Notes under the pieces: generated by a model | Told to the model about the DNA's origin: nothing | Seen by the model: only the letters and a program-made list of their open reading frames with translations | The model's database searches: none | Translations under genes and position numbers: made by a program | Shown: positions 1-46,080 of the stretch, piece after piece | Numbering within the stretch: position 1 is the stretch's first letter | Layout of the letters: every line of letters begins with the position of its first letter | DNA from: Deltaproteobacteria bacterium | GTDB taxonomy: Bacteria; Desulfobacterota; Desulfarculia; Adiutricales; Adiutricaceae | Assembly (NCBI GenBank): GCA_031264145.1 | Contig: JAISEK010000066.1 | Span: forward strand, 1 to 46,080 | Direction: 5' to 3' | DNA: 46,080 nt

Positions 1-96
1 TCAAAAGAGACGATGAAAGCCCTGGCCTTGAATATAAAGAGATTGACGGCATATCTATGTCCAAAATCTCGGAAAATTAAAGGATATGCCTCCTGA
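1..96 (+). CDS. C-terminal end of a possible transposase (5' end outside window)
   Basis: The first 31 codons of the window are open in the frame starting at base 1 and stop at TGA 94-96. The stretch MKALALNIKRL resembles the end of many IS4/IS5/IS1182-type transposases, where a run such as ALAxNIKRL closes the protein. The rest of the gene lies upstream of the window, so the family and whether it is intact cannot be told. Its position just before an AT-rich island would fit a mobile-element boundary. The similarity is short and the call is tentative. Confidence 0.35.
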   Translation, partial: SKETMKALALNIKRLTAYLCPKSRKIKGYAS

Positions 97-584
97 AGGG
101 CAGGTATTTAATATGATAAATGTAGTTATTGTGAACTTATTTATATAAAATATAATTATTATGAACTAATTATAACTAAAATCCCAAAGCTTATTTTTGA
201 CGGGTTTGCCGCATGACCTTGCCTTCCGGTTCCCATTCAGGGGGTTTTTACATGGGCATCAAGTTTGTAATTTTGGAGAAAATAGTTGACTTTAGCCAAA
301 CGAAAAATATAAGATCACAAGACGAAAATCTATGGCGTAAAGTGTAAAGAGCAGACAAATACAGCTAATGGTAGGCTAAAAGAAGAGAAATAACTATAGA
401 CTAAGTTAATATTTATATATAAAATAAATATATTAATTTAAATATTATTAAATCAGATATAGCATTTACCTTTTAATTAATATATTGATTACTAATTTAT
501 AAATATATAAAACAATATAAGTACATAAAAATTAACTACTAGAAATAATTTTAATAATTAAAATTAAATTTTGAGGTATATATA
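97..584. other. AT-rich non-coding island upstream of the WG-repeat gene
   Basis: This stretch of nearly 500 bases has no credible ORF. From about 350 onward it is almost entirely A and T, in sharp contrast to the GC-rich genes elsewhere. It probably holds the promoter of the following gene, but so many TATAAT-like words occur that none can be singled out. No tRNA or structured RNA was recognised. Confidence 0.6.
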
Positions 585-2276
585 ATGCCACAAATAGAAA
601 TTAATCAAAAATATATCACCATTGATTATGGTGAAGTCCATGAAATACCTTTTCCTGAAGGAATAGTTCCTAAAGCATTCTTGGGTGGGAAATTTTTTAT
701 AGTATCAAATGGAAAGTTTTTCAGAAAACGTTTTGGAGTTGTTGATATACATGGTAATATAATTTTACCGATTAGTATGATAGGTTCTTTAGCCAGCTTT
801 AATATAATTGAAGAAGAGTCAATACTATTTGAAAATTATCCGCATGGATACACTTTATATAGTTCAGATGGAAAAGAAATTGTAAAATATAAGAATATAG
901 TCTCATTAGGAAATAGACTATTAGCTGTTTCCAATAATGGAAAGAACTATGCATTGGCAGGCATTGATGGAAAAAACCTGACAGATGCTGTATTTGACGT
1001 CATACGCCCTTTTTCTGGTGATTTGGCCATCGCCATACAGGGGAAGAGCTGCAGCGTGTTCGGAACTGACGGGAATATGCTTTTTACGCTGGCGGATATC
1101 ACCGAGATTCGTGATTTTTGCGATGGCTATGCCGTTTTCAGAAAAGGCGACAGTTGGGGGGCAATCGATAAGCTAGGGGGCATTGCCCTGGAACCGAGAT
1201 GGGCCTTTCTTCGCAATGCTGAGTTTGGCGCATTTGTTTTTTCCGAATCCCGGGAGCCCAAAATAAATATTGACAATTGTGGTTTAGTGACTGCGGGCGG
1301 GAAAATCGCTGTATCTTGTAGATATAAAAATCTTGAGCAAATGGACGCCAATTATCTTAAATACGGTACGGTGATATTTTACCAGCATACCGAAGGCAAT
1401 AAGCAATATACCAGCTCGGGGCTTGCATGGGGCCTCATGGATTACTCCGGGCGGCAAATCGTCCCGGAAGGGATGTTTTCTCTTGGCACCAAGAGTGAGG
1501 GGTTGCGGGCGTATTCAAAGTATTATTCGGACGACCACATAGAATTCGGTTATTTGAACGATGACTGGGAATCTGTATCAATCGTGTCGAAAATAGGAAA
1601 GACAACGTTGAAAGATGCCTTTAACTTTGGAATCACCGAAGGGAAATCACTGTTGTTTGGGTATGGGATTGACTATTTGCTTATGCCGTTTTTAGATGGG
1701 AAGGCCAGGGTTAGGCTTTCTCCTGACGGCCATCTCGTGAAAGAGGGACGCTGGATTGATAGGGACGGCAATGCGGCAAGTCCAGGCACCCTGGCTTCTC
1801 CAGGGCATGTTGCCTTAAGTTCAACGCCCGATCGAAAAGCGGAATTGAAGGCAATGGGGAGGCTTCAGGGACGCTATAGACCAACCGAAGACGTCACGCA
1901 CAAGTCCTGTCGCCGTATAGCCGGCGATCTTTGGGAAATTGAGTCGTACGCTGGAAAATATGAAATAGTCTTGAGCAAAATGGAATCAATAGGAGGATAT
2001 TCTTGCGGATTACTCCCTGTTAGAGACAGCACAACCGGAAAAAAGGGATTTGTCAATGAAAAAGGCAAAGTGATTGTTCATCCAAAGTATGATGACGCAA
2101 TACCCTTCAAAGCAAACCGTTGCTGGGCCAGAATAGGAAAACGCTATTACATCCTTCGGAGGGATATGACAGTCCACGCAGAAGCTTCAGTCCCTGCGTC
2201 GCCTGAAGGCCCTGGCCAGTCACGGGACACGTCAAATGACGCGCCATCGGTCAGTCTGCAAAAAAGCCGTCTTTGA
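585..2276 (+). CDS. WG-repeat (KWG) protein
   Basis: This 563-residue protein is built from degenerate WG/KWG-type beta repeats. The pattern of a glycine-rich turn, a short strand and a motif like G-x-I-V-x-P-x-Y-D recurs. The clearest copy is near residues 488-510 (GFVNEKGKVIVHPKYDDA), and other copies read GLMDYSGRQIVPEG, GAIDKLGGIALEPRW and GVVDIHGNIILP. No signal peptide or membrane segment is evident. WG-repeat proteins are widespread but mostly of unknown function. Codon use is odd: the first 400 or so bases are AT-rich like the upstream island, while the rest drifts toward balanced composition. The last 30 residues are low-complexity (Pro/Ser/Gln). It stands alone on the plus strand, convergent with uvrC. 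The family assignment is fairly sure; the role is unknown. Confidence 0.75.
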   Translation: MPQIEINQKYITIDYGEVHEIPFPEGIVPKAFLGGKFFIVSNGKFFRKRFGVVDIHGNIILPISMIGSLASFNIIEEESILFENYPHGYTLYSSDGKEIVKYKNIVSLGNRLLAVSNNGKNYALAGIDGKNLTDAVFDVIRPFSGDLAIAIQGKSCSVFGTDGNMLFTLADITEIRDFCDGYAVFRKGDSWGAIDKLGGIALEPRWAFLRNAEFGAFVFSESREPKINIDNCGLVTAGGKIAVSCRYKNLEQMDANYLKYGTVIFYQHTEGNKQYTSSGLAWGLMDYSGRQIVPEGMFSLGTKSEGLRAYSKYYSDDHIEFGYLNDDWESVSIVSKIGKTTLKDAFNFGITEGKSLLFGYGIDYLLMPFLDGKARVRLSPDGHLVKEGRWIDRDGNAASPGTLASPGHVALSSTPDRKAELKAMGRLQGRYRPTEDVTHKSCRRIAGDLWEIESYAGKYEIVLSKMESIGGYSCGLLPVRDSTTGKKGFVNEKGKVIVHPKYDDAIPFKANRCWARIGKRYYILRRDMTVHAEASVPASPEGPGQSRDTSNDAPSVSLQKSRL

Positions 2277-2548
2277 CCACTTGTCGCTGGATCAGGAGCC
2301 TCTCCATGAGAATAAGATTTGACTGGGGCCAATTTGACGTTCTATATCTGCCGAGATTGAAAACCTAAAAAGAACGAGGCTGTCTGTCAGATCCCTTTGA
2401 TGCATGTTGAGTGCCAAAGAGGCACGTCCGCCTGCGGAGCGGACGACAAATTCGCCAGTATCCGCTGCAGCCGAGGAAGTTTCGGTTCCGCTGGGAGAGT
2501 CGCCTATCTGGCAGGGGGCCCGGGAGCCTGACACCCCTGGGGGCTGGC

Positions 2549-4531
2549 TCAGGTGGCCTCCGTCCCTCCTGCCGTAGGGGGCTGGCCCCCCAGGAGCGTC
2601 CCGACCCTGGCCCTCAGATCGGAGAGGGCCGCCGGGCCAAGCCTGGTCAGTGCCGCCAGGTCATCGTCGGAGGCCCCCGAGAGTTCCTCCAGGGTCGGGT
2701 ATCTGGCCGCCAGGGCCTTCAGCCGGGCCGGGCCCAGGCCCCTGACCTCGCCGAGCTGGCTGGCCAGCATCTCCTTGGACCTCAGGCCGTGATGGAACGC
2801 GCGGCAGAAGCGGTGCGCCTCGTCCCTGAGCTTGGCCAGGAGCAGCAGGCCGGGGGAGCCGGGTTTGAGGTCGGCCGGGTTCTTGCGGCCGGGAAGGAAG
2901 ATTCGGTCTGGTCCCCCCTCTGGCCTGTCCTTGGCGATGCCGGCTATCGGCGGCGGCTTTAGGGCCAGGTCACCGAAGGCGGCCAGCACGGCGGTCAGCT
3001 GGCCCCGGCCGCCGTCTATGAGAAGGAGATCCGGCCTGGGCCATTCGGGGCCCTCCCGGTCGGGCCTGAAGCGTCGCCTTATGGCCTCCCGCATCCCCGC
3101 GTAGTCATCCCCGCCCCGGGCCTCCCTGATCCTGAACTTGCGGTACTGTGATTTCTTGAACTCGCCCTCCTCCATGACCACCATGCCGGCCACGTTGGAG
3201 GTCCCCTGGAGGTGGGCCAGGTCGAAGCATTCCAGCCGTCTGGGGATGGACGGGAGGTTGAGCCTGGCCATGAGCTCGGCCATGACCCCCCTGTTGAGGG
3301 TCAGCTTCTCGACGCGTTCCTCAAGGGTGGCCCTGGCGTTCTCGGAGGCCATCTCCAGGAGCCTCAGCCTCTGGCCCCGGGAAGGGGCTGAAAGCCGAAG
3401 ATGCCCGCCCCTGAGGCCGCCCAGGTACTCGGAAAGGAGCTTGGCCTCCTGAGCTGGGGGCAGCAGAGGCAGGCAGATTTCCTCTGGGATGGAGTCCCCC
3501 TCCCGGTAGAACTGGCCGACCAGGCTGGCCAGCGCCTCTGGGCCCTGGCCCTCGGCCTCCCCCTCAATCGTGAGGGGCCGGCAGCCGGTGACGACGCCCG
3601 AGCGGACGGTAAGGACCACGGCCTGGGCCAGGGAGTCCTTCCGGGCCAGGGCCCAGAAGTCGATGTCCCTGTCCTCGCTCAGTGAGACCGCCTGGTGCTC
3701 CAGGGTCTTGCGCAGGTCGGCTATCCTGTCCCTGATTGAGGCGGCCTTCTCGAAGTCGTAGGCCTCGGCGGCCTTCCGCATCTGGAGATCGAGCTCCTTG
3801 GCCAGATCGCCCTGCCGGCCCAGGAAGAAGAGGCGCACCTGGTCGGTCAGGGCCTTGTACTCCTCGGCCGTCACCTCGGGGCGGCAGGGGCCGAAGCACT
3901 GGCCGATCTGGAAGTTGAGGCAAGGGCGGTCAATCTTCTTGACCTCGGGCCTCTTGCACTTGCGCAGGGGGAAAAGGCGGTTGACCATCCTCAGGGTCTC
4001 CTTGAGGGAGGAGGCCGAGGGGAAGGGCCCGAAGATGACGCTCCCGTCCCGGACGGGGCGGCGGACGGTCTCCAGGCGCGGGAACGGGTCGGTGGTGGAA
4101 AGGCGGAGGGACGGGTACGTCTTGTCGTCCCTGAGGACGACGTTGAAGCGGGGCCGGTGCTTCTTTATGAGGCTGTTCTCCAGGATCAGGGCCTCCTTCT
4201 CCGTGCCCGTGACCATGAAGTCGAACGACTCGATTTTGCCGACCATCAGGGCGATCCTGGGGCTCTGGGATGAGTCCCGGAAATAGCTGGAGACCCGGCG
4301 GGGAAGGATCTTGGCCTTGCCGACGTAGATGACCGTCCCGGCCCCGTCCTTCATGAGGTAGACGCCTGGGGAGGAGGGCAGTTCAAGGGCCAGGATCCTC
4401 AAGGCCTTTATGGCCTCGGGGCTTCCGGCCTGGTGGCCCAGGACCGTCCCGGGCGGGGCGGGGGCGGCCTGCCGGTCCGGGGCCGGCCCGTCCTCGGTGG
4501 CCTGGCTGCCGGGCAGGGCTCGTTCATCCAT
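2549..4531 (-). CDS. uvrC: UvrABC excinuclease subunit C
   Basis: UvrC makes the two incisions flanking a bulky lesion in nucleotide excision repair, acting with UvrA and UvrB. A GIY-YIG nuclease domain lies near residues 52-130 (GVYLMKDG followed by IYVGKAK). Four cysteines with spacing x11, x7 and x3 (about residues 192, 204, 212, 216) match the iron-sulfur ligands known from E. coli UvrC. A UVR helical motif follows near 253-273. The C-terminal RNase H-like nuclease domain shows FDLAHLQG and LLIDGGRGQL, and tandem helix-hairpin-helix motifs close the protein (GEVRGLGPARLKAL). ATG at 4531 is chosen because a GGAG lies 8 bases upstream; GTG at 4534 is an alternative. About 45 N-terminal residues exceed the usual start. 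It is the last gene after kdsA and kdsC, 27 bases behind kdsC. Confidence 0.95.
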   Translation of the reverse strand: MDERALPGSQATEDGPAPDRQAAPAPPGTVLGHQAGSPEAIKALRILALELPSSPGVYLMKDGAGTVIYVGKAKILPRRVSSYFRDSSQSPRIALMVGKIESFDFMVTGTEKEALILENSLIKKHRPRFNVVLRDDKTYPSLRLSTTDPFPRLETVRRPVRDGSVIFGPFPSASSLKETLRMVNRLFPLRKCKRPEVKKIDRPCLNFQIGQCFGPCRPEVTAEEYKALTDQVRLFFLGRQGDLAKELDLQMRKAAEAYDFEKAASIRDRIADLRKTLEHQAVSLSEDRDIDFWALARKDSLAQAVVLTVRSGVVTGCRPLTIEGEAEGQGPEALASLVGQFYREGDSIPEEICLPLLPPAQEAKLLSEYLGGLRGGHLRLSAPSRGQRLRLLEMASENARATLEERVEKLTLNRGVMAELMARLNLPSIPRRLECFDLAHLQGTSNVAGMVVMEEGEFKKSQYRKFRIREARGGDDYAGMREAIRRRFRPDREGPEWPRPDLLLIDGGRGQLTAVLAAFGDLALKPPPIAGIAKDRPEGGPDRIFLPGRKNPADLKPGSPGLLLLAKLRDEAHRFCRAFHHGLRSKEMLASQLGEVRGLGPARLKALAARYPTLEELSGASDDDLAALTRLGPAALSDLRARVGTLLGGQPPTAGGTEAT

Positions 4532-4558
4532 CACTTGCGCTCCCCGGCCCGCCTGGGC

Positions 4559-5080
4559 TCAGGCCCCGTAGCGGCCGAACAGGCCGGCCCACAGGCCCAG
4601 GCCCCTGAGGACGTGCTCCACCATCTCCCTGACCGCCCCGTGGCCGGCCCTGGCCCGGGTCACGAAGCTGGCCCTGGAGAGGACCTCCGCGCAGGCGTCG
4701 GCCGGGGCCATGGAAAGGCCGCAGCGGGTCATGACGGGCAGATCCACCACGTCGTCCCCGGCAAAGGCCGTCTCCTCAGGGCGCAGGCCGCCATCGGCCA
4801 GGATGCCCTGGTAGACCGCCAGCTTGTCGGCCACGCCCTGGAAGACCTCGGTCAGGCCGAGTTCCCTGGCCCGGTGGGTGACCACGCCGCTCCTGCGCCC
4901 GGTTATGATGGCCACCCTGAGCCCCGAGCGCACGAGCATCTTGAGGCCGTGGCCGTCCCGGCTGTTGAAGCGCTTGGTCTCCAGGCCGTCGTCGTCGATG
5001 TACAGGCCCCCGTCGGTCATGACCCCGTCGACGTCGAAGCCGACCCATTTCAGGGCCGGGAAACTCCTCTCCTCATTCAT
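4559..5080 (-). CDS. kdsC: 3-deoxy-D-manno-octulosonate 8-phosphate phosphatase
   Basis: KdsC removes phosphate from Kdo-8-phosphate to give Kdo, the inner-core sugar of lipopolysaccharide. The 173-residue protein is a cap-less HAD phosphatase of normal KdsC length. The DxD motif GFDVDGVMTDG (Asp16 nucleophile, Asp18 acid/base) opens it. IITGRRS supplies the motif II serine/threonine region, a lysine follows in GVADKL, and FAGDDVVDLPVM is motif IV. ATG at 5080 overlaps the end of kdsA by eight bases (kdsA stop at 5073), which implies translational coupling. A much longer open frame continues upstream in the kdsA shadow, but its translation there is meaningless. Sitting directly after kdsA, it forms a two-step Kdo module. 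Confidence 0.95.
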   Translation of the reverse strand: MNEERSFPALKWVGFDVDGVMTDGGLYIDDDGLETKRFNSRDGHGLKMLVRSGLRVAIITGRRSGVVTHRARELGLTEVFQGVADKLAVYQGILADGGLRPEETAFAGDDVVDLPVMTRCGLSMAPADACAEVLSRASFVTRARAGHGAVREMVEHVLRGLGLWAGLFGRYGA

Positions 5081-5933
5081 GGCCAGCCTCCTGGGAAAAC
5101 CTATGGGACGCCTCCAGGGTCTGCCGGTGGAGGTCACCGAGGTCCCGCATGAGGGCCCTGGCCTCCCCAAGCGGCCACTGGTTGGGCCCGTCGCAGAGGG
5201 CCCTTTCGGGGTCGGGGTGGGTCTCCATGAAGACGGCGTCCACGCCCACGGCCACGGCCGCCCTGGCCAGGGACGGGATGAAGCGGCGGTCGCCGCCGCT
5301 CTGCGTGCCGCCGGCCGAGGGCAGCTGGACGCAGTGGGTGGCGTCGAAGACCACCGGCCAGCCGAAGCCGCGCATGATGACGAGGGACCGCATGTCGACC
5401 ACCAGGTTGTGGTAGCCGAACGATGAGCCCCTCTCGCACAGGCACAGGCCCCCGAACCCTGGCCTGTCGGCCATCTTCCCGACGACCTGGCCCATGTCCT
5501 CCGGGGCCATGAACTGTCCCTTCTTGACGTTGACCGGGAGGCCGCTGTCGGCGGCCGCCAGCAGCAGGTCGGTCTGCCGGGAAAGGAAGGCCGGGATCTG
5601 GAGGGCGTCGAGGACCTCGGCCGCCGGGGCGACCTGCCAGGTCTCGTGGACGTCGCTGATGACGGGGCAGCCGAACTCCTCCCTGATGTCCGAGAGCACC
5701 CTGAGGCCCTCCTCGAAGCCAGGGCCTCGGAAGGAGGCGCCGCTGGAGCGGTTGGCCTTGTCGAAGCTGGACTTGAAGACGAGGCCCAGGCCCAGCTCCC
5801 TGGCGGCGGCGGAAAGGGTCTCGGCCGCCCGGCGCATGACGTCGGGGCACTCGATGACGCAGGGCCCGGCAATGATGGCCAGGGGGGCGCCGCCGCCCAG
5901 AGCCGCCTGGCCGATGTTGACTGAATTGGACAA
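5073..5933 (-). CDS. kdsA: 3-deoxy-8-phosphooctulonate synthase, metal-dependent type
   Basis: KdsA condenses phosphoenolpyruvate with arabinose-5-phosphate to give Kdo-8-phosphate, the committed step of Kdo synthesis. The 286-residue protein has the family motifs IIAGPCVIE, FKSSFDKANRSS, CERGSSFGYHNLVVDMRS, FDATH, METHPDPE and CDGPNQWPL. The cysteine in AGPCVIE (Cys25), together with the His of DATH, the Glu of METHP and the Asp of CDGP, are the ligands known from metal-dependent enzymes such as that of Aquifex; E. coli-type enzymes have Asn at the cysteine position. The start is TTG 5933, because AGGAAGG lies 7 bases upstream and homology begins there; the frame is open for a further 118 codons upstream but that part is not protein-like. 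It heads the kdsA-kdsC-uvrC operon. Confidence 0.95.
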   Translation of the reverse strand: MSNSVNIGQAALGGGAPLAIIAGPCVIECPDVMRRAAETLSAAARELGLGLVFKSSFDKANRSSGASFRGPGFEEGLRVLSDIREEFGCPVISDVHETWQVAPAAEVLDALQIPAFLSRQTDLLLAAADSGLPVNVKKGQFMAPEDMGQVVGKMADRPGFGGLCLCERGSSFGYHNLVVDMRSLVIMRGFGWPVVFDATHCVQLPSAGGTQSGGDRRFIPSLARAAVAVGVDAVFMETHPDPERALCDGPNQWPLGEARALMRDLGDLHRQTLEASHRFSQEAGHE

Positions 5934-6596
5934 GGGGCGTCCTTCCTGTGGTTCCCTGGGCTGGGGGAGCGTGGGTTTTCGGGGGAAAGGGATCCGGGAC
6001 CGGGTGGTCGCCGAGGGCAGGCCTGAGAAGCTGCCCTCAAATTGGCTGGGGAGACGCCGCCATCCCGGCATCCAGGGGCCGAGCCCGCCGGGCTTTGGTT
6101 CAGGCGGGATGGCGGGCGGCGGCTTGCGGGCGTTCCCTGGCCACCCGGCCCCGATACTCGCCCGGAGGGGCCGCGAGGCGAGGGACTGGTGCTCGCGGCG
6201 GGCGCGATGAGGCGGAGTTCCCGGCGTATGGCCCGATTCCCGCCCAAGGGCCCCACGCAGGATGATCTTACCAGGAGGCCTGGCCAAAATCCATTTTTTT
6301 TGGTGCCAGCCTTAAAGTCTCAATTCACCGGGCACCCCGTGGATGGCCCTGTCAGAGCGGTCGGGTGGCAGCCATCCGCCGGCAAGAGCCGCGACGGCAC
6401 CGCTGGCGGCATGGCCCAGGAAGGTCTGGGCCATGTCCGACGGCATTTGTATCATGGAGTTTAAACTTGCCAGCTGGTCCCGGCCTGACGGCTCGGCCAG
6501 GGGGGCGACGTCATCGGGGCCCGGGACGGCGGGCAGGGGGCCCAGTCGGGCCCGCCTTAGGCTCGGCGGACCCGTCACCGGGGGCACCGGCCGGCA
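5934..6596. other. GC-rich intergenic region between kdsA and the CooC-like gene
   Basis: About 660 bases without a convincing gene. The kdsA ribosome-binding site (AGGAAGG) occupies the left end. Several open frames cross the region on both strands, but they are rich in Pro, Arg and Gly and look like frames opened by GC bias. One weak candidate on the minus strand starts at a GTG at 6587 shortly after the cooC stop, with no recognisable domain. A run of eight T follows base 6293. I see no clear terminator or RNA gene. Confidence 0.5.
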
Positions 6597-7358
6597 TCAG
6601 CGGGCCAGGTTGGCGAAAATCTGGCGTCCGGCCTCGACCGCCTCTGGGGAGTGGTGGAACACGGACACGCCCTCGCGGTCGGCCTCGACGATGGAGTCGG
6701 CGTAGGGGATGTGGCCCAGGACCTCAAGCCCGTCGACGTTCTGGGCGATGAAGTCGCGGTCGCCCTGGTTCCTGACCTTGTTGCCGACCACGGCCACCCG
6801 CTTGATGCGCAGATCGGCGCACAGGCGCTTGACCACCCTGGCCGTCTCCAGGGACCTCTGGCCGGGCTCGCAGACGACGATGAGGCAGTTGACGCCCGTG
6901 GAGGTGGCCCGGCCCAGGTGCTCCAGGCCGGCCTCCATGTCCAGGATGACCACCTCGTCGCGGTTGAGGACCAGGTTCATGACCAGGCTCTTGAGGAGGA
7001 CGCTCTCGGGGCAGATGCAGCCGCCGCCGCCCTTCTTGACGCCGCCCAGGGTCATGAACCTGATGCCGTTTATCTCCTTGGCCATGGTGTCAGGCAGGTC
7101 GTCGACCTTGGGGTTGATGGCGAAGAAGGTCCCGTAGGTCCCTGGGTCGCTGCCGGTCCTCTCGGCCACCAGCTCCTTCATCTCGGAGATGGGCACCAGG
7201 CCCTTGACGTCCTTGAACCCCAGGGCCCCGGCCAGGTTGGCGTCAGGGTCGGCGTCTATGGCCAGGACTTTGTTCCCTTGCTCCTTGAACAGATACGACA
7301 GGGTGGCCGACAGGGTGGTCTTGCCGACCCCGCCCTTGCCCGATATGGCGATTTTCAT
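6597..7358 (-). CDS. cooC: CooC/AcsF-type nickel-insertion ATPase
   Basis: This 253-residue P-loop ATPase of the SIMIBI/MinD class begins with a deviant Walker A motif, GKGGVGKT (residues 7-14), followed by a conserved AIDADPDANLA switch. Residues 113-117 read GCICP, a CxC pair (Cys114, Cys116) matching the metal-binding cysteines of CooC. Walker B-like VVILDMEAGLEHLGRAT is typical of this family. CooC and AcsF use ATP hydrolysis to load nickel into the C-cluster of CO dehydrogenase or the A-cluster of acetyl-CoA synthase. ATG 7358 is preferred over the longer frame because homology starts there and AGGGGA lies about 6 bases upstream. No CODH gene is in the window, so the partner enzyme is inferred. 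It lies 204 bases behind the DUF3786 gene, probably in one transcript. Confidence 0.88.
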   Translation of the reverse strand: MKIAISGKGGVGKTTLSATLSYLFKEQGNKVLAIDADPDANLAGALGFKDVKGLVPISEMKELVAERTGSDPGTYGTFFAINPKVDDLPDTMAKEINGIRFMTLGGVKKGGGGCICPESVLLKSLVMNLVLNRDEVVILDMEAGLEHLGRATSTGVNCLIVVCEPGQRSLETARVVKRLCADLRIKRVAVVGNKVRNQGDRDFIAQNVDGLEVLGHIPYADSIVEADREGVSVFHHSPEAVEAGRQIFANLAR

Positions 7359-7562
7359 GGTTCGTCCCCTAAGGTGATTTTTGGCGAGGGCCCCGCCCGT
7401 GGGTCGCCCCACGGCCCCGGCGCGCGGGCAGTAAGGCCCTGGCGGGGCTTGGGCGGCAGGGCGGGCTGTGTTAAAGATAAGGCCCCCCGTCTGGCCCGTC
7501 AAGGGCCCGGGGACGACTTTTGGGGACCAGGGTCAAGATTGGCCTGGAAAAGCCAACGGCGG

Positions 7563-8186
7563 CTAGCCGACCTTCCTGGCCGCCGACATCAGCCGGTAGA
7601 CCAGGGCCGAGCCGAGCCAGGCTATGTCCTCGATGTTCAGGGCCAGCGAGACGGACTTGTCGAAGAGGACCTGCCCGTCGGGGGGGAACTCGTCGTCGCC
7701 ATGGTGGATTATGGCCATTACGTCCATGTTCGGCAGGACCCTGAAGACCGCCGCCTCGTCGCCCGCGCCCTCGCTTGGGCGCCCGCCCAGGGCCGGGGCG
7801 GCCTTGGACAGGAGACCCGGCTTGTGGCCGAAGGTGCCGATTAGGGGCTGCTCGGCCCTCTTCCGGAAGGCGGCGGTGTAGAATTCCCCGCCGGGGATCT
7901 GCCGGTAGGCCACGAAGTCGCCCGTTGGGCCCAGGCCCTTGGCCTCCTGGAGGTAATGGAGGACCATGACCGCGTCCGTCAGGGCGAACTCCTCCTCAGG
8001 GCCCTGGTCGGCCCAGGCCACCTTGAAGGAGGCGGTGGAGACCATCACGTCCCTGTTCATGAACCTCAGGCACAGGTTGGTGCCGTCCAGGACGGCCCCG
8101 GCCATGGACGCCACCTCGGCCGGATTGCGCCCGGCCAGGTCCTTGGCCGCCATGGCCAGGGCGTTCTTGTAATCGTCAACCCGCAA
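7563..8186 (-). CDS. DUF3786 domain protein
   Basis: The protein matches the DUF3786 pattern from memory: an opening YKNALAMAAKDLAGRNPAEVA, a beta-rich middle, then TDAVMVLHYLQEAKGLGPTG and AYRQIPGGEFYTAAFRKRAEQPLIGTFG. DUF3786 proteins occur mainly in anaerobes and have no established biochemical function; the location before a CooC-like ATPase suggests a link to the corrinoid/CODH pathway, which is inference. The start is taken as TTG 8186 (207 residues), because GGGAG sits 8 bases upstream; TTG 8201 would add MGEHK and has no ribosome-binding site. It has no signal peptide or membrane segment and is presumably cytoplasmic. Confidence 0.75.
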   Translation of the reverse strand: MRVDDYKNALAMAAKDLAGRNPAEVASMAGAVLDGTNLCLRFMNRDVMVSTASFKVAWADQGPEEEFALTDAVMVLHYLQEAKGLGPTGDFVAYRQIPGGEFYTAAFRKRAEQPLIGTFGHKPGLLSKAAPALGGRPSEGAGDEAAVFRVLPNMDVMAIIHHGDDEFPPDGQVLFDKSVSLALNIEDIAWLGSALVYRLMSAARKVG

Positions 8187-8267
8187 TTTGTGTTCTCCCA
8201 AGCCATCGCTGGCCGAAAATCGGCGGGTCCGGGGGGACCAAGCCGGCGATTGTTGAAGGATGCCGAA

Positions 8268-8296
8268 ATAATAGCACAGCCCTGGCCACCAGCCAA
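8268..8296 (-). promoter_or_regulatory. sigma70-like promoter for the DUF3786-cooC unit
   Basis: On the minus strand the sequence reads TTGGCT (8296-8291), a 17-base spacer and TATTAT (8273-8268). This gives good -35 and -10 matches at ideal spacing. Transcription would begin near 8261, about 75 bases before the TTG start of the DUF3786 gene. Confidence 0.55.
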
Positions 8297-9210
8297 GCCG
8301 CCTTATGGGAGTGGCTTTATTCTTAGGTTCTTAAGGATCAAAATCCACGGCAGGCGACCCTGCAAAGAATAATTTGTCTTTTTTGATGAAGCCCAGAGTG
8401 ATATTTGTCCCGTTATCTTTTTGTTGAAAAATATTTATAGTATATATCTATTAAATAGTACAATATTGGTATTTATTTAATATATTATTTTAAAAATAAA
8501 ATATATGTCTATATAACAATTTAAATATTATTTTAACAAATAAAAATATTGAATTTAGCTATTTATTCTTTATTGTGCTCCTTGGTCCTTGCGGAGCCCA
8601 AGGGACTCAGCCCAATCTCATCGCCTGGGGAAAAGGCTAAAAAACGAGAGATGGTCCCAAAATTCGACAACACATGCCCGCCTTGGATTTTCTCAATGTC
8701 ACCATGGCCATAGCCATCCATGATGGCGCGAGGCACTCTGATGATTAAATCCATCAGGAGCTCTAGCCCAACGTTCAGGCCCGTCATCTTTCAGGGCGGG
8801 ATCCAGCGTTATCCTTGCGGATCGACGGAGCCTGCCTCCCGATTGACGATCGCAAGAAAATCAGAAATGGCGCTGGAAACCCCGACTCTTATCGAGACAG
8901 CGCATTTTTGTCTTGGAGGTCAGGTTCCCAGAGGGTCCATCTTCAGTCAGGAAGGACTCGAAGGTTGGAGTTCTATCCGTGAATTTTACGCTAAAGGGCT
9001 AGACTTTGGGACTGGACGCCGCATTGGTCCGACCACCGGGATCGTGATCCGTCGTCTTCCGGCTGGCCCAGGATGGGGTTTGGCACGGCAAAGGCAAATG
9101 GTTCTGGCGACAGGCTTCCAGCCCACAAAGATGAATCACCGCGCGCTTTTTCGGGTTGCCCGTGGGGGGCGGGAAAAATACTCGACGCCACATTTTCGCT
9201 CCATTTTAGT
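8297..9210. other. Intergenic region with an AT-rich island and possible gene remnants
   Basis: Bases 8390-8575 are an AT-rich island. To its right lies medium-GC sequence (8575-9200) whose composition differs from both the host genes and the island. A 74-codon frame on the minus strand (8563-8787, MTGLNVGLELLMDLIIRV onward) reads more like protein than the usual shadows but has no recognised domain and a poor ribosome-binding site. A 168-codon plus-strand frame (8720-9226) overlaps it and is equally unrecognised. The region may hold decayed accessory genes. Confidence 0.45.
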
Positions 9211-9239
9211 TTGTCTTGACCCGTAAAGGCTGATATAAT
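9211..9239 (+). promoter_or_regulatory. sigma70-like promoter upstream of the TraB/GumN-LolA-NadA operon
   Basis: TTGTCT (9211-9216), a 17-base spacer and a perfect TATAAT (9234-9239) form a strong candidate promoter. It points toward the TraB/GumN-family gene that starts 130 bases downstream. Confidence 0.55.
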
Positions 9240-9370
9240 CCTTCCAAATCATGCCAGGAGTGCCCATGATTGGCCCAGGCCCAGGCCTTGGCGACCTGGT
9301 CCCTGGCCAACGTCCGTATTGGCCCCTGGTACCGGGGACGCCCAAGGGTGGCAGCTAGCGAGGTTAACGC

Positions 9371-10300
9371 ATGTTCCATGCCTTTTCTGGGAGCGGCCCC
9401 GTCGTCAACCGCTGGCCACGCCGTCTGGCCGTCATGGCGTTTCTGCTGGCCTTCCTCCTGGTCCCGCCGGCCCAGGCCCAGGACGGGCGCAGCTTCATCT
9501 GGTCCGTCTCCGACGGGGGCGGGCCCAGGCTGTACCTGCTGGGCTCAGTCCACATGGCCCGCCCGGATCTTTACCCGTTGCCCCTGGTCATGGAGGAGGC
9601 CTTCGCCGCCTCGGACAGCCTCGTGGTGGAGCTCGATCCCACCGAGGTCGACCACCTGGGGATGGCCCAGGCCACCCTGCGGCGCGGGCTCTACGCCGAC
9701 GGCGAGACCATTTGGCGGTTCCTGGATCCCGCGACGGCGGACCTGCTCCGCTCCTGCCTGGTGAAGAGCTCCATACCGAAGGTGGTGGCCGAGAGGATGA
9801 AGCCCTGGCTGCTGGCCATCACCATGAGCGTCGAGGCCCTCAATGGTCTCGGCTACGACGAGGAGCTGGGCCTGGACAGGCATTTCGTGCTGGAGGCCAA
9901 GGAAGCCGGCAAGCCGATACACGAGCTGGAGACCGCCCAGGAACAGCTGGAGATCCTCTTCGGCCTTGACGAGGTTGACGGGCTGAAGTTCCTGAGGGCC
10001 AGCCTCCTGGAGTTCGAGGCCCTCGATGGCCAGATGGGGCAGGTGTTCCTGGCCTGGAGGAACGGGGACCACCAGGCCCTGGGGCGGATTCTCTTCTCGG
10101 TCTACCAGGAGAACCCGGAGCTGGCCCCGCTTCTGGACAAGCTGGTGACCGGGCGCAACCTCAAGATGATGGAGCGGCTGGGGCCACTCATGGCTCCCGG
10201 CCAGGTGCCCTTCATGGTGGTCGGGGCAACCCACCTCCTGGGGCCCAGGGGCATCCTGGAGGCCTTCAGGGCCGCCGGCTTCGAGGTGCGCCAGCTCTAG
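9371..10300 (+). CDS. TraB/GumN (PrgY-like) family protein
   Basis: This 309-residue exported protein has a basic N-terminus and a hydrophobic signal segment (about residues 20-37, ending PAQAQD). The mature part shows family hallmarks: LYLLGSVHMA (Gly58-Ser-Val-His61) near the start, conserved acidic residues in LVVELDPTEV, and GATHLLGPRGILEAFRAAGFEVRQL at the end. The fold is that of Tiki/TraB/PrgY proteins, which are proposed metalloproteases; PrgY of Enterococcus lowers pheromone activity. The bacterial GumN-like members are uncharacterised. Lack of a second membrane segment suggests the protein is free in the periplasm. It is first in a run with the LolA-like gene (32 bases on) and nadA. 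Confidence 0.85.
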   Translation: MFHAFSGSGPVVNRWPRRLAVMAFLLAFLLVPPAQAQDGRSFIWSVSDGGGPRLYLLGSVHMARPDLYPLPLVMEEAFAASDSLVVELDPTEVDHLGMAQATLRRGLYADGETIWRFLDPATADLLRSCLVKSSIPKVVAERMKPWLLAITMSVEALNGLGYDEELGLDRHFVLEAKEAGKPIHELETAQEQLEILFGLDEVDGLKFLRASLLEFEALDGQMGQVFLAWRNGDHQALGRILFSVYQENPELAPLLDKLVTGRNLKMMERLGPLMAPGQVPFMVVGATHLLGPRGILEAFRAAGFEVRQL

Positions 10301-10332
10301 CCCGCCCATTGGGGCGGGAATCGGGGTGATTC

Positions 10333-11064
10333 ATGCCAATAGACGACGCCCCTCGGGGCTTGGCCGGGAGGGCGGGACGCGCCCGCTGGGCGCTGGCCCT
10401 CCTGGCTGCGGTGGCCCTGGCCATGGGGGCCTCTCCCCTCCTGGCCGATCGGAGGGCGGTGGAGAAGGCCCTCGAGGGCCTCTCGGATCGTTACGGGGGC
10501 CTGGAGTCCTTCTCGGCCAGCTACAGCCGGACGACGACCACCCCGGCCCTGGACGACGTCTTCATGACCAAGGCCAGCCAGACGGCCACCGGCCTCATCA
10601 GGTGGAAGCAGGCCTCAAGGCTGCGCCTGGACCAGGACGCCCCCACCGGCGAGACCCTCATGACCGACGGCCGGACGGTCTGGTGGTACCTGCCCGCCGA
10701 AAGGCAGGTCCGGATATACAGGGACGTCGATTTGGCCGGCGAGCTGGCGCCCCTCCTGACCTTCATGTCCGGCCTGGCGGCCCTGCGCGACAGGTTCGAC
10801 ATCGCCGAGGCCTCGGGCCAGGACGCGAGGAAGGGCCAGACGGGCCTGGTCCTCGCCGCCAAGGGGGCCCGGGACGACTCCGGCCACATCATAGTCTATT
10901 GCGACCAGGGGTTCGCCCTGACCGGGTTCAGGCTCAGCTCGCTGACGGGCGAGAAGACGGACTTCTTTCTGTCGGACCCCAGGGTCAACCCTGGATTCGA
11001 CGACGGGCTGTTCGTCTTCGAGATTCCCAGGGGCACCACGGTTATTGAGGAGTCGGAGGGATAA
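10333..11064 (+). CDS. LolA-like outer-membrane lipoprotein carrier
   Basis: The 243-residue protein has a signal peptide (hydrophobic LALLAAVALAMGASPLLA, about residues 20-38) and the pattern of LolA proteins. An opening helix (AVEKALEGLSDRYGGLESFSA) is followed by beta strands with ATGLIRWKQASRLRLD and TLMTDGRTVWWYLPAERQVRIY. LolA carries lipoproteins across the periplasm from LolCDE to LolB in an unclosed beta-barrel. Sequence identity among LolA proteins is low; the periplasmic type is assigned on the FxAxYSRTTT/GLIRWKxxxRLR/DGRTVWWY pattern. A LolA-fold protein used for glycolipid or other lipid export is an alternative. It ends 3 bases before nadA. Confidence 0.8.
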   Translation: MPIDDAPRGLAGRAGRARWALALLAAVALAMGASPLLADRRAVEKALEGLSDRYGGLESFSASYSRTTTTPALDDVFMTKASQTATGLIRWKQASRLRLDQDAPTGETLMTDGRTVWWYLPAERQVRIYRDVDLAGELAPLLTFMSGLAALRDRFDIAEASGQDARKGQTGLVLAAKGARDDSGHIIVYCDQGFALTGFRLSSLTGEKTDFFLSDPRVNPGFDDGLFVFEIPRGTTVIEESEG

Positions 11065-11067
11065 GAC

Positions 11068-12006
11068 ATGCCAGGCTATGCCCTTCCAGCCGTTCCGGTG
11101 GAGGTTCGGGAGAAAATCGCCCGGCTGGCCTCGGAACGGCAAGCGGTCATTCTTTCGCACTACTACTGCCGGCCGGAGATCCATGAGGTGGCCCACTTCG
11201 TCGGCGATTCCCTGGGCCTGTCCCAGGAGGCGGCCAGGAGCCCGGCCAAGGTCATCATTTTCTGCGGCGTCCACTTCATGGCCGAGACGGCCAGCATCCT
11301 CTGCCCGGACAAGACTGTCGTCCTGGCCAACAGCGGGGCCGGCTGCCCAATGGCCGACATGATCGTCCCCGAGGCCCTGGCCGCCCGCAAGAGGGAGCTC
11401 GAGGGGGTGCCGGTCCTGACCTACGTCAACTCCCCGGCGGCCGTCAAGGCCATCAGCGACGTCTGCTGCACCTCGGCCAACGCCGTGGCCGTCATGAGAT
11501 CCCTCGAGGGCCGGAGGGTCCTGATGACGCCGGACAGGAACCTGGCCCTCCACGTCCAGGGGCTGGTCCCCGAGAAGGAGGTCATCACCTGGCCCGGCTT
11601 CTGCCCGACCCACCACCGCCTGCGCCTCCCCGAGATACTGGCCCTCAGGGAGGCCTTTCCAGGGGCGGAGATCCTGGCCCATCCCGAGTGCCAGCCGGGG
11701 ATCCTGGGGGAGGCCCAGGTCATCGCCTCCACCAGCGGCCTCATAAGGCATGCGGCCGAGAGCCCCGGCCGGGAGTTCATCGTCCTGACCGAGGAGGGCG
11801 TCCTCCACCCGATGCGCAAGAACAGCCCCGACAAGGTCTTCCATACCCCGGCCACGCCCATGATCTGCCCCAACATGAAGAAGAATTCCCTCGGGGACGT
11901 CGTCTCGGCCCTGGAGACCCTCTCCCCGGTCGTCAAGGTCCCGGAAGGGACGCGCCTCGCGGCCCTGAGGGCCGTCGAGCGCATGATGGCCGTGCCCCGG
12001 GACTGA
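11068..12006 (+). CDS. nadA: Quinolinate synthase A
   Basis: NadA condenses iminoaspartate with dihydroxyacetone phosphate to quinolinate in de novo NAD synthesis, using an oxygen-sensitive [4Fe-4S] cluster. The 312-residue protein has three pseudo-repeated domains. The cluster ligands are visible as Cys93 (AGCPMAD), Cys179 (PGFCPTH) and Cys267 (MICPNMKK). Other family motifs are ILSHYYCRPEI, FVGDSLGLS, FCGVHFMAETA, YVNSPAAVKA and TEEGVLHPM. Length is typical. The gene follows the LolA-like gene by 3 bases and closes the operon before a strong terminator. No nadB or nadC is nearby in this window. Confidence 0.95.
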   Translation: MPGYALPAVPVEVREKIARLASERQAVILSHYYCRPEIHEVAHFVGDSLGLSQEAARSPAKVIIFCGVHFMAETASILCPDKTVVLANSGAGCPMADMIVPEALAARKRELEGVPVLTYVNSPAAVKAISDVCCTSANAVAVMRSLEGRRVLMTPDRNLALHVQGLVPEKEVITWPGFCPTHHRLRLPEILALREAFPGAEILAHPECQPGILGEAQVIASTSGLIRHAAESPGREFIVLTEEGVLHPMRKNSPDKVFHTPATPMICPNMKKNSLGDVVSALETLSPVVKVPEGTRLAALRAVERMMAVPRD

Positions 12007-12027
12007 GGCCCCAGCCGGCGGAGACGG

Positions 12028-12063
12028 AAAAGCCCCTCCCGGCCTGGGCCGGGAGGGGCTTTT
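12028..12063. terminator. Bidirectional intrinsic terminator between nadA and the HTH gene
   Basis: A 17-base perfect inverted repeat (left arm 12028-12044, right arm 12047-12063) consists of a GC-rich 14-bp stem flanked by AAA on the left and TTT on the right. It lies 21 bases after the nadA stop and 18 bases beyond the stop of the convergent gene, so it can serve both directions. Confidence 0.8.
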
Positions 12064-12081
12064 CGCCGTCCTGGGACGGGC

Positions 12082-12567
12082 CTAGTCTTCCCCGTTGGCC
12101 GCCAGGTTGAGGTTGTGCTTCTTGAGGAGCCTGTGGACGGTCATGTGCGAGATGGACTGGATTAGGTTCAGCTCGATGGCCTTCTCGGCCAGAAGCCTGA
12201 CCGACCAGCGGGGCCGGCCGTGGGGGGCCTCGGAGTTGGCCAGGGCGATGAGCTTGTCCTCGAACCCCAGATCGATCCTGTAGCCCTGGCCGGGGGCCCT
12301 GCGGAGGCCATTTGGGCAGTGGTTGACCGCCAGGCCCGGGCCTCCCCGGAGATAGAGCTCCTTGAGCTCCTCGAGGGCGAGCGGGCTCAGGCCCAGGGCG
12401 TCGCAGACGTAGCTGTCGGGCCGGGCCGGCCCGTTCTGGGCGCAGTCGAGCCAGATCAGGGCCATGGCCATTATGACCCTGCGGGAGCGGCGCGGGCCGG
12501 AATTGACCACCTCGGTCAGTTCCTGGAGGTGCTCGGGGCTCAGCCTTATGATGTTGAGCGTCTTCAT
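12082..12567 (-). CDS. Solo helix-turn-helix protein related to the N-terminal half of IS630-type transposases
   Basis: The 161-residue protein matches the DNA-binding half of IS630/Tc1-like transposases. An opening strand (MKTLNIIRLSPEH) is followed by a first HTH (DALGLSPLALEELKELYL), the segment GLAVNHCPNGLRRAPGQG, and a second HTH (RPRWSVRLLAEKAIEL, then SISHMTVHRLLKKHNL). In full transposases a DDE catalytic domain follows directly; here the frame stops after LNLAANGED, and no DDE sequence follows in the 70 bases before nadA. Composition is fully host-like, with no internal stops. Either this is the upstream ORF of a two-ORF element whose second half is lost, or a retained DNA-binding regulator; the sequence cannot decide. 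It shares the terminator with nadA. No terminal inverted repeats were spotted. Confidence 0.7.
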   Translation of the reverse strand: MKTLNIIRLSPEHLQELTEVVNSGPRRSRRVIMAMALIWLDCAQNGPARPDSYVCDALGLSPLALEELKELYLRGGPGLAVNHCPNGLRRAPGQGYRIDLGFEDKLIALANSEAPHGRPRWSVRLLAEKAIELNLIQSISHMTVHRLLKKHNLNLAANGED

Positions 12568-13164
12568 CGCCTAGACCTTTCCGGATCCTTGGTCCCCCGG
12601 CCCTTTCGCGGGGCTATCGGCAGCGTCTCCCAGAAAATGCCGCGAGGGGGGAAATACCCAAGCGCAATATTGAATAAATATAGCGATAAAAATAATGTAT
12701 TAATAACTATAACTTTTTATGAAAGCTAAAGAATATAATGAATAAAAGAAGTGCTTTTGTTTCAGATCCCTTGGGAAGGGGCTTGCGGCTCAAGACCTCC
12801 CCTGGGCCTGCCAAATTATCCCGAGTCTTTGGAGGCATCTTCGGAGCTACATTATATAGGGTAACAAAGTAGGTTATAGTTGTCAAGTAAGATATCTGAA
12901 AATAGTAAATTCAGTATAAGATAAAATAAATACTATATATTGATATAGTTCTGGCCTCGGCCCAAGCCGTGGTGTAACAGGCGGACGACGGCGGTAATTG
13001 AATAATATTGGCATTTATGTGATTTTAAAATTATAAAAATATTTTATAAAAAATTAAATATGCAGCTATAGATACATATTTACGTCATCAACATGTTTAT
13101 TATTTTTGAAATAAGTTAATATGTCATTTTTTTTTAAAAAACTAGTAAAAAAATTACGCTTAAA
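12568..13164. other. Intergenic region with AT-rich islands
   Basis: The first 90 bases are GC-rich leader of the HTH gene. Bases 12660-12750 and 12830-13150 are AT-rich and carry no protein-like frame; a short GC-rich patch separates them. The right end runs into a degraded integrase start on the minus strand. This looks like a graveyard of an integrated element. Confidence 0.5.
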
Positions 13165-13309
13165 CACATTACGCCCAAACCGGCACTCCATACGCCAGAG
13201 TTTACCGCTGGAGGGAGTGCTTTCCGGATAGAGGCCGCCGCCGTCGGACATTTTTCGCTGCTTGTCCGGTAGGCTGGGCCTATTTGATGGCCATATCACT
13301 GAGAGGCAT
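13165..13309 (-). pseudogene. N-terminal remnant of a P4-type tyrosine integrase, with stop codon and frameshift
   Basis: On the minus strand, ATG 13309 begins MPLSDMAIK, then an in-frame TAG (13282-13280), then AQPTG. The frame shifts by one near 13255-13265 and continues as KMSDGGGLYPESTPSSGKLW and RMECRFG down to about 13165. This matches the arm-binding N-terminal domain of P4-family integrases (pattern MPLTDxAIKxAKPxxKxYKLSDGGGLYLxVxPSGGKLWRxRYRFG). Everything after RFG is AT-rich sequence without similarity, so only about 50 codons of the gene survive. The inactive state is certain if the family call is right. The same stretch is covered by a longer accidental frame (13066-13494). Confidence 0.75.
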
Positions 13310-13669
13310 GCCTGACGCTGCTTCCAAAAGGGGGAATTGACCCTTTCATCAATCAACCGCTGGCCGTCCTGGTGGCGACCGGCGAGAAACCAGCAACACT
13401 TTCCCTTAGCGGCTGAAAAGAGCATATCAGGAATTTGGGGCATGGAAAACACTGCCAGCCCCGTCTGCCCCCTGATACCCCCACGAAGTTCCAAGATTGA
13501 GGGTGAGTTAGGGGTATTCGGAGTGATCTTGGTAAATGGGGATGCGACTATTTTGCAAGGTTATGTGATGATTTATGATTAAGCTTTATTGCTCAAATGT
13601 TTGAGGAGGCGGGAGCGGGGGATATCCGGCGGGCCCTTGGGCCGGGGGTATGGGCAGGGCCAGGGGAAG
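13310..13669. other. Intergenic region between the integrase remnant and gpmI
   Basis: About 360 bases of medium-GC sequence. The accidental minus-strand frame that covers the integrase remnant continues to 13494, but its upstream part shows no recognised similarity. No RNA gene or clear terminator for gpmI was found. Confidence 0.4.
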
Positions 13670-15232
13670 CTATTCGGCCAAAAGGCTGTCGGCGGTCATG
13701 GCCGCTGGGACCGGGAGATCCATGAGCCTGAGGATGGTCGGGGCCAGATCGGAGAGCTTCCCGGGCCGGCCCGAGAGGCGGGCGACGGGCTCCCTGGCCA
13801 CGTAGAGGCACTCCACCGGGAAGGTGGTGTGGCTGGTCTTGACCAGGCCAGTCTGGGGGTCAATCATCTCCTCGGCGTTGCCGTGGTCGGCGGCGATCAG
13901 GACCTGGTAGCCCTTGTCGGCCAGGGCCGGGACTATCTGGGCCAGGCAGGAGTCGACCACCTCGACCGCCTTGACCGCCGCCGCCATGACCCCGGTGTGG
14001 CCCACCATGTCGCAGTTGGCGTAGTTTATGACCACCAGGGGGTAGGCCTGGGGGAGAAACTCGTCGAGAAAGAGCCTGGTGACCCTCCCGGCCTCCATCT
14101 CCGGGTGGCTGGCGAAGGTGGCCGGGTCGAAGCGGCCCTTGACCTCTATCTGGTCCTCCAGGGGGAAGGGCTTGGTCGTCTTGCCGTTGAAAAAGCTCGT
14201 GACGTGCCTGAACTTCTGGGTCTCGGCCAGCCTCAGCTGCCTGAGGCCGGCCGAGGAGACGACCTCGCCCAGGAGGTGGGGCAGGCCCTCGTCGCCGCCC
14301 ATGGGGCCCAGGAGGAAGAAGGGGAACTCGTCGTAGTAGCGGGTCAGGCCCAGGAAGGAGACCTTGGGCCTCGCGGGCCTCTGGCCAGGGTAGGCGTCCT
14401 CGACGAAGGCCTGGGCCAGCTCTATGGCCCGGTCCTGCCTGAAGTTGGTGTGGATGACGCAGTCGCCGTCGGCCATGCCCCGGTAGCCCTCGCGGACCAG
14501 GGGCGGCACGTACTCGTCGACCATCTCGAAGCCGTCCGGGGTCCGGTCATCGGCCCAGCTCCTCCCCACGGCCTCGACCGGCGGGCCGGAGAAGGGCCGG
14601 CCCTGGCCCAGGACCAGGGCCCGGAAGGCCAGGTCGACCAGGGGCCAGTCGCGGCTCCGGTCCATGGCGTAGTAGCGGCCCATCATGGTCCCTATGTCGG
14701 CCCCCCCGACCTCGGCCATCACCTGCCCCAGCCTTGAGAGGAACTCCGGGGAGGACCTGGGCGGGGTGTCGCGGCCGTCCAGGAAGGGGTGGATCTCCAT
14801 TGGCCCCCCAGGGTTTTCCCGGCGGGCCTGGCGCATGATCTTGAAGAGATGCTCCTGGTGGGCGTGGACGCCCTCGTTCTGCAGGAGGCCCAGAAGGTGC
14901 AGGGTGCCCCCGGCCCTGGCCCAGGCGTCCATGGTCTCCCGCCATCTGGGGAGCCGGAAGAACGAGCCGTCCCTGAGGCCGTCGTCGATGCGCTTGAGTT
15001 CCTGGATCACTATCCGGCCGGCCCCCATGTTCAGGTGCCCTACCTCGCTGGAGCCCTGGTAGCCGTCGGGCAGGCCCACCGGCTCGCCGGAGGCCTCCAG
15101 GAGGGTCCAGGAGCCCCTGTCGTCCAGGAGGGAGGAGACGAAGGGCGTGCGGGCGGCCAGCACGGCGTTGCCGTCGGCCTCCTCGCGGTGGCCCCAGCCG
15201 TCCCTGATGATAAGGCAAACCGGCCTGGTCAT
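13670..15232 (-). CDS. gpmI: 2,3-bisphosphoglycerate-independent phosphoglycerate mutase
   Basis: GpmI interconverts 3- and 2-phosphoglycerate in glycolysis and gluconeogenesis through a phosphoserine intermediate with two manganese ions. The 520-residue protein has the usual two-domain length. The first metal site is LIIRDGWG, the catalytic serine lies in GSSEVGHLNMGAGR (normally GNSEVGH), substrate residues appear in DGRDTPPRSS, GRYYAMDR and NFRQDRAIEL, and the second metal cluster in INYANCDMVGHTG and AADHGNAEEM. ATG 15232 is chosen because AAGGAAGG lies about 9 bases upstream and homology begins there; the open frame extends 55 codons further with no protein-like sequence. It stands alone, divergent from groES. 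Confidence 0.95.
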   Translation of the reverse strand: MTRPVCLIIRDGWGHREEADGNAVLAARTPFVSSLLDDRGSWTLLEASGEPVGLPDGYQGSSEVGHLNMGAGRIVIQELKRIDDGLRDGSFFRLPRWRETMDAWARAGGTLHLLGLLQNEGVHAHQEHLFKIMRQARRENPGGPMEIHPFLDGRDTPPRSSPEFLSRLGQVMAEVGGADIGTMMGRYYAMDRSRDWPLVDLAFRALVLGQGRPFSGPPVEAVGRSWADDRTPDGFEMVDEYVPPLVREGYRGMADGDCVIHTNFRQDRAIELAQAFVEDAYPGQRPARPKVSFLGLTRYYDEFPFFLLGPMGGDEGLPHLLGEVVSSAGLRQLRLAETQKFRHVTSFFNGKTTKPFPLEDQIEVKGRFDPATFASHPEMEAGRVTRLFLDEFLPQAYPLVVINYANCDMVGHTGVMAAAVKAVEVVDSCLAQIVPALADKGYQVLIAADHGNAEEMIDPQTGLVKTSHTTFPVECLYVAREPVARLSGRPGKLSDLAPTILRLMDLPVPAAMTADSLLAE

Positions 15233-15380
15233 GGTCAAGCACCTTCCTTTCGGTGGACAATTATAGCAAAGGACTCCAACCGTGGCTACCTCTCCCGGCG
15301 TCGGGCCCCCCCCCGGGCCGGCCTGGGGCGGGATTTCGGCCCCCCGGCGATTTTTTTTTGCCCAGGGGGAAAAAAGTCCC

Positions 15381-15408
15381 TTGACATCCCCCCCCAAATG
15401 TTTATATT
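15381..15408 (+). promoter_or_regulatory. sigma70-like promoter far upstream of groES
   Basis: TTGACA (15381-15386) and TATATT (15403-15408) are separated by 16 bases, a strong consensus match. It points toward groES, whose start is about 285 bases downstream, which would leave a long leader. Confidence 0.5.
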
Positions 15409-15589
15409 TGCTCTTGCCTGGCAGTCGAGGGCGGAGAGTGCCAACTTCTTCTCCCCCTGGGCCCTGCCGTCCCGGTGCCTGGTCCAGGCCTGGGGTCCTT
15501 TCTTGGGTTAATGTCCACAGTTAAAAGAGATATGGCAAGCGAAGTTTCCTGATTAGCATAAAATATTATATTTTTTGCCATAAGGAAGG

Positions 15590-15618
15590 CTTGTCTTTAA
15601 TCTTGTGCCTCCCCAGAT
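15590..15618 (+). promoter_or_regulatory. Possible heat-shock (sigma32-like) promoter of groES-groEL
   Basis: CTTGTC (15590-15595) and CCCCAGAT (15611-15618), 15 bases apart, resemble the sigma32 pattern CTTGAA-N13/16-CCCCAT. The site lies about 75 bases before groES. CCCCA is also the left arm of a small inverted repeat ending in TGGGG (15625-15629). No CIRCE element (TTAGCACTC-N9-GAGTGCTAA) is visible. Confidence 0.35.
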
Positions 15619-15691
15619 ATTGAATGGGGACATGTTTATGCAACACAGTCTAAAATAGACTGACAAAAGAGGAAAAAGAAGGAGTCAAGAC

Positions 15692-15979
15692 ATGAACGTT
15701 CGTCCTTTGTCGGATCGGATTCTCGTGAAGCGCCTTGAGGAAGAGGAGAAAACCAAGGGGGGAATCATCATCCCTGACACGGCCAAGGAAAAACCCCAGC
15801 AGGGCAAGGTCGTCAACGTCGGCGAGGGCAAGCTCCTGGACAACGGCACCCGGGTCAAGCCCGGCGTCAAGGCTGGCGAGACCGTCCTTTTCGGCAAGTA
15901 CTCCGGGACCGAGATCAAGCTTGATGGCGAGGAGTACCTCATTCTGCGCGAAGACGACATCTTCGGCATCATCGAGTAG
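15692..15979 (+). CDS. groES: Co-chaperonin GroES
   Basis: GroES forms the seven-membered lid of the GroEL folding chamber. The 95-residue protein is of standard length and shows the typical opening [19 protein letters not shown], the mobile loop [20 protein letters not shown], and the closing [14 protein letters not shown]. The ribosome-binding site AAGGAG lies 7 bases before ATG. It is 180 bases upstream of groEL and cotranscribed. Confidence 0.98.
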
Positions 15980-16099
15980 CGGCCGCGGGGACGGCCCTGG
16001 GCCCAGCCGCCTCCCGGACCGGGGGACACTGGCCAGGGCGGGAGGCCCCGGCGCCCCCCAGGGACCCTGGGAAGGGCCGGGGGCGGCCAAATAGAGTAA

Positions 16100-17800
<1,701 letters not shown>

Positions 17801-17870
17801 CGGACGCTGGTCCGGGAAGGCGCGCGGCCGGCGTGGTCGCGCGCCATGGCCCGGGCGGGCACGGACGGTG

Positions 17871-17914
17871 ACCGGCCAGGGGACGGCGCGATGCCTTCCC
17901 CTGGCCGGTTTTTT
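17871..17914 (+). terminator. Intrinsic terminator of groES-groEL
   Basis: A perfect 13-bp inverted repeat (17871-17883 and 17897-17909) with a 13-base loop is followed by a run of six T (17909-17914). It starts 71 bases after the groEL stop. Confidence 0.85.
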
Positions 17915-19943
17915 CATGCCCAGGCCGGGGGGCCAGGAGCATGGGAGGGGGCCATTTCGCCGCCCCGGATGGGCCAATCGCCGGACGACAGCCAGGAAAT
18001 GTCTGGCCCTGCCCCTCGTTTTCAGGCCGTCCGGCCGGCTATGCCGCATATTGTGCCGAAGTTCCTGTATTTTTTTGACCGGGATCGGGGCCCGCCATCT
18101 TGCGTTTTGTGGGCCATCTTTGAAAAATCTGTATTTTTGGGATATTGTCGGTAAAATATAGTTGCATTTTAAGAGAAGAAAGAAAGACAAGAGTGCCCTA
18201 AAGCCACAACTAGCTAAAATCCGTGATTATTTTTTTGCGGGGGCCCTGAAATTGTGGTCTTGGGATCGCCCAAAAAAGTGGCAAGCCAAACTTGACAAGG
18301 TTATCTGGGTTGTGTTACTGTTTTCGCATGGTTAGTTCGATAGGCAACAACTGGGCAGAACCAGGCCCCATCCTGGACCCCGGGGGGGCCGGCCAGGCCG
18401 GTGAAGGTCGAGCTGGCTTGGTTTCGGCATAAGTGCCGTGATTTATGATCTTTTGTCAAATTGTACGTTAGTTGGTCGTATTTATCCAGTTAAAGCCGGC
18501 GTTTTTATCCCCGATGGACCGGGGCCTTTGGACCACCTTCCGCTCTTTTGAGGCCCAAATCCTTGAAAGGACTGGATAAGCCCAAAAGATCGGGTTAGGC
18601 GTCGGGGAAGGCTCGGCCGCGGTGGATTGCCCCGCGGCAAGCCGCCCGGGTCCCGGGACATGGGGGCCGATGTCGCCAGGCCAAGCCCAGGAGGGCTGAG
18701 TCGCGCCAGGACACCACAGGGATATCGCCTCTGCCTTGTGCCCCCTGCCGGCCAGCGTCGAGGGGACCTGGGCGCCGGCCCCGGCTGGCCGACCCCCAAG
18801 GGCGTTCCCGACATTGCCGGGGGAAGCCGGAGAATGCCCGGCCGTCCGCCTGCGCGTTCTCGCGCTGACCGGGTAAGGCGGCGCCATGGCATGTGTTCCT
18901 ACTTTTTGGCTTGCCCTGGGGGACTGTCGGAGCGACGGCCCTGGTCCCTGATCTGGCCATGGGCGAGCGAAAGGGGCCAAGTTTTTGTCCCCCATCCAGG
19001 CGGCAGCCCACCCGCACACTGCAATACAGCCAAAGAGAGACACTTGCCGGAAGGAACATGGCGGGGCCAAAGCGGCGGGAAAGCCCCATTTCCCAGCCAT
19101 CCTCCACATGGGACGGCAAAACGCCCCGAAGGCCATCTGGGGAAATTTAGCCATCCCAAGGACGTCAGCGTTCCGTCACGGACCTGCCGCGCAGGGCGCG
19201 ATATCCTGCGGCCAGCCCTGGAACAGTTTTTGAAAAATGAAAGCATTGAATTTGAATATAATCATTGCTATATTTTAAAATAAAATTAGTATCCAAGTTC
19301 GATTATCAACAGCGTAGGGATAATCGTTCGAAAATAAAATGCTTTTAGCCAAGATTTTAAACTTTATATAATTTAATAATGCAAAATAAAATATAGCGTC
19401 ATTACCGGTATCGTCAAGTTATTTGTTATACATAAATGTTGTTTTTTATAAAAATATAAAATTAAACATTGATATAATATGAAATAATATTAAATTATCT
19501 TTAAAATATAAAAATAATAGGTATTTGGGTGTATATGATTTGGCAAAAATACTATCGCTTTATTGTCCCGCAAAGGATAGTAAAAAAATATGACAAAGTT
19601 AAAATTATATGATGCGGTAATGTTTATGGAGATGATACGCAATAACATTTAAAATATATTTGGGGATAGGGCATAATTTTTGTTCGGACAGATATTTCGC
19701 TTGTGCCATCGGTGATGCTGACACTGGCGAGGATGCAGGGAGATGTCTTCTTCGAGATCTGCCAAGATAAGGCCCGATGACAGATGTCAGACCCGGTCAT
19801 TTTTGGTTTTCCGGGGTTTTTTGCGGCAGAATCATCGTGACCGTCAAGAGGTGCGTTGAGCGGCAAGGTCCAAGGATGGCGATGCATAACGGCAGCGAGC
19901 TGCCCGAGCCTTCTCGCCCAAGAGACAAAAAGGAATGGCGAAA
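17915..19943. other. Long region without a convincing gene
   Basis: About 2 kb. Bases 17915-18110 are GC-rich, 18110-18240 AT-leaning, 18480-19220 GC-rich, and 19230-19660 a strong AT-rich island. The open frames in the GC-rich part overlap on both strands (for example 18468-19154 minus and 18627-19283 plus). They are rich in Pro, Gly, Arg and Trp and carry no known motif, so I treat them as chance frames. A TTGACA at 18292 followed by TTACTG at 18316 could be a weak promoter for an untranslated RNA (about 18325-18480), but no known RNA fold was recognised. A decayed gene or an unannotated RNA cannot be excluded. Confidence 0.45.
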
Positions 19944-20504
19944 ATGATCCCAAGCAAAAATCTGTGGGTAATCAGGCCTGAACCGAATTTCATCAATCGT
20001 CTGGATGCCTTCCTGGAGGAGGGCATGGTGGCCATCGGCTGGCCGGCCGTGGGCGACCTGGGCGGCGGGCTCAACCGGGAGGCCCTCTCGGATCGGCTGA
20101 CCGACACCTACGGCCACTACCGCCACGAGCAGAGGAGCGATTTGGCCGTGGCCGCCGGGGTCCTGGACCGCTTCGTCAACCAAATCTCCGAGGGCGACGT
20201 CATCCTGGTCCCCAACGGCGAGGAGGTGTTCCTGGCCCAGGTCGTCGGGCCCTACGAGTACCATTCCGAGCTCAGCCACGACTCGCCCGAGGCCGGCTAT
20301 CCCCACTGGCACCGCGTCTTCTTCCTCAACGGCGGCCGGTCCCTGTGCCGGGTGAGGGATCTGCCCCTGGGGGTCAGGCGGAGCATCGACTGCCGCCTGA
20401 CCGTCTTCTCCATCCACTCGGCGGCCAAGGCCATGTGGGGTTTCCTGAACCAGCTCCACGTCATGGGCCTGGACGGCTACGGCCCGGTCAACATGGCCAG
20501 CTGA
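19944..20504 (+). CDS. PUA/EVE-like protein resembling the N-terminal domain of Mrr-type restriction proteins
   Basis: This 186-residue protein opens with NLWVIRPEPNFINRLDAFLEEGMVAIGWPAVGDLGG. It continues with a helical part (REALSDRLTDTYGHYRHEQR), then LDRFVNQISEGDVILVPN, FLAQVVGPYEYHSEL, HWHRVFFLN and a closing LTVFSI. This order matches the PUA-like N-terminal module found in front of nuclease domains in Mrr-like restriction proteins and as stand-alone EVE-like proteins. No nuclease motif (D-ExK) follows here. The ATG at 19944 is preferred to 19935 because AAAGGA lies 9 bases before it and touches the earlier ATG directly. A role in binding modified nucleic acid bases is known for some relatives and is only inferred here. 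It lies 105 bases before the protease gene. Confidence 0.6.
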   Translation: MIPSKNLWVIRPEPNFINRLDAFLEEGMVAIGWPAVGDLGGGLNREALSDRLTDTYGHYRHEQRSDLAVAAGVLDRFVNQISEGDVILVPNGEEVFLAQVVGPYEYHSELSHDSPEAGYPHWHRVFFLNGGRSLCRVRDLPLGVRRSIDCRLTVFSIHSAAKAMWGFLNQLHVMGLDGYGPVNMAS

Positions 20505-20609
20505 GGGGGCCAGCCCGGGCCCCTCGGGCCGCAACCGATCAGGGGGCCGACATCAACCCCCCCGCCGCTGGCCCTGCTGGCCCTATACCCTTGGGGGGCG
20601 CTGGAAGCC

Positions 20610-21803
20610 ATGAGACGCGGATTTTTCCCATTGGTGGCCGCCCTGGCGGCCCTTTTGCTGGCCCACGCCGCCCCTGGGCTGGGGGCGGGCCAGGGGGACG
20701 GGGACGAGAGGAGAAGGATCTCGGCCCTGGTGGAGGCGGCCACGGTCATGGTCCTGGTCGTGGACCGTGACGGGGACGTCGCGTCCTCTGGCTCTGGCTT
20801 CGTCGTGGCCCGGGGCTACGCGGTGACCAACGCCCACGTCGTCGCGGGTGCCCCCGGGGGCTCCATAGTCGTCCTCAACGAGTCCCTGCCCCCGACCCAG
20901 GCCCGGGTGGTCGACTCGGTCCTGGACGAGGCCGGGGGCCGGGAGGCGGGCGGCCGCGACCTGGCCCTGTTGTGGTTCCAGGCGCCCGGGGGGCAGGAAC
21001 CGCCGGCCCTGGCCTTCAACCTGGACGTGCGGAAGATGGACCGGGTCGGGTCCTGGGGCTATCCAGGTGCGGTCATGGAGCTGGCGAGCGGGGGGCATGG
21101 CTCCGCCCCGGTGGTCTACACCGAGGGCACCGTCAGCGCCTTCGTCGAGTCCCGCCTGGGCCGGAGCATCATCCACACGGCAGCCATCTCCGGCGGCAAC
21201 AGCGGCGGTCCCCTGGTAAACTCCAGCGGCGAGGTGGTGGGGATGAACACCTGGACCTACGCCGCCGCCGCCGGCGGGGCCATGCTGAACATGGCCCAGG
21301 CCTCGGACGAGATAGTGGGGTTCCTGGCCAAGAACGGCCTCGAGCCCAGGCTGGCCGAGGGCCAGGTCTTCGTGGCCAGGGAGAGGCCCCGGCCAGCGGC
21401 CAGGGCCGGCGGCGGGAAAGGGACGGATGGCGGCCTCAGGGACGTGGGCAGCTTCACGCTGCGGGTCCCGGCCGGCTGGAGGGTGGATCTCGAGGAGCGT
21501 GACTATATCCAGCTGAGCTCGGCCGGTGACGCCTCCACCGTCATCATGGGCGTGATAGAGACCGAGGGGCTGCCGGCTGGGACTGTGGCCGAGATCCTGG
21601 CCCGGACCATAGGCGTGGACGATCCGGTCCCTGGCGAGGAGAAAGACGGGACCTTCGTCTTCACCGGCACCCGAAGGGGCGTCGATTGCGTCCTGTCCGT
21701 GGCCGGCTACGACGACGAGGCCAGGGCGGCCGTGATATTCGTGGCCGGGGATCTGTCGGACCCGGGCATCGGCGAGCTGGCCGACAGCGTGGTCGACAAG
21801 TAG
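20610..21803 (+). CDS. Exported trypsin-like serine protease with an extra C-terminal domain
   Basis: A signal peptide (MRRGFFPLVAALAALLLAHA) leads a 397-residue protein with an S1C-like protease domain (about residues 36-255). The catalytic triad is His76 (AVTNAHVVAG), Asp117 (GGRDLALLWF) and Ser198 (SGGNSGGPLV), all intact. There is no PDZ domain. After a Pro/Ala/Gly linker (about 256-280), residues 285-397 form an alpha/beta domain (GSFTLRVPAGWRVDLEE, ending GELADSVVDK) that looks like the PsbP/DUF1795-type fold, an assignment made by pattern only. It probably acts in the periplasm on misfolded or specific substrates. It follows the PUA-like gene and ends at a strong terminator shared with the convergent genes. 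Confidence 0.85.
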   Translation: MRRGFFPLVAALAALLLAHAAPGLGAGQGDGDERRRISALVEAATVMVLVVDRDGDVASSGSGFVVARGYAVTNAHVVAGAPGGSIVVLNESLPPTQARVVDSVLDEAGGREAGGRDLALLWFQAPGGQEPPALAFNLDVRKMDRVGSWGYPGAVMELASGGHGSAPVVYTEGTVSAFVESRLGRSIIHTAAISGGNSGGPLVNSSGEVVGMNTWTYAAAAGGAMLNMAQASDEIVGFLAKNGLEPRLAEGQVFVARERPRPAARAGGGKGTDGGLRDVGSFTLRVPAGWRVDLEERDYIQLSSAGDASTVIMGVIETEGLPAGTVAEILARTIGVDDPVPGEEKDGTFVFTGTRRGVDCVLSVAGYDDEARAAVIFVAGDLSDPGIGELADSVVDK

Positions 21804-21824
21804 GCCCGCCCCTGGGGGCGGACT

Positions 21825-21873
21825 GGAAAAGGCCCGGCCAGGGGGAAGCCTTCCCCCTGGCCGGGCCTTTTCC
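21825..21873. terminator. Bidirectional terminator with a 24-bp perfect stem
   Basis: Left arm 21825-21848 and right arm 21850-21873 are perfect reverse complements (stem bases next to the centre must open to form a loop). The stem carries AAAA on one side and TTTT on the other, so it can terminate both the protease gene (21 bases upstream) and the convergent metalloprotease gene (18 bases away). Confidence 0.8.
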
Positions 21874-21891
21874 GTCCTCGGCGAGTCGGGC

Positions 21892-23346
21892 CTATCCCCT
21901 GCCCTTGAGGCCGATCCCCATTTTCCTGGAGTTCTCCATGAACTCCTCCAGGTCCCTGGTCCGGCGGTCGCACCTGCCCTGGTAGTTGCCCCCGCCGGGG
22001 GAGTCCAGGGCGGCCTTGCAGTGGAAGATGGAGTCCTTGGGCCGGCCGGTGGCCTCGTAGAAGGACGACAGGAGGAAGTGACCCTTGGCCAGCTGGCCGT
22101 TCTGGCCGAAAAAGAGGCCGGCCTGCTCCAGGGCGGCCGGGAAGTAGTCGCCGGCCCCGCCGGCGGCCAGCTCGTAGAGCCGGGAGGCGTCCTTGGTCCG
22201 TCCAGACAGCTCGTAGGCCCTGGCCAGGCCCAGGGCCGTCTGGACGCTGTCGTGCCCCTTCTGGCGGGCCGCCTCGAAGTGGCGGGCCGCCGCCTCCGGC
22301 TGGCGGCGCTTGAGGGCCAGCTCCCCGAGGTCGGTCTGGTACTCCCCGCTCCCGGGGGCAAGGGCGACGGCCTTGTCCATGAGCTCCTGGGCCAGGGAAT
22401 AGTCCATCTCCCTCAGGGCCACCAGGCCCAGGCCGTGGAGGGCCGAGGCGTCGGAGGGGTTCTCCGAGAGCCTCTTGGAGAAGATTTTCCTGGCCCTGGA
22501 GGTGAGGGCCGTTAGGGCCAGGACCCGGTCGCGGATGGCCAGGTAGGCCTCGTCCCTGGGGGCGGGCGGGGCGGAGGCCTGGTCGGCGAAGGTCGAGGCC
22601 AGCCTGGAGGTGAGCCCCGGGTGGGTGCTCAGGTAGCCGGGGACGCTCCCGGTCAGCTGGTAGCTCTGCTCGTTCATGACCTTGAAGGCCCCGAACATGT
22701 CCCTGGGGCTGTAGCCGGCCTTGATCAGGTAGGAGCGGCCCCGGGAGTCGGCCTCGGTCTCGTCGGCCCTGGAGTTGGCCAGCATGGCCTGGATGGAGGC
22801 CCCGGTGGTGCCGATCATCAGGGCCTGGCCCAGGGCGGCCGTGTTCTGGCCGCCGCCGCCGGCCCCGGCCAGGGCGATGCCGGCCAGGAGGCCCGCCAGG
22901 TTCAGGAGGGTGGCCGACTTGGCCGCGTCGGAGCGACGGGCGAAGTGGCGGGAGGTGATGTGGGCCACCTCGTGGGAGAGGATGGCGGCCATCTGGCCCT
23001 CGTTCTCCAGGCTGTTGATGGTCTCGGAGTGGAGGTAGACGTAGCCCCCGGGCACGGCGAAGGCGTTGAGGAAGTTGCTCCTGATGACGTAGAAGTGGAA
23101 GGGGAAGGGCTGGGGGCCGGCGGCCTTCAGGATCCGCGCGCAGACTCGCCGGAAGTAGTCGTTGACGATGGGGTCCTCGAAGAGCACGCCCTGGGAGGCG
23201 ATCTGGGCCTGGACCTGGCGGCCTATCTCGATCTCCTCCTGCTGGCCGATGGCCAGGGCCGGCCGCGGGGCCAGGAGGAGGAGGGCCAGGCAAAGGCCGT
23301 GGACTAGGGCGGCCAGGAACGGGCCTGGTCTCGAAGCGCGGGTCAT
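21892..23346 (-). CDS. BepA/YfgC-like periplasmic M48 metalloprotease with TPR repeats
   Basis: The 484-residue protein has a signal peptide (hydrophobic ALVHGLCLALLLLAPRPALA, about 12-32). An M48 peptidase domain carries the zinc motif HEVAH (His125-His129) and the downstream glutamate in ADETEADSRG (about 194-202). After about residue 290 it consists of TPR-type helical pairs (SALHGLGLVALREMDYSLAQELMDKAVALAP and others). E. coli BepA has this same order; it helps assemble or degrade outer-membrane proteins such as LptD, docking through its TPR part. The same role is likely here. It follows the NEW3-domain gene by 53 bases on the same strand. Confidence 0.9.
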   Translation of the reverse strand: MTRASRPGPFLAALVHGLCLALLLLAPRPALAIGQQEEIEIGRQVQAQIASQGVLFEDPIVNDYFRRVCARILKAAGPQPFPFHFYVIRSNFLNAFAVPGGYVYLHSETINSLENEGQMAAILSHEVAHITSRHFARRSDAAKSATLLNLAGLLAGIALAGAGGGGQNTAALGQALMIGTTGASIQAMLANSRADETEADSRGRSYLIKAGYSPRDMFGAFKVMNEQSYQLTGSVPGYLSTHPGLTSRLASTFADQASAPPAPRDEAYLAIRDRVLALTALTSRARKIFSKRLSENPSDASALHGLGLVALREMDYSLAQELMDKAVALAPGSGEYQTDLGELALKRRQPEAAARHFEAARQKGHDSVQTALGLARAYELSGRTKDASRLYELAAGGAGDYFPAALEQAGLFFGQNGQLAKGHFLLSSFYEATGRPKDSIFHCKAALDSPGGGNYQGRCDRRTRDLEEFMENSRKMGIGLKGRG

Positions 23347-23399
23347 GGTGCCCTCCTTGAGCGGGCCCGGGACAAGCCCGTCCCCACGTTGGCGGCCCC

Positions 23400-24710
23400 C
23401 TAGCGCCGTCCCAGGCGCAGGAAGGCCAGGGCCAGGCCGGCCACGGCCATCACTATGAGGATGGCCCCCAGCCAGGTCCAGGCCGAGCCGGCCTTGACGG
23501 AGACGCGGAAGTCCAGGGCGGCGTTGGCCTTTTCCCCCTGGACGCTGAGGCCCAGCCCGTAGTCGCCGACCAGGGCGTTGGCGGCCGGGGTGATGGTCAT
23601 GTCGACCTGGGCCGGGGCGGAACCGGGCATGAGATTGCGGAGCGACTCGGGCGAGAAGGCCACCTCCCAGTTGTCGGGCCTCACGGCCAGGAAGGAGATC
23701 TCCCTCTGCGGCGCCGAGCCGTCGTTGACGACGAACAGAGTGACGGTCACGCTCTGGCCGACCTCGGTGGAGGTCGACAGCAGATCGTTGGAGGAGACCG
23801 CCCTGATCTTGTAGGTCCCGGCCAGGTTGACGGTCAGCTCGGCCTCGGCCGAGCCGTTGGGCTGCTCGGCCCGGACCAGGACCCGGTAGGAGCCGGCCTC
23901 GGCCTGGAAGGCCGGGGACAGGTCCAGGGTGACCGAGCGGCTCTGGCCCTTGGGCACGTGGATGGACGAGATCTGCTTGTCCTCGTAGCCGGGCTTGAAG
24001 GAGTATTCCCAGCCCATGGGCGGCTCGGCCAGGAGGTTGACCAGGGCGTCGTCTGGCCCGCCGTTGCGGATCTCCAGGGAAAAGGCGAACCGGCCGTCGC
24101 TGGGGCCCCCGATCTCCGGGTAGGAGGTGCCTATGGACAGGGCCTCCCGGGTCACCCTGGAGTCGGCCACGGTCAGGACCATCCGGCTCTCGACGGTCTT
24201 CAGGCCCCGGAGGCTGGTGACCCTGATGGCGAAGGCGTGGTCGCCCAGGGGCAGCGGGCCGCCCCGATCGCCAGGCGGGGTGGCCGAGAGGGTCAGCGAG
24301 GCCGTCTCCTCGCCGCTCAGGTACACGCCCGTGAGGACCGTGTTGAAGCGCCTCAGCTCCGTGGACCAGCCAGGGGGGGCCTCGGTCACCTCGACCGAGA
24401 GGGTGTCGCCGGCGAGTCCCCGGTTGGCCAGGAACACCTCCAGCTCGGCCTCGTCGCCGGGGGCCAGCACGATCCCAGGGTAGGAGAAGGAGGCCTCGAA
24501 GTCATGGTCGGGGGAGAGGAGCGAGGCCGGATCCAGGGGGTGCTGGGCCCAGAGCTGGCCGCAGGCCAGAAAGAGGGAGAGGACAGCCGAGAGGGCGGCG
24601 ATCGCCACCGGGCCTGGAAGGCGGTGGCCCGCCCCCTTATCGGCGAGGGGATCGGCGACTGTGATAGGAGCCAGTGGGGTCTTGCCAGCCATCGGTCTTT
24701 TCCCGTACAT
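23400..24710 (-). CDS. Membrane-anchored NEW3-domain (COG1470-like) protein
   Basis: The 436-residue protein has an N-terminal hydrophobic segment (about 34-56), then at least three Ig-like domains of the NEW3 type. These are marked by LAPGDEAELEVFLANRGLAGDT, VEVTEAPPGWSTELRR, LLAEPPMGWEYSFKPG and FLAVRPDNWEVAFSPESL (the recurring PxGWxxxF/L element). The end is a C-terminal membrane helix (AWTWLGAILIVMAVAGLALA) with a basic tail. Such proteins are commonly encoded beside ABC exporters, but none is here; the neighbour is a periplasmic protease. Substrate and partner are unknown. Start ATG 24710 or ATG 24692; neither has a strong ribosome-binding site. Confidence 0.75.
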   Translation of the reverse strand: MYGKRPMAGKTPLAPITVADPLADKGAGHRLPGPVAIAALSAVLSLFLACGQLWAQHPLDPASLLSPDHDFEASFSYPGIVLAPGDEAELEVFLANRGLAGDTLSVEVTEAPPGWSTELRRFNTVLTGVYLSGEETASLTLSATPPGDRGGPLPLGDHAFAIRVTSLRGLKTVESRMVLTVADSRVTREALSIGTSYPEIGGPSDGRFAFSLEIRNGGPDDALVNLLAEPPMGWEYSFKPGYEDKQISSIHVPKGQSRSVTLDLSPAFQAEAGSYRVLVRAEQPNGSAEAELTVNLAGTYKIRAVSSNDLLSTSTEVGQSVTVTLFVVNDGSAPQREISFLAVRPDNWEVAFSPESLRNLMPGSAPAQVDMTITPAANALVGDYGLGLSVQGEKANAALDFRVSVKAGSAWTWLGAILIVMAVAGLALAFLRLGRR

Positions 24711-25609
24711 CTAATGCCTGTGGGTGATGTTTTCCAGTTCTGGTTGCCTAAGAGGCTAATGGGTTGCCATAGTGCGGTGTTGATGGAAAATCTGGAAATT
24801 TGGCCACATATGGATGTCGCCGGCGGGCCGTGGCGGAAGGCCATCGCCTGGCCGGGGGCCGTTCCCTCGCGGCCATGGGAAAGACAGACGACGAAGGATT
24901 GCCCCTGGGCCGCGACCCCTCCGGGGCCGGCCGACTTTTGGCCTTGCCGCGATTGTGATAGTATCATGGATAAGGGGGGCGTGACAAACCGGGGCTCCCC
25001 GCTTCTTGGTGGATGCCAGGCGATTCGCCCTGGGCCCGCCGGCCGCCCCCGGTGTTCCCCTTGGCCATGACGGCGTGCCTCTTGGGGTCATCGGTCAATC
25101 GTTAAATTTAATTTTAGGTTGAATGATATCAAACATATGGTAGAATCTCTCCCCAGGCGACTGGACGGCTGTCTTTTCCGTATCGGCCTTGGCCCCCCTG
25201 ACGTTCCACGGTCCAGGGGGCTCGCGGGCAAACCTCTGCTCTAACGGCCGTTTGTTTGGAGCCAGATCCGGCGCCCGTGGCCGCCGAAGCCAGGCCGCTT
25301 CGCGGTTGACCCCATGATTGCCCGACGTCCAGGACCATTCAGGGCCGGATTGCCCTGGCCCTATCTGGATGGCAGCGTTGGCCGAGTATGCCGGGCCGCC
25401 TTCGGTGGCCGCGTCCCCCCCAAGACAATCTTTGGCCCGCATAGGCTGGAACTGCCCCAGGTCCGGCCGAAATGCCCATTGGCCTTCCGTCCCCGCCGGG
25501 GGCCGCCTGGGCGGAAGGTGGCCGCGACGCCCGGCGGGAGACAGTTCCCTGCGCGATTGGTTTTTTTGGATTCAACTGGCCTGCTAGGATAATTGACCCC
25601 GGAGGATTA
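24711..25609. other. Intergenic region upstream of the efflux operon
   Basis: About 900 bases without a protein-like frame; the open frames seen are Pro/Gly/Arg-rich shadows on both strands. A short AT-rich patch lies at 25095-25145. TTGGAT (25566-25571), a 16-base spacer and GATAAT (25588-25593) could be the pump promoter with a very short leader. No regulator gene (TetR or MarR type) is present in it. Confidence 0.4.
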
Positions 25610-26845
25610 ATGTCAGCCAACACCGCAATCAAAAAAGGGATATTCGTCATAATTCCAGCCATCATCGTGGCCCTGGCCGCGGCGGCTATCCTTTTTGGCG
25701 TCCTGAGGCAGATCCCGCAGGCGCCGCCGGCGCCCCAGCAGGTCCAGCTGGAGGAGATCAGGCTTCTGCCGGCCTCCTCGACCCTGAGGGCCATTGGCCT
25801 GGTGGAGGCCGACCAGAGCGTCGAGCTCAAGGCCCGGGTCAGCGGCTTCCTGGTTGGCAAGGACTTCGAGGAGGGCAAGAAGGTCAAGGCCGGCCAGGTC
25901 CTCTTCAGGATAGAGCCCGACCAGTACAGGTCCGCCGCCGCCTCGGCCCAGGCCGACCTGGCCTCGGCCCAGGCCCAGCTGGACAAGGCCACGCTGGACT
26001 ACAACCGGGTCAAGGATCTCTGGGCCAAGCGCAGCGCCCCCAAGAGCGACTTCGACAACGCCCAGGCCTCGCTGGACGTGGCCACGGCCGCCGCCCAGGC
26101 GGCCCGGGCCCGCCTGGAGCAGGCCGGGCTGAACCTGGCCTACACCACCGTTAGGGCCCCCTTCGACGGCCTCGTCAGCGACACGCCCTTCTCCGTGGGG
26201 AGCCTTTTGGGCCCCGAGAGCCCCACCCTGGCCACGGTGGTGGCCAGCGACTCGGTCGAGGTGAGCTTCGGCCTCTCGGACAGGGTCATGGGCGGGCTGA
26301 GGCTGGGCGACGAGCGCGGCGGCTTCCCCGGCGGCCGCCTCGACAACGTGAGGCCCAGGCTGCTCATCGGTGGAGCCTACTACGATAGCGACGGGGAGAT
26401 CAGCTACGTGGCCCCCCAGGTCGAGCGCCAGACCGACACGGTCAAGTTCAAGGCCCGCTTCGACAACCCCAGGGGGATCCTGGCGCCGGGCCAGTCCGTC
26501 GTGGTCAGCCTGGAGCCGGTCGTGCCCAGGAGGGTCCTGATCCTCCCCAAGGCCGCCCTCATGACCAGCGAGGGCGCGAGCTTCGTCTATCTGGCCGGGC
26601 CGGCCCCCGACGGGGGCCAGGGCCTGGTGGCCGTCAGCAGGCCGGTGGAGATCGGCCAGGAGTTCGAGGAGGGCTTCGAGATCCTCTCCGGGCTCGCCGA
26701 GGGCGAGCGGGTCATAGTCCTGGGCCTCATGTCGTCCGGGGCCAGGCTGAGGGCCGGCTCCCCGGTGGCGGTCGCGCCGGGGGGGAGCCCTGGGCCGGCC
26801 CCAGGGGCTGACGGCGCCGCCGGTGACGGGGCGGGGGTGGATTGA
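25610..26845 (+). CDS. RND efflux periplasmic adaptor (membrane fusion protein)
   Basis: The 411-residue AcrA/MexA-type adaptor joins an RND pump to an outer-membrane channel. A membrane helix ([21 protein letters not shown], about 10-30) is followed by the lipoyl half-motif ([28 protein letters not shown]), a coiled-coil hairpin ([28 protein letters not shown] to [22 protein letters not shown]), the second lipoyl half, a beta-barrel and a C-terminal membrane-proximal domain. The tail is low-complexity Gly/Ala/Pro. ATG 25610 is chosen because GGAGG sits just upstream and homology begins there. Its stop codon overlaps the next start by one base. Confidence 0.93.
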
Positions 26846-29800
26846 TGCTGTCGCGCATTTTCATAGACCGGCCCCGCTTCGCCATAGTCGTGGCCCTGAT
26901 CATCACCATCGCCGGCCTGCTGGCCCTGATGAGGCTCCCGGTCGAGCAGTTCCCCAACATAGTCCCGCCCGAGGTCAACGTCAGGGCCGTCTACCCGGGG
27001 GCCAGCGCCGAGACCCTGGAAAGCACCGTGGCCCAGCCCATCGAGAGCGCCATGAACGGCGTGGACAACATGCTCTACATGTCCAGCCAGTCCTCCAACA
27101 ACGGCAGGTACGCCCTCACGGTCACCTTCGAGATCGGGACCAACCCCGACCTGAACATGGTCAACGTCCAGAACCGCCTCAAGAAGGCCGAGCCCCTGCT
27201 GCCCACCGAGGTCACCCGCCAGGGCCTGGACGTGGACAAGAGCACCTCGTCCTTCCTCAAGGCCTTTTCCTTCAACTCGCCGGGCGGGACCCTGTCCGAC
27301 CTTGACATGAGCGACTGGATCAGCAACAACGTGGTCGATCCCCTGGCCCGCATCCCCGGCGTGGGCAGCATCAACTTCTTCGGCGAAAGCTACAGCATGC
27401 GCATCTGGATGGACCCGGACCATCTGGCCGGCCTGGGCCTGACCCCCGCGGACATCATCGCCGCCCTGGAGGCCCAGAACATCCAGGCCGCCATCGGCGA
27501 GGTCGGCGGGGCCCCGTCGCCCAGCGGCCAGGAGCTCCACTTCAACCTCACGGCCACCGGCCGCCTGAGCGAGCCGGGCGAGTTTGAGGACATAATCGTC
27601 CGCGCCAACGCCGACGGCAGCCTGATGCGGCTGGGCGACGTGGCCGAGGTGGTCCTGGACTCGGTGGACTATTCCCCCACCGCCGTCTACAAGGGCCGCA
27701 ACGCCACCGGCATGATGCTGACCCAGGCCGCCGGCTCCAACGCGGTGGCCACGGCGGCGGCCGTGGACCGGGCCCTCGAGGAGATATCCCAGCGCTTCCC
27801 GCCCGACATGGAGATGCAGCCCGTCTTCGACGCCACGCTGTTCGTCAGGAGCTCCATCAAGGAGGTCCAGGAGACCATCTTCATCGCCATGATCCTGGTC
27901 ATCGGCGTGGTCTACCTTTTCCTGGGCAGCTGGCGGGCCACCCTCATCCCCATGGTGGCCGTCCCCGTCTCCCTGGTCGGCTCCTTCGCCGTCCTCCTGG
28001 CCATGGGCTACTCGGCCAACACCATCTCCCTTCTGGCCCTGGTGCTGTCGGTGGGCATAGTGGTCGACGACGCCATCGTCGTGGTGGAGAACGTCGAGCG
28101 GGTCATGCGCCAGGACTCCCTCGGGCCAAGGGAGGCCAGCATCAAGGCCATGGGGCAGATCACGGGGGCCATCGTGGCCATCGCCCTGGTCCTTCTGTCG
28201 GTCTTCGTGCCCGTGGCCTTCATTCCCGGCCTTTCCGGCAAGCTCTACCAGCAGTTCGCCGTGACCATCTCGGTCTCCATGCTCATCTCGGCCGTCAACG
28301 CCCTGACCCTCAGCCCGGCCCTCTGCGCCATCCTCCTGACCGCCGAGCACCGCAGGCCCTTCATCGCGGTCAGGATGTTCCAGCGGGTGGTCGAGGCGAC
28401 CAGGGATAGATACCGCGCCCTGGTGGGCCTCCTCCTGAGGCGCTCGGCCTTCGGGCTGGTCGTGGCCGGCTTCTGCCTGGCCGCGGCCATGGGCCTTCTG
28501 AAGTTCACCCCGTCGGGATTCCTGCCCGACGAGGACATGGGCACCTTCATCATCCAGATCGGCCTGCCCGAGGGGAGCCCCCTCAACCGGACCAGGGATG
28601 TCCTGGTCCGGGCCGAGGAGATAGTCTACGGGATCGAGGGCGTCGAGAACATAATGGCCGTCCTGGGCATCAACGTGGTCAACTTCAGCGTCCAGGACAA
28701 CGCCGCCTTCATGTTCGTGGGTCTGAAGCCCTACGATGAGCGGGAGACGCCGGAGACCCAGCTGGCCTACATCGCCAACCAGGCCAACCTGAGGCTGTCG
28801 TCCATCATCGAGGCCAGCTGCGTGGCCTTCACCCTCCCGCCCATCATGGGCCTGGGCTCGGTGGGCGGCTTCGAGTTCATCCTGGAGGACTTCTCCGGCC
28901 GGCCCTCGCCCGAGCTGGCCAGCGAGGCCCAGAAGTTCATAGGGGCCGCCATGCGCGACCCGGGCATGCTGATGGCCTTCACCTTCTTCAACACCGACAC
29001 GCCGGTCCTCAAGGTGGACGTGGACCGCGACAAGGCCCAGCGCATGGGCGTCTCCATCAGGGACATATTCTCCTCCATGCAGTTCTACCTGGGCAGCTAC
29101 TACGTCAACGACTTCAACTACAGGGGCCGCAGCTGGCAGGTCAAGATCATGGGCGGCGAGCTGAGCCGCAAGAACATCGACGACATCTACGCCATCCACG
29201 TCCGCTCCGGGACCGGGGCCCTGGTGCCGCTGTCCTCGCTCCTGACCGTCGAGCTCTCGACCGGCCCCCAGAACATCAGCCGCTACAACAACTACCGCAG
29301 CGCCACCATCATGGGCAGCGGCAAGCCCTGGCTGGGCACGGGCGTGGGCATCGCGGCCATGGAGAACGCGGCCCTCAGCCTGCCCAACGACATAGGCTAC
29401 GAGTGGACCGGTTCCACCTACCAGGAAAAGGAGTCGGCCGGGCAGACCGTCTCCCTCTTCGTCCTCTCCTTCCTCTTCGCCTATCTCTTCCTGGTGGCCC
29501 TCTACGAGAGCTGGACCATCCCCCTGGGGGTCATCGTCTCCATCTCGGCCGCCATCTACGGGGCCATGATGGCCGTCAAGCTGGCCAACCAGAGCCTGGG
29601 CCTCTACGTCCAGATAGGCATAGTCACCCTCATAGCCCTGGCCAGCAAGAACGCCATCCTGATAGTGGAGTTCGCCAAGGAGGCCCGGCAGGAGGGCCAG
29701 ACCATCAAGGAGAGCGCGGCCAACGGGGCCTTCCTCCGGTTCAGGGCCGTCATCATGACCTCCATGGCCTTCCTGGCCGGGCTCCTGCCCCTGGTCTTCG

Positions 29801-30018
29801 CCTCCGGCCCGGGGGCGGCCACCCGCCAGAACGTCTCCATCTGCGTCTTCGGCGGCATGCTGGCCGCCTCCACCGTCGGGCTGATCATCATCCCCCTGGT
29901 CTACGCCATGTTCCAGAAGACCAGGGAGGTCTTCCACCACTGGAGGGGGGCCGATCTCTACGGCCGGTCGTCCATCAGGGAAAGGCCCCACGGTGCCCCG
30001 TCCCAGGACGGCGCCTAG
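26845..30018 (+). CDS. RND efflux pump inner-membrane transporter (AcrB/HAE1 family)
   Basis: The 1057-residue proton-driven exporter has twelve membrane helices in two halves and two large periplasmic loops. The proton-relay residues are present: the Asp-Asp pair in [14 protein letters not shown] (helix 4), the Lys in [17 protein letters not shown] (helix 10) and the Arg in [12 protein letters not shown]. The N-terminus [16 protein letters not shown] and the loop motif [16 protein letters not shown] are typical of HAE1 pumps for amphiphilic compounds. The start codon ATG overlaps the adaptor stop (TGATG), giving translational coupling. No TolC-type channel gene follows. Last residues are charged and low-complexity. 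Confidence 0.95.
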
Positions 30019-30623
30019 CCGGTCCCGGCCCCCGGGTGCCCCCCTGGCGGCTGGTCCGGCCGGCGGCCTGTTTGGGCCGGGGTGGCTCAAGGTATCGGCT
30101 ATCTTGCGATATTGGGCCAAATAGGATTTCAGTGAGAAGTCATGTGTAAATATTATGGGCAAAATAAAAAAATTATCTATTAATTAATTAATTTATAGAT
30201 AATATAAATATATAATATTTATTTAAATAAATAATTGTATAATAGCATATTTTAATATAAATATCCTGTATATGTCTTGAAAACAAGGCGATATTTTATC
30301 TTTTTAGCCATATAAGCCGAAATGCCGGGCCTGGAATCTCGTCGGGAGCCCGGATCCCCCTTTTTTGATGTTTTTTTCGCGCACCGCCCAGCCCGCCCAG
30401 CCCCGGGCCGGTTGATTTATTTGGGACTATCAAGTAAGATCATGCAAATAGGGCGCGTTCTTCACGGGCCTGGCCCCGGAGGGGCCGCTTCTCTGGCCCG
30501 TGAGGCCCCGCGGCCCCCCGCGGGCGGGGGCCGCCCCCATTGCCCCCTGGCCATCGGCCGCCCTGCCCCGACATTGCCGCTTCCTGGCCCCGCGAGAGGC
30601 CCCGGGGGAAAACCTGACGCCGT
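30019..30623. other. Intergenic region with an AT-rich island before the chemosensory operon
   Basis: Bases 30140-30310 are nearly pure A and T; the flanks are GC-rich. No protein-like frame was seen. The chemosensory promoter candidate lies at 30412-30440. No clear terminator follows the pump gene. Confidence 0.5.
30412..30440 (+). promoter_or_regulatory. Candidate promoter of the chemosensory operon
   Basis: TTGATT (30412-30417), a 17-base spacer and TAAGAT (30435-30440) form a moderate sigma70-like match, about 184 bases before the first gene of the operon. Confidence 0.4.
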
Positions 30624-31046
30624 ATGCGCATAGTAATCGTCGATAGGGATCCCGCCTTCCTGGCCCCGCTGGTGCGGGACCTGGAACGCGAGGGCTTCGA
30701 GGTGACGGTGGCGGAGAACATCTCCGGGGTGCTGTCGTTCATCAAGACCAACAGCCTGCATTTCCTGGTCGCCGACAGCAACCTCCTCGTCGACCACTCC
30801 CTTGGGGCCGACGTCCACCGCCAGTCGCCCCTGACCCGCCTCATCGTCCTGGCCTCGCGCCCGTCCCTCTTGGGCATGATAGAGGCCATCAGCTGCGGCA
30901 TCACCGACTACCTCTCCCGGCACCCCGACAGCTTCGGCCAGCTGGTCGACACCATCCTCGACGAGCGCGACCGCCTCATGCGCTGGCAGTACGCCATCCT
31001 GAGCGAGACCCTTGGCCGGGGCGACAAGGGCGAGGAGAAGGCCTAG
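30624..31046 (+). CDS. Degenerate response-regulator receiver domain protein
   Basis: The 140-residue protein is a single CheY-like receiver. The opening MRIVIVDRDPAFLAPLV keeps Asp7 and Asp9 but has Arg8 in place of the second acidic residue of the pair. The likely phosphoacceptor is Asp51 (FLVADSNLL). The switch Thr/Ser position reads VLASRPS, and the conserved lysine of DYLxKP is arginine (DYLSRHPD). A helical tail (DTILDERDRLMRWQYAIL) follows. The loss of one acidic residue and the lysine suggests phosphorylation is altered or absent. It is the first gene of the chemosensory run, about 100 bases before cheA, in the place where a cheY might be expected. Confidence 0.75.
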   Translation: MRIVIVDRDPAFLAPLVRDLEREGFEVTVAENISGVLSFIKTNSLHFLVADSNLLVDHSLGADVHRQSPLTRLIVLASRPSLLGMIEAISCGITDYLSRHPDSFGQLVDTILDERDRLMRWQYAILSETLGRGDKGEEKA

Positions 31047-31149
31047 GGCCCCCTCGTCTCCTTTGGCGGCCCCGGGCCCCTCCCGGGTCTGGCCCCTGGC
31101 CGGGGGCGGGCCCGGCCTTTCCTTCCATCCAGCTTTCCCTGGGGGGGCC

Positions 31150-33855
31150 ATGACCTTCGACGAAGACAGGCTAAGCGAGCTCCTGAATCGGGCCAGCCTC
31201 GATCTGGTCATGGTCTCCAAGGACAACGTCCTGGAGCTGAGCTCCCTCCTCGGCCTGGCGGAGGGGCTGGGCCAGGCCTTCGCCCCCCTGGCCCAGGAGG
31301 ACCCCGGCCAGGATGGGGCCTGGCCTGGCCGGATCGTGGGGGCCATCTCCTCCATCCTGCGCCTGGCCGTCCTCGACCAGCTGCCCGACCCCGACGGGGC
31401 CCTGGAGGCCGTGGGCCTGGGCCTGGGCCTCCTGGAGGAGCTCTCCCGGTGTCTCCCGGCCAAGGCGCCCTTCCAGGGCGACGCGGAGGGCTTCATGAGG
31501 CTCTCGGGCCAGCTTGAGGGCGAGGCCCTGGAAAGGCTCATGGCCGCCGGCGATCCGCCGGCGGGGGACGGGCCGGTCGAGCTTTCCGAGCCCAACGGCC
31601 TCGTCCCCGAGGAGCCCCTGGTCCCCAGGCCCGTCCAGGCCGGCCCAGGCGGCGGGCCCGAGGCGCCCTTCCGTCCCCGCAAGAAGGGGGATGGCCTGGC
31701 CCTCATCGTGCCCACCCCGACCCAGGCCCGCCGTGACGTCCTCCTCCTGACCCAAAAGCTGACGGCCGACTTCTTCAAGGCCGACTTCACGGCCGCCCTG
31801 GAGGACCTGCAGATGAAGCTGGTCTCGGTGGAGCAGAAGACCGACCCGGTGGCCGCCCTGGCCGAGACGCTGCCCCGCTTCAGGGCCATCCTGGGCGGCC
31901 TGAGCCTCTTGGACCTCGACGATCTGGCCCGCCTGGCGGCCGACACCATAGGCCTCATCGACTACGTGGTGGCCGAGCAGGTGCCCCACACGACCGTCGT
32001 CACCGACATCCTCCTGAAGTCATGCTCCTTCATAATCTCCGGCCTGGCGACCATGGCCATCGACCCCGACGGCCGCTCGTGGTCCGTCAGGCCTGGCTGG
32101 GGCGGTGGGGATCTGACCGAGCTCAGGGAGAACCTGTGGGCCGCCCGCCAGGGCATCCTCACGGCCGCCCCGACCCAGGCCGCGGCCTCCTCCGGGGCGT
32201 CCACGGGGGCCAAGCCCAAGCGGCTAGGGGAGATACTGGTCGAGAAGGGCCTCATCTCCGAGGGCGACCTGGGCGGCCTCATCCAGGCCCAGAAGACGGT
32301 CCGCAGCGTGAGGCTTGGCGAGATCCTGGTCAAGGACAACCTGATCTCGGAATCCGAGCTGGAGGAGGCTCTCAGGCGCCAGCAGGACGAGGACAAGGGA
32401 CGGCGGATCGGCGAGATCCTGGTCAGCATGGGCCTCCTGGAGCACGAGCACGTAGAGAGGGCCCTGAAGATCCAGGAGGGCCTCAAGGAGACCAAGCTGG
32501 GGGAGATAATCCTCAAGCAGAAGATTGGCGCCCCCGACAAGGTGGCGGCCGCGCTGAGGGAGCAGAAGCAGAGCGAGGGCCTTGGGGCGGCCACCCTGGC
32601 CGGGGCCGGGGCGGCCCACACGGTCAAGGTCGAGACCCAGAAGCTCGACGGCCTGATCGACCTGGTGGGCGAGCTGGTCATCACCCAGTCGCTCATAACG
32701 TCGAACGACTCGATCAAGGAGCTCAAGGAACAGAAGATTATCAAGGATCTGGCCCAGGTCTCCCGCATAACCTCGGAGCTCCAGCGCAACGCCATGAGCC
32801 TCCGGATGGTCCAGATCAACAACACCTTCCGCAAGATGGGCCGGCTCGTGAGGGATCTGGCCCACAAGTTCGAGAAGGACGTCGATTTCCAGACCCAGGG
32901 GGACGACACCGAGATTGACCGCAACATGGTCGAGTCCCTGTACGATCCCCTGGTCCACATGATCCGCAACGCCCTTGACCATGGCCTGGAGATGCCCAAG
33001 GATCGCCTGGCCGCCGGCAAGTCCCCCAAGGGCATCCTGACGCTCAGGGCCTACCACCAGGGCGGCAACGTGGTCATCGAGCTCTCCGACGACGGCAAGG
33101 GCCTGGACACGGAGAAGGTCGTCAGCAAGGCCGTCGAGAAGGGCCTGATCCAGCCAGGGGAGAGCCTCTCCCAGACGGCCATCCACGGCCTGGTCTTCCA
33201 GCCGGGGTTTTCCACCAACGACAAGATCACCGACATCTCCGGCCGGGGGGTGGGCATGGACGTGGTCAAGAAATCCATCGAGCTCCTCCGGGGGAAGGTC
33301 GACTTCACCTCCAGCCACAACGAGGGCTCCACCTTCGTCATCCGCCTGCCCCTGACCCTGGCCATCATCGACGGCATGATCGTGAGGGTCGGGGAGAACC
33401 GCTACATCCTGCCGACCATCTCCATCAACCAGTCCTTCAGGCCCAAGCCCGAGGAGTACTTCACGGTCAAGAACCAGGGCGAGATGATCAAGGTCCGCGA
33501 CAGCCTGCTGCCCCTGGTCAGGCTCAACCGGCTGGTCAACGCGGCCGAGGCCGTCTCCGATCCGGCCCGGGCCCTGGTGGTCGTGGTCGAGAACGAGGGC
33601 CAGAGGTGCTGCCTGATGGTCGACGAGGTCCTGGGCAAGCAGGAGGTGGTCATCAAGTCGCTCGGCGAGCGCCTCAAGTACGTGCGGACCCTGGCCGGCG
33701 GGACCATCCTGGGCGACGGCAAGGTCGGGCTGATCCTGGACGTCAACGGCCTCTTCGAGGCCGAGGAGGGGCCGGGCCTCCTGGGCGGAGGGGGGGGAGG
33801 CGTCGCCGGCGGGGACGCCGGGGACTGGGACATGGACGACAGCTCCTGGGGCTAG
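31150..33855 (+). CDS. cheA: Atypical CheA histidine kinase: HPt-like domain without its histidine, four MshEN-like repeats
   Basis: The 901-residue CheA has an intact catalytic core: dimerisation domain (about 491-570, VETQKLDGLIDLVGELVI), ATPase N-box HMIRNALDHG (about 603), G1 DDGKGLD, G2 GRGVGMDVV (about 698) and a CheW-like end (about 735-870). Upstream, residues 207-300 align without gaps to an HPt domain (FFKADFTAALEDLQ to LLKSCSFIISGLA), but the phosphoacceptor in AAHTLKG is Arg245 (PRFRAILGG). No histidine occurs before about residue 285. Residues 1-130 form another helical, His-free domain. Residues 358-480 hold four ~30-residue repeats of the form RLGEILVEKGLISExxL, as in GspE/PilB N-termini, where P2 would be expected. 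ATG 31150 is the start by homology; an upstream frame is not protein-like. Confidence 0.9.
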   Translation: MTFDEDRLSELLNRASLDLVMVSKDNVLELSSLLGLAEGLGQAFAPLAQEDPGQDGAWPGRIVGAISSILRLAVLDQLPDPDGALEAVGLGLGLLEELSRCLPAKAPFQGDAEGFMRLSGQLEGEALERLMAAGDPPAGDGPVELSEPNGLVPEEPLVPRPVQAGPGGGPEAPFRPRKKGDGLALIVPTPTQARRDVLLLTQKLTADFFKADFTAALEDLQMKLVSVEQKTDPVAALAETLPRFRAILGGLSLLDLDDLARLAADTIGLIDYVVAEQVPHTTVVTDILLKSCSFIISGLATMAIDPDGRSWSVRPGWGGGDLTELRENLWAARQGILTAAPTQAAASSGASTGAKPKRLGEILVEKGLISEGDLGGLIQAQKTVRSVRLGEILVKDNLISESELEEALRRQQDEDKGRRIGEILVSMGLLEHEHVERALKIQEGLKETKLGEIILKQKIGAPDKVAAALREQKQSEGLGAATLAGAGAAHTVKVETQKLDGLIDLVGELVITQSLITSNDSIKELKEQKIIKDLAQVSRITSELQRNAMSLRMVQINNTFRKMGRLVRDLAHKFEKDVDFQTQGDDTEIDRNMVESLYDPLVHMIRNALDHGLEMPKDRLAAGKSPKGILTLRAYHQGGNVVIELSDDGKGLDTEKVVSKAVEKGLIQPGESLSQTAIHGLVFQPGFSTNDKITDISGRGVGMDVVKKSIELLRGKVDFTSSHNEGSTFVIRLPLTLAIIDGMIVRVGENRYILPTISINQSFRPKPEEYFTVKNQGEMIKVRDSLLPLVRLNRLVNAAEAVSDPARALVVVVENEGQRCCLMVDEVLGKQEVVIKSLGERLKYVRTLAGGTILGDGKVGLILDVNGLFEAEEGPGLLGGGGGGVAGGDAGDWDMDDSSWG

Positions 33856-34117
33856 CGCCCTGTTTTCCCGAAAGCGAAGACGGCCAGGCGCGGGCGGATA
33901 TCCCCTGGGGCCGGCGGTGGCCCGTCCGGATCCGTCCCCGGCGTCTTCGTCCGTCAGACCAGGAAGCGCCACGTGCCGGGGCGGGGGGCCGAGGGGCCCC
34001 CGTCACTGGCCCCAGGCCGAGACGAGCCCTTCCCGGCCCAGGGGAGCCCCGGAGGGGGAGCGCCGGCCCGGGACAAACGGCCCCCCGGAGGCCCTGGGGG
34101 GCGCCTGAGAGGCAGGC

Positions 34118-34672
34118 ATGAGTCAAGCAGAAGCGACGGAATCCAACAGCCTGGCGGTCGACCACTCCAAGGACATGAAGTTCCTGAGGTTTGAGCTGGA
34201 CGGGGAGTACTACGGGCTGGATATCCTGAAGATAATGGAGATAAACGGGATGATGGACATCACCGCCGTCCCGCAGACGCCGCAGTTCATGAAGGGCCTC
34301 ATCAACCTCAGGGGCAAGGTCATACCGGTCATCGACCTCCGGCTCAAGTTCGGCCTGCCCGAGCAGGCCTACACCGAGCGGACCTCCATCATCGTGATTG
34401 AGTTCAGGACCGTGGCCGGGACGACCCAGATGGGCATCGTGGTCGATCGCGTCTCCGAGGTCATCACCATAAACCAGGCCGACATCGACCCGGCCCCAGA
34501 GTTCGGGACCCGGCTCAGGAGCGAGTACATAAAGGGCATGGCCAAGACCAAGACCCAGGTCCTCATCATCCTGGACATCGACCTCATCCTGACCGACGAG
34601 GAGCTGACCTTCGGGCCCAGGTCCCAGCCGGCCCCCGACGAGCCCCAGGAGGCCGGCGACGGCCAGCCCTGA
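34118..34672 (+). CDS. cheW: Chemotaxis coupling protein CheW
   Basis: CheW links CheA to receptors. The 184-residue protein has the SH3-like fold pattern: KFLRFELDGEYYGLDILKIMEI, PQTPQFMKGLINLRGKVIPVIDLRLKFG, MGIVVDRVSEVITI and KTKTQVLIILDIDLIL. A Pro/Glu-rich tail of about 18 residues follows. It is preceded by a 262-base GC-rich gap after cheA with no visible gene, and lies 67 bases before cheR. Confidence 0.96.
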   Translation: MSQAEATESNSLAVDHSKDMKFLRFELDGEYYGLDILKIMEINGMMDITAVPQTPQFMKGLINLRGKVIPVIDLRLKFGLPEQAYTERTSIIVIEFRTVAGTTQMGIVVDRVSEVITINQADIDPAPEFGTRLRSEYIKGMAKTKTQVLIILDIDLILTDEELTFGPRSQPAPDEPQEAGDGQP

Positions 34673-34739
34673 CGCGCCCGGCCGGGCCGGCCGGGCGCCA
34701 GGAGGGCCCCGGGGCCGGCGGCGATTTTGGGAGAAAACA

Positions 34740-35630
34740 GTGAGCGACAGATTTCAGCCCGCCCCGGTAGCGGCGCCCTTCCACCAGCCCGAGCTGACGG
34801 ATGCGGAATACCAGACCATCGCGGCCTTCGTCCACAAGGCCAGCGGGATAAACCTGATGGACGGCAAGAAGGAGCTGGTGAGGGCCAGGCTGGCCAAGCG
34901 CATCGGCCAGCTGCAGATGAAGAACTTCAAGTCGTACTTCCAGTACGTCATGACCGACTCCTCCGGCGACGAGCTGGTCTTCCTCCTTGACGCCCTGGCC
35001 ACCAACCTGACCAGCTTCTGGCGCGAGCCGCAGCATTTCGAGTTCATGGCCAAGACCTTCATCCCGGACCTCGAGGCCCGCAGGAGGAAGCCCGGCGGGG
35101 TCGGCCCGCGGATGAGGATCTGGAGCGCCGCCTGCTCCTCGGGCGAGGAGCCCTACACCATCGCCATGGTCGTCCTCGAGAAGAGCCCCTACTTCGCGAA
35201 CGGCGGGGATTTCAGGATCCTGGCCACCGATCTCTCGACCAAGGTGCTCAACGTGGCCAAGCGCGGCCAGTACGGGCCCGAGAGCGTCAAGAACATCCCC
35301 CCGGCCTCGCTGCACGCCTTCATGGCCAAGACCCAGTCCGAGAAGGGCGGCCACATCTACGCCATAAGGCCGGAGGTCAGGCGCATCATCTCCTTCAGGC
35401 GCTTCAACCTCATGGACGCCATGCCCTTCAAGGGGCCGATGGACCTGATCTTCTGCCGGAACGTCATGATATATTTCGACCGGGAGACCATCTCCAGGCT
35501 GATCGACAGGTTCCACGGCCTGCTGGAGCCCGGCGGGTATCTCTTCATCGGCCACTCCGAGAGCCTCTCGGGCCTGGAGCACAAGTTCCAGTACGTGGCC
35601 CCCTGCGTCTACAGGAAGACCCAGCGCTGA
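34740..35630 (+). CDS. cheR: Chemotaxis protein methyltransferase CheR
   Basis: CheR methylates glutamates of chemoreceptors using S-adenosylmethionine. The 296-residue protein has the N-terminal helical domain (YQTIAAFVHKASGINLMDGKKELVRARLAKRI) and the methyltransferase domain, with TSFWREPQHF, the SAM motif IWSAACSSGEEPYTIAM, ILATDLSTKVL and DLIFCRNVMIYF. GTG 34740 is the start, with GGGAG 6 bases upstream. No C-terminal tetratricopeptide extension is present. Confidence 0.96.
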   Translation: MSDRFQPAPVAAPFHQPELTDAEYQTIAAFVHKASGINLMDGKKELVRARLAKRIGQLQMKNFKSYFQYVMTDSSGDELVFLLDALATNLTSFWREPQHFEFMAKTFIPDLEARRRKPGGVGPRMRIWSAACSSGEEPYTIAMVVLEKSPYFANGGDFRILATDLSTKVLNVAKRGQYGPESVKNIPPASLHAFMAKTQSEKGGHIYAIRPEVRRIISFRRFNLMDAMPFKGPMDLIFCRNVMIYFDRETISRLIDRFHGLLEPGGYLFIGHSESLSGLEHKFQYVAPCVYRKTQR

Positions 35631-35749
35631 GGGCCCCGGCCCTTCGCGCCCGGGGCGGCCATTTTTCCGGGAAGGCCTGGCCGGGCCGCCCCCGGTCCAG
35701 AGGGGCCCGGTTTCCCGCCAAAGGGGGGCCAGGGTCCAGGGTTGAGCCC

Positions 35750-36772
35750 ATGATCAAGGTATTGGTGGTCGACGACTCGGCCATAGTCAGGAAGATATTC
35801 ACCGAGCAGCTCTCACAGGCCAAGGACATAGAGGTCGTGGCCACGGCCCCCGACCCCTTCGTGGCCAGGGACAAGATCCTGGAGCTGCGCCCCGACGTGG
35901 TGACCCTCGACATCGAGATGCCCCGCATGGACGGGATCACCTTCCTGCGGAAGATAATGGCCAACCACCCGCTGCCGGTCATCATCGTCAGCTCCCTGAC
36001 CCCCAAGGGCAGCGCCATGGCCCTGGAGGCCCTGGACTGCGGGGCGGTGGAGGTCCTGGCCAAGCCAGGGGGCTCCTTCTCGGTGGGCGAGATGGGGGCC
36101 CAGCTGGCCGACAAGATCAGGGCCGCCTCCAAGGCCAGGGTCATCAAGCGGGCCCCCTCCAGGGACAAGGGCCAGATGGCCGCCGTCAAGGGGGCCATCA
36201 CCCAGACCACCAACAAGGTCATCGCCATCGGCTCGTCCACCGGCGGCACCGAGGCCCTCAAGGACATATTGACCAGGCTGCCCCCGGACACCCCGGGCAT
36301 CGTGGTGGCCCAGCACATGCCGGCCAACTTCACAAGGGCCTTCGCCGACCGCATGAACGGCCTGTGCCGCATAAACATCAAGGAAGGGGCCGAGAACGAC
36401 AGCGTCCTGCCGGGCACCTGCCTGATCGCCCCGGGCAACTTCCACATGCTCCTGAGGCGCAGCGGGGCCAGGTACTTCGTCGAGGTCAAGACCGGGCCCA
36501 TGGTCCACCACCAGAGGCCGGCCGTGGACGTCCTCTTCAAGTCGGTGGCCAAGTACGCCGGGGCCAACGCCGTGGGCGTCATCCTCACGGGCATGGGCTC
36601 CGACGGGGCCGAGGGCATCAGGATCATGAAGCAGGCCGGGGCCAGGACCCTGGCCCAGGACGAGGCCTCCTGCGTGGTCTTCGGCATGCCCAAGGAGGCC
36701 ATCAAGACCGGCTGCGTCGACAAGGTGGTCTCGCTGCGCAACATGCCCCAGGGCATCCTGGACATGGTCTAG
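35750..36772 (+). CDS. cheB: Chemotaxis protein-glutamate methylesterase CheB
   Basis: CheB removes methyl groups from receptors when phosphorylated by CheA. The receiver domain (1-115) has intact residues: Asp8-Asp9 (VVDDSA), phosphoacceptor Asp54 (TLDIEMPRMDG), SSLT and the lysine in LAKPGG. The esterase domain shows the triad Ser (AIGSSTGGTEAL), His (VVAQHMPANFT) and Asp (LTGMGSDGAEGI). ATG at 35750 follows a 119-base GC-rich gap after cheR. That CheB keeps a fully normal receiver implies that some phosphodonor exists for it, which matters given the missing histidine in the CheA of the same operon. Confidence 0.97.
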   Translation: MIKVLVVDDSAIVRKIFTEQLSQAKDIEVVATAPDPFVARDKILELRPDVVTLDIEMPRMDGITFLRKIMANHPLPVIIVSSLTPKGSAMALEALDCGAVEVLAKPGGSFSVGEMGAQLADKIRAASKARVIKRAPSRDKGQMAAVKGAITQTTNKVIAIGSSTGGTEALKDILTRLPPDTPGIVVAQHMPANFTRAFADRMNGLCRINIKEGAENDSVLPGTCLIAPGNFHMLLRRSGARYFVEVKTGPMVHHQRPAVDVLFKSVAKYAGANAVGVILTGMGSDGAEGIRIMKQAGARTLAQDEASCVVFGMPKEAIKTGCVDKVVSLRNMPQGILDMV

Positions 36773-36783
36773 GGGAAAGGCTG

Positions 36784-37401
36784 ATGGCCGGGAAGGAAAA
36801 CAAAGTCGCCCGCCCCGCGGCCAGGAGGACGGCCAGGAACGCCTCGGCCACCTGCCTGGATCCGGCCAGCGGCCTCTACCACCCCCAGCACTTCCGGCTG
36901 TCGCTCGACTACGAGTACAGCCGCATGGAGCGCTCGGAGAAACCCCTGGGCCTCATAATCCTGCGCCTCCCGGGGGCCGGGGACGGGGCCTTCGCCGCCC
37001 TGTCGGGGTTTCTCAAGGGCACCCTGGGGCCCCTGGACCTGGCCGCCAGGCTGGAGGGCCCGGAGGTGGGCATCCTGATCCCAGAGGCCGGCCGCGACCG
37101 GGCCGCCAGGATCCTCGCGGCCCTGGGCCAGGAATACGGGCCCGGCGGCCGGCTGGCCGGGCCCGCCGCCATCTTCGGGGCCGCCCTGGCCCGTCCCTTC
37201 CAGGGCGGGGGGGCCGATGACCTCCTCAGGAAGGCCAGGGACTCCATGGGCCCGGCCCAGGAGGCGGCCCGGAAGGTCCTCTCGGGGTCCGGCCCCTGGG
37301 CCGAGGCGGACACGGCCCTGGCCGGGCCAGAGCGGGACAGCCTCTTCAACGGCTTCGGCACGCTCTCGCTGGTCTTGAACTCGGGTGGGCGCCGTTCCTA
37401 G
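36784..37401 (+). CDS. Degenerate GGDEF-like protein
   Basis: The 205-residue protein has the layout of a GGDEF domain: CLDPASGLYHPQHFRLSLDYEYSRMERSEKPLGLIILRLPG (matching DxLTGLYNRRYFxxxL and the following strand) and LAARLEGPEVGILIPEAGRDRAARILAALG (matching the active-site hairpin). The GG(D/E)EF signature itself reads EGPEV, and the metal-binding Asp of LDxDxFK is absent. It should not make cyclic di-GMP; binding of a nucleotide or of another protein remains possible. A Pro/Ala/Gly-rich tail follows. It begins 11 bases after cheB and closes the operon; AGGGGAAAGG lies just before the ATG. Confidence 0.7.
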   Translation: MAGKENKVARPAARRTARNASATCLDPASGLYHPQHFRLSLDYEYSRMERSEKPLGLIILRLPGAGDGAFAALSGFLKGTLGPLDLAARLEGPEVGILIPEAGRDRAARILAALGQEYGPGGRLAGPAAIFGAALARPFQGGGADDLLRKARDSMGPAQEAARKVLSGSGPWAEADTALAGPERDSLFNGFGTLSLVLNSGGRRS

Positions 37402-37882
37402 CCCCGTGTGGCGGTCCACCGGAAGCCTGGGCTCGCTACAAGGTTGCCACGACAATCCTCTTGGTCATTGAAACAGCGCCCGATCCCCGCTCGCTGGTGG
37501 GGATAGCTCAATTGCGAAAACCGAATGGCTGGTCCTTTCTCCATATGAAGTGCTACCTGTTCGTCTTTGTGAATCGCCAAGGCCGGAACGGGGCCAAAAT
37601 AGGCATCTTGCCTTTTTGGCAGCGGCTTTGGGACTTTGCCACTTGAACTCTTCAGCCTTTTGGCGTCGGCCTGCCATGGAAAGGGCGAAGAATGTTCTTA
37701 CTTATTGGCAGAACAAGAAGTGGATGATGACTTATTATTCTATTTTTTAGTTTATTAAACAATTATTAGCGTATATTTCTGATTATGTTGGCTAATGATC
37801 ATATAAATATTAGTAAAAGAAACTCAAACTAGTTACGAAAGTTGATATCTTGCATTAATTAATATCAATAAATTATAATAGG
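37402..37882. other. Intergenic transition into an AT-rich island
   Basis: GC-rich to about 37700, then AT-rich. No tRNA, terminator or protein-like frame was recognised. It forms the left edge of the AT-rich segment that carries the membrane protein gene. Confidence 0.5.
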
Positions 37883-40216
37883 TTAAGTGTTACTTTTAAT
37901 TATCTCAATACTGTCTAGGGTATAATTGGAGGTGCAAATATCTAGGTTATCTGGTTTGTTTTGAGGTAAAATTTTTACTGTGGCCAGAAAAAGACCCTTT
38001 GAGGTAAGTGCCGCAGGGACTTGGGCTTCAATATTTAATGACCCTTCCTGGCCCCAAATTGGTTCAGAAGTATCGAAAAGACGTAGTCGAATTTTAGGCC
38101 TGCATTCTTTGGTAATCTGTGTTTGATTATCATTAGTAGATATATTTAATTTTAAAGTAATATTTTTATTTACTGAATCTCTTGGTATATTTACTATAAA
38201 TTTAAAATAATTATTCTTTATTTTCCAATCATTAAATGTATCAATATTGAATAATGATATAAAGCCTTGTTCATTAATATTATCCCTATTATTTAAATAA
38301 ATTTTTCCTGTTTCTGTTTTTCCTCGATGACTATTAAATAAACCTATAAAATTTCTATCTGAAATGATAGTAAAATTCTTTTGAGACTTAAATAAATTAT
38401 AGTAATTATCTATTGTTTGAAAGTTCTTTAGATAAACTAATAGATTAAAATTATTTACTTGATGTCTCTTAAAGATTTCCATAGCTAAAAATGTTATGCT
38501 ATGATCCTGAAAATATAGGTTAATAGGCGTATTTTTATCTTGATTAAAAATCAAATAATTTAATAAATTTAAAATTTCATCAGTTGATTCAGCTTTATAT
38601 AATTTAGTCTGAACACCAATTAATGGTCTTACAGAGTAAAGACTTGATGACCAATAGAAAAAAAGCGCTAAAGATAAAATTATAGTTACAATTTTAGATA
38701 TATTTAGCCACAAATATCTCAAAGTAAATATTATTAAGGCAAATGGAACAAAAGACATGGGCAAAGCAGTAAAAGATGCGTATTTCCATATTTGGTATCT
38801 GTTGCCAAGTGCTATATAAAAAGATATATATATAAGCACAAAAAATATAAATGAAATTCCTATAGCATATATTAGGCTATTAGATATATTTTTATTTGCA
38901 TGATAGATAGTCTTAGAAATATAATTGCTTTTATTTGTTATAAACTTACTAGTACCAAGTAGAAGTAAAATTATGATGATGAATGGCACATAAACTATAG
39001 GTGATATACTATCTTTACTCCAAAAAAAGCCATCATAATAAACAGGAATTCCTGAAAGAAACCATGGTTTAATAAATGGTATGAGCCAACCTGTTGTTTG
39101 TGCAGCCACTTCAAAACTTCTGTAAAAAATATTTAAGGCTACTATCGGCTCCAAAATAGAACTTATTACACATATTACAGATATAGGATAAAAGCACCAA
39201 ATAAGGCTCTGTGTTAATCTCTTACTTATAGGCGAATTATATCCAATAAAATATCCTAATAACGCTAAAATAATTGCTAAAGAAACACAATATACTAAAA
39301 AACCGCCTTGATATGATAGAAAAATTAAAAAAACAGGTGGAAACAACATTTTTAGGTCATTTAATGCAGGCCAACGAGTGTTGGGCCATTTTACCAGCAC
39401 CTCCAAACAAACTAAAAAGGCAAACATACTTACCAACTGGCCCATCATCCCCATGATGACAATATAGTTGTAAAACGCTCCCCCGATTACTCCCAGGGCT
39501 ACCAACACAGAAGCCCAAAAACCTAAGCCAAAAACTTTCGAAACTATTGATAGAATAGCTGTTCCTGACCAGGCAAGCAAGGTAATAGCCAGGGCTGGCC
39601 AAGAAAAAAGGGATGATTCTCCAGAAGCGACAGTAAAAAGAGCAAATATAAAATGAGTACCAAAAGAATCATAAACTTGGAGATAAAAATCTTTACTTAA
39701 AGGCAAAATTGAATAATCAAATAAGCCTTTTATGTAATCGCTTAACATAGCCCAATGGTAATAATCATTGGACCGTGCGAGCCAAGCTTGCATCTTACCC
39801 GTAGACCAACTTGCAGAATATCCACAAGATAGCACTAAAACAAATATAATAGATCCAAATAGTAAATTATAATTCAATATAATATTTATTTTCTCTTTTA
39901 TTTTACTTTTATCTTTCCTGAAATTTTTGTAATAAAATATTAATATTTCTATAATGAAAGATACTATACCTATATAAAATAAAATATATAAAATAATGCT
40001 AAAATTATTTAACCAAGTCAAGAGTATCCAACCAGTCAAGGCAATAAAGGATAACCCAGCAGCCATGACTAATGGTTGACCATACTTAGGCTTGTTGATC
40101 GGATTAAAAAGCTTTAATACAAAACATCCCCAGAAATTAACAGCTAAGGAAAAAGTTATAAAAATAAATAAACAATTAAACATAGAAGTGATAATATTTA
40201 TATAATACTCTGCCAT
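37883..40216 (-). CDS. Large AT-rich polytopic membrane protein, possibly a cell-surface glycosyltransferase
   Basis: The 777-residue protein has about twelve hydrophobic helices in its first 530 residues. Between helices it has NDYYHWAMLSDYIKGLFDYSILP, which resembles the acceptor loop (D-x-x-x-H/Y-W) of C-type lipid-dependent sugar transferases, followed by FGTHFIFALF and an extracytoplasmic region of about 240 residues at the C-terminus (from SLYSVRPLIGVQ). This layout is that of dolichyl/undecaprenyl-phosphate sugar transferases, but no family can be named with certainty. Codon use is extremely AT-rich (Ile, Asn, Lys, Tyr; TTA and ATA codons), unlike any neighbour, which argues for transfer. 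The nearby glycosyltransferase genes fit an envelope-glycan region. The start ATG 40216 has AGG-poor surroundings but GAGGTAATC upstream. Confidence 0.6.
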   Translation of the reverse strand: MAEYYINIITSMFNCLFIFITFSLAVNFWGCFVLKLFNPINKPKYGQPLVMAAGLSFIALTGWILLTWLNNFSIILYILFYIGIVSFIIEILIFYYKNFRKDKSKIKEKINIILNYNLLFGSIIFVLVLSCGYSASWSTGKMQAWLARSNDYYHWAMLSDYIKGLFDYSILPLSKDFYLQVYDSFGTHFIFALFTVASGESSLFSWPALAITLLAWSGTAILSIVSKVFGLGFWASVLVALGVIGGAFYNYIVIMGMMGQLVSMFAFLVCLEVLVKWPNTRWPALNDLKMLFPPVFLIFLSYQGGFLVYCVSLAIILALLGYFIGYNSPISKRLTQSLIWCFYPISVICVISSILEPIVALNIFYRSFEVAAQTTGWLIPFIKPWFLSGIPVYYDGFFWSKDSISPIVYVPFIIIILLLLGTSKFITNKSNYISKTIYHANKNISNSLIYAIGISFIFFVLIYISFYIALGNRYQIWKYASFTALPMSFVPFALIIFTLRYLWLNISKIVTIILSLALFFYWSSSLYSVRPLIGVQTKLYKAESTDEILNLLNYLIFNQDKNTPINLYFQDHSITFLAMEIFKRHQVNNFNLLVYLKNFQTIDNYYNLFKSQKNFTIISDRNFIGLFNSHRGKTETGKIYLNNRDNINEQGFISLFNIDTFNDWKIKNNYFKFIVNIPRDSVNKNITLKLNISTNDNQTQITKECRPKIRLRLFDTSEPIWGQEGSLNIEAQVPAALTSKGLFLATVKILPQNKPDNLDICTSNYTLDSIEIIKSNT

Positions 40217-40578
40217 GATTACCTCAAATATGTATTTATACAGCTTATTTGCGTAATATTTAACTTTGTTTATTATGCAAATAGGCCAATTTTTTAAAAA
40301 ATTACATAGTTATTTATATGAAACGAGTATTTTTGTTTTATTTTAGACATAATTTTTGTTATATCAATATTGAAAATTTTATATTTTAGAATATTATTTA
40401 TTTAGAAAGTACAGCTATTGGTCACATAAAATAAAATTTTAGAACCAGTTTATTAATTTTACATAATATAATAAATTAATTATTGAAGCTATATTGAATT
40501 TTTTATATTATAATAATATTTTTATATGTTAAAACATTAAGTTTATTTCATAAATATACATATCTATGACCCGATTAC
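40217..40578. other. AT-rich island upstream of the membrane protein gene
   Basis: Nearly pure AT sequence of about 360 bases, with no protein-like frame; it must contain the promoter of the membrane protein gene (minus strand). Its right edge coincides within a few bases with the broken end of a glycosyltransferase gene at 40579. Confidence 0.6.
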
Positions 40579-40686
40579 CTAGAAGTCGAGCCCCTCGGCC
40601 TTCATGATCGAATCGATGCGGCCAATCAGATCGGGCAAGGTCATTTCCGACTTGTAGACCGGGATGACGATGGATATCTTTGGCAT
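40579..40686 (-). pseudogene. Truncated family-2 glycosyltransferase (first 35 codons only)
   Basis: ATG 40686 begins MPKISIVIPVYKSEMTLPDL and continues IGRIDSIMKAEGLDF before a TAG at 40581-40579. This is a textbook N-terminus of a GT2 enzyme (SIVIPVYNSExTL), in which the next residues should be EIIFVDDGS. The frame ends exactly where the DNA switches to the AT-rich island, and no continuation appears downstream in the window. The start lies about 80 bases after the end of the intact glycosyltransferase gene. It is a gene fragment left by insertion or deletion; functional use of a 35-residue peptide is unlikely. Confidence 0.75.
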
Positions 40687-40766
40687 CTGGTTCCTCAAAA
40701 AAGTGGGGTGATTCTTCGCTCCCTGGGCATGATTGGCCGCCAGGGCCATTTTGTTGGGCCCACCCC

Positions 40767-41726
40767 TCAGCGCAGGTTCCTGTTCTTGTCCCTGTCCATC
40801 CATAGGCCCATCAGAAACGACTGAAGGCCCAGCGTCAGACTGAAGAGGAGGATGATCAGGGTGATTTCGGGCATCTGTCCCTGGCTTGTCCACAGGTACA
40901 CGAGCCTTAGGAAGAACAGGAAGCCGAGGCCGAAGAGGGAGAGGCCCATCAGGATGAACAGGAAGAGGGGGTGGGCGTCCCGGATCATGTACTTGCGCCA
41001 CATCCTCCAGGCGAACATCCTCATGAGTAGGCGGCTGATGGGCCAGAGGACCTGCCTGGGCCTGAAGCCGCTGGTCTCGCCGATGTTGTAGACGGGCCTG
41101 ATGGGGACGTCCCTGACGCGCATGTCCTCGACGTTCAGGCGGACCAATATGTCGTTGGGCTGGCCGTAGCGCCGGTACATCTTGTCCCAGTCAATGGCCT
41201 TGAGGGCCCGGAGCCCAATGACCGTGTACCCGGTCTGGGAATCGGCGACGTGCCAGTAGCCCGAGGCGATCTTGGTCAGGAACGAGAGGACGGCGTTGCC
41301 GAAAAACCTGACCTTGGGTATCAGGCGGTAGGCCTCCTCGTAGACCAGCCGGTTGCCCTTGGAATAGTCCACGCCGTCCTCGGCCACCGGGTCGCACAGG
41401 CGGGGCAGGTCGGCTGGGTCCATCTGGCCGTCGCCGGCCATGACCACGGCCATGTCGATGTCGTGGTCCCTGGCCCATTTGTAGCCCGTGGCTATGGCCC
41501 CGCCCACGCCCTGGTTTTTGGCATGCGACAAGAGGACCACCCGTTTGTCCGTCCCCATGAGCCTATTGGCCTCGGCGGCCGTGCCATCGGTGCTCCTGTC
41601 GTCGACCACCACGATGTGGTCCACGAAATCGGGCATGGTCCCGACGACCCGGGACAATAGCTTTTCCTCGTTGAAGGCCGGCACGACGGCGGCCAGCGTC
41701 TTGTTCTTGTACATGTTCTGATCCAT
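40767..41726 (-). CDS. Family-2 glycosyltransferase with two C-terminal membrane helices (polyprenyl-phosphate type)
   Basis: The 319-residue protein opens with LAAVVPAFNEEKLL and carries the nucleotide-binding VVVDDRSTDGT, AKNQGVGGAIATGYKWA, the acidic metal motif VMAGDGQMDP and the acceptor region ADSQTGYTVIGLRAL. Two hydrophobic segments (about 250-275 and 285-305) close the protein. It resembles the dolichol/undecaprenyl-phosphate mannose or glucose synthases that load sugar onto lipid carriers on the cytoplasmic face. Sugar and carrier cannot be named from sequence. The gene follows the DnaJ-like gene by about 40 bases and precedes a truncated second glycosyltransferase. Confidence 0.85.
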   Translation of the reverse strand: MDQNMYKNKTLAAVVPAFNEEKLLSRVVGTMPDFVDHIVVVDDRSTDGTAAEANRLMGTDKRVVLLSHAKNQGVGGAIATGYKWARDHDIDMAVVMAGDGQMDPADLPRLCDPVAEDGVDYSKGNRLVYEEAYRLIPKVRFFGNAVLSFLTKIASGYWHVADSQTGYTVIGLRALKAIDWDKMYRRYGQPNDILVRLNVEDMRVRDVPIRPVYNIGETSGFRPRQVLWPISRLLMRMFAWRMWRKYMIRDAHPLFLFILMGLSLFGLGFLFFLRLVYLWTSQGQMPEITLIILLFSLTLGLQSFLMGLWMDRDKNRNLR

Positions 41727-41765
41727 TGGGGAAAATAAAAAGGAACCAAGAAAAAGGGCCCTTGG

Positions 41766-42656
41766 TCATCTTGGCCTCTTGGGGGCCTCAAGGACGGTGA
41801 TTATCAGATCGCCCCTCTTGCCCTCGGGGCCGGGCACACCATGCCCGGAAGCCCTCAGCCGGGTGCCTCCCCTGGTGCCCGGCTGGACGCTCAGCCTGAG
41901 GCTGTGGCCGTCAAGGGTCGGGACCAGGGGCCGGCAGCCAGAGGCCAGCTCCGATTTTGCCAGGCTAAGGGTGGTCAGCAGATCCAGGCCCAGACGCCTG
42001 AAGTTCGGCTCGGGGGCCACGTTGACGGTCACCCTGAGGTCGCCTGGCTGGCGGCCCTGGCCGGGCACCCGCCCCGGGACGGTCAGGATTTGGCCGTGGA
42101 GGGTCCCAGGGGGGACGGTCACGCTGACCTTGACCACCTGGGCGCCGGAATTGAAGGCCGCCGGCTTGATGGCCCCGAAGACGGCCTCCCTGAGGCTGAG
42201 GGACAGGACCATGGCCATGCCGGCCGACTTCCCCTGGCGCCTTTTCTTGTCGGGCTTTTGGCCGAACTCGGAGAAGAAATCCTGGAAGGGCCCGCCCTCG
42301 GGCCTCCCGGCCTGGCCATCGTCGCCCAGGATGCCGAAGAGGGTCTCCTTGACCGGGGGCAGGCCGAACTCCCTGAAGAGGTCGCTCAGATCGAAGCCCT
42401 GGAAGATGTCGGCCGTCCCGTACTCAGCGGAAAAGCCATCGGGGCCCAGCTGGTCGTAGCGCTGGCGCTTCAAGGGATCGCTGAGGACGGCGTAGGCCTC
42501 GGCGATGGCCTTGAAGCGTTCCTCGGCCACGGAGGAGTCGGGGTTGCGGTCGGGGTGCCAGATGATGGCCAGCCTGTGGTAAGCCTTCTTGAGCGTGGCC
42601 CGGTCGGCCTCAGGCTCGACCTGAAGGAGCCGGTAATAATCTTTCCAGGCTGGCAC
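41766..42656 (-). CDS. DnaJ-family co-chaperone of the CbpA type
   Basis: The 296-residue protein has a J domain (residues 4-70: DYYRLLQVEPEADRATLKKAYHRLAIIWHPDRNPD, with the HPD tripeptide, then AYAVLSDPLKRQRYDQLG). It has no zinc-finger cysteines. C-terminal peptide-binding domains follow, such as VKVSVTVPPGTLHGQIL, GDLRVTVNVAPEPNFRRLGLDL and GVPGPEGKRGDLIITV. This order is that of CbpA-like type II J proteins, which stimulate DnaK. Start GTG 42656, with GGGA 8 bases upstream. Its neighbour is a glycosyltransferase, with no functional link apparent. Confidence 0.9.
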   Translation of the reverse strand: MPAWKDYYRLLQVEPEADRATLKKAYHRLAIIWHPDRNPDSSVAEERFKAIAEAYAVLSDPLKRQRYDQLGPDGFSAEYGTADIFQGFDLSDLFREFGLPPVKETLFGILGDDGQAGRPEGGPFQDFFSEFGQKPDKKRRQGKSAGMAMVLSLSLREAVFGAIKPAAFNSGAQVVKVSVTVPPGTLHGQILTVPGRVPGQGRQPGDLRVTVNVAPEPNFRRLGLDLLTTLSLAKSELASGCRPLVPTLDGHSLRLSVQPGTRGGTRLRASGHGVPGPEGKRGDLIITVLEAPKRPR

Positions 42657-43886
42657 TCGCTGAATCCCGTAGTTAGGCTGGCGTTTGTTTTGGCGTGGAG
42701 CAAATAATTTCTATTCTATAAAGCGTTAAAGGTCTAAAAATTATCTTTTGGGCTAAAATGTCGATATCTCTAATTTAGACATGCATTATAAAGCAAGATT
42801 TTTTTAAAAATAAATCAAAACGCTCCATTTTGGACGGACCCATTATAGCAAACGTGGCCTAACCGAGCAAGATCAAGGCCAAACCTGGACAGGCCGATTT
42901 TCAGGGATGGCCTCGCCGACGCCGGCCTTGATGGAGCCCCTTCCTGGAAGCCATGGGCTAAAGAGAGCCGCTTATCCAAGCGAGGCCATTTTCCGATAAC
43001 CGCGGTTGGGCCTGAGGATGGTTTTTGGGGCAGACTGGAGTCGTGGGCCAGTTCCTGGCCTGGCTCCGTTGCCATATGGCAATAACGGTGCCAGATCTAT
43101 CAGGCCGGCTTTTGGCCGAGGGGACCTGGGCGGTCAGGACAGGAGCCCCCAGCCGCCGGCCCTAAAAGTCCCGTAAGTGGATTGACGCTCCAATATGGGT
43201 CAGTCAGGGCAAGGCCCAGGCGAGCCCCGTACGGCTGCGGCGGCCCGTTGCCTGGGGCGATTTCGGAGGGGGCGTTTCAGGGCTCCAGCCCAGCCCAGCC
43301 CGATCCCTGAGGGCCGTAATTCTCCCGCTGAGCCCCGGCCTTCGTCGAAAACAATCAGATTTTCATTGTCAATTTTCACTTTAAATGTTATAATTTAAGA
43401 ATAAGATAACTTATACGCCACATAAAGGTGCGTACTATGACCCCAGATCACTTTCAGCGTCCGAATGTATACCGAGATCAAAAATGATTTCGATGACTTC
43501 TGCCATAACGTCGTGGTGAATGCTTGCACTTCTAATCCTTTTTATGGGACAGCGACATGGCCCATCTGCGCCGGGGCGTGGCTGCTTTAAAGGCGGGCAA
43601 TGGCATTGAGCGCGATATCATTGAGGTATCTGAGCCAGAATGTATGGTTTGGGGCCTGGGATTGTTGTCTGTATTGGCAGATGCGGGATCGGAAAACGCT
43701 GGGATGAATCAATTTGAAATTGCTGGACATCCAGCGAGACGGGAATGTCGGCCCAGGCAAGCCGGAAGCCCCTTTGGTGGAGCCGTGGGGTTTTGGGGCC
43801 GAAGAATCGATGACGCCGACAGGCTGGTCCAGGGGATATCCGGCGTGAGTGTATTAATCGCTTCCTGACGAGGGACACCATGACGA
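42657..43886. other. Intergenic region, mixed composition, possible gene remnants
   Basis: About 1.2 kb. AT-rich near 42700-42820; a TATAAT (minus strand, 42790-42785) may serve the DnaJ-like gene. GC-rich at 42890-43340 without credible frames. AT-rich again near 43360-43440. Bases 43438-43590 contain short frames of medium GC (a 41-codon frame from ATG 43465, MYTEIKNDFDDFCHNV onward) that read somewhat like protein but match nothing known. A 103-codon frame follows at 43557. This may be a decayed gene. Confidence 0.4.
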
Positions 43887-44366
43887 CTAAAGGTCCTCGG
43901 AGGCGACATCGTCTTCCGGCCTTCGTCCGGCCTCGTCCTCTGGGGACCTGTCCCCAGGGCGGCCCAGGGCCTCGAGCTCGGCGGCCAGGCTTTCGGCGTC
44001 GTCCTGGGCCATTAGGGCGACGCTCCCCTCCGAGGGAAGAGAGGAGTGTATAATAAGATGGGCGCAGCCGACGAGCCTCATCGGGAAGGAGCGGATGACC
44101 TCCACGCGATCGATGGCCGAGAGGGTGACCGTCTCGGAACGGCCCAGGCCCCACCAGCTGCTGATGGAGAGGCCGGGGCCGGAAATGGCGTACCGGAGGC
44201 CCAGACGGTGTAGAAAAAGGGCCACAAAGACTGTGGCCAGAACCACCCAGGGCCAGACGGGGCCTTCCCGGTGGCGGCCGGTCAGGATGATGGCCGGGCC
44301 CAGGATGGCCCCGAATATCAGGACCCATGACCCTTTCAGGGCCGGCTTGAAGCGTTTTTCCGTCAC
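43887..44366 (-). CDS. Small membrane protein with a bacterial PH domain
   Basis: The 159-residue protein has two adjacent membrane helices (about 12-30 and 37-55), then a PH-like domain. RYAISGPGLSISSWWGLGRSETVTLSAIDRVEVIRSFPMRLVG matches the DUF304/bPH_2 pattern (RYxIxxxGLxIxxxxxxRxExxIxLxxIxxVExxRSxxxRLxG). The C-terminal 35 residues are acidic and low-complexity. Such proteins are membrane-associated and mostly uncharacterised. Start GTG 44366. It is transcribed divergently from the gene at 44637. Confidence 0.75.
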   Translation of the reverse strand: MTEKRFKPALKGSWVLIFGAILGPAIILTGRHREGPVWPWVVLATVFVALFLHRLGLRYAISGPGLSISSWWGLGRSETVTLSAIDRVEVIRSFPMRLVGCAHLIIHSSLPSEGSVALMAQDDAESLAAELEALGRPGDRSPEDEAGRRPEDDVASEDL

Positions 44367-44636
44367 TTTTTCACAAAATGGCCTAGTGTATAGTTTTTAG
44401 GCAAGGAATGGGAAAATAGGGATCGTCCTTTTTCCAAAGGCAGCCTCGCCAGGCCTGTCCAACTGGTGGCACGGAAGTTGCTAGCCGTTTAGGAACCGGG
44501 GCCGCGGCCTGGCCTGCGCCTTGGCGGGAAACAGATTTTTGTCCTCTCGGGGAAATACCAGAAACGATAAGTTTTATATTTTTTAAGATTTCTAGATGCC
44601 AATAAATGGAAGCAAGCAGTTTGGAGACATAGCGAT

Positions 44637-45398
44637 ATGGAAAGAGCAAAACATATAATGATAGCCATCGGAACCGTATTGTTTTGGCTGATTGCCGCGA
44701 CCGGCCTCCTGTGGCTTCTCTCGGGTGAGGTTATGGCCACCGAGGCGGCCACCGACAAGGCCTTCGTCGGCCAGCAGGAGGTAGGCCTGGTCCAGCCAGA
44801 TGGGCTGGTCAAGGTCAACGGGCTGTGTCCCGAGGCTGACGAGTTCATCGGCTCGCTCAGGGAGCGCTTCAGGCTGAACGTGCTGGCCGTGTACGCCGAC
44901 CCCGACCAATGGCGTATTTTCGTGAACGGCCTGGCCAAGGGCCAGCCCAGGGCGGTGCCCGCGATGGCCATAGTGAGCTCGACCGTTAGGATGGAGGACC
45001 GAAGCTACGACCCGAAGGGGGTGGCCAAGGAGCGACGCCACCTCAACAACATGGTCGGCCTGGCCATCAACACCAAGCCGCTGTCGGTCCTCATGAGCGG
45101 CAGGGCCAACAAGAAGCTAGCCGAGAAGCTGGGCCAGGACATCGGCTTCAGCTACGCCATAGGCAAGGGCGTGGGCCGGTTCGCCGAGACCGACCGCAGC
45201 ATCTCCTTCGCCCTGATGACCTCCGCGAGGCTTTTTGGCCTCAGGACGGACTCCTTCGTCTCGGCAACGGCCCTCAACGTGGGCGACAAGTTCGTGTACC
45301 TGACCTGGTTCAACCCCGACCGCAGCCAGGAAGGCATCGACCGGCTCAAGGCCAGGAGCATCGCCTGGCTGGAGGAGATGGCCAGGCTGAACGGCTAG
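44637..45398 (+). CDS. Unrecognised exported or membrane-anchored protein
   Basis: The 253-residue protein starts with a basic residue cluster and a hydrophobic segment (residues 9-29, MIAIGTVLFWLIAATGLLWLL), so it is anchored or secreted. The rest is soluble, with regular alternation of helices and strands (LRERFRLNVLAVYADPDQWRIFVNGL; KERRHLNNMVGLAINTKPLSVLMSG; IDRLKARSIAWLEEMARLNG). There are no cysteines apart from one near the start of the mature part, and no catalytic motif is evident. I recognise no family. ATG 44637 follows GGAG by about 10 bases. Codon use is host-like. Confidence 0.65.
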   Translation: MERAKHIMIAIGTVLFWLIAATGLLWLLSGEVMATEAATDKAFVGQQEVGLVQPDGLVKVNGLCPEADEFIGSLRERFRLNVLAVYADPDQWRIFVNGLAKGQPRAVPAMAIVSSTVRMEDRSYDPKGVAKERRHLNNMVGLAINTKPLSVLMSGRANKKLAEKLGQDIGFSYAIGKGVGRFAETDRSISFALMTSARLFGLRTDSFVSATALNVGDKFVYLTWFNPDRSQEGIDRLKARSIAWLEEMARLNG

Positions 45399-45423
45399 GC
45401 CGGCCACCCTCCCCTGTGGCGGC

Positions 45424-46080
45424 TCAGACCGGGCCGCCCAGGCTGAAGGCGCCGTGGAGGGTCCTGACGGCCAGCTCGGCGTACTTCTTCTCGATGATGC
45501 AGCTGATCTTGATCTCCGAGGTGGAGATCATCGAGATGTTGATGCCCTCCCTGGCCAGGGACTGGAACATGAGGGTGGCCACGCCGGCGTGGTTGCGCAT
45601 GCCCACGCCCACGATGGAGACCTTGGCGATGTTGCCGTCGCCGATGACGTCGGCGGCCCCTATCTCCTCCCCCGCCGATCTCATCAGCTCCATGGTCGAC
45701 TCGAAGTCGGAGGCCGGGACGGTGAAGGAAAAGTCCGTCCACTGGGGCTCTTCGTCGGCCGAGACCGACTGGTTCTGGATGATCATGTCGACCACGATGC
45801 CGGCCTTGGAGATAAGGCTCAGGATGCGGGCGGCCACGCCAGGCTGGTCGGGGACCCTCAGAAGGGTGATTCTGGCCTCGTTGACCGAGTGGGTCACGCC
45901 TCTTACGGGTGTTCTTTCCATGTCAGCGTCCTCTTCGCAGATGATGGTGCCGGTGGCCAGGGAATGGGCATGGCGGACGTGGATCCGCACCCCGTAGTTC
46001 ATGGCCAGCTCGACGCTCCTGATTTCCATGACCTTGGCCCCCAGGGAAGCCAGCTCCAGCATCTCCTCGTAGCAAATCTT
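45424..46080 (-). CDS. lysC: Aspartate kinase, C-terminal part (start lies beyond the window)
   Basis: Aspartate kinase phosphorylates aspartate in the first step of lysine, threonine and methionine synthesis. The 218 residues present hold the end of the kinase domain (MLELASLGAKVMEIRSVELAMNYGVRIHVR) and two ACT regulatory domains (ITLLRVPDQPGVAARILSLISKAGIVVDMI and VSIVGVGMRNHAGVATLMFQSLAREGINISMISTSEIKIS), the site of feedback inhibition. Sequence to base 46080 stays open in frame. The gene is convergent with the gene at 44637, with a gap of only 25 bases and no clear terminator. Confidence 0.95.
   Translation of the reverse strand, partial: KICYEEMLELASLGAKVMEIRSVELAMNYGVRIHVRHAHSLATGTIICEEDADMERTPVRGVTHSVNEARITLLRVPDQPGVAARILSLISKAGIVVDMIIQNQSVSADEEPQWTDFSFTVPASDFESTMELMRSAGEEIGAADVIGDGNIAKVSIVGVGMRNHAGVATLMFQSLAREGINISMISTSEIKISCIIEKKYAELAVRTLHGAFSLGGPV

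Follow-up and report, generated by a model that had tools for sequence, protein, structure and literature searches.

CheA normally autophosphorylates on a histidine of its HPt (P1) domain, and the locus described here raises the question of how a chemosensory kinase could signal when that residue has been lost. The window that we analyzed is a stretch of 46,080 nucleotides from contig JAISEK010000066.1 (assembly GCA_031264145.1), assigned to a deltaproteobacterium of the Ca. Adiutricaceae. Within it, an open reading frame at 31150-33855 on the plus strand encodes, from the ATG at 31150, a CheA-type kinase of 901 residues (Table 1). A Pfam search of this protein placed the P3, P4 and P5 core (PF02895, PF02518 and PF01584) above cut-off and returned no HPt domain, and residues 490-868 match solved CheA structures. 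P4 has the ATP-binding and catalytic residues of a CheA: H603, N607, H611, D647, G649, G698 and G702 of the N, G1 and G2 boxes show no or almost no variation across 31 sequences, one of which has Asn in place of D648. An earlier note, written by a model from the DNA alone, was therefore right to call the ATPase core intact. Its statement that the first ~285 residues contain no histidine holds for a long N-terminal stretch, but the first histidine is residue 280. The five-helix domain at the N terminus also occurs in related CheAs outside Ca. Adiutricaceae that carry the MshEN-type repeats described below; we considered it as a second pseudo-HPt, since five helices are predicted, but profile comparison gave a probability of only 9-24 %. 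At the other end of the protein, an acidic tail (33811-33852) includes a DW[G/E/D]M motif in most full-length family members and in genome G040 of the sister family, and CheR/CheB or CheW may dock there.

Table 1. Features of the cheA locus, in coordinates of the window
Feature	Position	Strand	Evidence
Single-domain pseudo-receiver, 140 aa, directly upstream of cheA	30624..31046	+	Sub-threshold Response_reg, 28.3 bits
CheA-type kinase, 901 aa	31150..33855	+	ORF, Pfam, NCBIfam, structure-database sequence matches
N-terminal five-helix domain, aa 1-132; non-HPt by sequence	31150..31545	+	
Pseudo-HPt (P1) domain, aa 205-335	31762..32154	+	Alignment, profile-profile, AlphaFold, Foldseek
Arg245 codon AGG, at the phosphoacceptor His position	31882..31884	+	
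MshEN-type repeat 1, aa 358-381	32221..32292	+	NF053729
MshEN-type repeat 2, aa 388-411	32311..32382	+	NF053729
MshEN-type repeat 3, aa 419-442	32404..32475	+	NF053729; structure-database sequence match
MshEN-type repeat 4, aa 449-472	32494..32565	+	Alignment
P3 dimerization domain, aa 490-550	32617..32799	+	Pfam
P4 ATPase domain, aa 599-736	32944..33357	+	Pfam; catalytic boxes (near-)invariant
P5 CheW-like domain, aa 742-872	33373..33765	+	Pfam
CheW	34118..34672	+	Pfam, operon comparison
CheR	34740..35630	+	Pfam, operon comparison
CheB	35750..36772	+	Pfam, alignment
Degenerate GGDEF protein	36784..37401	+	EGPEV in window where sister genome has GGDEF

The earlier note had placed an arginine, Arg245, where an HPt domain has its phosphoacceptor histidine, and two kinds of alignment agree with it. 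When a family profile (residues 200-338) was compared with one built from intact CheA P1 domains, the probability was 95.9 % and the E-value 5e-9, and Arg245 aligned without gaps to the HPt histidine and Leu248 to the lysine of HxIKG. A multiple alignment with relatives that retain FRPFHTIKG likewise put Arg245 in the acceptor column. Among 30 aligned Ca. Adiutricaceae sequences, the window's included, residue 245 is Arg, Lys or Ser and never His (0/30), and two neighboring residues of the active face of an HPt, Lys and Glu, have been lost as well. The fold itself is retained. An AlphaFold model of residues 198-340 (pLDDT 90.5, pTM 0.85) predicts a P1 fold, and its best Foldseek matches in the PDB are the CheA P1 domains of R. 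sphaeroides, Salmonella and E. coli, with a probability of 1.00 and TM scores by target of mostly 0.7-0.8, although the E-values for this small helical domain are only ~2e-3. The confident model and its structural matches bear out the reading of this region as HPt-like and identify it as an HPt fold that lacks its acceptor; measured against the HPt family (PF01627), the fold is present and the conserved histidine of HxxKG is absent.

We considered three ways in which this loss might be only apparent. A different histidine could have taken over as a universal acceptor, but the only histidine columns free of substitutions in the 30 aligned sequences (603, 611 and 636) lie in P4. A frameshift could hide an HPt domain upstream; however, only about 100 bases separate cheA from the preceding gene, and the HPt profile found no other HPt in the window. 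The earlier note had named both as findings that would have undone its reading, and neither was borne out. Assembly error is rejected because independent metagenome-assembled genomes and a contig titled complete genome (CP026657, strain Smac51) agree.

Orthologues of this CheA are present in most Ca. Adiutricaceae genomes; the orthologous loci come from Deltaproteobacteria isolates, Candidatus Adiutrix isolates and strain Smac51. Candidatus Adiutrix is classified in Desulfarculia, Ca. Adiutricales, Ca. Adiutricaceae; the shared members suggest that the window's family is this one, and from their names and the literature known to us we take these genomes to be from termite or cockroach guts. 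Related CheAs with MshEN repeats were found in Thermodesulfobacteriota, Treponemataceae, Leptospiraceae and Nitrospinota. An otherwise similar protein with an intact FRPFHTIKG-type P1 is encoded in G040, a genome of the same order and a sister family, and in three other relatives, and the P1 histidine is retained in all 25 further readable relatives from the phylum outside Ca. Adiutricaceae. Among the sequences sampled, the acceptor loss is therefore specific to Ca. Adiutricaceae, and it is best explained by P1 having become a phosphorylation-dead pseudo-HPt in the common ancestor of the family. The domain did not go on to decay. Only nonsynonymous distances were compared across domains, because synonymous distances are partly saturated; between close orthologues, dN was about 0.05-0.14 for the pseudo-P1 and 0.06-0.13 for P4, compared with 0.19-0.80 for the linker between the N-terminal domain and P1. 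These rates indicate that the pseudo-P1 is under purifying selection like P4.

Four repeats lie between P1 and P3, and they start exactly at the residues that the earlier note had given for repeats resembling MshEN (358, 388, 419 and 449). The NCBIfam model of the MshE-type c-di-GMP motif, NF053729, scored 70.7 bits against a cut-off of 38, and there are sequence matches to the PilF, PilB and MshE structures. Both results contradict the alternative that the repeats are an ordinary P2 linker, which had been raised as a possible refutation. The tandem motif RLGxx(L/V/I)2xxG(L/V/I)2xxxxLxxxLxxQ is recognizable, with spacers of 6-7 rather than 5 residues and variation at some positions; repeat 4 is off consensus (KLG at its start and Lys for Gly) and is nearly invariant in the family. 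The dN of the MshEN region (0.04-0.10 between close orthologues) shows that it evolves as slowly as P4 or more slowly. Judging by the motif match, the repeats putatively bind c-di-GMP and would thereby gate the kinase.

The degeneration extends to the neighboring genes. The operon order (receiver, cheA, cheW, cheR, cheB, GGDEF-like gene) is maintained across the family. Of the residues that define a receiver (two pocket acids, the phospho-Asp, Thr/Ser and Lys), the upstream protein has lost the second acid throughout the family (VDRD, VGRD or VSRD) and, in most members, has Arg in place of the conserved Lys; the phosphoacceptor Asp is usually kept, with Glu in two Ca. Adiutrix. The same receiver is intact in the sister-family genomes G040 and G038. 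Similarly, the GGDEF motif is absent from the operon's GGDEF protein across the family; G040 has RYGGDEF, and its protein scores 160 bits versus 21-30 in the window. The genome retains five strong GGDEF domains. In CheB, by contrast with these modules, the receiver residues D8, D9, D54, T84 and K105 are invariant in 27/27 sequences, as are S163, H189 and D285, the presumed catalytic triad. The catalytic losses in P1, receiver and GGDEF, set against an intact P4 and CheB, indicate that the output modules of the operon degenerated while its kinase core and the enzymes of adaptation did not. With the P1 acceptor gone and two operon partners degenerate, the signal must exit by an unusual route. 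An RND-type transporter gene (26842-30018) lies just upstream of the che operon, here and in many orthologous loci. Downstream, a 777-codon frame at 37883-40216, rich in A+T-type codons and with many hydrophobic stretches and no Pfam match, adjoins a glycosyltransferase-like gene; the rest of the window is G+C-rich, and the frame is possibly a recent acquisition.

We then turned to other HPt domains that might receive the phosphoryl group. A search of the window and 31 orthologous neighborhoods with the HPt profile recovered its positive controls and found nothing beyond the pseudo-P1, so the operon has no partner of the kind found beside bipartite CheAs of the CheA3/CheA4 type. The window's genome as a whole gave nine HPt matches: three in other CheAs, most of the others in long hybrid-kinase-like reading frames and one in a 320-codon frame (G000 contig C166, L139:4598-5407). 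This last frame encodes a stand-alone CheA-type HPt with the motif LHTIKGNSGF, followed by a STAS-like region whose assignment is below Pfam cut-offs. A search for stand-alone HPt genes, one of the checks proposed for this locus, thus yielded a candidate outside the operon, and each of the 11 genomes to which the HPt profile was applied encodes a counterpart whose LHTIKG-type motif is intact. The HPt/STAS-like gene occurs in most of the family's 37 genomes, and in one search its strong matches were confined to Ca. Adiutricaceae and two genomes of the same order, G040 and G039. Shorter stand-alone HPts (117-195-codon frames) were rejected as partners, being present in only some genomes and seen in neither the window's nor the Smac51 genome. 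In one of the other CheAs of the window's genome (contig C78), the P3 and HPt matches share a strand and a 740-codon frame, with P3 the more upstream of the two; its HPt seems to follow the kinase core.

Several observations bear on whether the HPt/STAS-like protein serves this kinase. The genome G023 (same family, 91 % complete) has no CheA match and only one weak GGDEF match, an apparent joint loss of chemosensing and c-di-GMP, and its HPt/STAS-like match crosses four stops (two TAG and two TAA). This pattern, together with the distribution of the gene, makes the protein the best candidate for the missing acceptor and hence a candidate partner of this CheA. No genomic linkage was found between the gene and the che operon. 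In G040 it coexists with an MshEN-CheA bearing an intact P1, and in G026 (81 % complete) it is present and MshEN-CheA was not detected; these two patterns suggest that the protein may serve another kinase. An HPt-domain tree and pairwise identities, the latter covering 2 of 13 STAS-type sequences, gave no clear tie to this kinase. In the five genomes read, the translated sequence places the gene beside nucleotide-sugar genes, and at G002 Pfam identified neighbors of the Gfo/Idh/MocA-hexapeptide, DegT aminotransferase and UDP-sugar dehydrogenase types. The gene could possibly link chemosensing to surface polysaccharide.

The earlier note had offered three outcomes (phosphoryl output elsewhere, CheA as a scaffold, or an HPt in trans), all of which are still the right candidates. 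The evidence leans to the last, since the catalytic residues of P4 and those of the CheB receiver are conserved essentially without change and all 11 scanned genomes encode a stand-alone HPt of the CheA type, and we hold with roughly even confidence that a c-di-GMP-gated CheA phosphorylates an HPt in trans, with the pseudo-P1 and pseudo-receiver kept as docking parts. Receptors and c-di-GMP on the MshEN repeats would set P4 activity, and P4 would phosphorylate an HPt in trans, most likely that of the HPt/STAS-like protein, much as R. sphaeroides CheA4 phosphorylates CheA3. The phosphorylated HPt would then serve CheB and a distant response regulator. The pseudo-P1 would be kept for its shape, as would fit a non-catalytic docking or regulatory part, and the pseudo-receiver may play a similar role. 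Transphosphorylation is favored because P4 and CheB would otherwise need no invariant catalytic residues; with the CheB receiver intact in 27/27 sequences, a phosphodonor should still exist. The degenerate operon receiver fits a loss of phospho-output just as well.

Such a loss is the core of the main competing explanation, in which the array signals without phosphotransfer: the pseudo-P1 and pseudo-receiver would be constitutively bound to one another, P4 would act as a nucleotide-driven conformational switch and c-di-GMP on MshEN would be the real input. Because the active faces of the receiver and of P1 were lost jointly, we treat this as a serious, if unlikely, alternative. HPt, receiver and GGDEF of one operon were all catalytically lost in one clade, with the proteins kept, and all are intact in G040; the neighborhood contains no HPt; and MshEN evolves no faster than P4. 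Against it, a pure scaffold would have no need of the essentially invariant catalytic residues of P4 and receiver residues of CheB, and R. sphaeroides CheA3, whose kinase function is lost, has also lost elements of P4 (PMC10782961). The fuller version, in which a complete chemosensory operon was converted into a c-di-GMP-reading array with pseudo-HPt, pseudo-receiver and pseudo-GGDEF as interaction parts, P4 as a nucleotide switch and CheR/CheB adaptation still running, strikes us as rather doubtful.

Phosphotransfer could also stay within the chemosensory arrays. The window's genome encodes three further CheAs, each with an intact HPt, and most genomes counted have a similar number, so the kinase might phosphorylate their P1 domains in mixed arrays instead of the HPt/STAS-like protein. 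Their P3 domains are divergent (PF02895 at 44, 26 and 26 bits, compared with 56 for this CheA), which makes mixed dimers doubtful and this route improbable. Phosphorylation in cis on another residue is very unlikely: H280, H432 and H434 are conserved in 26/30, 25/30 and 28/30 sequences, but Tyr, Arg or Gln takes their place in the other sequences, none occupies the site of the acceptor, and the active face is also without its Lys and Glu. That these host-associated bacteria retain the whole system only as a decaying relic we regard as extremely unlikely; the small genomes of the group and the lack of a detectable CheA in G023 would fit, but dN is low relative to dS in pseudo-P1, MshEN and P4, and the operon order has been maintained across the family.

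The closest known systems each share part of this arrangement. The association of MshEN with CheA was reported by Wang et al. 2016 (PMC5013675), and the proteins described here have the same c-di-GMP-type repeats between P1 and P3; they differ in that all 25 readable outside relatives keep the P1 histidine. The earlier note interpreted the P1 fold and the repeats correctly but overlooked both this known architecture and the degenerate receiver and GGDEF neighbors. Berry et al. 2023 (PMC10782961) surveyed thousands of CheAs and concluded that an HPt exists for every one of them, either in cis or encoded in the operon, apparent exceptions being explained by contig ends or an operon HPt gene; the Ca. 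Adiutricaceae protein has neither a P1 with an acceptor histidine nor an operon HPt gene. That study also describes the R. sphaeroides CheA3/CheA4 pair and extra HPts without histidine in Pseudomonas aeruginosa ChpA. Like CheA4, the present kinase has P3-P4-P5 without an acceptor of its own and must use an HPt in trans if it is to transfer phosphate, but CheA4 lacks P1 altogether and has its partner in the same operon, whereas here a dead P1 is under selection in an operon without an HPt. ChpA likewise contains an HPt fold without the conserved histidine, but alongside several intact HPts in cis, whereas the sole P1 of the Ca. Adiutricaceae CheA is dead. Caulobacter ShkA (PMC7010744) is a c-di-GMP-controlled histidine kinase involving a non-catalytic pseudo-receiver, a control that is putative here; it is not a CheA, and its own pseudo-receiver binds c-di-GMP and is in the same chain.

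MshEN-CheA fusions were thus already known; what is new is a variant in which a whole clade has lost the P1 site and has no HPt in the operon. We found no paper on such a CheA clade in the open-access texts searched, and a clade in which the sole P1 is dead, the operon lacks an HPt and the partner receiver is degenerate falls outside the cases of Berry et al. 2023. The clade is an exception to the rule of that survey (PMC10782961); it has kept its kinase residues, and its dead domain is subject to selection. As a naturally occurring test case, it can address which roles P1 has other than accepting phosphate, how far apart the genes of a kinase and its substrate can be, and whether c-di-GMP signaling by a chemosensory array is possible in the absence of phosphotransfer.
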